A stretch of 64,000 bases of DNA from Rhododendron vialii (Eukaryota; Streptophyta; Magnoliopsida; Ericales; Ericaceae): the NCBI RefSeq assembly GCF_030253575.1, contig NC_080569.1, positions 26,796,501 to 26,860,500 of the forward strand, written 5' to 3'. A program made the position numbers and the translations under genes. Below, piece after piece: positions 1-64,000 of this stretch. Below the pieces are notes generated by a model, which saw nothing but the letters and a program-made list of their open reading frames with translations, was not told the DNA's origin and did not search any database. How positions within the stretch are numbered: the stretch's first letter is position 1; every line of letters starts with the position of its first letter.

Positions 1-551
1 TAGTTGAAGTTCATTGTTTTTTCGCTTTTCAATATTGGAAGAGTAATAAGGCACCAATTGTTAAAGCTCGGCCTACTAACATTGCGCTTACGGATTTGAA
101 CCCAAGGGCAACCACTTTGTGCATATAACGCCAAAGCCTGTCTATACCCAATCTACCCCTCGTATACCTCATTAGTGGAATTTAGTTCGTTTCTTCTTGG
201 TTTTTTTTTTTAAAAAAAAAATTAATTGCTATGGGTTGCATAATTACTGCAACATCGTGTATGAGCTTTGGGCATCGACTTTGTCCCCCCAATTCATTAT
301 AAAACACTCCAAATATTTAGCATTCAAATTACACGTAACAAAATTAGTTTAGTGGCCTGTAGGCCCTGTACACCTAAGTTAAAAAAAAATCACAAGTTTT
401 GGAGTGTATTAATAGCAGTGGAGTGCCAAAATTATTTCCCTAACCTGTTCCATGGCATTAATTCGAAACCTAGTGTGATGTATTCAATTTTAATTTCAAG
501 TTTTAGTTAACTTGTTGGTAACAAATAAGAATTCAACTAAACCATGCCCAG

Positions 552-1453
552 TATTTGGAGGCAGAGGATGCTAGGCAAATATATCCGAAGGAATACACAA
601 CATGGAGAGAAGATCCTTCCAATTTTAGTATAAACGGTGTCTACCCTCTCAGAATGCTATGGGAAACAGCAAACGAAGCTTGGAAGGAAATTTTGTTTAC
701 TCCTGTAAGCTTTTGTTGTCGCCTTGCAGATTTCACTTAAATTGACATACTGGAATACATTATGATATGGATCAAAAATCTTCTTTTCATTTATCAGGGT
801 GATCATTTTCTGGTTGTAACTCATAAATCATTGTTGAGGGCGCTGATCTGCACGGCTCTTGGATTGGGCCCTGAGAGGTATATACCGGAACTGTCTTATT
901 GTTGTGGAATAATATTCCTAATATCTGGTTCTAACTTCTTCCTTTTTCTCTCGCATTCAATATGAACTTCTGATATTCATGTGTTCAGGTAAAACACCTT
1001 GAGAACTAGGGAAGTAATGACTAATACAACTAAGCACCAGTCTTAGAGAGAGTGTGTAAAATTTTATTACAAGTTAACACTTAACAGGTCCCAAAAGAGA
1101 ATAACGGAATGCGGTAGAGCTGTTTCTAGATTTCACCTTCAGCATCTCAGCATCTGATTGGTGGTGTAACCTATTTCTTTGTAATTTTAGAGGTTAGATC
1201 CAATGAAACAGTGGTTTCACCATTTGCAATTATTCGGCTTTAACGTGACTGACCACAAAGTATGGCCTTAGATATTGGTTCCTTGTACTTCAAGCAGTTA
1301 CCTCTGACGCTGTTTTCACTGTTCAGATTCCGTGCCATCGATGTAAATAATGGTGGAATATCAGTGTTTAACTTCAACAAGCGAGGAGAAGCCATGCTTC
1401 AATCCTTGAACATGACAGCTCATATGTACAGCGATTACGTTTATCTGTACTGA
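552..1453 (+). CDS. Histidine phosphatase (phosphoglycerate mutase-like, CA1P phosphatase-like), 3' exons only
   Basis: Three exons of a gene whose 5' part lies beyond the left edge: 552-704 (phase 0, donor gtaagc), 798-877 (acceptor ttatcag, donor gtatat) and 1327-1453 ending in TGA. Joined, they read through without a stop for about 119 codons. Visible motifs are WREDPSNFSINGVYPLR, then GDHFLVVTHKSLLRAL, which carries the second catalytic histidine of the histidine-phosphatase superfamily (LVVTHKS), and a C-terminus NMTAHMYSDYVYLY. This matches plant phosphoglycerate-mutase-like proteins annotated as probable 2-carboxy-D-arabinitol-1-phosphatase, which in plastids remove a Rubisco inhibitor. 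The substrate of this copy is inferred from family only. The N-terminal RHG motif is not in the window. The first 551 bases are its upstream intron, with nothing else recognisable. Confidence 0.8.
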
Positions 1454-3602
1454 ATACCTCTGGTATTTTTAATCTGGCGATGCTAGTGGAACCGGAACAA
1501 ATAACTCGCACAAAAGAGGTCATTTGTGGAGATGGTGAGTTCATCTTTGTTGTTACTGCAGAGTTTTAACTGTGACGTTTGTTCCAAAGAAGAACAAGAT
1601 TGTAAGGTATTACATTGTCATATTTCTCCGATAGGAATGGACCAGTTCTTTCTTTCATGTGATCATCCAACTTCTGGCTTCCAGGTTTTCTTTCGTCGGG
1701 CAACCACTTATCTCTTCAGCATCGATATTTGCATTCTGATCTTTGAGACCAATATAACTCCAATGCCTCAGACACTGAATGTAGCGAACAAAACCAAATC
1801 AAGTCTTGTGTGTCCTAATCAATTGGAGCAACTTTGTCACTTTGCTTCGTCAATCGCTAAAGTTTCAGTTAAACATAGAAATTCGTATTCCTTTTGACCG
1901 CGTCAATTTGGGTAGAATTGCAGCGTAGCAAGGCATCAGGAAACTTTCCCCTGGCCCAAAGGCGGTTTTGTTTTCCTGCAAGTCTCATCTGATCACCTCA
2001 TCCCATCATGTAAACCATATAGATACAGATGGTCCACACGTAAAAATCGGTCTCTGTATTGAACTTGAGAGAACCCTAATCTAAAAGCTGACTTTAAACC
2101 CTCGTAATTCATATGTGAAACAAAGCTGGATCCATCAAAAGCATGATCTGAATCGCGAAATATTTCCTTTTCTTTCTTTTACATCTAAATCGCCCATCTC
2201 GGGGGAGAGAATTTTGTTCGTTGCAAACACGAAATTCCTCAACATATTCAACAACATTTACAAGATTATCGAACGAGTAGTAGTTAGTCACCCTCGCTAT
2301 CCGTCCATGCACCTTGCCTTGAAGGAGCGTTGGCCTCCTTTTGGAGTGTAAGCCATCGGCCATATTTTGGCATGGCAAGACGAGTTTACCCCTCTTCATG
2401 TATATCTTGTTTGTCATTGCATGCTTGGTTGATGGGCTGTTGAGTAATTATGCCGTGTTTTCTAGATTACCATTTTGACCTTATCAGACTTTTCATGTAT
2501 TCCATTTGTGTCCTATGAATGTCTGCGAGTTTTGTCCGGATGTGTAGGGGCGCTTTTTAGGTATAATAAAATCGATAGAAAGGAATCAGAATCAAATTCT
2601 CGTCAGAATCAGAATCCCACCGCATGCACGGAGAGAGAGAGAGAGAGAGAGTAGGTGGAGAAATGCACGTGAGTTGTCAGGTATTTTAATTGTATTCACA
2701 CTAATCTAAATAAAAGATGTTCATTGTCGACGTTCTAGCAATGCCAAATTTTTGCAGAGCTCTACAAAATGATGCTCACAATTTCCATATAATATGGGAA
2801 ATTTACTTCACTGCACATTAAATCTAAACTCAAGAAGCTAAATTGAGTAAAGTACTTCATCAACGAGCCATTGGGAGTGATGTCAAAGTATCAGTACTTT
2901 TTTTTTGATCCGCAAGTAGTACAGTACGTTGGTTGAGAGAAAAATCAAAACAGTGCAAGAGAATTTGATATTAGTAGGATTTAGGGTAGCCAGATGATCC
3001 ACCAAGGTCACACCTATTGTCATCCCTAATTGTAAATGACTAAGTACGTCGTTAAAAAACTTTTTTAGACAGCTTGTTAAGGACTCATTTTAGTTCGATT
3101 TGTCTATTCATCGATCAAATCCGCGGCTCGATTTTTGGGTCGTACAGTAAATGAGTCGGGCCGCCCTTGTATAGTATTTGGTCTTATTAGACTAACCAAC
3201 TTCGGATCAATCAAACTATCACTGTAGTATGTATGGGACCTGCTGTCAGTACCGACCAAAAATAGGTACTGACCAAACATAGGTACTGATAGACTTGCTA
3301 TTAGTACCTATTTTTCGTGTATATATATACACGACAAATAGGGTGTTTGGATCAAACATCCTACACGCATCGGATGCCGTTGATTCCCGCGTAGGCCCCC
3401 TCGCTTTTTTTTATAGAATTTTTGGACAGCTCAGATCGGCTCCAGTGACCAGAAACGGTCCGGCGTGACCGTCGGTACGATTTAGATGGGGTTTTGGTCG
3501 GTACCTATAGGTTTTCGGAATATGGATTTCTTTTATTTCTCAGCCAAAAAACATCTTTTATTGTTTTTCTCTTTCTTCCCTTTTACCAAATGGCAAAGTT
3601 TC
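1454..3602. other. Intergenic region between phosphatase and PPR gene
   Basis: Presumably the phosphatase 3' UTR followed by the PPR upstream region. I see no supportable gene. There is a short GA microsatellite near 2632-2651. An imperfect inverted pair of ggtacta/tagtacc-type words lies around 3246-3313, near a TATA-like atatatatac at about 3320-3331. This could be the promoter area of the PPR gene, but spacing to the start is long and the assignment is a guess. Confidence 0.4.
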
Positions 3603-5375
3603 ATGGAACCCCACAACCACCACCACCCCCCTCCATTCTACTACTCACAACGAGCTCACGAAGCTCTCCTCCGGGCCGGCCCCCGCCTCAAGCCCCTCCA
3701 ACAGGTCCACGCCCACCTCCTCATCACCGGCTCCCACAGCAACCTCTCTCTCATCACCAAGCTCACCCTCTTATCCTGCGCTGCCGCCTCCATCGCCTAC
3801 ACCCGCCGCCTCTTCCTCTCCATTTCGAACCCCGACCAATTCCTCTTCAGCTCCCTCATCACTTCCTTCTCCAAAAACCGCTTCCCAAACGACGCCGTAC
3901 TCCTCTACCGCCGCATGCTCGTTACCATCCCCTCTCTACGCCCTTCAAGCTACGTTTTCACGGCCGTGATCAAATCTTGCGGCGAGTTATCGGCTCTGAG
4001 AGTCGGCAGAGTTGTTCATTGTCACGCTTTGGTTCGTGGGTACTGGTTGGATTCGTATGTTGAGGCTGCTCTTGTTGCTTTCTATGCGAAATGTGGTGAT
4101 TTGGTTTGTGCGCGGAAGGCGTTCGATGAAATGCCGGAGAGAACCGTTGTCGCGTGGAACTCGATGGTTTCTGGGTACGAGCAAAATGGGTTTTCTGAAA
4201 AGGCAATTGTATTGTTTCACCAGATGCGGGATTCGGGTGTTGGGTTCGATTTGGCTACGTTGGTGAGTGTCTTGTCTGCTTGTTCTCAGGTGGGAGCTCT
4301 TGAACTGGGTTGTTGGGTGCATGATCGGATTAGAGATAATGGTTACGATATGAATGTGGTTATTGGTACTTCTTTGATTAACATGTATGCTAGGTGTGGA
4401 AATGTAAGTAGAGCGCGGGAAGTTTTCGATTTAATTAATGATCGGAACGTTGTCTCATGGACAGCTATGATTTCAGGGTATGGTATGAATGGATATGGTA
4501 GAGAAGCTGTGGAGCTCTTTGATACAATGAGAGCCCGTGGGCCACCCCCCAATGATGTAACTTTTGTTGCGGTGTTATCAGCTTGTGCGCACGCGGGGCT
4601 AGTTCAAGAGGGCAGAAAGGCATTTGCTAGTATGAGCGAGGATTTTGGGTTAGTTCCGGGAATGGAGCACCATGTTTGCATGGTCGATATGCTTGGGCGT
4701 GCTGGACTTCTCAGCGAAGCATTCGAATATATCAAGCGATTGGATCTTGTCAAGCCAGCACCGGCAGTGTGGACTGCAATGCTTGGGGCCTGCAAGATGC
4801 ATAGAAATTTTGAATTTGGAGTAAGAGTCGCGGATCATCTCTTAGCTGCTGAACCAGAAAATCCAAGCCATTATGTGTTGATTTCAAATGTATACGCATT
4901 GGCTGGCAAGATGGATCAAGCGGAAGCGATTAGAAATAGGATGATTCAGAAAGGCCTTAAGAAGGGTGTTGGATATAGCACTATAGAAGTCAATCAGAAA
5001 ACATATTTGTTTAGCATGGGTGATAAATCACACCCAGACACAATCGCTATCTATGAGTCCTTGGACGAGTTGATGAAGAGGATTAGCGAAGCAGGGTATG
5101 TGCCGGTGCCAGAGTCAGTAATGCACGAGTTGGAAGAAGAGGAGAAGGAATATGAAGTTAGGTATCACAGCGAGAAGCTCGCAATTGCATTCGGGATGCT
5201 AAACACAAGCCATGGGATACCTGTTAGAGTCGTGAAGAACCTCCGTATGTGCGAGGATTGCCATTCCGCAATTAAGTTTATCTCGGCTGTTACACAGAGA
5301 GAAATTATTGTTCGGGATAAACTTCGGTTTCACCATTTTACAGATGGGTCTTGTTCTTGTGCGGATTACTGGTGA
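3603..5375 (+). CDS. Pentatricopeptide repeat protein, PLS class with E and DYW domains (At2g33760-like)
   Basis: Single-exon gene of 590 codons. PPR-DYW proteins bind organellar transcripts in a sequence-specific way, and the DYW domain is a cytidine deaminase used in C-to-U RNA editing. The sequence shows an N-terminal ARAGPRLKPLQQVHAHLL block, successive PLS repeats (VAWNSMVSGYEQNGF, VSWTAMISGYGMNGYG, VTFVAVLSACAHAGLV), the E region (PAVWTAMLGACKMHRNF) and a complete DYW domain with HSEKLAIAFG, CEDCHSAIKFIS and terminal DYW. The HSE and CxxCH residues needed for zinc binding and deamination are present. The frame is open back to 3486 with in-frame ATGs at 3486 and 3522. I chose 3603 because it gives the short N-terminus remembered for Arabidopsis At2g33760 (583 aa); the upstream starts would add a hydrophobic leader that might be a transit peptide. 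The editing target is unknown. Confidence 0.93.
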   Translation: MEPHNHHHPPPFYYSQRAHEALLRAGPRLKPLQQVHAHLLITGSHSNLSLITKLTLLSCAAASIAYTRRLFLSISNPDQFLFSSLITSFSKNRFPNDAVLLYRRMLVTIPSLRPSSYVFTAVIKSCGELSALRVGRVVHCHALVRGYWLDSYVEAALVAFYAKCGDLVCARKAFDEMPERTVVAWNSMVSGYEQNGFSEKAIVLFHQMRDSGVGFDLATLVSVLSACSQVGALELGCWVHDRIRDNGYDMNVVIGTSLINMYARCGNVSRAREVFDLINDRNVVSWTAMISGYGMNGYGREAVELFDTMRARGPPPNDVTFVAVLSACAHAGLVQEGRKAFASMSEDFGLVPGMEHHVCMVDMLGRAGLLSEAFEYIKRLDLVKPAPAVWTAMLGACKMHRNFEFGVRVADHLLAAEPENPSHYVLISNVYALAGKMDQAEAIRNRMIQKGLKKGVGYSTIEVNQKTYLFSMGDKSHPDTIAIYESLDELMKRISEAGYVPVPESVMHELEEEEKEYEVRYHSEKLAIAFGMLNTSHGIPVRVVKNLRMCEDCHSAIKFISAVTQREIIVRDKLRFHHFTDGSCSCADYW

Positions 5376-5830
5376 TAAAAACGCTTGCCAAGATTTGTCT
5401 AAATTTATCCCGCATGGTTACCAGGTCATGTCGAGATTGATAAGATGCTTGCAAGCAGACAACTATTGTCGGTGTTGTGAATTTTCCTTGTAGCTTTTTC
5501 TTCTTTTAGGGTGTCCAGACCAACTTACATGTACCTCGACTAATCTTTAAGATCCAATTTCGAGGTCCAATTGGGACTGGCTTGTACGAGTTGATAGGTT
5601 TCAAACCGGATCTTCCTTGTAGCATTTAATTGATTTTCTTAATCTCATCTTCTGGTGAAAGAGCAATGAATTGGTGCATTTGTTGCCAAATATTAAGTTT
5701 GTCTTCAGTCCTCTCCTGTCCATACCCTCATCGATTAGAGATGTTTTTGTGCGTAAATCTTGTGATAAAAGAACCACCACTTTGGTAGCGCCAGTAAAAC
5801 TGTAATTTCTAACAAAACACGAACACATTA

Positions 5831-6626
5831 GGCCATCCACATTGGTATAATCAAAAAAAGATAACTAAAAGTTGACACATCAGCTTTTGATTATTCACTT
5901 AAGAGGTTGCTAAGTTTAACAATGTTAAGCTTCACTATGGTCACTTCTAGTCTATAATCAAAATATGAGGTCCACTACAATTTCACTCTCTCTCCCCCTC
6001 TGTTTCCCGTAATTCACTTTCCTCCATGTACGTTTTTTATGGGTTAAAATATATCGATTCCCTCTCTTAATTTTGGAAAAAAAATCGGTGACTTCCTTCC
6101 CTCCTATTATGATTTTTTTTTTCTTTTTTTTTTTTTTTTTGGGGGGGGGGGGGGTTAGAAACAGGAAAAAAAGAGTGAAACACGTTAATCCGGCGACGAT
6201 GGGTTGAATAGTAGATGATCGAGAGATATGAGCTTTCACTTTTGGAGGAAAAAAAAGATAAATAGTTTGTTGACAAAGTGAAAAATATATAAAGTAGGCG
6301 AAAAAACTTGGCTACATAAAATTTTTATTCTTCAATTTTATTTTTTTAACCCAAAAAAAAAAAAAAGAGTAGGCGAAGAAGAGAAGAAGAAAATACCATT
6401 TGAAACACGCGTGTATACAAATTTTGGAACTAGTTAACTTATGTGGAGTAGGATCCACAAATTTTGATTATTGAAAAAGATTGCTAGTTTTGATTATCCA
6501 AAGCCCAAAATTTGATTATTTCTAAGGATGTTGCTAAGTTTAATTATACCATTGTGAGCAATCTTTTGCACCAACATTGTTAACTTTAAAAATAATTGAC
6601 ATTTGATTATACCACTGCAGATGGCC
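5831..6626. mobile_element. Tourist-like (PIF/Harbinger) MITE with TTA duplication
   Basis: Terminal inverted repeats begin ggccatccacattggtat on the left; the right end, reverse-complemented, begins ggccatctgcagtggtat. Both ends are flanked by TTA (5828-5830 and 6627-6629). This 3-bp duplication and the ggcc termini fit PIF/Harbinger-derived MITEs. The 796-bp element lies between the convergent PPR and DUF2921 genes. It contains a poly(T) tract running into about 14 G residues near 6112-6154. No coding capacity is seen. A related element is at 39472-39940. Confidence 0.75.
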
Positions 6627-7016
6627 TTAGAAGCTCTAGAATTATTTCAAACCAGAATTATTCAGCTCAACCCATTCGTTCCTACGGGCTCATTGCTTGT
6701 TTTTATCTCTGTTGCTTATTAGTTGTTTGAACTCGGGCCTTTGAGTCGAGTAGTTTGTATATGAAATTATCAATATGAACAACAGTTCTTCACGCCAAAA
6801 AAAAAAATCCACTATGGTTGTAAACTTAGTCAGCATTGAGTAAAAAAATTTTTGAACGAAGCAATTAAGTAAAATATACCACCAGAAGTAAACAACTAAT
6901 GACAGTTTCAAAATACAGAATCACGAGGAATGAACAGCCCCACCTCCTGTTTAAGCTCAACAATTCCTTATGTGGTTGCAGTATTTTAAAGGAAAAAAAA
7001 TTAAAACTCAATTTTT
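6627..7016. other. Short spacer 3' of the DUF2921 gene
   Basis: AT-rich DNA with no open gene. It probably contains the 3' UTR of the minus-strand DUF2921 gene. Nothing else is recognised. Confidence 0.4.
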
Positions 7017-9749
7017 TTAGCTGATGACTTCCCTGGTTGTTAATTCAGTACTAGCAACAACAGGCACTTTCTCATACACAGCACTCTCTCTAAATCTCTT
7101 GGGAAGAAAGCAACGACCGCCAAACCGCTGCTGCAAGTAAATGAGGGCGATAAACATCAGACCGCCACAAGATATGGTAATATCCCAGGCTGTCGAATAG
7201 TAATCCATTCTAGGGTTCGCATATATACCACCAAAATTCCAGGTGGAACCATGAGCAGCTCTATAAAGATCATAAGCATGAGGGAGCAACCGAACAACAG
7301 TAGTCCCAATGTAGAAGGCTGGAGCGAGAGCCCTCTCTTTGGAATCGCAAAATGCATTGAAAACAATCTGGGGAAGTAGAAAACCATCCAAGACCAGTCC
7401 AGCAAAAGATTTGAAGTCTCCCCAGAAAGATAGCTGCTGGACTCCAAATTGGCGTAAACGTAACAACCGCCTATTGTAAGAGTTTTTCCACAGATGCACA
7501 AACCAAGCGAGCAACCCCCCGCCAACGTACAAAGGCAAAGAAAAGTACATAACCTTTTTATCAGAAACCCAAAGTCTATCCCAACTTCCAGCGCCGCCAA
7601 CTCTTGTGGACCACGTCTGCTGGAGAAGACGGAACTGCAAAAGAAAAGCAACCATTGTTATGACCCTTACCAATACCTCATTTACTTCAAGCCATCCACC
7701 GCTCCCAAGGAAAACATTCTGCCGATTGCGGTTCGCCACAAACAAGGCTTCAAAGTTAAGTACCAAAGGAATCATATGTGCAAGGGTGAGAACAGTCAGC
7801 ATCACAACAGAAATGAAGGGAAGCACATCTGGGTTCTTTTTGACGTGAAACAGCTGTAAAACCAGAAATATACACGCAAGCGTATTGGAAATTAGGACCA
7901 TGGTGATCTCTAGATCCATTCTCCAAATTGATTCGTCAGCTTGGAGGATGGAAATTGAATTTGCAAACAACTCAATTCGCTCGAAGTGTAAAGGGTCTGA
8001 CTTATTGCGGTTGCTCTCAATGGTTCCTTTGACATTGCTTCTGTCCTTTGCATCCAGAGGAGCATACTGGATATTGATAAACATCTCACAGTCAAGTGAT
8101 TCATTTTTTGCAAATGTTCTATTCCGTGATTCAAGGTGGCGACAGCCTTTCATGCAAAGCACTCCTGTTTCAGCATTGTATGTCCCTTCAGCTGAAATCT
8201 CAACATACTTGATTGACCGCTTTTCACCACCCAGCTGGAAATCAGAACGAGGGTTAAAGCTTAGAACATAGCTGATATTCAGCATGCCACTTTGGCTGTC
8301 TCTCACAGGAACTGCAAACGTTGATTGCACTCCATAGCCATAAAACCGATCACCCACGGATAGTGGAGAAGAATAACCCCATGCAACTTGCCCTTTACTA
8401 TTTCGGACTGTCATGTCAAATCTCATGTCAGAGGAATACCCATTTGGGTATGTCACGTTTTTGTGTTTACCATTAATCTTTCCTGTGCAAGATTTACTTA
8501 AATTTCCAACCTCAGTATACTCATATCTCAGTCCCTCGACCCTTGTATTTCCATTTCTAGGGCTCTCAAACGAAATTCTACCAAGGTAACCAGAATCATT
8601 CATGCTTTTATTGCTCCACATCTGGCCAACAACCGTACTCCTGCTTCTCAATGTCATGGTCGACGGTGACCTTAAGCTCAACCTAATCGAACAATCCCCA
8701 AGTGAAGCCTTAGCCACTGTGTCTTTAAAATTTAATATTCGGCAAGCAACCAAGTCAAGGTGTTTCTTCTTCCCATTCCACACCCCCTCAGCAACTAACA
8801 CAGTACTCGGATTAAAAGGTAAATGGTACCCATTATAGCTAGTATTCGCAAAATCTATCAAATACCGAACTCTCCCCTCGATCGTGCACTCGATATCATT
8901 GAAAGACATAAAACCAGGCAAAATCCCACCACTACCTCCACCAAGAGGATCACAATTAACAGACCCACAATCCTCCATATATTCCAATTCAAATATACCC
9001 GCACCCCTAACCGCCTTACACACAGCAGGGCCGGTACCGAAACCAAGCGAAACATTCTCCATTCCATCATACATCACAAACCGTCCATTCTCATTTTCCC
9101 CATCTACCAGTTTATACTCATAATTCCTCAACGAAAATCCCATTATCGAAACCATGCTAAAACACGTCAAATCATCATCCAAACATTCCAGTGTCCCAGT
9201 AACCAAACTAGACTCAAGATTCGACGAGTTCGGATAATTAAGCTTCAAACCGACATTAACAAAAACCAAAGAAGAACGCATACCTGAACCAATCATACAG
9301 AGCTTCCCATCAGCCTGTGACCAATACCCGGACAAACGAAACCCGACCCGACTCCTCGAGACTCCGCGTGGTAGATGGGGATTGATCATCCGGGTCCAGT
9401 TAACCGTATTAATACTCGCAAACCTCGGACCCAAAAATGTCAAAATCCCATCAATCCTGAAGACGCCAGCTGTTCGGGTCTCGGCGGCGGAGCGGGCCCG
9501 AAACGAGGCCGCATCCTGGGGGCCCAGAACCGGGTCGCCGCCGGTGTAATAGGCGGTGTCGAAGCGGAGGAGCGAATCGGGTTGGGACAGTGGGGCGGTT
9601 GCGTTCGATGCCGGGACGACTTCGTTGCAGTACTGGTCGTATGTGGTTGAGGCGGATGTGGGGATGGCGAGGGAGAAGAAGAAGAAGATGGAGAGAAGAG
9701 GAAATGGGTTTATTGGAAAAACCCTAGTTCGAAGAGAGTTGGGATTCAT
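7017..9749 (-). CDS. DUF2921 family multi-pass membrane protein, intronless
   Basis: Uninterrupted reading frame of 910 codons, starting at the ATG whose complement is 9747-9749. The frame is open 18 bases further upstream, but without an ATG. The N-terminus has a signal-peptide-like stretch (PFPLLSIFFFFSLAIPTSAS) followed by YDQYCNEVVPAS, the usual opening of plant DUF2921 proteins. The large middle part is luminal or extracellular in character, with many N-x-S/T sites and cysteines, and the last third carries several hydrophobic helices (for example NTLACIFLVLQLF, VISVVMLTVLTLAHMIPL and ITISCGGLMFIALIYL). DUF2921 also occurs in plant FLYING SAUCER/DSC-like endomembrane ubiquitin ligases, but I see no C-terminal RING here. 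Relatives in Arabidopsis are At4g21700 and At1g52780 (from memory). Molecular function is unknown; location in the endomembrane system is inferred. Confidence 0.88.
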   Translation of the reverse strand: MNPNSLRTRVFPINPFPLLSIFFFFSLAIPTSASTTYDQYCNEVVPASNATAPLSQPDSLLRFDTAYYTGGDPVLGPQDAASFRARSAAETRTAGVFRIDGILTFLGPRFASINTVNWTRMINPHLPRGVSRSRVGFRLSGYWSQADGKLCMIGSGMRSSLVFVNVGLKLNYPNSSNLESSLVTGTLECLDDDLTCFSMVSIMGFSLRNYEYKLVDGENENGRFVMYDGMENVSLGFGTGPAVCKAVRGAGIFELEYMEDCGSVNCDPLGGGSGGILPGFMSFNDIECTIEGRVRYLIDFANTSYNGYHLPFNPSTVLVAEGVWNGKKKHLDLVACRILNFKDTVAKASLGDCSIRLSLRSPSTMTLRSRSTVVGQMWSNKSMNDSGYLGRISFESPRNGNTRVEGLRYEYTEVGNLSKSCTGKINGKHKNVTYPNGYSSDMRFDMTVRNSKGQVAWGYSSPLSVGDRFYGYGVQSTFAVPVRDSQSGMLNISYVLSFNPRSDFQLGGEKRSIKYVEISAEGTYNAETGVLCMKGCRHLESRNRTFAKNESLDCEMFINIQYAPLDAKDRSNVKGTIESNRNKSDPLHFERIELFANSISILQADESIWRMDLEITMVLISNTLACIFLVLQLFHVKKNPDVLPFISVVMLTVLTLAHMIPLVLNFEALFVANRNRQNVFLGSGGWLEVNEVLVRVITMVAFLLQFRLLQQTWSTRVGGAGSWDRLWVSDKKVMYFSLPLYVGGGLLAWFVHLWKNSYNRRLLRLRQFGVQQLSFWGDFKSFAGLVLDGFLLPQIVFNAFCDSKERALAPAFYIGTTVVRLLPHAYDLYRAAHGSTWNFGGIYANPRMDYYSTAWDITISCGGLMFIALIYLQQRFGGRCFLPKRFRESAVYEKVPVVASTELTTREVIS

Positions 9750-12095
9750 TGCTGTGTTCAAGTTCAATGTCGTTTTTTGGGTTTATCGTCAACGGGGATA
9801 TATGTGTGTGTGTATAGGTGGGTGGGGAATGGGTTCTCTCTCTCTAGACTGCCGGCCATGGGTGAGGTGGTGGTGGACCAGTGGGTGACGTTTATGGGGA
9901 AAGGAATGGGAAAGCAATTGATGGAGAAATGTTTAAGGATTTTTTTTTTTTTATATAAATTTTTGGTAATTATAGTACTAATATTTTAAGGAAGGTTTTT
10001 ACTACTATAATAGAAAGTCTACATACACAAGAAAATAGAGTATGATGCAAGGGAAGAATTTTTTTTGGTTTATCTAGGGTTTTAGTCCCTACGGTTATAG
10101 AAGTTATGTTTCATTATTCCCTCACCCCGGCAATGTTTGTCTCTACCTCGGTAGTTGCCTAGCTAGTCAGCACCGTCACTGTTGCTATGCTTGATTGTAT
10201 TAGATAGAGATCCGATTGCGTACCTAAGATTATAAGGTCCACACTGATATGGGGAGTTAGTGGAAAAATAGACGGAAGGTTTGAAAAGGCGAAAAATATG
10301 AAGAATAAAGAGAAAAGTGAGAGAAATAGACGGAATAGGGAGAATAAGCTTAACCAATTGTGGGATTTAGGCATAAACAAACGATTTTAGGAAAAAACTT
10401 ATCAATTTCTAAATAAAGAAGAAGTCATATGTTGTGTGCTCTTAGGGATTTTTTATACCATTGTGGTCCTCACCATGAAAGGGTACGTAAATTTTGCCCC
10501 TTCAATGTCTGATAAATTCTCGTTATAGAAATTTTTTAGTTCCTTGTGGTCATCACCGTGAGTATTTCCACATCCTTTTAGTGCTATGTCAATCCCAAAG
10601 AAAGCACACAACAAAGTTCAATCAATTCCAACTTAGTTTTACCAACTCAAGTTAGAGGAGTGAGAGGGCATCTTCTGCAACTACTCCACCATCAAGAGCT
10701 CCACCACCACCATTTAGCAGTGGCAAGAGAAAAAATTTGACCACCAATCACAACTCAGCCCTAGAATTAGTGGGAAGACTTGTAGCAAGAGAGAGCAAAC
10801 ACCATTTAAAGGACGTGACCTAGTGAGAGGGCTTGTTCGTAGCTCATATGGACCTCGGGCTTCTGGACCATTCAAAGGATCATCTCTAAATAATTCATTT
10901 TTTTGGATTTGTTTTTCCTCTTTCTCTAAAATGGATGAATGAGAACTTTATTTGTTGTTTCGAAATGGCTTGTTTGCCACAGAAATGGTTTTTCCTCTAT
11001 TAATTTAGGGGCCAAAATGATGATTTCAGTGTAATTGATGTAGAAAAGTATAATCATTTGACATCGAGGTTTATAGACGGCCGTTGCTTGGTGGGGAATA
11101 TTGAAAACGTGTACTAAGTTTTAGGGCCAAAGTGGGAAATTTTTACGTTTTGGGTGCAAAGAGAGAAAATGAGCTACATATTAACTCTCTGTTTGGAAAT
11201 TGTGGAAAGAAAGGGAAGAGGAGGGAAAATAATTAAGAAGGAAAATGAGAGAAAATGGAGAGAATTTTACTATTCCCATAACTCTAATTTGCCATTTTCT
11301 CTTCTTTTTCACTCAAAACCAAACAAGTGAAGGAAAAATTTTCAACTTTCTTTCCTTTTCCCTTATTTTCCCCATGTTCCAAATAGAGACCGTGCGAAGT
11401 GAAATTTACCCGTTACAATATTATTAGAAGAATAGAAGGGTAAGGAAATCTCCGTGGTTATTAATTCTGGTCAAACTTTAAAAGAAGTAAAAAATTATCC
11501 TAATTTTGTTCCATTTGTAATTAAGAAAGACATTAATAAATCTTCCTTTAAGCGTTCCAATTTCTTTCAATTGTCAAACTTTCCCCTGTGAGTTTTTACA
11601 GCAATTTACCCTACTAAAGGTTTTTAGCCTTTGGAAAACATTGGAAGCGATTTACGCAACTCAATGGATCAAGGAATTAAACACATGGTTCAAATGGGAA
11701 CCCCTTTAATAACGAAACTCTACGTCCCAATGGCTGCTTGCTATTGAGACGTAGTAGAAAAAAAAATGACTGCCTGGTACCGTCTTGATTTTCGAAAGAA
11801 ATGACAAATTAGGTGGAACTTGTTTTTGAAAAGCAGTGCAACCGAGGAGCAACGGAGTCGGGAATTGATAGGGAAGTGGCGCTGTTCGATGAAAGCACAC
11901 AACAATCCGTTGCATATTTTTCGTTACAATCCGAAGAGAGAGTTTGAAACTTAGTTTACACCCCCCACCCCCAAAAAAAAAAAAAAGGGGTCTAAACATA
12001 TGTCATAAAATAAATAAACTTTGATCCCAATAAGTAACAACTACAATCCTTACTTTTCCCCTGAACACAACGGGGGAAAAGCTACGACTTATAAA
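9750..12095. other. Upstream of DUF2921 gene and intergenic DNA
   Basis: No convincing gene. A short GT run near 9803-9814 lies in the presumed leader or promoter of the DUF2921 gene. At about 11191-11390, a segment begins ctctgtttggaa and ends ttccaaatagag. These complementary ends look like a small Tourist-like MITE, but I could not find a clean target duplication. The remainder is AT-rich DNA with no recognised structure. Confidence 0.35.
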
Positions 12096-12409
12096 TAGGG
12101 CTGTAAACGAGCCTAGCCGAGCTTTGTTGAGCTCAAGATCGGCTCGCTTACTAAATGAGCCAAAAACATGAGCTCAAGCTCGGCTTGAACCTTAACGAGC
12201 CGAGCTTAGTTATTTAGTAAAAGAGCTTCTTTAATCGAGCCAAGCCTTCTTTAACGAGCCGAGCTTTTGTCGAACGAGCGTAGCTCCACTCAGCTTGTTT
12301 ACTAAACAAGCCAAAAACTCAAGCTCGAGCTCGAGCTCGGCTTGTTTACTAAACGAAACAAGCCAAAAACTCGAGCCGAGCGGAGCTGCTTGGTTTATCT
12401 ACAGCCCTA
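12096..12409. mobile_element. hAT-type MITE with 8-bp target duplication
   Basis: A 314-bp element with ends tagggctgta and its inverse tacagcccta, flanked on both sides by the identical octamer cttataaa (12088-12095 and 12410-12417). The interior is packed with gagccgagct/agctcggctc-type words in both orientations, the short subterminal motif repetition typical of nonautonomous hAT elements. An 8-bp duplication is diagnostic for hAT. It has no coding capacity. It lies about 350 bp beyond the PHO2 stop codon, so it could fall in or near the PHO2 3' UTR. Confidence 0.85.
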
Positions 12410-12766
12410 CTTATAAACACGACAATCCAAAGCATACACACCTAAACAGAGAATTACAAAGTACAAACACACCAATCCAATACCCGTCTTAGATTTCGAG
12501 AGTTCTACAAACCATCATATGATACAGGGTGCAAACATCGCATATATACTTGCATACATTTTTTTTTACGAGCTGATACTTTTTTTTTTTTTTTTTAATT
12601 TTTACCCTTCCTTTTCACAAACATAAGAGCATATAGCCCCAAACAAAGGGAAAACACGAAAGCAAGCATTTTACAAAACACACACTACATGATAGGCATC
12701 GCAGGACCGTCCATGCGTATATCTAGTTATATAGGGATGGGAAAACACCTCCAGATAGCACCGCAT

Positions 12767-15700
12767 TCAAATTCCGGGATCAACGTATCGGCTGCAATCA
12801 ATACCCATCCCAGAAAATGCTTCCACAAGCTTAGGGAAGAGCTTAGAAAGCATGATCTTGAACCCAGTAGAACTCCCCCGTTGATTTTCTTGCTCCCCTT
12901 TTGTGTACCCAAAATCACAGCTAACTGAAGCTCCTTCCATATATGCCTTACAAGCCAACAGAATATTTTCCCAGCGACAGGAGAAGTGTTCCTGCACGAA
13001 TTCCTCAAAATGCTGCACAGAGAAAGGAAGAAACTTTTATTAACCGGGTACAGTGTTAGCAATGACATCTGCATTAGAAAAGGGTGTTTTTGACTAATTA
13101 AAGAGGCGTTTTCAGAATACTGTATTGTGTGCGTTTCTTTCGAAGGCATTATAAAACGGAATCCACCCATTAGAATTGTTTTCATTACAAAATAATGTTG
13201 GGTCATAACAAAAAATTGAAGCCATGACAAATTTACAAAAAACAATCATGTGCAATAATTCTTGAATATACAGAAGTGATAACACACCTAGAATAGGATC
13301 AGTGCTAAGTATTTGGTACACAAAATAAATCGACCCATCAAAAAGTTTGGTTACCAATAAAACGGCAGCTAGATTTTAAGATGCGCTTTATGAAAGTTCA
13401 GGCTTCAGAGGTCAAATAAGCAATAATCATTACTACAACAATAAAGCACACCGAGTACATTATTATATACCTTGGGCGATTTGCGTAGTAGGTATAGCAT
13501 GGACTTGCAATTGCCAATAAATGCATTTTCATTGTAGCTCACTGAGTTCTTCTCTCCCTCTACTCTTCCCATTTGATTATCATATCCAGCTTCATTATAG
13601 TAAGGTTTCTCATTAAGCACGAGGGCCTGAAGGGATAGGAGAACTTGGAGAATGGTGGAGCTCCCTGGATTCCATACTTCAGTTCCAGTGCCAGTCCAAG
13701 TATTGAGGAGACTAAGACAGACTTTTCCAGACTCGTACAAATTAGGGTTGATTCGGAGACCACCAGATTTGTAGTGCACCAACTGCGAATAGGTTTAATG
13801 CCCACAGAGACATTACATAAGACACGTAATGGCGGCATGCGAATGTGGATTATGTGTCGTTACATAAAATAGCAATGGACTAGTAACTTTGACTGTGGTA
13901 ACTAGAGTGAACCCTATATTACAGGACTTGAAAAGAAAACATTTGCTTACGCGATGTAACTCATATTAAGGACGGCGGTAAGCAGGATTGATATGGACAC
14001 TGGACTCGACACCGACACTCACACATTCGTTTTCCTAAACATGAAAGACACGACATATTGGAGACACGGTTAAAGAAAGATATTTGTGTACTCGTATTAT
14101 GTATGGGATGTTTGGATAAAAGTAAATACAAGCACAGAATAAGGCTCTAGTTATAATGAAATATCATAAATGCCTTTTTCATTCCATGCTGTTCAAAAAC
14201 AAAATGAATGTCATTCCGTCTTTCAATTTTTTTTTTTTTGATCTGATTATTCAATTTGTAATTACAGTACTGCAAGTCTGCAACAGTCTTCTATCAAAAG
14301 TGTATCATCAGTCACATGTGCTATTACAATCTATCAACCATCATCTATCACACACAAAAAAGAACACTTACCTAATCTTCAACTAAAGGCTACTACACGA
14401 GTTCCCAAGTGTGTAATAAGACACTTGATTTGAGTGTCAGTATACGACTCGTGTCTGACTTCGTGCAGGACATCTGACAGATATCCATGCTTCATACGTC
14501 CAAACTTCCAACGTTTATCCTAGCATCATGTTTGTAAGTGAGAATAACAACAGTAAACTAAATTACTTACAGGTGGTACATGAGGATAGTCAGGAGGAAG
14601 GAAAATGTCAAAGAAGAAAAGTCCATCATGGTATGGAGTTCCAGGTGCACCAATAATGGCTGCCCGCAACAAATCCATCCTTTCCTCATACACACGGAGA
14701 TAAATTGTTTCTGCCAAAATTACAAAATGCGATTATGTAAACAACAAGCCCACAAACAGCTATAAGAACAGACTCCACAGAAATTGCATAGTTCAATCTT
14801 CAAAAGTTTTTGTCATTCTTTCTTGATAATCCTTTTCAAATTTGTTGCTTAGAGAGCTGAAATTTCTTCCCTTTGTACTTTATAAACGCCTAAAACACAA
14901 TTATCCAGTTCATTTAATTTGATGGCAAACCCAATATACTTCCTTGACATCTCTTAATGGCCATGAGTAGTGTTAGGAGAATTCCATAAACCTCTAACCC
15001 ACAACACTTTTGTAAAAGCATATATATCCACCACAATCTGCACGAAGGAACTGTAAAAGATTCGCCAAAAAAAAAAAAAAAACTGTTAAAGATGAACATC
15101 AGTCACCTTTGACTGGATCTGGATCTCTCCCTACTGCAATTTCTATTGAATCTATCGATTATCCTTCCCAGATTATGATACTAATAGAATACAGAACACC
15201 TTAGTTTTAGACTTATGTATGGATCATTATCATCATATGTATAATGTTATGAACAATTGGGGTACAAACAGCTTTTTCTGCATTTTCATCTCTCAAACCA
15301 ACAACAATCAATTTTATTGCAACCAAAAGGGAAGGCAGGTTGGTGAAACCGCTAATGCATTTTAGTTAAATCCAGTTTTAGATTAAATGAGATATCTCAT
15401 CGCACTAGCCATACAAAATCAGTAAATGAGAGAATGAAACATACCGGGAAGATCTTTCTCCAGAATGCTCCATTCTTCCTGAATTTTTTTCAACCATCCT
15501 CTTTTGACCTATGAAGAATAAAATAGGGTAAAATGTCACAATTTGCAAAATATGCTTTAACAGGTACAATTCAACAATTTGTAAACATAGGTTCTGTTTA
15601 ACCTGAGGTAATGCTAATCCCTTCCCAGCACCTTCAACAAACTGGTGGTCCAAGCAACCAGTTACCATATCAAACTGCTTAAATGCTTCCTGACTCTCTT

Positions 15701-16873
15701 TGACTTGCTGCTCCAAATTTCTATCGCTAAACATCAGCAAGCCCTCATTGCACAAGTTGGAAGATTCTAGCACAGCTTCTTCCTCACTGTTACACACCAA
15801 GCCATCTCCTTCTTCCAAACTGAGGTGAGATCTACCTGACGATGATGTGGAACTGAGAGAACCAAATAGACTTCCCATAATGCTAGTGAAAATCCCAATA
15901 GCAGCTCGAGGAAGGGAAGTGGTACCGGAGACCAACAAGTTCTGAGAATGTGAAAGAAAAGTTATTGTATGGTAGGTTTGGTTAAGTTACCAATTGTCCC
16001 AAAAGCTTAAACTGTTGGGAAACAAGCCCAAAAATGTATATCAAGCTATTTAACACCCTCCCTCATGTACAACCCTATCTTGCATGTGAAGATGCAAATA
16101 TCCATACATACTGCGGAAAAATGCAAACGAGAGAAACACGATACAAACAAGAAACAAATGCAAACAAAGAGGCTTGAACCCAAGACCTCTCGCAACTTGA
16201 GCTTTGCTATCATGTTAAGTTACCAATTGTGAAATGGGCCCAAAAATGTATATCAAGCTATTCAACGGTTTATCAAAAATGATCCAACTATGAGCATGTA
16301 GCCCACCTCAATAGTCCCTTGATGCTCCACTCACTTTTAGAATATGATCAGAATGTTACATAATTTGTTCTTATTTTCGGTAAATTTCCAACAACGGAGT
16401 TCGGTAAATGTAGTTCAGTCCCACAAATAAAAACGGGGTGTATTTTCTATATATGGACTAATCTGTCAATAAAGCTGCATGTAATGTTTTTGGACAATTC
16501 ACCTATAGTGAAATATTAACAAATGCAATGGATTTGTTTCATCAAAGGAGAATTTTATAGCAATAAAGAGTAACATATGTAGTCACTAAAAAATCCTGCC
16601 ACTGCTCCAAGATTTCATAAACGCCAAACTATATAAAACGCTTTGACATTCTACCGCAAATTTTCCGTGTTGAATTGAAGTATCAATGTATTCCCCTGTT
16701 TATCAGGATTTAGATCCCAGAGCTTCTCAATATTCCTAAGAATTAACCACCCCAGAGAGACAGCTCAACATACGGAGTCTTTTCACCTCCAAACAATTCC
16801 TAAATTGTTAAGCCTTCAGTCTAGAGTGCAGAGACTATCGCGAGTGTGCAAATGGGTATGTTGTGTCCGCGTG

Positions 16874-16941
<68 letters not shown>

Positions 16942-19900
16942 GGCATTCACCTTCCCCTTAGGCAAAGATTCGTTATCATGCTCAGTCATATGTTCTGTTG
17001 TTCGCTCAACATTTTCCTCATGAGGCACAGGAATAGGAAATAAAGCTTCATACTTATCCATTCGAAAGATTTCATAAGGTGCAACCTGAAATTATATTGA
17101 AGTATTGAAAAAGCAATTAAAATTTCATTGAAGAAGAGGAAACAAAAGCAAACTGTTTCACCAATACATGAAGACACAACCCATAAAGGTGGATTACATA
17201 AGCAATATAATTTGCACATTAAGGCATGAAATAAAATGCACAAGATTCTAAAAAAAATTCACAATGCTGCAGAATATAAGCAGCTAGCGAATGCCCATAC
17301 CTGAAGGCATTTAATGAAAATGATTTCTATAAATTAGCTCAAGCATGTTGCATATTATTATCCCTACAAATCTAAAGCTACACAAACAGTTTTCTCACAT
17401 TCCTAAAACAACAACAACAGAACCCATATTGTCCCCAATCATTGGGGGTATGGGCGGGGGAGGATTGGAGACGGACCTAACCTTTGGCAATATGCACAAA
17501 GTGGCTGCTCTCAGAATACCACTGAAACAGTGGCCCCCCTATACCTGCTCTCACATTCCTAAAAGAGCCTGTTAAAAACGCAAAAAATGAACTCAACACA
17601 CCAATCATGATCCCCTAGATTTATCGTGATAAGAGTTTAAATGTGTAATAGTTACTTGTTCAAGGGTATTGCAGAAAAATAAGGAGAGAGATTTCAAACC
17701 TATAGAGAAGTTTTTCTTTTTTGCTGGAAATTTTGTAGAGAAAATAGTGATTAAGGATATTAGCGAAACAATGAGGAAAGTGACAAAGTTAGATTTGGTA
17801 GAGAAAACGGTAATTGGATTATTTCACGTTTGAACATTCTCTAATTGCATGGCTACAACCTTAACAGAAAAAAAAATGATCGAATGGCTGGAGAAGTAGT
17901 TCACATTTGTCATTTTAAAAGGTCCGCTCTATTTATTAGATAAATGGTCGATCAGAAAAGGGAAGTATGTTTTGATAAAAGCAAAACGTACTTTTAGCAT
18001 AGAATAATGTGGGATTGGAGAGAAAAGAAAAAATATATGTTTTTCTTCTTTAACAGAAAAGACAACATTCAAAAGGGGATACATTGCCTATGAAACTAAG
18101 AGAGAGGTAGATTTATTGAGGAAATATTCTTTGTCTCTATTAAAAAAGGAATTGATCAACTGGCTATAGCCTTAAAGTCAGAATATGATTGGCTGGCTGC
18201 AGAGATTGTTCTGCTTGTATGACAAGACATTTTGCAAAAAAACCACTCTGTTGTATTATATAGACGAATCTGGTGTTAACAGCAATAATTTTGGTTAAAT
18301 ACTTCAGGTTTCTTTCCTAGCACACCACCCAGCTTTATAAAGAATCATAACGGCTAAAACAGCTAACTACTCATTATTGTTTTGCCCTAAACAAGGACGC
18401 GGTTGTTGACTTATCAAAAAGGACTCAAATGTTTGTCCTTTTCAAATGGATAAACCCTCCACATGGATATCAATGACTGGTTAAGAATGTTCTGTAAACA
18501 ATAGAATAAAAGTTTTTGCAGGGCCAGTGCGCAAACGAATTGGGGATTATCTTAGTATCAATACCATGACTGATGATGTTCAGAGATTTGAAAAGGGGGG
18601 GAAAACCTTTCCACCATACTTACTATTCATCTCAAATCATCAGTCCAGTGGTCCATGGTTCATATCCACAAGCTCTAATCCTCTGTATGAAAAAACAGAA
18701 AGGCTCAATTATGCAACTTCACAGAGTTGAGCTAACAAACACCTACTAAGAGACCCCAAAGGCAGTTGGGTAAAAATAGTTTATCATGGGAACGAGAAAA
18801 AAAAGCAATTTTACCAATATATCACATTTTACATTTGAAAATTGGAATTACAAAGACCTCACTTAGGTATACCAAATCACGTGCTGTATCTCGTCTAGGC
18901 ATTCCGTTTTTACGAAGGCATTACGCATCTCTTAGATCCTCTTTGCAACAGAACACAAAATCACAAATCCCAACCCTAGCATAATAGTCAATTGAATCAA
19001 CACAACAAAAAATAAGAACCTACCTTCGTTGTATGACCATTTGCCCATTTCACCTCCACATTTCCCTCTTCAACGCCCATAACAATTCCAATACAGGATA
19101 AGGAACAATTGTTCGAGAAAACGGTTGGTTCATCTCCCCCAATCTGACCATCAATTTGATCAACTAACTTGTTCTTTTCCAATCGAAACACAACATCACC
19201 AAGATAATAGGAATAGTCTGGGTGCTCCATTAGTTCATATGCACTCACAGTTTCCTCCATTTCCTCTCCCCCCAATTCAATTGCTGGATTGACAACAGGA
19301 ATATTCCACTTCACTCCCACAGTTCGTTCGTTTGCATCGAAGCATCTCACAAAACCCCATCTTCGACCACTAGAAAATTCTGGATCATCAGATATACCCT
19401 TTTCCATCACAAACTGATCAGGCCAAAAATCATGAGCATCAACAGCTTTTATTGGAAATAAAGAATGTGAGTCTAATCCCACTGAACGGGTGCCATCCTG
19501 CCACAGAACATCAACTTTGGTCTTTATCTTCACAATGACAAAGATTTCCCCAAAGTTTGGGCTAGTCCTTCCCTGAAATATTTCTTCAGCCTGCTTTAAC
19601 CTGTTTGTGAGATCACAAGAAGACCCATCCAGATAAATTCTCTCCATATCACCTTGGCAATCAGCAGCCGGAAATATACACCAATCACCTAGCTGCCAAT
19701 TTGCATGAGAGAGAAATGACAACAAGTTCAGGTCTTTAGAATCCTGCAAACATGGCGGAGCAGGGCCCCTTTCACAACCAACCATAGCACAAGCAAGCCA
19801 ATCAACATATACCAAACCAGCTTCCAAAGAAAAAACAGTTCCTTCATCTCGTTTCTCCTTCCCTGTGCCGCATAACCACCTAGCCGATCTAGAAACAGTA

Positions 19901-20418
19901 GAGAGCTCGATTCGCACCCTCTGTCCTGGATAATAAGGATATTGCGAATCCTCTAGAAGGTCGGGTCGAAGAGGTAAGAGCTTTTCGGGACCCATTGTGG
20001 TGAACTCAGACTTTGTGCCATCATCAAACAAAATGGTGACACAGTCAACTATTTTGTCCACTTTTCCAAGCCATGGCCCCAGCACAACATAATCACCCAC
20101 AGAAATGGTACGGATCTTTTGAATTTTGCTCGAACTGACATCTTTTATTTTTTGGCCCTGGAGATCTTCCAAATCCACAAACATATCAACATTCACCACT
20201 CTGCCCACCTGTCCAGAAGGGTCTGTAGAGGGACAAACAACATCGCCATATGTGAATTCGGTCTCAAATGAGAGGAAATCATCAATTTTTCCAATGGTTT
20301 CCTCGAGGCTTGTCAGAATGTTACATGCTTGTCCACCATACAAAGTTTCAATTTCATCATCTTGCTCCATACTGCTGTTACTCACACTGGAACAGTCAGA
20401 CTCACTGAATAAATCCAT
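12767..20418 (-). CDS. PHO2: PHO2-type ubiquitin-conjugating enzyme E2 24 (UBE2O-like E2/E3)
   Basis: Coding exons, in transcript order: 20418-19024, 17085-16951, 15941-15603, 15508-15445, 14710-14571, 13782-13471 and 13012-12767 (TGA). All junctions are GT/AG and the phases agree, giving 876 residues (Arabidopsis PHO2 is about 907). The large N-terminal part (residues 1 to about 620) has the FTYGDVV / GDYVVLGPWLGKVD / GQRVRIELSTVSRSARWL blocks of plant UBC23/24 proteins. The UBC domain starts near residue 625 (VKRGWLKKIQEEW), continues through PYHDGLFFFDIFLPPDYP, and has its catalytic cysteine at about 713 in GKVCLSLLNTW. PHO2 acts on endomembranes and marks PHO1 and PHT1 phosphate transporters for degradation; miR399 represses it under phosphate starvation. 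The miR399-site array in the leader separates it from the paralogue UBC23. A 25-base leader segment, 20419-20443, precedes the ATG after a splice acceptor (attgcag). Confidence 0.93.
16877..16938 (+). repeat. GA dinucleotide microsatellite, about 31 units
   Basis: Uninterrupted (GA)n tract of about 62 bp inside PHO2 intron 2. On the PHO2 transcript it reads (CU)n and begins 12 nucleotides after the exon 2 splice donor (exon ends at 16951). Such a perfect tract is expected to vary in length between individuals. Confidence 0.95.
17390..17560. repeat. Possible SINE-type fragment in PHO2 intron
   Basis: The stretch acaacaacaaca followed by ccatattgtccccaatcattggggg resembles the common plant dispersed-repeat string (tcccaatcattggggtcggc). 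A second piece of the same string, inverted, is at about 20858-20890 (gccgaccccaagtgattggg). The boundaries cannot be set, and the class (SINE or other retroelement) is a guess. The rest of the 1.94-kb intron (17086-19023) shows nothing recognisable. Confidence 0.35.
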
Positions 20419-20684
20419 TATATTGTTGCCTATCGGTATGTGTCTGCAATTAAGGTAACAACATCAATCGACTACCAACTATATGCAGAACACTCTAAAA
20501 AGAGTAGAGGCATTGGTTCCTTAAAGAAGGCATTCAACTCGAAATATTTCATCACATGTGTCAGAGTAACAGTACAAGGATCAGACCTTTTGTGGGTTCA
20601 AGAGCTTTCCTTTCTTGTAAAAACTCAGTCCTTGTTCATTTTCTGTTTCACAATCTGCTTTTTGAAAACACTAACACTAATCTC

Positions 20685-20836
20685 GTTTGGATTTGTTTTT
20701 GACAAAACATGATCTTCGATTTCAAAACATATACTTGGGTGTTTTCGTAAAAGTAGGTTCCCAAATATTTTTATGAAAACACCCAAGTAAATGTTTTGTT
20801 CTCGAAGATCATGTTTTGTCAAAAACAAATCCAAAC
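20685..20836. mobile_element. Foldback (hairpin) MITE in the PHO2 leader intron
   Basis: Two arms of about 68 bp, 20685-20753 and 20769-20836, are near-perfect inverted copies (gtttggatttgtttttgac and gtcaaaaacaaatccaaac at the ends) separated by about 15 bp. It lies inside the proposed 938-nt leader intron (20444-21381) of PHO2, so it would be transcribed as a long hairpin. No clear target duplication was found, so the family is unassigned. Confidence 0.75.
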
Positions 20837-21381
20837 AAAAAGTACGTTCCCAAATATTTGCCGACCCCAAGTGATTGGGACGTAAGGCTCGGTTTGGTTT
20901 GGTTAGGTTCCCAAATATTTGGAGATGAGTTTTAATTCCATTAACCACGGAAGCTTTCTTAAAAATGTTCTGCTAAACTAATTTAGAAATGACCAATAAA
21001 AAAATCAGCGATTTCCTAGAAATATCTAAAGTGCCAAAATATTAACTTGGACGTAGACGTAGTACCTGGATACAGGTAGAGTCAAACATGTTGGTAAAAG
21101 AGACAAGGATGCATGTACATGTAGATATCTAAAGAGACAAGGATGTAGATACCTGGATACAGGTAGAGTCAAACATGTTGGCATAAGCAGCATTCAAAAT
21201 TTCAGTGCGATAGATACTATGCATAATAGTATGAGACATCATCAAACTCTACCATATTAAGCTTCATTTAAACTTTAACTTTGAGCTACGAATGGTCAAT
21301 GTTTTGTAATATTTCTATTTTATGACAGAAACCAAATAAAGAACTGCTGGAAAGCAAAATCTTGAGCATACCAAATGTTAC

Positions 21382-22500
21382 CTTGAGATGAGGGTATCAC
21401 AATAAGAATCTGCAAGTTGGATACCAAACGGTGAACCGGTATCCACCTTAAATCTTCAGAAGTTAATATATACTTTTTGATCAATCTGATCTTCCGATGC
21501 AGAGATCTAGATAGTATCTCCAAAAAGTTGGAGATATGCCAAAGGAGATTTGCCCAAATGGAGCTACAGGTTGCCAAAGGAGATTTGCCCAAATAGAGCT
21601 ACAGGTTGTCTACAGAAGACTCCCCGAATTGCCAAAGGAGATTTGCCCAAATAGAGCTACAGGGTGCCCACGGAAGACTCCCCAAATTGCCAAAGGAGAT
21701 TTGCCCAAATATAGCTGCAGGGTGTCCACGGAAGACTCCCCAAATTGCCAAAGGAGATTTGCCCAAATAGAGCTGCAGGGTGTCCACGGAAGACTCCCCA
21801 AATTGCCAAAGGAGATTTGCCCAAATAGAGCTGCAGGGTGTCCACGGAAGACTCCCCAAATTGCCAAAGGAGATTTGCCCAAATAGAGCTGCAGGATGTC
21901 CACAGAAGACTCCCTGAATTGCCAAAGGAGATTGCCCAAAAAATGGACTGCAGTTCCCACTAGAAAGGAACTGCAAAAGGAGATTTTTGTGACAGCAGAA
22001 TTCTAGTTCTTGACAAGTTATGACTGCCAGATGAAATTTTCCAGACACGCTGCAGTGACAATCCAAAATTCCCTGACAAGGTCTTCTCAATAGCCGAATA
22101 GGAGACTTATGTAAGCCGATTAGTGAAAATCTTCCAACACCAGCTAAATACACCTCCAGTATATCTGTGGAAACAGCACTGCCCAAGAAGAGAAAACTCG
22201 TCAGTTTTGCCAAAGGAGATTTGCCCAAAAGAGCTGGATGAACAAGTATTGATGCAGATTTTGCTAAATTGACCGAATTTCAGAGGCCACTTCCAGCACC
22301 AGATAAATATACCCCTAGTATAACGTGGAAACAGCACTGCCCAACAAGAGAAAACCCTCAGTTTTGCCAAAGGAGATTTTCCCTGAATGAAGCCAATGTT
22401 TCACTCAGCTTTGTGTATTGCCGAAGGACATAGATTTGCGTGACGTAAAAAAACGCCAACAATCAAGTTCAAGCCATCCAAGAGAAACACCAAACTAAAC
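21382..22500 (-). promoter_or_regulatory. PHO2 5' leader exon carrying miR399 target sites (approximate 5' limit)
   Basis: On the minus strand this block ends at 21382 with a good donor (catctcaag|gtaac), which pairs with the acceptor just before the PHO2 ATG. It contains at least ten sites complementary to miR399. The plus strand reads tgccaaaggagatttgccc, identical to miR399 positions 1-19, so the PHO2 transcript carries the complement. Exact sites start at 21537, 21572, 21630, 21688, 21746, 21804, 21862 and 22208. The site at 21920 has lost one T, and 22365 differs by one base (g to t). Decayed copies are near 21972 and 22422. From 21572 to 21920 the sites recur every 58 bp. Known PHO2 leaders carry several such sites (five in Arabidopsis). 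The 5' end of this exon is not determined. Confidence 0.92.
21572..21977 (-). repeat. 58-bp tandem repeat, seven units, each with one miR399 site
   Basis: Seven consecutive units of exactly 58 bp, each consisting of the miR399-complementary segment plus a spacer (aatagagctgcagggtgtcc followed by acggaagactcccc). The central units are nearly identical, showing recent unit-by-unit expansion. The last unit carries a one-base deletion in the miRNA site. A separate 157-bp duplication gives the sites at 22208 and 22365, both preceded by a ggaaacagcactgccca segment. Confidence 0.95.
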
Positions 22501-23215
22501 AACTTTTTTTTGCAGCTTGACCATGGAAAGTTGGGCTTGTCAAAACTTCTTCTATTCTCGAAAATTCAATCAAGCTGTTGTATCCTCTTCGAAATCAGAA
22601 TGTAATCTGTGTAAAACCACCATTCAAAAATGCAGAAATTAACTTGGAGTGAAGAATGGAAGGAAAAAAATGAAGAGAAAGATCAAGTACAGCACTGCAG
22701 TTTCCATAATGCAAAACCATCCCTTGCTCCTAACAAGAACAAGGATTTTTTTAACACAAAGGTATGAAAAGTGAGTACACAAGCGTATGAATAAGAAAAT
22801 AGAAGGTGGATTTGGGACATATAAATGAACTGATGCTTCTATACACTATTATAAGTTTCTAAGTATCAAACGAATATAATCAAATAGATCATTCTGGAAT
22901 ATTGGGTGGGTATTATGGCGCTTCCCTCACACCCATTCATAAAACTAACCAAAGATGAGACCAGAATTTTCATGAATCAACAGCAAGACATATCACACAA
23001 ATTCAACACACCCCCTCCGACACTCAAATTCAAACTATTTTATGGTTACTAAATGTCCATCACGCAACAAGGCCACCCAGCAAAACTACAACCAGTTTAA
23101 GCCGCCACACACACACACACACCAATAAAAAAACACATACCATTACAGAACCTAGCAGTAATAAAGCAGCAGTAAAAACACAACAATCACACCCATGACC
23201 CACCTCATTCCAAAT
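22501..23215. other. Probable PHO2 upstream leader/intron DNA
   Basis: No protein-coding signal. It is probably a further leader intron or upstream leader of PHO2 on the minus strand. A short CA run lies near 23107-23121. No splice sites were assigned. Confidence 0.3.
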
Positions 23216-23531
23216 TAGGGGCAGCTCCAGAATTTTAGCTCAGTGGTGACATAAACGTGAAGAACAATTTTGTATAGCTCTATCTAAAATACATACTTAT
23301 AGTTAATTGAAAATTTGCTAGGCCTAGTTTATTTTGTTTTGTTGAGCTATATTATCTGCTCTATCACAAATTTAAGTGAATTATCAATTACTTTGGCAAT
23401 TCATGAATGATTCAGTGCTGAGAATAATAAAGAAAAACTAAATTATATGTAAAAAATACAAAATTTTAGTGCATTCTTTGAACTCAAAGGATTCAATTGA
23501 ACTCCTTGGGATTATAATGGAGCCGCCCCTG
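23216..23531. mobile_element. hAT-type MITE (316 bp)
   Basis: Ends taggggcagctcca and (inverted) caggggcggctcca form terminal inverted repeats. The octamer ttccaaat is present on both sides (23208-23215 and 23532-23539). The CAGGGGC-type end and 8-bp duplication indicate a nonautonomous hAT element. The interior is AT-rich and noncoding. Confidence 0.8.
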
Positions 23532-23744
23532 TTCCAAATTCAATTAAACTTCTAGCATAGACATTCAAAAATCACGCAAAGCTGCAGGTTAACAAAGTTC
23601 TTGTTTTTGCTCGAAGAGCTCAGATCTAGCTCTAATGTCATTCGTTACTCTGTCAATAGTCTTCTCGGTTCTTGAAGCTTTCAGTTGAAAATTCATATAA
23701 TTTCTTTTTTTCCCCATTTTAACATGGTATCTATCGGGTACTAA

Positions 23745-23944
23745 AGGGGTTGCCCTAGTGGTTAAGGCTTGGAACTTTAGGGATTTGCTCCCTCCTAAGG
23801 TCTCAAGTTCGTCAACTCTTTCAAGCCAGTCCATATAGAGTATTGCTCCGGCTCCCCGCTAGTGGACAATGGGATTGGGTATTGAGGGATTCGTCGAGGT
23901 GCGTGTAAGTTACCTCAACAAACTGAGTCATCAAAAAACAAAGA
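23745..23944 (+). mobile_element. tRNA-derived SINE copy
   Basis: Begins with an A-box-like segment (agtggttaaggcttgg), has a B-box-like ggtctcaagttcgtc, a body with ttgctccggct, tcgaggtgcgtgtaagttac and a-c-tgagtcatc, and ends in an A-rich tail (aaaaaacaaag). Related copies are at about 45245-45470 and 45740-45962, with a fragment at 41083-41215. The family is dispersed and all copies lie in the same orientation. The class is inferred from the box A/B-like head and A tail. Confidence 0.65.
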
Positions 23945-24299
23945 AGGTACGAAAAGGCCTTCAATTTTAATGTATACTTACTGAATCATGTTTCTGGTCA
24001 CCCACAAATCTAACTCCAAGAACCACTAGTGTGACAATAGACAGGTGCCAGTATTTCAATTCCAAGGGAAGTTCACACGCAGCAGAGCTAGAACTAGAAC
24101 TAGAAAGTCATGGTTAAATTAAGCCTCCTAAACTATACATGGTTTTTGAGAATTCTAAGAAGTGAATATTTAACAGTGAATGAACCTTGTGAATGAACAA
24201 GTAAACAAAAGAACATAAGAAGTGTAGAGCAAAGAACATAACCATCTACTTGAAAAAAACACAGAAATGGACTGTAAGCTGATCAAAGGAACCAAACCC

Positions 24300-24665
24300 A
24301 GATGTCGAATTGATTATATAAAGCAGTCCCGTTTATTCAGAAATTCTTCATCTTTCCCGCTCGCACTTTGTTAAAAAAAAATAAAAATTAGTACTTGAAA
24401 AGAGAAGGGCAGTAAGGGCTGGGGATATTCAGAGAGGCCAAGTCCCCACCCCAACTCCTTCCATCACTCCGTAACCGAACCTTCCAAACATGGCTAGAGT
24501 TTCAGAAAGACCTCTTCAGTCTTTCAACTCGGTTTTTCTCTCTCCTCAATTGGGTTTCTCACTCCTCTCCGACCTCTTTCTCCAGTCTTCAAGTCGTTGC
24601 GGGTTTCTGAGTGCCTCTTCCTTTTTTACGAGATCAGTTTGAATCTTTCATCTCTCTACTGATAT
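24300..24665 (-). promoter_or_regulatory. Possible first leader exon/promoter side of PHO2
   Basis: On the minus strand this segment has the composition of a plant 5' UTR (GAAACCC, GA-rich, no long AT runs), and it lies upstream of the miR399 exon. It may hold the PHO2 transcription start, with an intron over part of 22.5-24.3 kb. It ends where the large hAT-type insertion begins at 24674. There is no direct evidence for a start site; this is inference from position and composition. Confidence 0.3.
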
Positions 24666-24690
24666 GGCATATGTAGAGGTGTCAAATGGG

Positions 24691-24985
24691 CCGTGCCGGC
24701 ACGGCACGGCATGGGCACGGAGCGGCACGGCACGTCACAGGCACGGTCTTGGCCTGGCACGGCACGACACGGCACGGTCTTAGTGGGCCTAGGGCACGGA
24801 AGTGGGCGGCACGGCACGACACGAAAGTTGGCCTCGCACGGCACGGCACGACACGGTCGTAGACGAGCACGACAAGGGCACGGGCACGAAAAGTGGACAG
24901 GCACGGCACAGCACGACACGGTTCTAGCAGAGCACAAGCACAGGCACGACACAGGCACGGAAGGGCACGGCACGAGACACGGAAA
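24691..24985 (+). repeat. Left subterminal repeat array, cggcacg words
   Basis: About 300 bp of irregularly spaced ggcacggcacg/cacgacacgg words, mostly in one orientation on the plus strand. Subterminal short repeats are transposase binding sites in hAT elements (general knowledge). The GC content contrasts sharply with the AT-rich DNA that follows (25015-25400). Confidence 0.9.
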
Positions 24986-25424
24986 AAAAAGAAGAAGGAA
25001 CCAAGTGGCATTTTTTTAATTTAAAAATTGTAAACAATTTCTATTCGAAGAAATAATTGTTTACCTTTAAAAAATAATTGTTTACCTTTAAAAAATTAAA
25101 GGTAAACAGCTAAGATATTTAATTTTTAAAAAAAATATTTTAAAATCATGTTTTTAAAAAATCATTTTTTTACCTTTAAAAAATTATCAAATTTTATTTG
25201 GTAAAAAAATTTTCTTTTGTTTTTGTTAGTGAATAGGCTTTTGGACAACTGGACCATTGGTTTGTAAATTTAACATTACAAGATAACAAGTAAAATTAAA
25301 AAAACTTATCAAAATATTTATGGTCCAAGAGTAATTTAATACGAAAGAAAATGTGCAAGAGTCGTATATTATTTATCTCATAATCAGATCTATCGAGAAA
25401 ATAAGGGGGAAAAAAAACAACAAA

Positions 25425-25505
25425 GGAGATTAGCCGGACTAGGACTTGAACCTAAATCCCTAGGTTCTTTCATACACAAACAAACCACCATGCCACCAAT
25501 TAACT
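25425..25505 (-). other. tRNA-like segment (box A/B resemblance)
   Basis: On the minus strand, tggcatggtgg resembles an RNA polymerase III A box and, about 45 nt later, ggttcaagtcc matches a B box. It could be a degenerate tRNA or SINE head. It does not fold into a recognisable complete tRNA by eye. Confidence 0.3.
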
Positions 25506-25899
25506 TGTATTATAAATTTAAAAAAATTAGTGTATAATATATAGCTCTATTATATAAAAACGAGACCATCAAGTAGTAGCCACACAATCGCAACGCAATC
25601 ACGACGATCGATACCATTCAATGCATTCATTTTATTGTGCTTAGGCCTCGTTTGGAAGCCACGCTGTGAAGGTGTATTGTAAAATACACCCTTCTAATAC
25701 GTGGGCCATACTCTATTGCGTGGTTTGGGAAAGCTTTTTACCGGGGGGATTCCTCAAACCCCCAACTCCACAACCCCTCCTAATACAGGCTGAGGGGGGA
25801 TTAGAGATGGCTAGGGTTTGAGGTAGCGTTGTCGAATCCCCCCTAATCTCGGACGATCTTACCCCTCGTAATCCCCCTTTTCCACTCTCCAGGCTCCAT

Positions 25900-26360
25900 T
25901 TTCTGTTCGCAGTCTTCTCTCGGTCTTGTTCGAAAGAGAAGTGTGGCGATTTGGGTGCTTTGGTCGATTTGAAGTTCGATTCATCAGGTAATTCTTGTTC
26001 TTCGACTTTTTCCTGTTTCTGTTGATTTTCCTGTACGAGTTGTGTTGATTTATCATTTCGGCAGTGTTTTGTTTGATTTGGTTTGTGGGTTTTGTGGGTT
26101 TCGACTCCCAGGTACCATTTCTGTCGCAACTCTTCTCGATACTGTTTTTGTTCGAAAGAGGAGAAGAGGTTTGTGGTGATTTGGGTGCTGGTCGATTTGA
26201 AGAGTTCGATTCACTGAAGTATATTTCTTCCTTGTTCGATTTTGGAGTGTTTAGGGCTCGATTTTGTACTGTTTATGTTTGATTTGTGTGTTGGTCGATT
26301 AGAGTTCGATTCATTTGGGTGCTTTGGTCGATTTGGTTGAATGTTCTGTTCTATTTTGTG
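25900..26360 (+). repeat. Diverged direct repeats upstream of the PIF transposase
   Basis: The phrase gatttgggtgctttggtcga...gttcgattcat occurs about three times (near 25945, 26175 and 26300), often after ttgttcgaaagag. This looks like duplicated promoter/leader DNA of the transposon. A possible donor follows the first copy (catcag|gtaattc at about 25987). Confidence 0.6.
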
Positions 26361-26562
26361 TTAATTTTTTTCCGGCAGTGTTTTCGTTCCATTTGGTATG
26401 TGGGTTTGTGGTTGTGCTAAAAAGTATTACCAATCTCGGTTCGTACCATTTGTTTGCAGCCGTACGCACGTGCATTATATATGACTAGGGTAGAATGACA
26501 TGGCAAGAATGTAGGGAGTGTCCTGTTTAACGACGATTAGTAAGGCTTGGTTGCTTATTCTT

Positions 26563-27181
26563 ATCCTTGGATCAGGGCATACGGAGATCACATAAATACA
26601 CATTGAAACTACCAACCATTCTGCACCATACGCCTTAAAAAAGGGTGTAAAGCACTCTATAGGGCACAGGGAACACTGGAAAGTTTAAGATCCATCAGAA
26701 GACATAGAAACAAATTATTTTCTTTTGACCCTAGGGAAAATTAATACCTCCAGGAACATTTGGCAGCAGGTCTGCCATCTAAGTGGTGTTTGGACACCAC
26801 AACACAATTGGGATGCTGAAACCTTGTGGCTCATTGGAGAATTTAGTGGTAAATGATTTGGCAACATAGTTAGAAACCTTGCTTGGGCTGCCATGATATA
26901 CTACATATGGCAAGATAGGAATTATAGAGCTTTCAAGCATTCATCGACCTTTTCCCACTATTTTGGATAAGATTTGTTTTGATGCATGTATCAGGTGCTC
27001 CCAATTTTTATCAATAGAGCAAACTCCATTTAAAACCATGCTTTAAAGCCATTGGCAAATCCCCTCAATAGGATTTTTGCCTCAGCTTAGTTGAGTTTTT
27101 GGTTTTTTTGATGATATGCCTTCTTCATTCTTGTAAGATTGTTTTCCTTAATGAATTTCTCATTCATCCAACAAAAAAAAA
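26563..27181 (+). mobile_element. LINE 3' fragment with A tail (truncated)
   Basis: One frame reads LAWAAMIYYIWQDRNYRAF at about 26880-26936. This is the conserved end of plant non-LTR retrotransposon ORF2, after the zinc-binding reverse-transcriptase domain. It is followed by a 3' UTR and a terminal A run at 27172-27181. Stops and frameshifts surround the motif, so it is a dead fragment. The reverse transcriptase core is absent. Confidence 0.7.
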
Positions 27182-27476
27182 CCAAACAAATTTGTCACGA
27201 AATCATGATACTCGAATGACTTGAGTGGAACCCATTAACTGTTTGATCCCAAATAAACAGAATAACCCACACGTATGTTGAAGCCTATAACTTATCCACC
27301 AAAACCTTTTGACCGGAGGGCAGAACAATATGAGCAAATGAACAATGCCACCAAAGAATCCTCAAGATTATAAACTGTTGCACTAGAAACATTTCACTTG
27401 CAAAAAATTATATTCACTATAATGTGGAGCTTGAAATAACAGTTACAAGCCTTTAATTAAGTAGTAAAAAGATTAC

Positions 27477-27612
27477 CTGTATCTGTTCCCGATTTCCATG
27501 AGTAATGTTTGAGATTGTCCAGCATGCTTCTTTCTTGATGCTTTTCTTATGATTATTTGTCAACAAACTCAACAAGCATGCAAGTGCACCATGTTGAATC
27601 ATGCACCGTAGA
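27477..27612 (-). pseudogene. Captured importin-alpha exon fragment (ARM repeat)
   Basis: On the minus strand the frame reads [18 protein letters not shown] and continues [17 protein letters not shown], then HGNREQIQ. It ends at CAG followed by gtaatc, a preserved splice donor. This is the highly conserved ARM-repeat segment of plant importin subunit alpha, the NLS receptor of nuclear import. Only this exon is visible; the flanking DNA is unrelated. Few residues differ from the family consensus, so capture is probably recent relative to the surrounding decay, or the source is a close relative. It is not expected to make a functional protein. Confidence 0.85.
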
Positions 27613-28219
27613 AAAGAGGTTCTCATTATTGGATAAAAAAATATCGCATAGCACTGAAAAGGCTTGGTTGCTTATTCTTTTTTTGTGAATTGGTTTTGGT
27701 GGAGCAATTTTTGGAAATTCGTATGGAATTTCTTTGTTGTGATACCACCGAACAAGATGTTTTCAAATCGGGAAACTCTGAAGCAGTACGAAAATGATGA
27801 GTATTTTCATGATTGCTGGAAAACTTATTTGCAATGGGTTCTTAACAACTCCAAAGGTTCTCATTTGCGTTGTACAAAAAAAAAGAAACTTAGGTTTATG
27901 GTTTGCCAATCTAATACACAAGACATACATAAACAGAGATAGATGATTTCTGTATGAATCTCCACTGAACATCTTTAAGTTTAAATTGACATTAAGGGTT
28001 AGAACTTAGAAGTTGTTTAAATTGATAAGGAGGTGACAGTTTATAAAAAACCGTACCCTACTGTTGGTCTACCGGTGAAGCCGTTTTTTTTTTCATGTCT
28101 ACCTATTCCTTTTTTTGTAGTGAATTAGTTGTTTGTTGTCATGTCTATTCATTGTTACTTTTAGGATCCAAAGAATAGGTTTTCATTAAAAACCCTAAAC
28201 CTTGTAAGTGTTTTTTAGG

Positions 28220-29629
28220 ATGCCAAGATTAAATAGGAAACAGAAAAGGAGAAGAGAAGAGCATGAGGGATTCATGGCATTACATACCTTTATGAATGCT
28301 GTCATTGGAGTTTTTCGTTTGTACTTGTTCATCACGTCGACGATTCGCCGTCGTCGTCCGGAGTTATCTCCGAATCCAGACTTTTACCAGACGCACGTAA
28401 ACAACATCAATAGGCTTGTAAGGGGTAATGACGTGGACTGCCACGACCAATTGAGGGTGAATAGACACACTTTTTTGAGATTATGTTGTTTAGTTAGAGG
28501 TGTTGGGTTAAGGGACTCACGTAACGTATGTCTTGAGGAGAGGGTAGCAATATTCTTGTGGGTCCTCGGTCACCATACGAAGCAGAGGCGTACAAAATTT
28601 GATTTTTACAGGTCTGGTGAGACAATAAGTAGGCATTTTAATACTGTACTCCAAGCTGTCTTGCGCCTTCACCGAATGCTCCTAGAGACGCCCGAGCCTG
28701 TACCTGCTAACTATCAAGACAGTAGGTGGAATTGGTTTCAGGTATAGTCGTGTTCAATTGTTCCTATTTCGTCCATTCAAAGCTTTCCTCTAGTTCGCCA
28801 TATTCACTTAACGTTACTCTTGTCCACATTTGTTAGAATTGTCTTGGGGCACTGGATGGGACGTACGTGCCAGTAAATCCCCCGGCCGCAGACAGGGCAC
28901 GATATAGGTCGAGGAAGGGTGAGATTGCTACAAATGTCTTAGGTGTTTGTACCCGGGACCTTAAATTTGCCTATGTATTGGCTGGTTGGGAAGGATCGGC
29001 CACTGACTCTAGAATTCTTGGAAATGCCATGGAAAGACCCCACGGTCTTAGAGTGCCCCGTGGTATGATCCATATCCTAAGTTGATGTTTACTTTGACTC
29101 CATTAAAATTATCCACCCATCAATGTGTTGTCTTCCACTGGTTACAGGACATTATTACCTTGTTGATGCCGGTTACACCAATGGGGACGGTTTCTTAGCA
29201 CCATACCGTGGCCAACAGTATCACATCAACATTTGGAGGCAATGTCATTTGCCAACAACCAAAGAGGAGTACTTCAACATGAAACACTCCGCCGCTAGAA
29301 ATGTCATTGAGAGATGCTTTGGGGTTCTCAAGATGCGGTTTGCAATCTTGAGATCGCCCTCCTATTACCCGATAAAGACTCAATGTCGTATCATGTCAGC
29401 ATGTTGTCTTCTACATAATCTAATTAAGAGATAGATGCCCAACGATCCAATTGAACACGAGTACACAGCGTGGGAACGAGCACATGTGAACGATGTCCCT
29501 GTTGATGATCACATTGCTACTGTTGAGAGTTCGAATCAGTGGACCGCGGGGAAGGATGCTCTAGCGGCGGCCATGTATAACCATTGGTTAGGCAATGGAG
29601 GGGGACAAGTGGAGGGCATCCTTCCTTAA
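28220..29629 (+). CDS. HARBI1-like DDE transposase of PIF/Harbinger element, one in-frame stop
   Basis: Exons 28220-28741, 28837-29062 and 29148 onward, all GT/AG. The ATG at 28220 lies next to an acceptor-like ttttttag. The product has a basic N-terminus ([14 protein letters not shown]), a helix-turn-helix region and a DDE catalytic core: D181 in [10 protein letters not shown]256 in YLVDAGY and E304 in NVIERCFG. The frame runs into TAG at 29432-29434 after LLHNLIKR (344 residues). Directly beyond, the same frame continues for 64 codons ([14 protein letters not shown] to [15 protein letters not shown]), the normal family C-terminus, ending at 29629. The stop is thus one nonsense change, probably GAG to TAG. 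The truncated protein keeps the catalytic triad; activity is doubtful. The element's Myb/SANT partner follows on the same strand. Confidence 0.88.
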
Positions 29630-29804
29630 TTGTATTTCCGTTTTGTTCAACCAAACATTGTAGTTGTACTATTTGGAACTTGTTTGTAACGTTTGTTTGT
29701 TTAGAACTTGTAACGTACTATTGTATTTCCCGGTGGTTTTCATAACCTAATGTTTAAGGTCGTACTTTTACAATTGCTGCACACTTTTAAATACATTTAC
29801 AGCA

Positions 29805-30864
29805 ATGACAACACCCGAAGTGGAAGTAGTGGACGTGGAAGGGCCATCAAAGCAAACACGTAGGAGTTGGAGGAAAAATGAGGAGGATGCACTAATGAAG
29901 TGCATGCTGAATGAAGAGGGGGACAAGTGGAAGGCCGATAATGGCTTCAAAACGGGTTACTTCACCCACTTGGAGAAGGAGTTACAAAAAGTGCTCCCGG
30001 GGTGCACCCTTAAGGCAAATCCCCACATTGACTCCAAGGTGAAGCATTGGAAATCCGTATGGGCTAAACTTGTTGACATTAATAGCCTAAGTGGTTTCGG
30101 GTGGGATGCTGTGAACAAGCGTATCGACGTGGAACAATCCGTATGGGACCCGTATGAAAAGGTAACTCCCAATGTTGAATTCTAATGCTTTAATTGAATA
30201 TTAAGGCATGAGAATTCGTAATAAGAGTGCAAATGTTTGTGTAGGCCCATTCGAAAAGGTCAAAGGCTTGTACGGGAAGTCTTTCCCGTATTTTGAGGAT
30301 TGGCAAACACTTTTTGGCAAAGATAGGGCTACGGGGGCGGCCGCAGAAGATTTTGAGGAAATGGCGCGCCCGGAAGTGGAGCCACGCAACTCCAATGACT
30401 TCTATGAGTGTCTATTCGATAACTATGATCCACATCTCCCTAACACTCCCACAACTCCCGTAACTCCCACAACTCTCACGGCTCATGCCTCACTCCCCAC
30501 GTCCACTCCTCGTGGCTCAATGCCGGCAGCCAATGCCGGAGTTCCAAAGGGGAGGAAGAGGACAAGAATGGGTGAAGCGGATTTGTCCATCCATGCGAGC
30601 ATGGACAATTTCTTCAAATCAAGCAGTAGCTATATGGAGAAGATGGCCAACTCCTTTGGCTATGACAAAGACCTATCCGCTCGACGCACGATGGTGAAAG
30701 ATGAGTTGTCAAAGCTTGACATCACATTGACGGAGAAGTTCAAGCTCAGTGCAATCATCGTGCAAGCGGAAGAGAGGGTGGACGACTTCTATGGCACTAA
30801 GCCGGAGGAGAGGCAAGCATTTGTGGAGGCCATCCTTGCCGGTGAGGTGTACGGGCCCATATAG
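29805..30864 (+). CDS. Myb/SANT-like DNA-binding protein of the PIF/Harbinger element
   Basis: Two exons, 29805-30161 (donor aag|gtaact) and 30226-30864, joined in phase: 332 codons including the stop. The Myb/SANT-like domain is at the N-terminus (RRSWRKNEEDALMKCML to VKHWKSVWAKLVDI and GFGWD), followed by the family's PYFEDWQTLFGKDRATG segment. The Pro/Thr-rich linker holds a basic GRKRTRMGE cluster. PIF/Harbinger elements encode such a partner, which binds the subterminal DNA and brings the transposase into the nucleus. The acceptor (ataag|agt) is chosen because it keeps frame; another nearby AG is possible. No stop or frameshift is visible. Confidence 0.82.
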
Positions 30865-31360
30865 TGCAGGTTAAGGAATGAATGCCTTTTTGAAGTGGCT
30901 TAAGTACCATTATAAGTATGAATGGTACTTTACCTACTTTTTTTGAAATGGCAAAACTTTACCGTCATACCCTTAATTAGGAGGCCATGTGTAAATGTGT
31001 AGTGAACAATGTGTGATGAACAATGAACAATGAAATGATCTTTAACTCAAGAATTTTGGTACATTTCATATCAAGTTTGGGAATGTAATATGAACTATGC
31101 ACTATTAATATTTGTGAATGTAATATGAAGTTGGTTTACATGACAGGTTTTGGCCAATGATGAAATTTTTAGTAGGGCAATGATGAATCGATTCAATTCT
31201 TAAATAAGGTAGATACCTTGGCGGGGTAACGATAGTTGCAGCCATGAGTACCCTTATGATTCTTACCTATTGTTTGAGCCCAATCAAGTCTTAAACTGTG
31301 CTTGATAATACTATGCCATGCCTGAGTGTGTGTGTGTGTGTTGGAATATAAGTCTTCTTG

Positions 31361-31790
31361 TTCTGCAGTTTTGTGTGTTGTTCAGTTTGTGTTGGACATT
31401 GTAAGTTCAGGTTGTAATGGCATATAAGTGGTGTTGTGGGCAATGATGAACATTCTCTGAGCCTCTGTCGGATGAATTTGGGCTACTGTGATCTGGTTCT
31501 GCAGTTTTGTGTTCTGTTTTTGTGTTGGACATTGTAAGTGCAGGTTGTAATGGCATATAAGTAGTGTTGTGGGCAATGATGAACATTCTCTGAGCCTCTG
31601 TCAGATGAATTTGGGCTACTGTGATCTGCTTCTGCAGTTTTGTGTTCTGTTTTTGTGTTGGACATTGTAAGTGCAGGTTGTAATGGCATATAAGTGGTGT
31701 TGGAATGGCATATAATTGGTGTTATGGGCAATGATGATAATTTTCTGAGCCTCTGTCTAGTTTTTTGTTGCTGTGATCTGGTTCTGCAGT
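31361..31790 (+). repeat. Tandem repeat, about 135-bp unit, three copies plus partial
   Basis: Units start at 31361, 31497 and 31630, with a partial fourth near 31780. Each contains gttggacattgtaag, aatggcatataag, gggcaatgatga and tctgagcctctgtc. Units 2 and 3 are nearly identical, which indicates recent duplication. Confidence 0.9.
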
Positions 31791-31856
31791 TGAGTGTTCT
31801 GTTGAGGTTCTGATTTGGTTTTGCAGTTGAATGTTCTGTTGAGGTTCTGATCTAGT

Positions 31857-32246
31857 CTATGAAGCACGGATACGAGATACGGGATACGGATACGACACGA
31901 TACGGATACGGCGATACGTCAAAACCTAAAAAAATAGGATATGGATGTGCATAATTTCCCAAGTTTTATATTTTAGTGATGTTATTATTACAATTTTTCC
32001 CTTTTAATTTGTACTTGATTCTTTCAAAAATTTCATTTTAACCCCCGCCGTATCCTAAACGTATCCTGCCGTATCCCCCACGTATCCCTCGCGTATTCGA
32101 AACGTATCCGAAATAATATTTAATTTAAATGCAGGATACTTATTTGCCGTATCCGATACGTATCGGGGCGTATCGGGCGCGTATCTGTATCCATCGCGTA
32201 TCCGATACTCGTACGTGACTAGTTTCGGAGTATCCGTGCTTCATAG
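31857..32246. mobile_element. hAT-type MITE with perfect 17-bp inverted ends (390 bp)
   Basis: The left end is ctatgaagcacggatac and the right end is its exact inverse gtatccgtgcttcatag. Flanking octamers are gatctagt (31849-31856) and gatctggt (32247-32254), seven of eight matching. Subterminal DNA is full of ggatacg/cgtatcc words. It is inserted in the PIF/Harbinger element, which is itself in the large hAT-type element. Confidence 0.88.
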
Positions 32247-33144
32247 GATCTGGTTCTCCAGTTCTGTTTCTGTATGGTGTGTCTGGGTACTGTATTCTGC
32301 AGTTCAGTTTCTGTTCAGTTTCTGTTTTGGTATTAGAGACTGTTGTTTTTGGTATGTCAGTTGTTTTTTAGACTGCTTTTGAGACTGCTGGTGTATGAAT
32401 GTGGGGCCTGTGTATTGCCATGCTTTGGCATAGGTAATGCTGGCCACTATGGAGTGTGGGATGTTGTGTTTGAGTGTTGAGCATGCCAATCCAGTTTTCA
32501 GGTTTCTGTTCTGCATTGTTTTCGTGGGCTGTTTTTTGGTGGGCTGGTTTTTAACATATGGCTATGACGAAACTTTTCTGAGCCACCTTTTCTGAGCCAC
32601 CTATTCACAGTGAAGCATCTAAACGAGCCTTTGACTGTTGGCTGTTTCTGCAGTTTTTTGTGGTTGTTTGCTGTGTCCAAACTCTTGCTGCTGCAGCATG
32701 TGGCTGCCTGTGTTCCAGTTGTGGTTCCTGCAGTAGCAGTTTTAGGACACTGTAGTTTTTGGACAGTACATGAAAACCTGTAGTTTGTGGACTCAAACAA
32801 TGTATTTTTCAATACCAGATGCTGTTTTTAGGCTGTTTTGTTGTCAATTTGTAACTTATATGTAGGCCATGATGATATAAAACGAGACAATTTTAGGTGA
32901 GTCACTTATCTTGGCGGGACAAGTTATGAGGGCCAACAGTTCAATCACCGTTCGGCAACATAATTTGTAGCCAAGTAGTGCACAATGCCGGTCGAATATA
33001 TCTGAGCCATATTTATTTGTAAGCATACTCTACATATTGTTTCACAATAAAAATCGTTATTGTTGTATCCAACTAGATTTGCTATGAGAAGTCAAGACAA
33101 AGATAGTTTTGGGTGGTTTTCATTGGCCGTAAACCGGGTATATA

Positions 33145-33442
33145 TACAAGTTGGACGACCGCGGAACTACAAGTTAATGGATACGCGGGAAACTTGAAGA
33201 AAAGGTACAACACATTACATGAAGCTTAAGAAGCATTGTTAGCATTTCATGAGGAAAGATACCGGCTAATTCAAGACATGGAGTTGGCCCAAACCAAACA
33301 TCAATCAAATGACGGTGCTTCGACATCCACAAGTGCTTTGGAAGTTCAATACCAACCTAGTCTAACAAAATACTTTGTTGTAATTTTTTTGTTAGGTTTC
33401 GTAAGTTGTATTTTATTGGCACATCTGTTCAATTCGGAATAA
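33145..33442 (+). pseudogene. Degenerate ORF of transposon origin
   Basis: The frame reads YTSWTTAELQVNGYAGNLKK, then RYNTLHEA, a TAA stop, and on to EALLAFHEERYRLIQDMELA, then AQTKHQSNDGASTSTS, ending at 33442 after a hydrophobic stretch (FVVIFLLGFVSCILLAHLF). Apart from the stop it reads like protein. It may be a remnant of a trihelix or Myb-like transposon protein. I do not recognise the family. Confidence 0.4.
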
Positions 33443-33778
33443 AGTTGTAAGTTTTATTTCAAGAATTTGGACGAATTAGGTTGGGAACACTGTATAAGTT
33501 GTAAAAATTTCGTAAGTTGTACGTTTTATTTCATCAATCACGTTGGCATATTGTTTTTTGAATATTTTGTTCTAATAACTAACGTATGAAAGATATAAAT
33601 TATTTGGTGGTTCAAAATTTCACTTCAAAACAATAGTACAATACAGAGCCCCAACAGAAGTACACCCTCTCACATCCATACATAAAACAAATTAGGAAGC
33701 CCATTGATTTATTCGTCAACACATTTATTACCACAACTTCAATTTATTCTTTCAATAGCCGCCTTAAACTTCGAACTT

Positions 33779-34262
33779 CTAGTTCTCCTCGGAAACAAAG
33801 CAATAGGCCCATCGATTAAAATGGGGAAATTGCCTGTCCCGTAAATGTCTCAGATGTCGGTGATCCTACATATAAAAGTTAGGAAAACATTAACAAAACT
33901 TACAGACCAATACTTTATACAAAATTGAAAAAACATTGAAAAGAACTTACTTGGACAAATTCATTCCAAATTTCATTTGCCACCACTAGTTTGTTTTCAT
34001 TTGGATTCCACCCGAACCCAGGACGCCTAAGCATAGCGTCTAGTATACGATAATCACTCTTCCATTTCTTGATCATTCCTTCAATATGAATTTCGTTTAT
34101 ACCTGCTTGAGGGAAAGAAACTCGCATCTCATTTTTAAGAACTCCCAAGTAGGAAGGGCGAAACCCTCCGTTGTCGGTTCGCCAAACCCCCTGATCTACA
34201 AGGCTCGTAAGGTTAGTTAACAATGCATCCTCCTCCTCCTCGCTCCAAGCCCGGCGTGCCAT
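33779..34262 (-). CDS. Second Myb/SANT-like protein in the PIF element, minus strand
   Basis: Exons 34262-33951 (donor caa|gtaagt) and 33865-33779 (acceptor tatgtag, stop TAG) join in phase to give 132 residues. The first exon is a complete Myb/SANT-like domain: MARRAWSEEEEDALLTNLTS, VWRTDNGGFRP, IKKWKSDYRILDAML and GFGWNPNENKLVVANEIW. The second adds LRDRQFPHFNRWAYCF, equivalent to the PFPxFDDW segment that follows this domain in plant relatives. It is much shorter than usual and lacks the linker and C-terminal part. It is transcribed against the transposase. It may belong to another element or be a second, diverged partner gene. Confidence 0.7.
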
Positions 34263-35284
34263 TGAAATGATGAAGAAAATAAATTTACGAAATTAGGAAA
34301 TGAATATGAGATGTGAGATGAGATATGGAAAATGAGTGCTATTTATAGAAACTTTGATATAAATAATTTGTTGAACCTACTCCTCACATGAATTCAACTA
34401 ACACCCACATGTTTCCAACCACCATCTACTCCCCATTCATTTTTATAAATTTTGGTTTTTTAAAAAATGCATAAAATTTCGGTTGTATTACACATTTTTA
34501 AAAAAAGGAAAAATTTCATACTTTAAACATTATTAACTATTTTTATTCAACATTTTCAACAAATAACCAGTTCAAACATTTTAAAGAAAACTTATTTTAT
34601 TTTATCCAAATAATCGGTACGTATTTTAACATTTTAAAATTTCATCAAGTTTAAAAATATTTCTCATAAATATAATAAAGCACTTAAAAACGAAATGTAA
34701 ATATTTTATTTATTTTATATAATTCTTATTATATTAGTTAGGCACATTTTCACCAAAAAAATATGTTGGCCACATGCAAATTCACCTAACAAAATTGTTG
34801 GACACATGTTCAACTACCAAACAATGTATTTTTGAAACAAAAAAAATAAACAGAATTTTTATTTGCAAAAAATGATTTTTATCAAATTAAAACTGACTTT
34901 TTCATTTTATAATATTATTAAATTATTACATTTGTTAGTAAAAATATATATTACGGATTAAAGTTTGAAAGATTAATTATATTTTGTAATTATACATATA
35001 ACGTAATACATAATTAAGTTTGAGACTGCACAAGGGTAAAAAAGTCATTTGACAACTTTTTACATTATCCACCCTTCCTAATACCTCCTATTTATCCTAC
35101 GTCCAAACCACGTACTATTTTATCCCCCCTTTCTAATACTCCATCCAAACCAATCACTATTTAATCCTCCCTCCATAAATATCACATCAATGTAGGCCAT
35201 CCCTTATTAACCAATACCCCCTACTATCCAATCCCCCCTTCTTATATAATACCTCCAAACCTAATACCGCATCCAATCGAGCCC
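34263..35284. other. AT-rich right end of the PIF element
   Basis: Highly AT-rich noncoding DNA with a run of ccctacc/atcccccctt words just inside the right end, mirrored by gggggatt words near the left end (25740-25880). These are likely subterminal motifs of the PIF/Harbinger element. Confidence 0.5.
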
Positions 35285-35287
35285 TTA

Positions 35288-36046
35288 GTGTTTTAATCAT
35301 GGGATCCAATTTTTTTGTGTGTCAGATTTTGAAAGTTCTTTCATCGACACGCTGATTCATTGTTTGATTGAATTTTTTTTTACGTCCGATCAAGTATGTA
35401 GTGATAAGCATTTTACTTGATTGTTGGCATAAATGATCTAAGGCATAAATGATCTAATCCCTCCCACATAAAAGTTAGATGGTTCCGATTTTAAAAAAAT
35501 AGCTTAGGCGGCCCTCAAGTAGTGCATTATAGGACTTTAATGCCTTTGGAAGCATTGAATGTGTTCCGATCATGTGGTATCTGACATTGGATTATCACCT
35601 ATTCAGGTGAGAATGATAAATTTGATAAGACGTTAAATCGTAACGGTTTAGATTGAACATTCGAAAAAAAGAGTCTGTAGCTACCTTTCAAATCTATACA
35701 TTAAACTTAATTGGTTATGAACCAAGGTATTCTGCTATCGTCTAATGTACGTTAGCCACATGATCACAAAATAACTATGCTGATCCATACCGTTCATTTT
35801 GTTATTCTCTGTGTTTTAATGACTCTCACCAATTTTTGGGTCTATCGGGTTTTAAAAGCTCCTTCATCGGGACGTAAATTAATTATTATCAAAATTTTTG
35901 TTATGTACGATCAAGTGCATAATGATAAGAAATTTATTAATTCTTGGCATGAATGATATAATCCCTCCAACGTAAAAACTAGATGGTTCCGATTTTTCAA
36001 AAATAGCTCAAGCGGCCTTCAAGTGATGCATTGTAGGACTTTACGA
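35288..36046 (+). repeat. Diverged direct duplication upstream of a promoter-like segment
   Basis: The block at about 35288-35548 recurs at about 35812-36046, with shared landmarks gtgttttaat, tagatggttccgat, atagct.a.gcggcc.tcaag and tgcatt.taggactt. It lies directly before the TATA segment at 36111 and may be duplicated upstream promoter DNA of the outer hAT-type element. Confidence 0.75.
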
Positions 36047-36110
36047 GATTTTTTCATTATTGGTGCATATGGATTATTGGTGTCTCGTACGCACATGATC
36101 ATAGGGTTCC

Positions 36111-36672
36111 TATAAAAGGGAAAGAGATGTTGCCCTAGCAGTAGCAGACATCTCTGGACTCTGATTCTCTCTCTATCTCTCAGTCTCTCACAAAGTCACA
36201 ATCTCACTCTCAACGTTCGGACTTCTTGACTTAACTTCAACGTCTGAATCTCTCTCTGTCTCTCTCACTCTCTAGTCTCTCCACTCTCAACGTCTCTTAC
36301 TCTCTCTCTCACTCTCTTTCTGACTCTCTCTCATTCTCGTCGCTCTCACTCTCTCCACTCTCAACGGTGACTGGTAGTGGTCTAGCGGTGAGTCAAACCC
36401 TAGATCGATTGTCGTTTCTGTTTTCGTTCAGGCGGTGAGTCGTTGTCGGTGACCATTCAGCGACTGGTGTTCAGCAACTCAAACCCTAGATCTACAACTA
36501 GATCTGAGTTTGCCTTTACCTGACGGCCCTGACTCAAACCCTCTGTCACGACTCACGTTCAGCGATTTGTCTCTGAAACTCGACGACTGAGGTCGTTTCT
36601 GGTGACAGACGTGTACGGCGAGTTTCCGTTTCCGGTGGCAAACGTATTCATCATCAATTGACAATTGTTAAG
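36111..36672 (+). promoter_or_regulatory. TATA box, CT-rich leader exon and splice donor inside the hAT-type element
   Basis: A good TATA box (tataaaaggg, 36111-36120) is followed by a long CT-rich stretch (36155-36360), teloboxes (aaaccctaga at about 36395 and 36482), and a strong donor (ttaag|gtaagaa, exon end 36672). No long ORF follows. The arrangement resembles the start of a plant gene: a leader exon and first intron. It may be the remains of the element's transposase gene or an acquired host promoter. Confidence 0.5.
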
Positions 36673-36839
36673 GTAAGAAATGGATTCCATGGAGTAGAGC
36701 AGAATAAAAAATGGTAATCTCTATTTGCTAGTGCAATGTAGTATCTATTGCTGTACATTCCTGGGTTTAGGGGACCCCATCACGTTTTAACAATATGAAT
36801 AAACTCTTATGCTGTACATTCCTAGATTTGGTGTTTACT

Positions 36840-37200
36840 ATGGCTATGATGATATAAGCTGAGCCTAATGGGTGTTTAGTATGGCTATGACGATTCATGA
36901 TATAATCTGAGCCTAAAGTGCAGAAAACAGCATGTCAAACAGCAAGTTTCATAGGTTTTGGTGTTTGGTGGTATGAAAAAATTATGAACATGGGTGTTAT
37001 CTTATTTGTGGGCAATGATGAATTAAAATTCAATTTATAATTAAGGTGGATACCTTGGCGCCTTAGCGGGATATCATTAGATGCAGCCATGAGTACCATT
37101 CTAATTCTCAAAATATATTTTTTCTGAGCCCAATCATGTTTTCATTACTACCTTGATGCTATGCCTATGTTTGGTTTAGCATGTTGTTCTTCTACAGTTT
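36840..37200 (+). ncRNA. Box C/D-like (k-turn-like) motif block, tentative
   Basis: Contains short motif copies at 36842 and 36882, and a long copy at 37010-37131 with 5' gggcaatgatga and 3' tctgagccc. These look like box C (RTGATGA) and box D (CTGA) within complementary terminal ggc/gcc bases. Most copies have only 6-20 nt between the boxes, too short for a guide region, so a functional snoRNA is unlikely as seen. It is listed because the motif recurs 11 times in the nested elements. Confidence 0.3.
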
Positions 37201-37216
37201 TGATGCTATTTTCTGG

Positions 37217-38040
37217 GCCAAAAGGCCTATATTTAAGGTTGTCCTGTGTGTGAAAAAGGCTGTTGTTGCTACTGCTGCTATGTGAAACTGTTGTTGTTGC
37301 TGCTGCTGTGAGTGTGTGCAGTAGTAGGTGTGTGCAAGTGCAATGAGTGTGTGCAGCAGCAGGTGTGGTTTTGAGCAGTTTTCAGCTAGTTTGGCAGGTT
37401 TGGTTTGTGTTTTTGGGGCATTTAATGCTACTCTGAGTTTTCTGGCTATGATGCTTAAAAATCTGAGCCAAAAGGCCTATATTTGAGGCTGCCTATGTGT
37501 GAAAAGGGTTGTGTCACGTGTGTAGCAGGTTTTACTTCCAGCTTTCACCTGTTATTTGGAGTTTGGGAATAATGTGTATGAGTGTGTGCATTGGCATATA
37601 TGTGTGAAACTTGTTGCTGCTATTGCTGTGAGTGTGTGCAGCAGCAGGTGTGTGCAAGTGCAATGAGTGTGTGCAGCAGCAGGTGTGATTTTGGGCAGTT
37701 TTCAACTAGTTTGACAGGTTTGGTTTGTATTTTTGGAGAAATTTTTACGGTTTGCATGCTATTCTGAGTTCGCTGGCTATGATGATTAAAAATCTAAGCC
37801 AAAAGGCATATATTTGGGGCTGCCCTGTGTGTGAAAAGGGTTGTGTCATGTGTGTAGCAGGTTTTACTTCCAGTTTTCACCTGTTATTTGGAGTTTGGGA
37901 ATAATGTGTATGAGTGTGTGCATTGGCATATATGTGTGCAACTGTTGTTGCTACTGCTGCTGTGAGTGTGTGCAGCAGCAGGTGTGTGCAAGTGCAATGA
38001 GTGTGTGCAGCAGCAGGTGTGGTTTTGGGCTGTACCTTGG
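37217..38040 (+). repeat. Three long direct repeats (about 250-330 bp)
   Basis: Units start at about 37217, 37466 and 37798, each with ccaaaaggc.tatattt, gtgtgaaaa.gg and two copies of gagtgtgtgcagcagcaggtg separated by gtgcaagtgcaat. Units 2 and 3 share an extra segment (gcaggttttacttccag to gcattggcatatatgtgtg) and are very similar. Noncoding. Confidence 0.88.
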
Positions 38041-38734
38041 TGATTTTGGCCTTCCAAGTAGACTATCCAAGATCATTCCACCATTCTCTTGTCATGTGGA
38101 GTTCAGTTTGAGGCATTCCGAAGTTCAAGCATTCGGAGGCATTCGTCCATGTTGGTTCAAATGAATGTTTTTGGAGCTTTTGATTTGTTTTCAAGGTTGT
38201 TTTGGTTTTTTGCTAGAGTTTCAGTAGGTGTGAGCTTCAATTGTAACAACTTCTAGTGCCCTACTGCCCTTTTGGAGCTTTTGATTTGTTTTCAAGGCTT
38301 TGAAGGCCCTTGAAGTCATGTAACTCTCAAGTGGCTTACTTGGTTTTGTTAATGTGTCGCAGCTCTGGTACATTCCAGTTAGGACCATTTGTAATGTTAT
38401 TTTTTTAATTATTAAATTTTACTTCATTTTGCATTTGATTGATCAGGGTCCAGGGACACCATTATCATTCTTATTGAATGGGTGGAATTGGAACAAAAAT
38501 AACATTTATATTTGAAAGTCACATTCTTATCATTCTTAGTGTGGAATTGGAACAAAAATTGGAAGTCACATTCAAATAGACAAGAATAACATCTATATTC
38601 AAAGTTTCAAACGGAGCGTAACAACCAACCAAGCTTCCATAGCCATTATCATCCGTATCCTGGGACTATTTCTCATTGATCAACCTATAGAAGACATTAT
38701 CATCATCCATCATTGAAGGAATTCATTTAAAACG
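38041..38734. other. Noncoding part of the hAT-type element
   Basis: Contains a short direct repeat (ttttggagcttttgatttg at about 38169 and 38272) and a second one (tggaattggaacaaaaat at about 38482 and 38542). No gene. Confidence 0.5.
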
Positions 38735-39225
38735 GCACGACTTAAAACGGCACAATCCGACCTGACACGATTAAGTAAACGGGCCGGCACGTCTTGACTC
38801 GATTGAAAATGGCACGACAAGACACGATTTAAGAAAACGGGCAAGCACGTCACGACACGATTTAAGAAAATAGGTCGGCATGACACGACACGATTGAAAA
38901 CGCCACGGCCCGACACGATTTAAGAAAAAGGGCTGGCACGACATGACACGATTGGCAAGCGGGCCGGCACGACACGACACGATTTAAGAAAACGGGCCGG
39001 CACGGCACGACACGACACGATTGGCAAGCGGGCCGGCACAACACGACACGATTTAAGAAAACGGGCCGGCACGACACAATACGATTTAAGAAAACGGGCT
39101 GGCACGGCACGGCACGATTGACAAACGGCACGGCACGGCACAACACGATTTTAGCAAAATACTGTAAATGGGCCATCATGGCACGGCACGAAGCACGGTT
39201 AGCATGGAGTTAAACGGCCGGCACA
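38735..39225 (+). repeat. Right subterminal repeat array
   Basis: About nine units built on cggcacgacacgatttaag with aaaacgggc linkers, period roughly 28-32 bp. The cggcacg word is on the same strand as in the left array rather than inverted. Confidence 0.9.
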
Positions 39226-39471
39226 ACCCATTTGACACCTCTAGGCATATGGCATACCAGTGGGGAAAAACAAAAAAACAAACAGAGTGTCCGAGTCGCT
39301 TTATGCATACCTGGACTAATTTTTTTTGGGACAAATCTTACGATCCACTAGCGGTGGCCCAACGAAAATTGAGATAAATTTCTGCACGAACTAACCCGTA
39401 AAGAGTTTATAACACATAAGAAATTTTGAATTTAAAATTTTAGAAAAGGAGCAAACTCAAGTACCAACTAA

Positions 39472-39940
39472 GAGCATCCACAGTGGTAGAATCAAAACCA
39501 AAAAAGTTGTTAAGGTTAGCAACATTTGCTAAAAAAAAAGGCTCACATTTAATAACCAAACTTAGCAAATCATCAAATTTTGGCCATTGGATAATCAAAA
39601 CTAATAATATTTTGTCAATAATCAAATGTAGTTATTTCCACATTTCTTCAATCAACTACACCATCATTAAGCAAAAACCTTATCTCTTTTTCCATTTTCA
39701 ACATGTTTCTAAGAAAAATACTTTTAAAAATACTTTCTTTTCTTGCAAAAACTGTTTTCTATGTCACAGCTTTTAGTTTATAAGTTGAAAATGTGATGTG
39801 GCAAATTTTGGTTATTCAATTTTGATTGTACCGTTGTAGACATCTACATTGCTAACCTTAACAACCTCTTAAATAAATAATCAAAAGATGATATGGCAAT
39901 TTTTAATTATTGACTTTTGGTTATTCCACTACGGACGCTC
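39472..39940. mobile_element. Tourist-like MITE with TAA duplication
   Basis: Left end gagcatccacagtggtag; right end inverted gagcgtccgtagtggaat. Flanked by TAA on both sides (39469-39471 and 39941-39943). Related in sequence to the element at 5831-6626. 469 bp, noncoding. Confidence 0.8.
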
Positions 39941-40072
39941 TAAGCATACCAATAAAAAAAAATCCGAAACACTTATTTTTTAAAAAATAATAATTTAAGG
40001 GTTACTCTAAAAAAATTAGGTTAATCAAATATCAGTAACTGCTTTTTCAGAATTCGTAAGGAAAACCATATA

Positions 40073-40344
40073 CTCCCTCCATCCCTTTTTTTGTGTCCAG
40101 TATTCCATTTTGGGCTGTCCCTTAATAAGTGTCCATTTTGTAAAGTTAGGGGGGTAAAAGTTGGTGTATTGTCTATTTTGTCCCTAAAAGTATATTTTAT
40201 TTTGAAAAGTTAGTGAGTAAAAATGTAATGATGATGGGTAAGTAGGGAAAGTGGAGGAAAAAGTTGATGTGAAAAGTATAATGATGATGTCTTTTTAATA
40301 AGTTGGAGTTACGAAGCAGGACACTTAAAAAGGGACGGAGGGAG
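40073..40344. mobile_element. Stowaway-like (Tc1/mariner) MITE
   Basis: Ends ctccctccatccc and (inverted) ctccctccgtccc, flanked by TA dinucleotides (40071-40072 and 40345-40346). This is the classic Stowaway terminus. 272 bp, noncoding. Confidence 0.88.
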
Positions 40345-40931
40345 TAGTATCGGCATATGTATACTGAAAATGCATTTTTCAATATCTGATTAACCTAATT
40401 TTTTACCATTAATCTAAAGAATTACCAGTATTTTAAAAATAATGAACGGTATGGGGGTGTTTCCGCTAACCAATATGTGAATAAGTTTAGGGCACCATCT
40501 TTCCACAAAAGGTCTTGAGAAAAATTCAACTTTTGTATTAAAAACGGGTAGTGATTTTGCCACACCCCTTTTTAATAATGCCACACCCTGCAAGTGTATT
40601 TTTTGGTGCAAAAATACTCTTGCAAGGTGTGGCAAAATCATTTCCCTTAAAAACTTGTATTGTTGACAATTTGGGGGTGTATCCGCTAATCAATAAGTTA
40701 TAGAGAACTTTTTGTTGTCCAAAAATGTGAAGTTATTTTTACAGCCCACAAGCTGTAATGGTATATGGGCGCGTCAAAGGGAAAAATGAAGAAAAAAAAA
40801 TATTGGGTTCATATTAACAAGAAGACAAAATACAATAAGTTGTAGTTCAAACTTTTTAGTAGAAACGTCAAAGATTAATCCAAAGAGCTCGAGAAACCAA
40901 ACTTATTAAGTTCGTATTCTCATCTGCCTCC

Positions 40932-41308
40932 AAGTGGCGGCTCCACGTTGAAGATTTGGTATGCAATTGAACACCCTAGACATTTTCTAGGGTACATTGA
41001 GTAGCATGTATTTTCATTCTACCCCTATTTAGAACACTCAACCAAACAAAGTTTGAACACTCATCAACTTGAGAGAGTCACAAATCAACTCAAATTTTTT
41101 TCTTCGGCTTTAATTGGGCTTTTTGCAAGTGAGCGGTGAAAATTGAACCACATGATTAATCAAGGTGCGCATAAGCTGACCTAACACCCGAGTTGTTAAA
41201 AAATATTCACATTTGAACACATAATAATATTTCAGTCTTGTTAAACAGAGTTAGCGGGGATTATGATTTTTTTGAATACCCTACGAAATATTTCTGGAGC
41301 CGCCACTG
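40932..41308. mobile_element. hAT-type MITE carrying a SINE fragment
   Basis: Ends aagtggcggctcca and (inverted) cagtggcggctcca. Flanking octamers ctgcctcc and ctgtctct agree at six of eight positions. The middle (about 41083-41215) contains a diverged piece of the SINE family seen at 23745 and 45740. Confidence 0.65.
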
Positions 41309-44300
41309 CTGTCTCTCTAGTTGAGGTATGAGTTTGAACCCCACAGAAGGCGCAATCGGTGTCCTAGGCTATGGATAGCCTCTGGACTTTTGTGAACTAG
41401 CATACTACCTATCTAACTCTTTTAGATCCCGCTGATGAATAAAGGTGAAAAGAAAAAAAGAAAAAAAAAAACCCAAAGAGCTTGCTAGGAAAATGATTGT
41501 TGGACCCATCACCTCACATAAACATTTACCTAAACTCAATAAAGAAGTAAAGTAGCACCGGAACTGATTGATTGGTTTATTTTCAACGAAGGAATTAGGA
41601 TCAAAGGCAATCATTTAGAAAGAGAAAATGCTTATGAAAATGCCTTGCAGAAAGCACACAATAATACCCATGCAACCTAAGTTTGTTTAGTAATTTTCTT
41701 GCCAGTGCATGCCTTGGATAACTTCACTTCCAAGAACCAAAGGCGAGATTAATTAATTTGGGAAAAACAAGGTCACAGCGACAGAAAAGTGGGAGGGACC
41801 GGGCAAAGGGGGATATTAGTTTTTTTTTTTTTTGTCAACAAAAGTCGGTAGTGTTAATTGTAGTTAGTAAAGTTTGGAATGGTCAATGGCGGAAGGAGTG
41901 TAGGACAAGAGGGGACATGGATCGCCACTGAATTTCTTTTTTTCTTTTAAATTTAAAATTTAAATATGTATAATTTATCATAAATTCCCTTTTAATCACT
42001 CTAAGACATTTCAAATATCATTTTCATTCTCATAATTTCACGTTTTAGAACAATGATGTGGAGTATAATGCAACAAATAGCCGTCACTTACTATTTGAAA
42101 TTCCGTAAAGCGTAATGTCCAAAATTCAAAAGTGCCTCAACCATGGGCTTAGGCTAAACGTTTTACACTTTAGCAATTACAATGAAAGCAAGATTGCTAA
42201 ATATTATGTAGTGAATTACTCTTAGACTCGATCTGTTAGATAAAATTAATTCAAACAATTCGTTAATTTGTTTTTATATTCTATGTAAGTTACTTTCTTA
42301 ATAACAGTGGTTGGTTGGTGAGTGTAGAGGAAAGATTAATTTAAGAACTGTGGGAGATGAGGTCACTACAGGCTCAAGTTAAATTTTGCATGTAGGTGTA
42401 AAGAGAATTTAGGACAAGAGAGGATATTTATGGGTTCAATCAATATCGGCCTTGGCAGCCACTTTAAGCCCCAAAAAAGTGATATTTATTATATTTAAGT
42501 TATGCTTTTGAAATCATGTATTGTTCGATTATTTTGCGGGATTCCATCGCGTTGATAAGTACTTGTATTGATTTTAGAAAAAGTAATTTATCCATTTTAT
42601 ATAGTGTTCATAAAAATTTGTAAGGGCCCCATATATGAGTGTTACTTTAGGCCCTGAAATATGAAGGTCCACGCTGTCATCAACTAATATGCAAATATGG
42701 TACAAACATATGATCAATCATAGTGTTGTAATTTTGGTATGTAAAAACCAAAGTGAAAAGAAGAAAAAAAAAGTTGGTTCTATTTTAGGTGAAATAATAA
42801 TATTCCACTAAAGGTGATTTGAATTTGAAGTGTAACAGCACCAAAGCACTACCTTAGTTGGAAAGACAAAAACTACTATACTAAAGTTAGTGCATAAGAA
42901 AATGACTTGTTCCTAACCATATTTTCCACTCACAATAACATATGTTCATGGTTACTATTTGTATCACTTATCATCATTTTATTCCGAGCAAGGTTATGGT
43001 ACATGAAAAGTTTTTAAGAAAATGTTCGGGAGAGAGATAAATTGTCCAGATTCGCTTTGATGTTTGGGTCCTACACATCAAAGTGAATCTCAATCACTAA
43101 TTTCACTTTTTTAGGACGTTTTTGAAAAAACTTTTCCTGAATCCTAACATTTTCATTTTTTCCAGATATGTCCATCTCAATCGAACACAAATAGTTCCTT
43201 TAACTAAAAGCAATCAGATCAGTAATATACGGTTTAGATGCAATCATCTTGACAATCGATGGCTCGGATCTTGACCGAGTAATGTACGGTTTAGATCTGT
43301 ATGTGATCAGGTTCAATCACAGCCGTCTGTGCTAAGATAAACGATCAGATACCGTTCGGCACCCGCGTGACAGGGGGTGCTTGGCAGCATCTCGGGTCCG
43401 GGAAGTTAACTTAGTTACACATGCATTAATTTATTCATGAACTATACTTTTGACAATTGTTCATCTGATCTGGTCACCCGAATACAAGGGCAATTACTCG
43501 ATATTTTTTATCAATGCAAGTCACTATTGTTAGATTATTTAGATTAGCACTTTGGAGTTTGGAATGAGAGTCAAACTTCTGACCACCTTCTTTTTCGCAT
43601 CTAAGTGCACTTTTGATGCCGTTAGGCCAAAAGTCTCTTGGCTCCAATTACAAGAATTAGACAGGAAATTAGCTAGTTTGGAATTAAGTTGTAGACTCTG
43701 CTTCTAAACGAAGAATAAGTAACAAGTAACCGTACCCAAATAACTGAATAAGCAGCACAAGCAAGAGGAAGAGGTACATAATGATTTCTTGAGTTGGTTT
43801 TGTTAACAAAAAATCTCTTGGAAGTGCATTTTCGCATTTTAAATGCGATAATAGATGGACAGTGGAGGATTTAGATTTCGGGGTCGCGCTATTTAAGGGG
43901 ATTACACTTTTATTGTTAGTATTTTTTTTTTTTTAAAATATGAAGATAAAGATTGAGTATAAAGCTAGGCTTTGTCCTTGGCTTTATTTTTTGTTAAAAA
44001 GGAAGAAAGACTTGATTCAATTAATCTGTGGTACTTAAATGAATCAAGCAATTGAGTTTTTTTTTTTATGACCGAACCATTCATCTTTTAAACCGCTATC
44101 TCTTTTTCAGTTGTGTGAAAATAAAGTTGATGGGATCATTGGTGGACGCAGAATTTGTGTCTAGCAAGGGCCTAAATCAAGTGTATTTTCATATTGATAA
44201 TAAGAAAATACTATATTTCATCGTAAAAGAGAATATTTCAATGTGCAAGCAGAATATTTCAACTTTATTGGTGGAAGGAACACTCTATTTCTTTATTGGT

Positions 44301-45244
44301 GAAAGTGGGCATTCACAACAGGAGAGGGGGAAATGGATCCTCATTTCATGAACATAAATCTCACAAAAATTTAGTGCCCATCACATGGTGACGATTATGG
44401 GCTTGATGAATCCGTTTTCGGTGTACATGGTCAACGGCCTATATGAGAAAACTAAACATCGGTGTAGTGCCACCCAACACTCCTTCATTAATGCCTATGT
44501 ATAGAGAAAGCTAAAGTATAGCTCAAATAATTAGGGTGCAAGAGTCGTGTATCTGTCCCTATCGTTTGGGGGTGATTATACTGACACATTTGAATTGAAG
44601 TAGAATCCCATAAGGTGTAAATCTTTGGATCTAGGGATGTTGATAGGACAGGATCACTTGTTGGGTGCAATAGCCTTTTAACTTCCCTAGCTAATCCCCT
44701 TAGAATTAGAAATATCCGTGAGACGACCTCGACTCTTCGTGGTTATCCCCGTAGTGAAATGGGTGGCGCAAGAGAGTCCCTACCCGCCTAGAACCCCTTT
44801 GGGGGTGGTCGCTCCGATTAGTGATTACGGTAACAGTTCCCCATGCTCAGCCACGCGCGGTTCATACGGGTCTTTCCGAACCGAGTAGAATTCTAGTCAG
44901 CGGTTAACTATCAAAGGAAAAAGTAAAGGTTAACTATCAAAGGAAAAAGTAAAGCTATTAGTGAAGTATGTCCAATATGTATATCTGCATCATAAACATT
45001 ATTCTCTAAAACCCCTCTTCCAAACAATGTGCTATCAATTTTGTAACGAAGACAAACACTATCTTTGATCTTAACTAATCGAGAAAACATAGGCGAGGGA
45101 CTGAGGCAGATTGGGACAAGCTAAAGTAAGTCAACACTTGTCATCACATCCATGATTCCTATTTTTTCCTTTTCCTGCCGCCAAACAGTTTCTTCTTCTC
45201 CCCTTAATTGTCTACTTGATACCATGTACTCTATGTTTATTCAA
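41309..45244. other. Gene-free intergenic DNA
   Basis: No supportable gene. Mostly AT-rich decayed repeat DNA. A GC-rich island at about 44697-44895 (containing agacgacctcgactc and tcagccacgcgcggttc) stands out and could be part of an old retroelement, but I cannot classify it. A direct 22-bp duplication (aggttaactatcaaaggaaa) follows at about 44900-44955. Confidence 0.4.
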
Positions 45245-45470
45245 CAAAGTCATAGTCCAGGACTTAGAGGTTTGCTTCATTTTAAAGTTTCATATTCGAA
45301 ACCACCCAGGTGCTATTAACCCCTTTGGGACCACTCCATACGGAGTCTGATCCGGCTTTAATTGGGTTCTATGCAAGTGGGTAGTAGAATTGGATCCTGA
45401 GATTAGTCGAGGTGCTCAGATGTGCATAAGTTAGCTCGGACACCTGAGTTATCGAAAAACACAATAAGGC
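45245..45470 (+). mobile_element. tRNA-derived SINE copy
   Basis: Same family as 23745: head tccaggacttagaggtttgc, then gatccggctttaattggg, tgcaagtgggtagt, gattagtcgaggtgctc and cggacacctgagttatcg, ending in an A-rich tail. Plus orientation. Confidence 0.6.
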
Positions 45471-45739
45471 AAATTTGTTCTACTCCTATTTCTTTTCCTT
45501 GAACGGAGATAAATGCACTATTAATTGGACCACTTATTATATCTTGTGTTCTGCGTGCCAGATTTCGTTCCATTCATAGAGTTGGTGAGTGGCAATTGGC
45601 AAAACATAACAAGAACAAAGTTCAGTGTGTATGAAAAAGACAATCATATATGTTGTTCAACGTGTATTAAAATATACAGTATTTGGCAACATATGGTAAC
45701 TTAGGGATTGAAATGGTCTATGTCTGAGGTGTAGAAAGT

Positions 45740-45962
45740 GGGTGGTCAAGGTCTAGGACTTAGGGATTTGCTTCTAATTAAGGTCTTAGATTCGAAATCT
45801 CACACGTGCTATCAACTCTTTTGGGACCAATTCCTACAGAGTTTTGCTTCGGCTTTATCTGGGCTCTCCTCATATGTGGGCGGTTGGAGGCTCCGAAAAT
45901 TAGTTGAGGTGCTTGTAAGCTGGTTCAGACTAATAGTTATCAAATCAAAAAAAAAAAAAAAG
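45740..45962 (+). mobile_element. tRNA-derived SINE copy with A tail
   Basis: Head tctaggacttagggatttgc, B-box-like ggtcttagattcgaaatc, body ttgcttcggctttatc and attagttgaggtgcttgtaa, and a 15-base terminal A run. It is the best preserved of the four copies. Confidence 0.7.
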
Positions 45963-46899
45963 TGACGAGAGTAATAGTATTATGACTATGAATTCCATTA
46001 CCATGGCCATATTTAAAACAGAACAGAAGTGGAGCACTCAAGATGAGCTTTACTAAACAACTTATGCGTAGGTAGGGGATAGTTGGGCATAGCAAGTGAA
46101 GAGTCCACTTATTGGTAATAGTTTACCCAATTACCTACTTAGAGAATTATCCAACCACCCACACACTCAAGTGGATATATATTTAGAGAGCTAGATTAGA
46201 CCTCAATGAGCAACATTAATGGAGGAGAAGTAAAAGCTATAAATAGTAGCCCACACCACATGGCTGTAGACAATTTCCCAGATTATTCTGGACTCAGTAT
46301 TTAACCCACTTGAGCATATGAACACAGTGCTCGCAGTATTTGTCTGCTGCAAGGCTAATAACCATGACAAAGAAACTGTATTAGACTGGTAGCTTTTGAT
46401 GACTAAGTGTTCGGTTCGGGCCAGCTTACACGCATGACACACTTCAACTAATTCTGGGAGACCAATTCCACCGTCCTCTAGCAGGGGCCCCATTTAAGAT
46501 CAAAGCAAAGCTCCATATAGACTGACCCCAAAGATTACGTGACTATACTCTTCTCTGGTAGTCCTGAGAGTTTCTATCATAGTGTCACTAGAGAGCAGGC
46601 TGACAGCATTTTTTGAAATCTGTTGATTTTGCTAATTCAATACAATATCAAACAATTGGATCCATTAGTTCCTTTATTGTCTTCTTTGCATTTTTCAATC
46701 TTTGTTTCCTTCCAACACAAGTTTTGAGAGAGACGGTGAGTGGGGATACCAACTACCAAGGCTCGAGCCCAAAAAGTGGAATATAACACAAGAAGGGTGC
46801 AGCCACCAGGGAAATCAAAGCCTGGTCGTATGCAAGTTCTTTTGTCGCTTTTTGTCATATGGGCCACGCTACTTTAGCCATTCCATTGGAGATGGTCTA

Positions 46900-47580
46900 A
46901 TTCCAATTCTACCTGGAGTGGCAAAAGCAGACCCAGCACAACCCCACAGGCTAGAATTGTTCATTGAGGACTACCCTTATGCAAACAATGGCCTTTCTTA
47001 TCTGGTCTGCTATTGGGAGCCTGGTTTAAACTATGCCAATTAGTAGTTAGTGCTATCCAAAAGCAAGTTTGATCCATAATGATATAGAGCTACAATCCTG
47101 GCACAATGAATCTATTAACGTGGACCACTCTAACGTTCAACATGCTACTTAGCGACCCACAGTGTCCAGGACCTCCAGGTGATCTGACAACTACCCTTAC
47201 CACTCCTATATGGCTTGCATCTGCACAACATGTTGTAGTCAACTTTGGACTTTATCCCTATGTATGTTGGGTATGTCCCAAACCACCTATCAGTAATGGA
47301 ACCACAAGTGCTGCAAGAGCATGCCCGAATGGGAACTATCTAAAATCGTTGCCAAGGTAGTCCCACCCAACAAATTTTACGGCTCAGAGTGAGATAGCAT
47401 CAATGCATTCACCAGAATCTTAGAGAAAGACAAGACTTAGTAGGCGAAAATTGAAAAGAGGAACGTGGAGCCAAGCCTGAAAAAATAGAAGTGGTGCTGG
47501 CATTCTATCATACGAGCAGTTCATTCCAAGCTCAAGACCACTTGTAGGGGTACTGAATAGTTCAACTCTCCAACTGTGTG
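46900..47580 (+). pseudogene. Decayed 13-lipoxygenase pseudogene (C-terminal half)
   Basis: Pieces in shifting frames match the C-terminal half of plant plastid 13-lipoxygenases, the enzymes that oxygenate linolenic acid for jasmonate and leaf-volatile synthesis. They are GVAKADPAQPHRLELFIEDY (about 46915), DLTTTLTTPIWLASAQHVVV and NFGLYPY (about 47180-47270), KSLPR then MHSPE (about 47350-47420), KIEKRNVEPSLK (about 47446) and SGAGILSYEQFIPSSRPL then VGVLNS (about 47490-47560). The end corresponds to the usual GAGVLPYELL...PNSVSI terminus. Stops and frameshifts separate the blocks, and part of the iron-binding region is missing. No intact N-terminal half is nearby, so this is a dead fragment. 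Confidence 0.85.
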
Positions 47581-50116
47581 AGTAGCATCAATGGAAGAAT
47601 TATCTTATCTCCAGATTATAGCTATTTCGCATGATTCACTTGCATGGATATTGATGAGCACAAAAACAAACTATTTATAAAATGACTAACTGAAGAAATG
47701 AAATGCTACTAGGTTGATTAATTATGTACTAACCAAGTTAAACCTATACGCGCATTACTAAACAGTAAACACTGACTACTTAGGGCCAGAATGCAGAAAG
47801 AAAAAATCTGCAGAAGGACAAGGACAATCAAGACAGCAAAAACAATGCCTATTAGAAAAAAATGATTAACTTGAAAATGATATGAAAAAAATATCGTAAA
47901 AAAACTTACCCTTGACAATCCACCCAGAGACTGCACTCATCAAGAGAGGTATTCTGGCTTGGGAAGAATTATTCGGAAGGAAAGAGCATCATGATCCTGC
48001 CACATGTTTCTGCTTTGTACTGTTTTCACATGTTGTGGTTGGCTACAAGCCTACAAGCAGTTTCAATCTGTGCTTTGCAACTGACAATGAATGCAGTCAA
48101 ATCAGAAAAACACTACAAACAATTGATCACCACAAACTCCTGAAGTTAAATAAAAGAATTTCCTGGTAAAAAAAAATTCTAACAAACTTTCTTGTTATGT
48201 TAGTGCAAACAAAAAGCATATCAACAGCAAAGGACCACTCAAAAAACGTGCTTTACTGTTATATGTTTTGTTATAGGTAAAAGAAATCTGATACAAGTGC
48301 CATCAGGGTAGATACAGGTTTTTCTTGCACTATAGAGTTGAACGAATTACAATAAACAAGAAAGTAATCAGGAGATCAACAAGTAACCCACAGTACCCAT
48401 CCACCCCAGCAACAGTAAACCCCTTCAACTCGGCAGCCATGCACGCACTCAGTTCCTTCTCCATTGGATTCTGTCAGTAGATAGAAGAGATGCACTTTCC
48501 ATTGGCTGGTAGTTACATTACATGAATGTTCGGTCCAAAAGATGATGTTCGTCTTTCCCTTTAGAATTTATGGAAATATTAACTAACTAAAATTGCTTGC
48601 AAAGTTACCTGATTGAGGCACAAATGTATCGCACTTCTTGTTTGCCACTATACCTGTTATTTCACATTTCGTAGTCTTGAGACTTTTTCACCGTTTCTGG
48701 AGAAAGATGGAGAAAAGAATAGATAAAAAGAGAGACACGTTTTTATAAAAGGGGGGAAATGAGATTCCTTCGTCAATATTGAACGCCTAAAAGACGAACA
48801 ATACAGATTGCATGGAGTAAATACAATTGGATCAAAGTCACATCCCATTGCATTAGGATATCCAAGACGTACATTTTAACTTCTTAACCATAGTAGCCGT
48901 ATACTTCTATTGATACAATATATAGCGTGCTCATACTTTTCCATTAGAATGGCTTGTAATAGCAAAATACATGCTATAGTTCACAACCTTGACTTCACTA
49001 GCTTTTATAATTCACAATCACTATTCATTACCAGACTCCATAAGAAGAATGCTATTTCCTCTTTAATGACTTTTTGACTAATTGATTGCTTTTGGACCTT
49101 CAACACACAATCTTAAGCATCTAGCCTTATTCTGTTTTTGTAGTCAGTGTTAGTGGCAGAGTCAAATGGTTGGTACATTATACACCGGATTTTCATCACA
49201 AACCTTAGCAACAGAATGTCACAAGTCACAACACTTTAGTAATCTTAAAAGATTGGTTCACACTAGATTCCAATCCACTAAACCTTCTTCGACTCTAACC
49301 AACAGTACAAAAATTTTATGAAACACCCAATTAAGAGCAACATGAACTCAACTCACGCCTTGCTCCAAAAACCCATTATATTCACATTGTTAAAACAATC
49401 TTTCAAAACCAATTTGAAGTCAGACACACCTATGTAGACAGCAACGGGGAGTAATCATACATAAAAATAGTTCACAAATTGCCACATCAATTCATATTAA
49501 AATTTACAGAAGGTCTTCTACACAATACATAACTGATGTAGATCTCTTGCTGCTAAATTAAAAGCCAAGCCAAGCCATTACAGCATTACCCTCAAATCCT
49601 ACTGCTACCCTCTATTTTTAATTCAAATATGCTATGCTAGATGGACTCTTCGAAATATAGGAATGTAGCCGCATCAAACACCTGTACTTGAGTAAGGATG
49701 CTGTATATGTGGCCAACATTTTGAACTGGATGCTCGTCTAGAAAACATATTTTAGTACCACATTCAACTTTACAGCACAACTATGCATCAAATGTTTTAT
49801 AGCACCTTGTAAGCCAAACTTATGTCGAGTCCCAAAAAGGGGAGAGGGCGGGGGGGTTTCAAAGAAGAAGAAGAAGAAGCCAAATTTACGTGTAAAAATC
49901 AAAGGAATATACAAAAAATACTCCTAGCATTTTTTCCAATGTGTCAAGTGCCCTTGACATAGAATTAAATGTGTCCGACACTTAAACACATGTCATACCC
50001 AAGTCCATCTAACACAGCATATACACACAAGAAAATACAATAGGTACACACCTATCGACCACACCCGTCTCACATATGTGATATGCATGTATTGCACACG
50101 CTGATTATTAAAGGAA
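47581..50116. other. Intergenic DNA, no gene recognised
   Basis: AT-rich DNA that probably includes the 3' UTR of the minus-strand membrane protein gene at its right end. A small gaagaagaagaagaag repeat lies near 49863-49878. Nothing else is supportable. Confidence 0.35.
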
Positions 50117-50551
50117 TCAGTCATATTTAACTTTCCAAGAGTAAACAAGAAAGAAAACCCATGAAAGAGCAAGCAAGATATCACCAACGATTTGCCTCAG
50201 CCAATCCCAAGCTAAATCTTCGACCCTCCTTTCAAAGTTAAACCTCCAGATTGCCATGGACACGTGGAGGGCAACGCACCCCTTGGCGAAGAACACGTGG
50301 AAGTCTCTGTCCCTGACGAATGCGACCATGAACAGGAGGAAGCCGATTGCGAAAAGAAGTAGCCCGGAGAAGGAATCGGAGGTCCGGATGAGGAGCTGGT
50401 CGTGAGGAGTAGATCCGAGGAGCTTGGCGGCGGCCTCGGTCCCGTGCGAGAGGGTGTAGATCTCCTTCACGTAGAACATCATTAGGGCCCCGGTGGAGAC
50501 GGCGATGAGCGAGTGGAGGAGGCAGATCACGGAGAAGAGAGAGAGACCCAT
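50117..50551 (-). CDS. Small plant membrane protein with four predicted helices (unknown function)
   Basis: Intronless frame of 144 codons, ATG complement at 50549-50551. Hydrophobic segments lie at about residues 5-27 (LFSVICLLHSLIAVSTGAL), 61-79 (FSGLLLFAIGFLLFMVAFV), 84-103 and 120-140 (IVGDILLALSWVFFLVYSW). Charged loops between them (HGTEAAAKLLGSTPHDQ, RDRDFH, ERRVEDLAWDW) argue for a real conserved membrane protein, and the GC-rich coding DNA differs from its AT-rich surroundings. I believe it belongs to a plant-specific uncharacterised transmembrane family (possibly DUF7865), but that name is not certain. No function is assigned. Confidence 0.75.
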   Translation of the reverse strand: MGLSLFSVICLLHSLIAVSTGALMMFYVKEIYTLSHGTEAAAKLLGSTPHDQLLIRTSDSFSGLLLFAIGFLLFMVAFVRDRDFHVFFAKGCVALHVSMAIWRFNFERRVEDLAWDWLRQIVGDILLALSWVFFLVYSWKVKYD

Positions 50552-51348
50552 TGATCAAAACAGCATTCTCGAATCAAAGGTGATACAAACAGATATGGGT
50601 GTGTATAGATAGAGGAGTGGAATAGAGTCAGTTATGGAGGGAAGGTTCGTGATGGTGATGGAGGCATTTGGAGGCAGGCGAGGAATGAGAACGACGACCG
50701 AGTTTTCTGGTAGAGTGGGGCATGTATGTCTGTTCAGGTGGAATTTTCACAGACGTCAGAGCAAGTATATCATATTAGGCAAAATTTGAGCCAAAATTGC
50801 CGGTGCACATTTTTTTTTTAAACTAATCACAACTCTTTTAATACTACATCAATGGTATTTATTTTATTTATTCTTTATTAAAATAACATTTTCTTTTTCT
50901 TTTTTCTTTTCACTATTCTTCTTTTTGTTGGAGGAGAAGCGTTATTCAATGTTTTAGGGGAAATAATTTTTGAGATTTAGTGGGTTGAGCACTAGGGTTG
51001 AGTTATGGGATGGTGGGTTAGGCACTTGAAGTTATGGAATGGTGGATTGAGCTAACTCATTATCTCTAATTGGACATTTTTTTTATTCTATTGGATTTAA
51101 CAAGAGTCTTACTCAAACCCAAATACCGCATCCGTTCCAAATTAATGGTCCGGTTCGGTCTCCAATGTAATTTTTAAATGAGTTAATTCTAGGTTGATCT
51201 TAATATTGGATTCCATAACCCACCAAATCCTATTGGGTAAAAGTGCAATGCTCGCTAAGTCTTGTGGGTGTGATTTTACTTCTTTACCCCATTTTAAATA
51301 ACAATAAATAAACACAACTCATCATTTAGGATTTTCAAATGAATGCAG

Positions 51349-51384
<36 letters not shown>

Positions 51385-51704
51385 GTCAACCCCACCACCA
51401 TCAGCTACTCCTTCGCCGGTCTTAGCCCAGCCACCGACCACTCCTCCGCTGGTCTTCACTCCACCGCCAGCTACTCCTCCTCCGGCGTTTCAGCCCCGCT
51501 GCCTCCATGGACATCGATGCCTCCGCCGCCACTTCCATCCACCGCCTCTATGAACTTTGATGCCTCTGCCGCCTCCGTTTAGAACTGCAATCGCCGTTCT
51601 TGCCGCGGTTCCTCCGCCCTCGCCTCCGTCTAACCACTCATCTCCGATGGTGACGACTCTTTAGGACGCACGGAAACCACATCCAATTGTGCTTCAGACA
51701 GAAT

Positions 51705-51885
51705 TTAATATTGTTAATCGTGGCTGAATAACACTGTTAATTCGGGTATTAACACTGTTAATTGGGGTGTAAATTTAGACGAAAATTAATACTGTTAATT
51801 GTAGCAGATTAACATTGTTAATCTGGGTATTAACACTGTTAATTAAGGTGTTAATTTAGACAAAAAATAACATTGTTAATTGTGG
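51705..51885 (+). repeat. Minisatellite of ttaacactgttaat words
   Basis: About nine copies of a unit near 20-40 bp centred on ta(a/c)actgttaatt(g/c), alternating with gggtattaac and ggtg.taatttagac. It lies inside the Stowaway-like element. Confidence 0.85.
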
Positions 51886-52140
51886 TGGTGGAGTGGTGGC
51901 AGCAGCGGTGGTGGCGTGGCGGCGTCGCGGTGGTGGTGGTAGAGCGGTGGTGGTGGTAGTGGTGGGGGTGGTGGAGTGATTGTGGTGGCGACGGCGGCGG
52001 TGGCATGGTGGTGGCGGTGGTGGCGGTAGTGTTGTGGTGGTGGTGGTGGCGGCAGCGGTGTGGTGGTGGAGGCGACGTGGTGGTGGTGGTGGCGGCGGCG
52101 GCGGCAGCGTGGTGGTGGTCGTGTGGTAGTAGTGGTGGCT
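51882..52140 (+). repeat. Imperfect GGT/GGC trinucleotide tract
   Basis: About 260 bp of ggtggtggc-type triplets with interruptions. On the minus strand it yields His/Pro/Thr-rich open frames, which I regard as artefacts of the repeat. Confidence 0.9.
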
Positions 52141-52656
52141 GAATCGTTTCAATCGTCTCTCTCAAATCGTCTTCTTTTTTTTTTACGAGGGGTAATTTTG
52201 TTAACAAAATAATGAAGAGGACCTACTGGACTATGAGCTCCTTGGACAGGACTTAGTGGACTATTCTTCACCCAGATAGAACCGGCCAGGAAGTTGCTCT
52301 TTTTAAATTGTTAATACCTTTCAATCTATAATGTTTTTAAAGATTTTAGAAATTTTGTATAAAAGAATTAATTGAGATCTATCATATAAGATCCATATTG
52401 CACATAAAATTCATTATAGATTGAAACATATAAACAATTTAAAAAGTGCATTGGAGACCGAACAGGACCATCAATTTGGAACGGAGGGAGTAGTAAAAAT
52501 ATTAGAGTACCTTTAAAATTTGAAATTTTTGGAATGCCCAAGGCCTGCCTTTTGGGATTGGGTGTGTACTGGTTGCACGGGGAAATTCTGGTAAAGGGTG
52601 TGGACAATGGGAATCAGAAATCCTGACCATGCACGAGTGTTTTCCAAGAAGAATTT

Positions 52657-52894
52657 ATTTTAAATTCGGATAGTTGAAAACAGTCGTGATTGTGCCCTGC
52701 GAGTTATACTACAGGAAGTACCCTGCAGGATCGCCGAACTATGGAGTAACAATTCTACAATTGAGAGATTATTTTAAATTTGGATAGTTGAAAACACTCG
52801 TGAACGATTATGATTGTGCCTTGCAGGTTACACTATTAGAAGTACCCTGTAGGATCCCTAGATTATGGAGCAACAAGTCTACAACCGAGTGATT
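52657..52894 (+). repeat. Tandem duplication, unit about 114 bp
   Basis: Units start at 52657 and 52771. Shared text includes attttaaatt.ggatagttg, gattgtgcc.tgc and agtaccctg.aggat. Noncoding and diverged by roughly 15 percent. Confidence 0.88.
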
Positions 52895-55210
52895 AATTGG
52901 CGATACGTGGCGCTCCACGTGACTTTTCCACCTGCGGTGCCACGTCCACCGCTTTGTTTCACTGCTCAATATTTTACTGTCCGTCTCAACAATCAATGAA
53001 CCGAATTTTAAAAAAAAAAACTCTTCCAGGAAAAAATTATACTTTTGAACGGTGAGATTTGGAGAGGTGGAGGAGCGATAAATTTTGAACAGTAGGCATA
53101 GACTTTTTGTTTTTCCACCACATATAAGAACCATAAACTTGATGGTGGAACCCATACAAATCTATCACAGATTCAACCTCACTCCTCTGGAGTACATGTG
53201 AGCCCCACACATAAAGCCCCACATGGTGGTCTATTACTACATGCCGCATTTTATGTTCGATTGGACTTCTGATTCTTACTAGTATATAAAATCCCAAAAA
53301 TATTACTACTAGGTATTAACTATCATTTACAGTAACTTCTACGAATAATCCTAGTATTTCCTTTATATCTTAAATAAACATCTTAATAATCTATCTAATA
53401 AAATACAAAGGTGTGAACCCCATATAAATACAACTTGTTAGAAGGGCTGAGATTCATTTTAATCCAAGGATTGAGAAAATTTCTCCTCATTTGATTAAAG
53501 TGCCAATAGTTTTAAACTTAATTACAAAAAACTGCTATTAAATCCAAGGCTCTAAAATTGCCCCCCAAATCCTACGGGGAGTCTCTCTCTCACAAACAGT
53601 GTACTCTCCCTTCCGATATCGATCACTATACAGTGACATAACACCATTTTTCACCCCTTTTCAAGATTTGAATGCTCTCTCCTGATCTACACTGAAGAAA
53701 TCCACTGTAGCAATTAGTGTCCACGATGTGGTTGCTGGTGGTGGCCCGACGTCGTGGAGTTCTCGAGATTTACCTTCGCTACTATGGTACGAATCATGGG
53801 TTTTCATTGATTTAGTTTCTTGGTCAATTTTAGTGTTTTGAGTTAGAGGTTTCGATATGATTTTTATGTTTGGATGCAACTTAGCAGAAAAAATATGCAG
53901 TGATGATTTGAATGCAACTTAGCAAAAGATTTCTGGGTTTGGTAAATTTTGATTTGAATGCAGCTTAGCAAGAGGCATCGTGAGGGAAGAAGGGAAGTGC
54001 TCCTGGGATCTCCGACCAACAACTTCTCACTCCATCCTCCTCTATCACCACAACTAGGTCATCGGCCCTCACCGCAACTCATTTCCTATTGATATTTGCC
54101 CCTCTTGGCCTTCTTCCCTCTCTGTTTTTGCTCTCGGTTCAGACCTAGCTGAGAAGGTATGCTTTTGCCTACGTGTTGTGAAAATGCATGTTCAAGAGAT
54201 TCAAACAGAAGGGAGGGAAATTATATGTTAGCAGACGGTGTACTCTCAATTTCATCCCTATTTTTACCCATGTCCATCCTAAATTTTCCAATTGCACGCC
54301 AATTTCTATATGTTTGCATGCCAATTTAGGTTGGGAATCATAAAAATATATTCCTGTAGAAGAGTACGACCAAATTTAGTCATCAATCAAAACCCAAAAT
54401 CTGTTCCAGTTGAATAAAATACATGAGAAAAAAATGTGACTAACGGTGAATAAACCTACCATGATTTAAGCTTCGGCATGATTTTTTTTTTCCGACTCGA
54501 GAAGAAGAATTTTATTAATGGAAGACGGTCAACAAGCCCTAATTTCTTCTAAGCTAGAGATTGCAGTATCCTTTTGCCATTTGAGATAATTGATGGGAAA
54601 ACTTTGTACAAAATTGGGTATTTCAAGAAATCAATTTTGGGAGAAACTGAAATCTTTCTTTCATCACCATTTCACACGATTAAAAGGAAGTGCCTAGTAT
54701 TTACTGGGATTCCAAAAGCAAATTGATAGTTCTTTGTAGCTAGTTTAAAATTTTAGTTGAGGGAGTGCCGTAAACATGATTAATTCTCTTTCGTGCCACT
54801 AAGGAGAGGATCACATATTACACACTAATGAACCGATTTAGTATGCCTTTAATTTCACCGAGTAATAATTTAAGAAAAAAAATTTCACCAACTAATATTG
54901 AAGGAATGTGAACATCGGGAACTGTTATAAAAGTATAAGGGAGGGGATGAGAAGTAATCCAGAGGATAAGGATGTTTTTTTTTTTTTTTAATCAATAGAT
55001 AGAAAACGCCCAAAGGGCTATAGAGACCCGAAATCTGGAGCCGTCTGTTGGGAGGGAATCGCCATTGGACCATACTTATTTTGCTACTGAATTAATGGGC
55101 TTTTATGTTGTGGGCTTCATATAGTTTGAATCATTGGAGCATCGTATGGAATGTTATAAGAAGAGATGGATAGACTATATTTTCAAAATCTGACCAAAGC
55201 CGTCACGTCA
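52895..55210. other. Intergenic DNA, no gene recognised
   Basis: Two runs of T (about 54482-54491 and 54966-54979), each followed by decayed sequence, could be A tails of minus-strand retroposons. A CT-rich piece near 53582-53610 is followed by gtactctccc. I found no coding region that I can support. Confidence 0.35.
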
Positions 55211-55215
55211 GCGGG

Positions 55216-55258
<43 letters not shown>

Positions 55259-55283
55259 GCGTGTTCGATCCACGCTCACCGCA
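55211..55283 (+). tRNA. tRNA-Phe (GAA)
   Basis: Intact 73-nt cloverleaf. Acceptor gcggggA pairs with tcaccgc apart from the 5-68 mismatch, as in known plant tRNA-Phe. The D arm contains agctcagttgggagagc, the anticodon arm cagactGAAgatctg has anticodon GAA, and the T arm gcgtgttcgatccacgc has the canonical B box. Discriminator A. The sequence is, from memory, the standard plant cytosolic tRNA-Phe. A T-rich downstream stretch (ttttcattttcc) may serve as terminator. Confidence 0.97.
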
Positions 55284-56339
55284 TTTCTGTTTTCATTTTC
55301 CGCCGCCAGTTTGTGCTTATCAAATGCTAGCACTATCAAACAATCGTCAAATATCCACTGGTATCTCTCTATTTGTTTGTTTTTTATTTTATTTTATTTT
55401 ATTGGAATCGTTTGTTTGTTTTTGTAGGACTTGAACATTAACCTTGTCAAAAATTAACTTGATCAGTTCTAATTGGAATAAATTTGTCTCCACGTCTCTT
55501 TCATAAAGTGTTCAATTTTTCCCCCTAAATAAATGGATTTCGATCATGTTTATCCAATCACTGCGTACTTGATGTGCTCTACAAGTAGAGTCGGTTATGA
55601 CTTTTTAGAATTCTTAAAATGAAATTTAAAGATGAGGCCTTTTGTTGGACCATTGAAAGAGATAAAAAAAAGAAAAAGGAGGGGCCTTAAAATTCAAATA
55701 TTTTTGAAGGCTTAAAACGGCCGCAACACAAGTTTTAGCTCAGAGCCGACTTTGTCTACAAGCTTTACAAAGTCTAAATGATACAGGTCATTGAATTGGA
55801 TCATTCTCATCGGCCAAAAACAATGGTTGCGTGCACACAGTGTGTTGTTCCTTTCTCAACTGCTTATAAAATAAAGAAGTTCGTTTAATTTTTGATAATT
55901 GATTTTCACACATCCCTCATTCATATTCACTCTTTGTTTGAGGAAGAAAAACATAACTCAAAATTAATCTTTTTTTTATATTTTTTCAAGAACATCGTAA
56001 ATTCACATAAAAAAAAAAAGTGTGAAAAGCACGTTCAATCTTTTTAGTATGATATTAAACTGATACCAATTGTTTGATCAGAAACGAAAATAAAAGGACT
56101 TTTTGTTCTTTTACAAGTTTTGAAAAAAAAAAATTACTATGTGTTCAGTTCCCAATAGAATTTGTCTATCTATCTATCTACTCATTATTACTTATTACAT
56201 TAAATTTTTTGAAAATTGATTTTGCCACTCCGCTTTTCTTTAACGGCACTCTCTTTCTCTCACAAAATAAACCAACTAATAGAGACATAAAAGGGAAATG
56301 GGTTAGAGAATTTTTTTTCTCAAAACTCAAAACCAATTG

Positions 56340-56514
56340 TATTGAATTGCAACTGCAGAGAATAGCTTCTTTTGTTTCGGATTCGGACAAAAGCCCCGTT
56401 GCGGAAGTTTGAGCGCCGTGTCACCCAACCGGCCCACCGTGGTTCCAACACACTCTCTCTCTCTCTCTCTTCGGGATCTGCTTGGGTTTTGTTCAGCTGA
56501 TTTTATGTTTGAAG
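56340..56514 (+). promoter_or_regulatory. Probable SUVH leader exon 1 (5' UTR)
   Basis: A CT-rich start (tctctctctctct at about 56451-56470) is followed by ttcgggatctgcttgg and a strong donor (gaag|gtaaca, exon end 56514). A leader exon separated from an intronless coding exon by a long intron is usual for plant SUVH1/3 genes. The left limit is approximate, and the acceptor near 59079 (gttttccag) or 59033 is a guess. Confidence 0.55.
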
Positions 56515-57525
56515 GTAACATCTGTAATCTTTTTCCTTCTTCTTCTGCTACTACTTTTTTCGTTTGCGTTACTAACGTCGCTGATCTTCTACTTCGGTCG
56601 GAGCCGTGTTCAAATTTCTCGTGCTTGTTTGAAATTTCATTTCATTACCTGCGATGAAAATTTCTCGCTAAGTTGTCTACAGGCCCTCTGATTGTTGGGA
56701 AATTTGGTGAGAATCGAAGTAAATTGACCGGTGAAGATTCATTTTTTGCCCCTTATTTCTCATTCTTTCTTATGCGTACACTATCTCATTTAAAAAAAAA
56801 TTTCTTTTGGCTATCCAATTAAGTGAAAAGATTTACCTTTCTTTTCTTTTCGCATCCTTTCTCACCATGTAGAGGGGCTGTTAATGTTCCTTTGATTATA
56901 GAATGCCTCTTTTTGTTTAGCCCCCAGTGTCTCACTCTGTTCCTTGGTGGGTTTCTAGGGTTTTGCGGATTTTTGGGTTTGCTCTTGAAAATTTAACCCT
57001 TTAGATTGAGTGAGAAAACAAAGGATTATGCTTTCTTTCCAAATCTCATCATTTTTTGTGAGAAACAAGATAAGCCTTGCATTTGCACACATTCCTCATT
57101 TTTTCCCACCTATTTATCCAAATAAGGGGTGAGATTCTCGTTTCTATTAGTTTCTTTTCTCACCAAACCCCTCAATCCGAAGGGAACTGTGAGTAGTAAT
57201 TTCGATTCTGTTTTTCATTATATTCTCTAGTTGCTTGTTGTAGGAAGCATTTTCTACTAGATTCTCAGTTCATTTTGGGATTTTTCCGACTGCTTTTGCT
57301 AATTGAGGCTTTTTCTTTGTCAAAAATTTTCCGTTTTTCCCATTGTCATTGCCTGTGTAGAACATATCTCCATAGCTTGGTTTTGTGATTCTCCTTTGGT
57401 TTACTCTCCATTTCCTCCCTCTGTTACTTGGTGGTGTTAATAGGGTTTTTAACTAACTGGGGGGATACCCTAAAATTTGATCTTTAGTCAGCATCTGTGT
57501 AGAAAGGATACTAAAAGGTTTGCGT

Positions 57526-57855
57526 TTCCACTAAACTAATGGAAAATAAGTACTTATTTGCAATTTTCAAGCTTAAAAAAGCTTGAAAATAATGGACTTA
57601 CTAGAATAATTTTTTGTGTAATATCGATTTTGTTTGATAAATTTGAATGAGATCTTTTGAACGGTGCAAAAAAGGGGCACCACCAAACTCGTGGTTTATA
57701 GAAAAAGAAATAGCCATAGAAATGGTTTCCAGGGTCGGGAGGAAGTCCCCTCTTGAATCTATTAGATAGACACAAAAAATTATTTTCGTAAATACATTAT
57801 TTTTAAGTTTGAAAATTGCAAATAAGTACTTATTTTTTAACAAGGCTTAGTGGAA
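57526..57855. mobile_element. MITE with about 48-bp inverted ends in the SUVH leader intron
   Basis: Left arm ccactaaac...ataagtacttatttgcaattttcaa (57528-57575); right arm is its inverse (57803-57853). No convincing target duplication, so the family is unassigned. A small palindrome (tcaagcttaaaaaagcttga) lies just inside the left arm. Confidence 0.75.
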
Positions 57856-58719
57856 CACAAAACCCATGTTTTCAAGGATTTCTAGACAGGTCATTCTCCT
57901 CACATTTATTAACTAAAATACCATTTAGCGGAAACAACTTGACTATTATCTACCCTGTAGTCCATTTAGTTTAGCGAAAATGCACCTTGCACAAGGAGAG
58001 AGCCACTTTGTGATTCATTGCCTGGAAAGGTCTATACACTGTCTACGCCTCCCAGACACCCATCAATGTGTGCTAACTTTGCATACTTTCTTGTTGTTTT
58101 TGGTTATTTTGCTACTCTTTCTCAGTATATCTCTACTTGCGTGTCGTACAAAGCATCTGCGTAGTACTTGTCTCCCTCGTAGGTGAATGTTGCGTTGGTC
58201 TGTAATTCTTGTTTTGTTCCCCAATTTCTTGTCCCGTTATTTGGTCGGGTTTTGCGGTTTTTGACTAATTTGGGGGACTCTTTGATTTTTTCTTGGACAC
58301 TGGATATGAATAGTTATTTTGCTTCTCTTTGTCCACCAAGATCTTTTTCTTGCATGTTGCAGGAATCATCTGGGCGGATAGTTTATTTCTAGTTGGTGGA
58401 ATATTGCTTTGTTGAGTAAATCTTTTGTTGTTTAATACCAACTTTGTCATTGTGTTCCTTGGTGGCGTTTCTAGAGTTAAGAGTAATTATGGGGTCGTTT
58501 GTTTTTTCTCTTAAAAGATATTTTAATTTCAGTAGTTATTTTACTTCTCTTCCTCAGTATACTATACACTCTTTACTTGCATGTTGTATGTAGCACTTTT
58601 TACCTCTATTTTTACCGTGACGCCTCGTTTTCTTTTCGTAAAAAATCCCTGATATTCTTCTTCAGTAGTAACATTATTCAAGTTTTTCTTTTGTTTATTG
58701 TTTCATCGCCTCATCTCAT

Positions 58720-58825
58720 TACATGCGTATAGCATGTTTTGGAATTTGGTGAGCACTGTTTTGTTGTTAAAATTACATGCGTATAGCATGTTTTGGAATT
58801 TGGTGAGCACTGTTTTTTTGTTAAA
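58720..58825 (+). repeat. Near-perfect tandem duplication of about 54 bp
   Basis: The phrase acatgcgtatagcatgtttt, continuing ggaatttggtgagcactg, occurs twice in direct succession (starting at 58720 and 58774). Recent duplication within the SUVH leader intron. Confidence 0.93.
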
Positions 58826-59259
58826 TCCTCATTTCTTACTCTATTGCTTGGTGGGTTTCTGGGGTTTGGACTAATTCTTTATGCTTTTTGATTTGCTCTT
58901 AAAAATTGGACCTTAGTTGCCATTTTGTCTCTCTTTTCCACTATAATATCTGCTTGCACGTTGTAAGAAGCTTTTTTTTACTGGATTTCTCGATCGAAGC
59001 CGTTAACTTTTTGACAGCTCTATTTTTGCCCAGGTAGTTTTGTCTTCTAACTTTTGTTTGTCTTTGTTGTTTTCCAGTTTTCATGTTGTGCTTAATATTC
59101 CTCCGGCTTTAAACTCAAATCTTTGGTGGCAAGATGAGAACCTGTCATACAGAGTGAGAGTGGTGGAAGAAGAGAGTGAATAATAAACATTTTGCCTTTT
59201 TGGTAGTCAAGTGTCTGTGGAATTGTAATTTAAGTGGGTTCAAATAGTGTTGATCAGTT

Positions 59260-61428
59260 ATGGAACAAGGTGTGGGTTCAGAGTCTATTCCTACACCGGG
59301 TTCTATGGATAAATCTAAGATTTTTGATATAAGGCCATTGCGATGTCTTGTTCCAACATTCCCATCCTCTCCTGGCACATCCGCCTTCTCATCTCCCCAA
59401 ACTTCACCCTTCATGTGTTTCCCTCCAACTGGTCCTTTTCCACCTGGGGTTTCTCCATTTTATCCCTTTCTTGTCCCAGCAGAGTCTCTAAGGTCTGCGG
59501 TACCCAATCAAGCAGGGCACAGTGGCTTTAACAATGCAATCCCATCACCTGTTCCCCTAACTTCATTTAGGCCAACCTCGACAAAGAAGTCTCGGGCTGC
59601 AAATGGAAGCACTGGGCCATCCAGAAAGAGTTCTAGATATCGTACAGCTGGTATCCATTTGGATGAAGATGGTTATAGTGACTCCCAACATCAGACTGAC
59701 CAGTATCTGAGTGGCTTCAGTATGCATGTCGCTGATGCAGAAGATACCGGTAGTAAGGTGAGGAGAAGGAAAGGAAAATCCGAGATGAGGACAAGGAGTG
59801 GCCGAGAGGTTTCTCCTGGTGTTGACATTGACTTAGTAGCCAATAGTTTCCTGGAATCTTTCAATCTTGCGGAGTTCGATTCAGTTAGGCAAGCCGATGG
59901 TGATACCCAGTCGATTAGATACATTTTAATGATATTTGATTTGCTCCGGAGAAGGATAACCCAAGTTGAGGAAGGAAGGGAGGCAGCTCCAGGGGGATTA
60001 AGACGTCCAGACTTAAAAGCTGGCGCTATCTTGATGAATAAAGGAGTTAGAACAAACACCAAGAAGAGGATTGGAGCTGTACCAGGGATTGAAATAGGGG
60101 ACATCTTTTTTTTCAGGATGGAAATGTGTTTGGTGGGTTTGCATGCTCCATCAATGGCTGGGATTGATTTTATGAGTTTCAAGCTTGTTCAAGGCGAAGA
60201 TTCTTTGGCTATAAGCATTGTCTCATCTGGAGGATACGAGGATAATGTTGACGATGGGGATGTGTTGATTTACAGTGGCCAAGGTGGAAATATTTACAGA
60301 AAAGATAGATTTGTAGATATAACGGATCAGAAACTTGAAAGGGGTAATCTAGCATTGGAGAAGAGTTTGCATCGAGGCAACCATGTTCGAGTTATTCGCG
60401 GTGTGAAAGATGTGGCAAATCCAACTGGGAAGATATACCTCTACGATGGCCTTTATAAAATCCAGCAGTCTTGGGCGGAGAAAGGGAGGTCAGGTGTCAA
60501 TGTTTTCAAGTACAAATTCGTCAGAGTTCCTGGCCAGCCTGAAGCTTTTACCATGTGGAAATCAATTCAGCAATGGAAGGAAGGCATTACGTCAAGGGTT
60601 GGGGTTATTTTGCCAGACCTGACTTCAGGTGCAGAAAATTTACCTGTTTCTCTTGTAAATGACGTTGATGATGAAAAGGGCCCTGCTTATTTTACATATT
60701 TTCCTACCCTCAAGTATCGGAAACCGTTTCATTCACCACAACCTTCTCGGAGCTGTATGTGTCGTGGTGGATGTCAACCTGGTGACTTAAACTGCTCTTG
60801 CATTCAGAAAAATGGAGGAGTTCTGCCTTATACTGCACTTGGGGTTCTTTTGATTTATAAGGCTTTAATACACGAGTGTGGTTCTTCTTGTTTATGCCCT
60901 CCCAATTGCCGTAACAGGATGTCCCAGGCGGGTTTGAAAGTCCGCCTTGAGGTGTTTAGAACTAAGGATAGAGGTTGGGGTGTAAGGTCTTGGGATCCCA
61001 TCCGTGCAGGAGCTTTTATCTGTGAGTACGCAGGAGAAGTCATTGATGTATCTTCAGAAGAGGAGCTTGAGAGGGAAAGAGAAGATCACTATATTTTCGA
61101 AGCTACTTGCACCAGTGAACCTTCAGATGTTATGGCTGGAAATTCTATTGAGTCTCCAAAAATCCCATTTCCCCTTGTTGTAAGTGCGAAAAAAGGTGGG
61201 AATGTAGCTAGATTTATGAACCACAGCTGCACTCCAAATCTCTATTGGCAACCTGTGTTGCGAGAATGTAATAATGAAGCTTACCTCCATATTGCGTTTT
61301 TCGCAATCGGTCACATTCCTCCTATGAAAGAGTTGACATATGATTATGGGACAGGTCAGTCCGGCCAAGCAGGGCAGAGGAAGAAAAAATGCCTATGTGG
61401 TTCATTGAAGTGCAGAGGGCATTTTTAA
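59260..61428 (+). CDS. Histone H3-K9 methyltransferase-like, SRA-SET protein of the SUVH1/SUVH3 group
   Basis: Single coding exon of 722 codons. The N-terminus KSKIFDIRPLRCLVPTFP and FPPTGPFPPGVSPFYPF is typical of SUVH1/SUVH3. Domains in order: a nuclear basic region (RRRKGKSEMRTRSGR, about 168-182); SRA/YDG domain about 265-420 (VPGIEIGDIFFFRMEMCLVG, HAPSMAGIDFM and the YDGLY motif at about 395-399); Cys-rich pre-SET about 465-555 (CMCRGGC, CSC, CGSSCLCPPNC); SET about 560-700, with GWGVRSWDPI, ARFMNHSC and ELTYDYG; post-SET CLCGSLKCRGHF. All catalytic landmarks are present. SRA binds methylated DNA. In Arabidopsis, SUVH1 and SUVH3 act as methyl-DNA readers that promote expression with DNAJ partners, whereas other SUVH proteins silence through H3K9me2. 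Which role applies here is inferred from group membership. Confidence 0.94.
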   Translation: MEQGVGSESIPTPGSMDKSKIFDIRPLRCLVPTFPSSPGTSAFSSPQTSPFMCFPPTGPFPPGVSPFYPFLVPAESLRSAVPNQAGHSGFNNAIPSPVPLTSFRPTSTKKSRAANGSTGPSRKSSRYRTAGIHLDEDGYSDSQHQTDQYLSGFSMHVADAEDTGSKVRRRKGKSEMRTRSGREVSPGVDIDLVANSFLESFNLAEFDSVRQADGDTQSIRYILMIFDLLRRRITQVEEGREAAPGGLRRPDLKAGAILMNKGVRTNTKKRIGAVPGIEIGDIFFFRMEMCLVGLHAPSMAGIDFMSFKLVQGEDSLAISIVSSGGYEDNVDDGDVLIYSGQGGNIYRKDRFVDITDQKLERGNLALEKSLHRGNHVRVIRGVKDVANPTGKIYLYDGLYKIQQSWAEKGRSGVNVFKYKFVRVPGQPEAFTMWKSIQQWKEGITSRVGVILPDLTSGAENLPVSLVNDVDDEKGPAYFTYFPTLKYRKPFHSPQPSRSCMCRGGCQPGDLNCSCIQKNGGVLPYTALGVLLIYKALIHECGSSCLCPPNCRNRMSQAGLKVRLEVFRTKDRGWGVRSWDPIRAGAFICEYAGEVIDVSSEEELEREREDHYIFEATCTSEPSDVMAGNSIESPKIPFPLVVSAKKGGNVARFMNHSCTPNLYWQPVLRECNNEAYLHIAFFAIGHIPPMKELTYDYGTGQSGQAGQRKKKCLCGSLKCRGHF

Positions 61429-64000
61429 TGATGGGTGTTTTTTCATGAAGTTGATTGAGGATGTTAAAGCTCATTTGCCTCTGCAATAAGGTTGGATATT
61501 TCCTACTTGCATGCCTGGAGATTTCGTTTCTGTCAATTATGTTTTTTTCTATTGAATGATTCAAATGCTCGTTAACTGTACTGTGCATACGATATTCTTT
61601 GAATGAGTGAGAATGAGGTATTGATTTGCTGTATTGGCGTTTGTATGGTTTTTTCATTTGGGTTTTGCATTCATACTTAAAGTTGGCGTGTCTTGTGATC
61701 TTTTTAACAATAAGATTTTCGTATAATGAGGAAAGAGAGAAACTGAACCAAAGAACTTTATCCCTACAAAGAGAAATGAGGAAAAATGAATACATGAAGA
61801 AGAAAACTTTATAAAAAACAGTGTGAAGCTTGTTACCTCTGAAATTTATTTGTGGTGAATTGATTTACACCTTGTTAGCACTTCCCAAAGTTTGCGTCTT
61901 GCTTAAGCCTGAAACGATTTTTTACTTGCTTTATCAGTTTTTTTGCTTCCTTTTCAACGATGGATAGCCTAGGGGTTGGGCTGAGTCACTGGATTGTCCT
62001 GTTTCCATGAAATTCAATTTCAACTTTCAACCTTGGTATTAGCCCTTCCCTTGTCTAGTCTTAAGACATGAAGAATTTGAGCATTGAGGCATATCTTACC
62101 TTTTTGCTAGTTGCCCAAGTCCCATATCCACCTTGCACAGTGCATAACATATGTACCGGACCTATACCGAACTTTCACACTTGGATTCATCACATGTGGT
62201 TGCGATGTAAGCAGCTTGTAGTTAGTATTGCTACGAATGAATGGATTCTATGCCTCTTCCCATTCATCTAGACTCTCTGTAGGCAAAGATACAAGCATTC
62301 GTGGATAACAGGGACATTATCCTCCTTCACAGTACTTTGTGAAACTGTGCAAGATGTAATCCTGTCCCAATCCACATTTAGTAGACAATCAAGGTCGATC
62401 CCAGAACCCTAGGATTTGGGGTGATGTAAGATAAGTGTCACGAAGTAGAGTTTTGTTACTGGTTTTAATTGTTTCCATGAAGAAAGGTAGTTGCAGTATT
62501 TAGTCATCAACTGTTTTTGTTGAAGAAAAAGGTTGGGTAGAACAAGAGGATGTTTTGAATAGAGTAACCTGTGAACACTAATGAATGTTATGTGTTCTTT
62601 AGGTGCTGGAGTTGAATAATTGTGTTGACACAAGTAGTTGGGATTGTGAAGACAGGTTTTTAGGGTTGGGAAAAGGTTTATTATTATGTCTTCATAGAGC
62701 TCTTTTTTTCTGGTAATTTGGTCATGGAGTTTTTGTGTGGGTCCTTTATCCCCTCTCCGGCAGGAAAAACCCCAATCTTGCATTGTATAGATATCTATGA
62801 ATCTGGCATTGTTCCATGGTATTGTAGTATCCCCTACTTGGTGGGGTTAGCCCTATCCTATGGATATCTGATCCGGGCTGCAAACAGTTTTAACCAAACA
62901 CCAGATATGTAGTTCTGTCTTCTATATAGTTCAATCTGATCCTCATATCCAGCCAAATAAACGGGCCCGACCTCTCAATTTCTGGATTGCTTGTTGCCAT
63001 TCAGTTCTGAAGTGCAATAGCTCTACATTCAATTGTTTGAAAATGGAAGCACATGGGGAATCTTAAAATTTTGCTGAGAACTTTGACGCCCTGGATTGTG
63101 CGGACGCTTCTATTTCATTACCTGTTTTCCACATGGGAGAGATTTTGTTGTTTTCAACTCGCTTTCACTATGGTAATGTTACACAACGCGCTGTGCCAAA
63201 TAACTCCATTTATTCGAATCTCACGGTTTCAACTATTTGATGCTGCTTCATGCATGATGGTCGGAATTCTTTTTATGCCGGTGCTAGAACTTCCAACTTG
63301 TGAAATGACTTCGTCATTTATACTGACTTGCAATTTTTCTTTCTTCATTTGATTTGCAGTTTATGGTTAAGGAGGAGCTCCAGGGAATACTGAGTGCCTT
63401 CTGTTCTCAATACATTGCCCCAAGCTGTGTGGTGCTACTGGTAATCCTAGAATATCAGATTCCGTTGTAAAATTTAGCAGATGATAAGAGAATCCTTTTT
63501 TCTTGTTGAAATAATGTATAATTATTCCAAAACAACTGTAACATGGATGATGGAACTTTAGGATTCAAAGTTTGTTTTAGTTTGTCGAGCTTTCTTTGTT
63601 TCTCTGCTGATGTTGCTTGGGTATTACTTGCCGTAGGCCCCGTTCAGTTGCATGGAAATGATGAGAAAGGATGGGCAAAATCGACTTCCTCATAAATTTT
63701 TATTTGTTTATTTATCAAGAAAGTTGAAGGACTCATAACTTCAAGTTGCCCGCTGGAAAACACTTTCTTTCAAAATATATCCGGCTAATAGAAATGAATT
63801 TTATTTTTCATGCAAGATTCCTCATCACTTCACCTTTCCTGCGAATCTATTTTCTGGGCAACATTCCTGACAACTAAACACATAATAAGTGTGGGAAACA
63901 CTCTCGCCTCGTCAAGTAGTGGTAGGTGTTAGAGAATTTTGAGGGTTCAGAGCTTGAAATGAAGCAGGGCAGAAGTCCCGTCCAGACCTTTGGCGTTGAA
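61429..64000. other. Downstream of SUVH gene, no further gene supported
   Basis: The first part is presumably SUVH 3' UTR. An acceptor-like gatttgcag at 63350-63359, followed by a short open stretch (KEELQGILSAFCSQYIAPSC), could be a 3' exon of an alternative transcript, but this is weak. The rest is AT-rich, without recognisable repeats or RNA genes. Confidence 0.35.

Follow-up and report, generated by a model that had tools for sequence, protein, structure and literature searches.

Tandemly expanded miR399 target sites in the predicted leader of one of two PHO2 copies of Rhododendron vialii

The predicted leader of a PHO2 gene of Rhododendron vialii carries about ten target sites for miR399, seven of them in a tandem array of near-identical 58-bp units, and the expansion most probably took place in this gene copy, after its separation from a paralog with four sites. 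PHO2 is a ubiquitin-conjugating enzyme that restrains phosphate uptake. When phosphate is limiting, miR399 rises and the PHO2 mRNA is cut at sites in its leader (PMC2268993; this and the other papers are cited from excerpts). The number of such sites in one of two paralogs here, as compared with the four to six reported for other plants, makes the pair a natural experiment within one genome on whether site number tunes microRNA control.

The miR399 sites and the PHO2 leader

The window analysed is a stretch of 64,000 nucleotides, C13:26796501-26860500, with PHO2/UBC24 on its minus strand (Table 1). The plus strand contains eight exact copies of TGCCAAAGGAGATTTGCCC, starting at 21537, 21572, 21630, 21688, 21746, 21804, 21862 and 22208, and the miR399 target is the complement on the minus strand. 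Two further sites, one at 21920 with a 1-nt deletion (one T missing) and one at 22365 with a single mismatch, bring the total upstream of the PHO2 start to ten, from 22383 down to 21537, all sense to the PHO2 mRNA. This pattern count in the window agrees with an earlier sequence-only reading, which had listed eight exact, one deleted and one mismatched site and had named no strand. By chance, with all four bases equally frequent, about 5e-7 copies of the exact 19-mer would be expected on the two strands of the window. Throughout the 532.6-Mb genome (13 contigs), the 19-mer occurs 13 times, namely eight times at the window PHO2, three times at a second PHO2 copy and twice in MIR399 hairpins, and a reversed control pattern occurs zero times. 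The same reading had also spoken of decayed copies; candidates are indeed seen at 21972 and 22025, but they are weak, with five mismatches each, a level equalled at four other places in the window.

Table 1. Features of the PHO2 locus, in window coordinates
Feature	Position	Strand	Remarks
miR399 site farthest from AUG	22365..22383	-	mismatch at miRNA position 16; 1008 nt from AUG once spliced (predicted)
miR399 site outside array	22208..22226	-	exact 19/19; surroundings align to the paralog's third site (L001 1689)
Possible decayed site	21972..21990	-	5 mismatches; weak
58-bp tandem array	21571..21940	-	6.4 copies; six exact sites (21572, 21630, 21688, 21746, 21804, 21862) and one with 1-nt deletion (21920)
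miR399 site nearest AUG	21537..21555	-	exact 19/19; 180 nt to AUG once spliced (predicted)
Small hairpin	21515..21536	-	directly 3' of the last (AUG-nearest) miR399 site; paralog counterpart L001 1478-1499
PHO2 leader exon (predicted)	21382..22431	-	3' end at CAAG|GTAA donor 21382/21381; 22431 is merely the nearest ATG upstream of the sites, 5' end not fixed
Predicted leader intron	20444..21381	-	938 bp; TTGCAG acceptor at 20443; contains many ATGs
Start-codon exon	19024..20443	-	ATG at 20418; UBE2O-type SH3 domains
Rest of PHO2 coding region	12770..17085	-	UBC domain within 14529-14732; last exon within 12770-13036

The tandem repeat has a period of 58 with 95% matches, its near-identical units running head to tail over approximately 400 bp. 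As had been proposed, seven sites are regularly spaced, their starts from 21572 to 21920 falling at exact 58-bp intervals, while the AUG-nearest pair (21537/21572) is 35 bp apart, as if one unit had shed 23 bp. The central units differ from one another at 0-1 of the 58 positions and the edge units at up to 6; units 21746 and 21804 are identical, and the other units have distinguishing variants. Among the six full units, eight columns vary, all of them within the 39 non-site columns and none inside the 19-nt site (P 0.032); none falls inside the first 24 columns either (P 0.0095), a span that was picked after inspection of the data. The test is marginal, and this distribution no more than suggests that the 19-nt site is constrained in the array. 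Similarity showed no significant decay with unit separation (8.9% of the 720 orders reach the observed correlation), and the predicted accessibility of the array sites, 0.38-0.49 against an exon mean of 0.41, indicated no special openness.

The identification of the gene as PHO2, likewise made in the earlier reading, is supported by UBE2O-type SH3 domains (Pfam PF23046, PF23043 and PF23044), a C-terminal PF00179 UQ_con domain, and a reading frame that stays open through the first four coding exons, with splice sites picked by eye. The last exon, identified via its match on C2, terminates in a stop. Upstream of the coding region, the PHO2 strand is without ATG from 22431 to 21369, that is, for 1062 nt across all of the sites, which is the longest of the 2359 ATG-to-ATG gaps on both strands of the window (runner-up, 553). 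Each of the five other trinucleotides made of one A, one T and one G is seen 9 to 17 times in this stretch, and 0 of 2000 dinucleotide shuffles were free of ATG (mean 18.3; the shuffled stretch included one edge ATG). With a single unit left in place of the array, still 0 of 2000 shuffles were ATG-free (mean 14.0), and the repeat is therefore not the cause of the ATG absence. With the predicted splicing, which joins 21382 to 20443, the leader is free of ATG from the farthest site down to the start codon; farther upstream, ATGs are present from 22431 onward. The PHO2 copy on C2 has 698 ATG-free nt over its sites, the next longest stretches in the 3.2 kb examined reaching 191 (same strand) and 329 (opposite strand), and it has donor and acceptor in corresponding places, its predicted spliced leader likewise being without ATG. 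Selection against start codons is the natural reading of such a leader. The ATG-free stretch, the splice signals and the paralog layout agree with a position of the sites in the PHO2 leader, as had been suggested before; the leader would be spliced as predicted. In bean, barley and wheat, PHO2 is described, in the excerpts at hand, as having its miR399 sites in the untranslated second exon.

Two other identities of the array were considered. That of a part of a dispersed transposon is rejected, as the unit matched the two PHO2 loci only in a genome search in which the best candidates were scored and common words were skipped. A reading as tandem MIR399 precursors on the plus strand is not favoured, because the ATG-free stretch belongs to the PHO2 strand; in addition, four folded plus-strand stretches of 2-3 units gave no full-length miR399-pairing hairpin.

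Several smaller features accompany the locus. Both PHO2 copies have the hairpin beside the AUG-nearest site. In this comparison of two sequences only, a single base pair differs, both of its partners having changed (A-U to G-C); the GGAGAU arm of the hairpin could also pair with the AUCUCC of a miR399 site. The predicted leader intron holds a MITE-like inverted repeat at 20685-20836, whose 71-nt arms (20685-20755 and 20766-20836) are 92% complementary, and no counterpart of it aligned in the 485-bp intron of the paralog. Elsewhere in the window, two ORFs with Myb/SANT-like DNA-binding domains lie at 29751-30185 (plus strand) and 33915-34292 (minus strand), which we take to be possible remains of Harbinger-type transposons.

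A four-site paralog and the growth of the array

The first PHO2 coding exon, searched against the genome, matched at three loci, namely the present one on C13, a copy on C2 (68% identity) and a more distant locus on C5 (43-44%), the last without an exact miR399 site. All five of the PHO2 coding pieces searched against C2 matched there, and the C2 copy has four sites, three exact and one mismatched. The two nearest its AUG are 57 bp apart and delimit one 57-bp unit resembling the 58-bp repeat. Over the site-spacer-site stretch, this unit is 84-86% identical to the array units, a figure raised by the included sites; with the sites excluded, 27-30 of the 40-41 spacer columns are identical, more than in any of 500 shuffles for every one of the six units. 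Three flanking parts likewise match their counterparts in the C2 leader: the sequence that follows the last site on its 3' side, that preceding the deleted site (21920) on its 5' side, and the region around 22208. Judged from these alignments, the ancestral layout was probably a site-spacer-site stretch plus two outer sites, of which one spacer-plus-site was multiplied in the C13 copy.

The dS between the C13 and C2 copies, 0.72-0.74 over 253 codons, fits the Rhododendron genome duplication, for which a peak at about 0.65, dated to about 78 Mya, is given in the excerpt of PMC7572368. Of the neighbouring genes, DUF2921 and PPR were tested against 14.3 kb of C2 including the gene itself; neither matched, and the genome-duplication origin of the C2 copy therefore rests on dS. 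Because the C2 copy has four sites and a single 57-bp unit, growth of the array is placed after the duplication and in the C13 copy, most probably, with one outgroup copy compared; as to the direction of change, units may instead, though less probably, have been lost from the C2 paralog. The tandem growth envisaged in the sequence-only reading is in this way supported, most probably by duplication after the PHO2 copies split. That reading had further called the growth recent. With the rate implied by PMC7572368, as excerpted, and on the assumption of no gene conversion, which makes the ages rough, the units date to about 2 Myr at the centre, about 12 Myr for the mean of the non-site columns and about 21 Myr at the largest. 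The word thus holds in part, for the almost identical central units more than for the edge units, with their up to 6 differences.

miR399 supply and the possible effect of added sites

Apart from PHO2, 18 places in the genome have 0-2 mismatches to TGCCAAAGGAGANTTGCCC, and 17 rows were folded; places with three mismatches were left out, the control pattern also being frequent at that level. Nine of the 17 folded rows are MIR399-like hairpins and represent eight loci, since one hairpin was read on both strands: one locus on C3, one on C7, and six on C13 at 28.606-28.629 Mb, about 1.8 Mb from PHO2. A further three rows (L031, L035 and L037) satisfied the loose pairing criterion, but with two mismatches each they were assigned to neither class, and five rows gave no MIR399-like hairpin. 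The mature miR399 of L012 and of L013a pairs perfectly over nt 1-19 with eight of the ten window sites, and the isoform L013b is mismatched at nt 1. At position 13, by inspection, U matching the sites is present in four of the eight MIR399 loci, and the rest have G or A, which would mismatch.

The C13 cluster (C13:28606549-28628776; L012, L013, L024, L025, L028, L029 and L030) comprises six MIR399 hairpin loci in about 22 kb, with one pair 187 bp apart, of which one member starts its mature sequence with C rather than U, and a hairpin symmetric enough to read as MIR399 on both strands. On C10, L023 (C10:23041620) agrees, by eye, with the C3 locus L021 in the mature miR399 and in the roughly 45 nt preceding it, and has a different sequence at the position of the 5' arm; no hairpin formed with up to 350 nt upstream, and it looks like a broken MIR399 copy. 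Another C3 locus, L038 (C3:10905042), bears an IPS1-like bulged decoy motif, GGGCAACTTCGATCCTTTGGCA, with a central insertion. The longest ATG-started frame on its strand in the 3-kb locus has 86 codons, with the motif outside, and a P1BS-like motif is located 408 nt upstream of the decoy motif.

The reading that we favour, and hold with fair though by no means full confidence, is that of an ordinary miR399-controlled PHO2 leader in which the stretch from one site to the next was tandemly duplicated, to yield about ten sites, presumably through unequal exchange or slippage between the identical site sequences. The leader would be spliced as predicted, and under phosphate shortage miR399-loaded AGO1 would cut the PHO2 mRNA at any of the sites. 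Every site would add to the chance of cutting, so that the C13 copy would be silenced at a lower miR399 level than its paralog. If the sites act additively and independently of each other, half repression is reached at a miR399 level that falls as 1/N. With assumed weights of eight full sites plus two at 0.2 for the C13 copy, versus three full sites plus one at 0.5 for the C2 copy, the former is 2.4-fold more sensitive than the paralog in this model, and greater miR399 sensitivity of the C13 copy is plausible on that basis. The same model would shift the threshold of the response and leave its shape unchanged, so that the response would be no more graded. Variation of copy number within the species, which the sequence-only reading raised along with a graded response, is likewise unsupported by the single haplotype analysed.

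How many of the added sites would be effective bears on the main rival to this explanation, a serious one that we consider possible though doubtful. According to it, the expansion was neutral: slippage built the array in a leader whose miR399 sites were saturating beforehand, and the added ones have no measurable effect. Four of five PHO2 sites are cut in Arabidopsis, as cited in PMC6296076, two of five in barley (PMC3878733) and two of four in N. benthamiana (PMC6296076), in the excerpts of these papers. The partial use of sites in the latter two plants makes saturation possible, and extra sites may therefore add little; other plants have four to six sites, as far as the excerpts go, and identical sites would be natural substrates for slippage. 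On the other hand, the 19-nt site is invariant in the six full units while 8 of 39 other columns vary, and the leader has stayed free of ATG through the expansion, both of which speak weakly against neutrality.

A further idea, which we put forward as speculative and rather unlikely, is that such a minisatellite of microRNA sites acts as an evolvable gain control. Selection would keep the sites identical, identity would ease recombination, and each gain or loss of 58 bp would shift the phosphate level at which PHO2 is silenced; alleles would then differ in set-point, and the four-site paralog would keep the ancestral one. More generally, identical sites kept by selection would be good substrates for unequal exchange and could provide a general route for the multiplication of target sites. 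The habitat of Rhododendron is phosphate-poor acid soils.

The remaining explanations are far less probable. The array, together with 5' cleavage fragments that retain several sites, could hold miR399-AGO1 as a sponge and so shield the four-site paralog or other targets. A single RNA would indeed offer many identical sites, and two of the four paralog sites share the 21 nt of the array sites, a third sharing 19 nt; however, cutting, by which AGO1 is released, is favoured where the central positions pair perfectly, and a separate bulged decoy motif is present on C3. We give this role very little credence. We think it just as improbable that the array works as an amplifier, in which multiple cuts would trigger secondary siRNAs from the array, some matching miR399, that would extend to the remaining units and also to the paralog. 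Such a process would be in line with the siRNAs that adjoin the PHO2 sites in ski2 mutants of Arabidopsis (PMC4678812) and with the small RNAs of antisense orientation at the PHO2 sites of barley (PMC3878733), but these siRNAs are low in abundance and the Arabidopsis PHO2 ones are reported as RDR6-independent in the excerpt of PMC4678812; furthermore, 58 mod 21 equals 16, and cuts at successive units would therefore be out of a common phase. Finally, an assembly artefact, or an array outside the transcript, is scarcely credible, given the variants that distinguish the units (although 21746 equals 21804), the HiFi reads from which the haplotype A assembly, very probably the source of this sequence, was built (PMC10338486, excerpt) and which easily span the far shorter array, and, as to the transcript, the ATG-free leader with its matching paralog layout.

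Comparison with known miR399-controlled RNAs

The target mimics IPS1 and At4 are bulged and uncleavable. They resemble the array in having a motif complementary to miR399, and one candidate of this kind is found on C3; unlike in the mimics, the pairing of nt 1-19 is free of bulges at eight of the present sites.

Among PHO2 genes, that of Arabidopsis (UBC24) has five 5' UTR sites, about 200-400 nt before the start codon, in the excerpt of PMC2268993, in agreement with the five sites quoted in the sequence-only reading. The gene, the location in the leader and the similar distance of the AUG-nearest site are alike in both plants, whereas here about ten sites extend over 180-1008 nt, eight of them identical and seven in a tandem array. 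Barley HvPHO2, with five (PMC3878733) or six sites (PMC4919326), also has multiple sites in its leader, in exon 2, but they number at most six, several of them mismatched, in the excerpted texts. The closest parallel in spacing is found in common bean, in which the PvPHO2 sites are listed at 1084, 1175, 1345, 1399 and 1453 (PMC3645745, excerpt). The last three are evenly spaced at 54 nt, and even spacing is therefore not unique to R. vialii, although three evenly spaced sites out of five in bean compare with seven here.

Our search of the open-access literature for PHO2 site counts, and for Rhododendron with PHO2 and miR399, gave no paper on such an array among the matches listed. The counts in the excerpts are five for Arabidopsis, rice, common bean and poplar (as cited), five likewise for all three copies in wheat and all three in Medicago, five or six for barley and four for N. 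benthamiana, so that six is the highest published count that we found, compared with about ten here. Measured against these excerpts, evenly spaced miR399 sites are already known, and what is new in R. vialii is the scale of the array and its restriction to one of two PHO2 paralogs.
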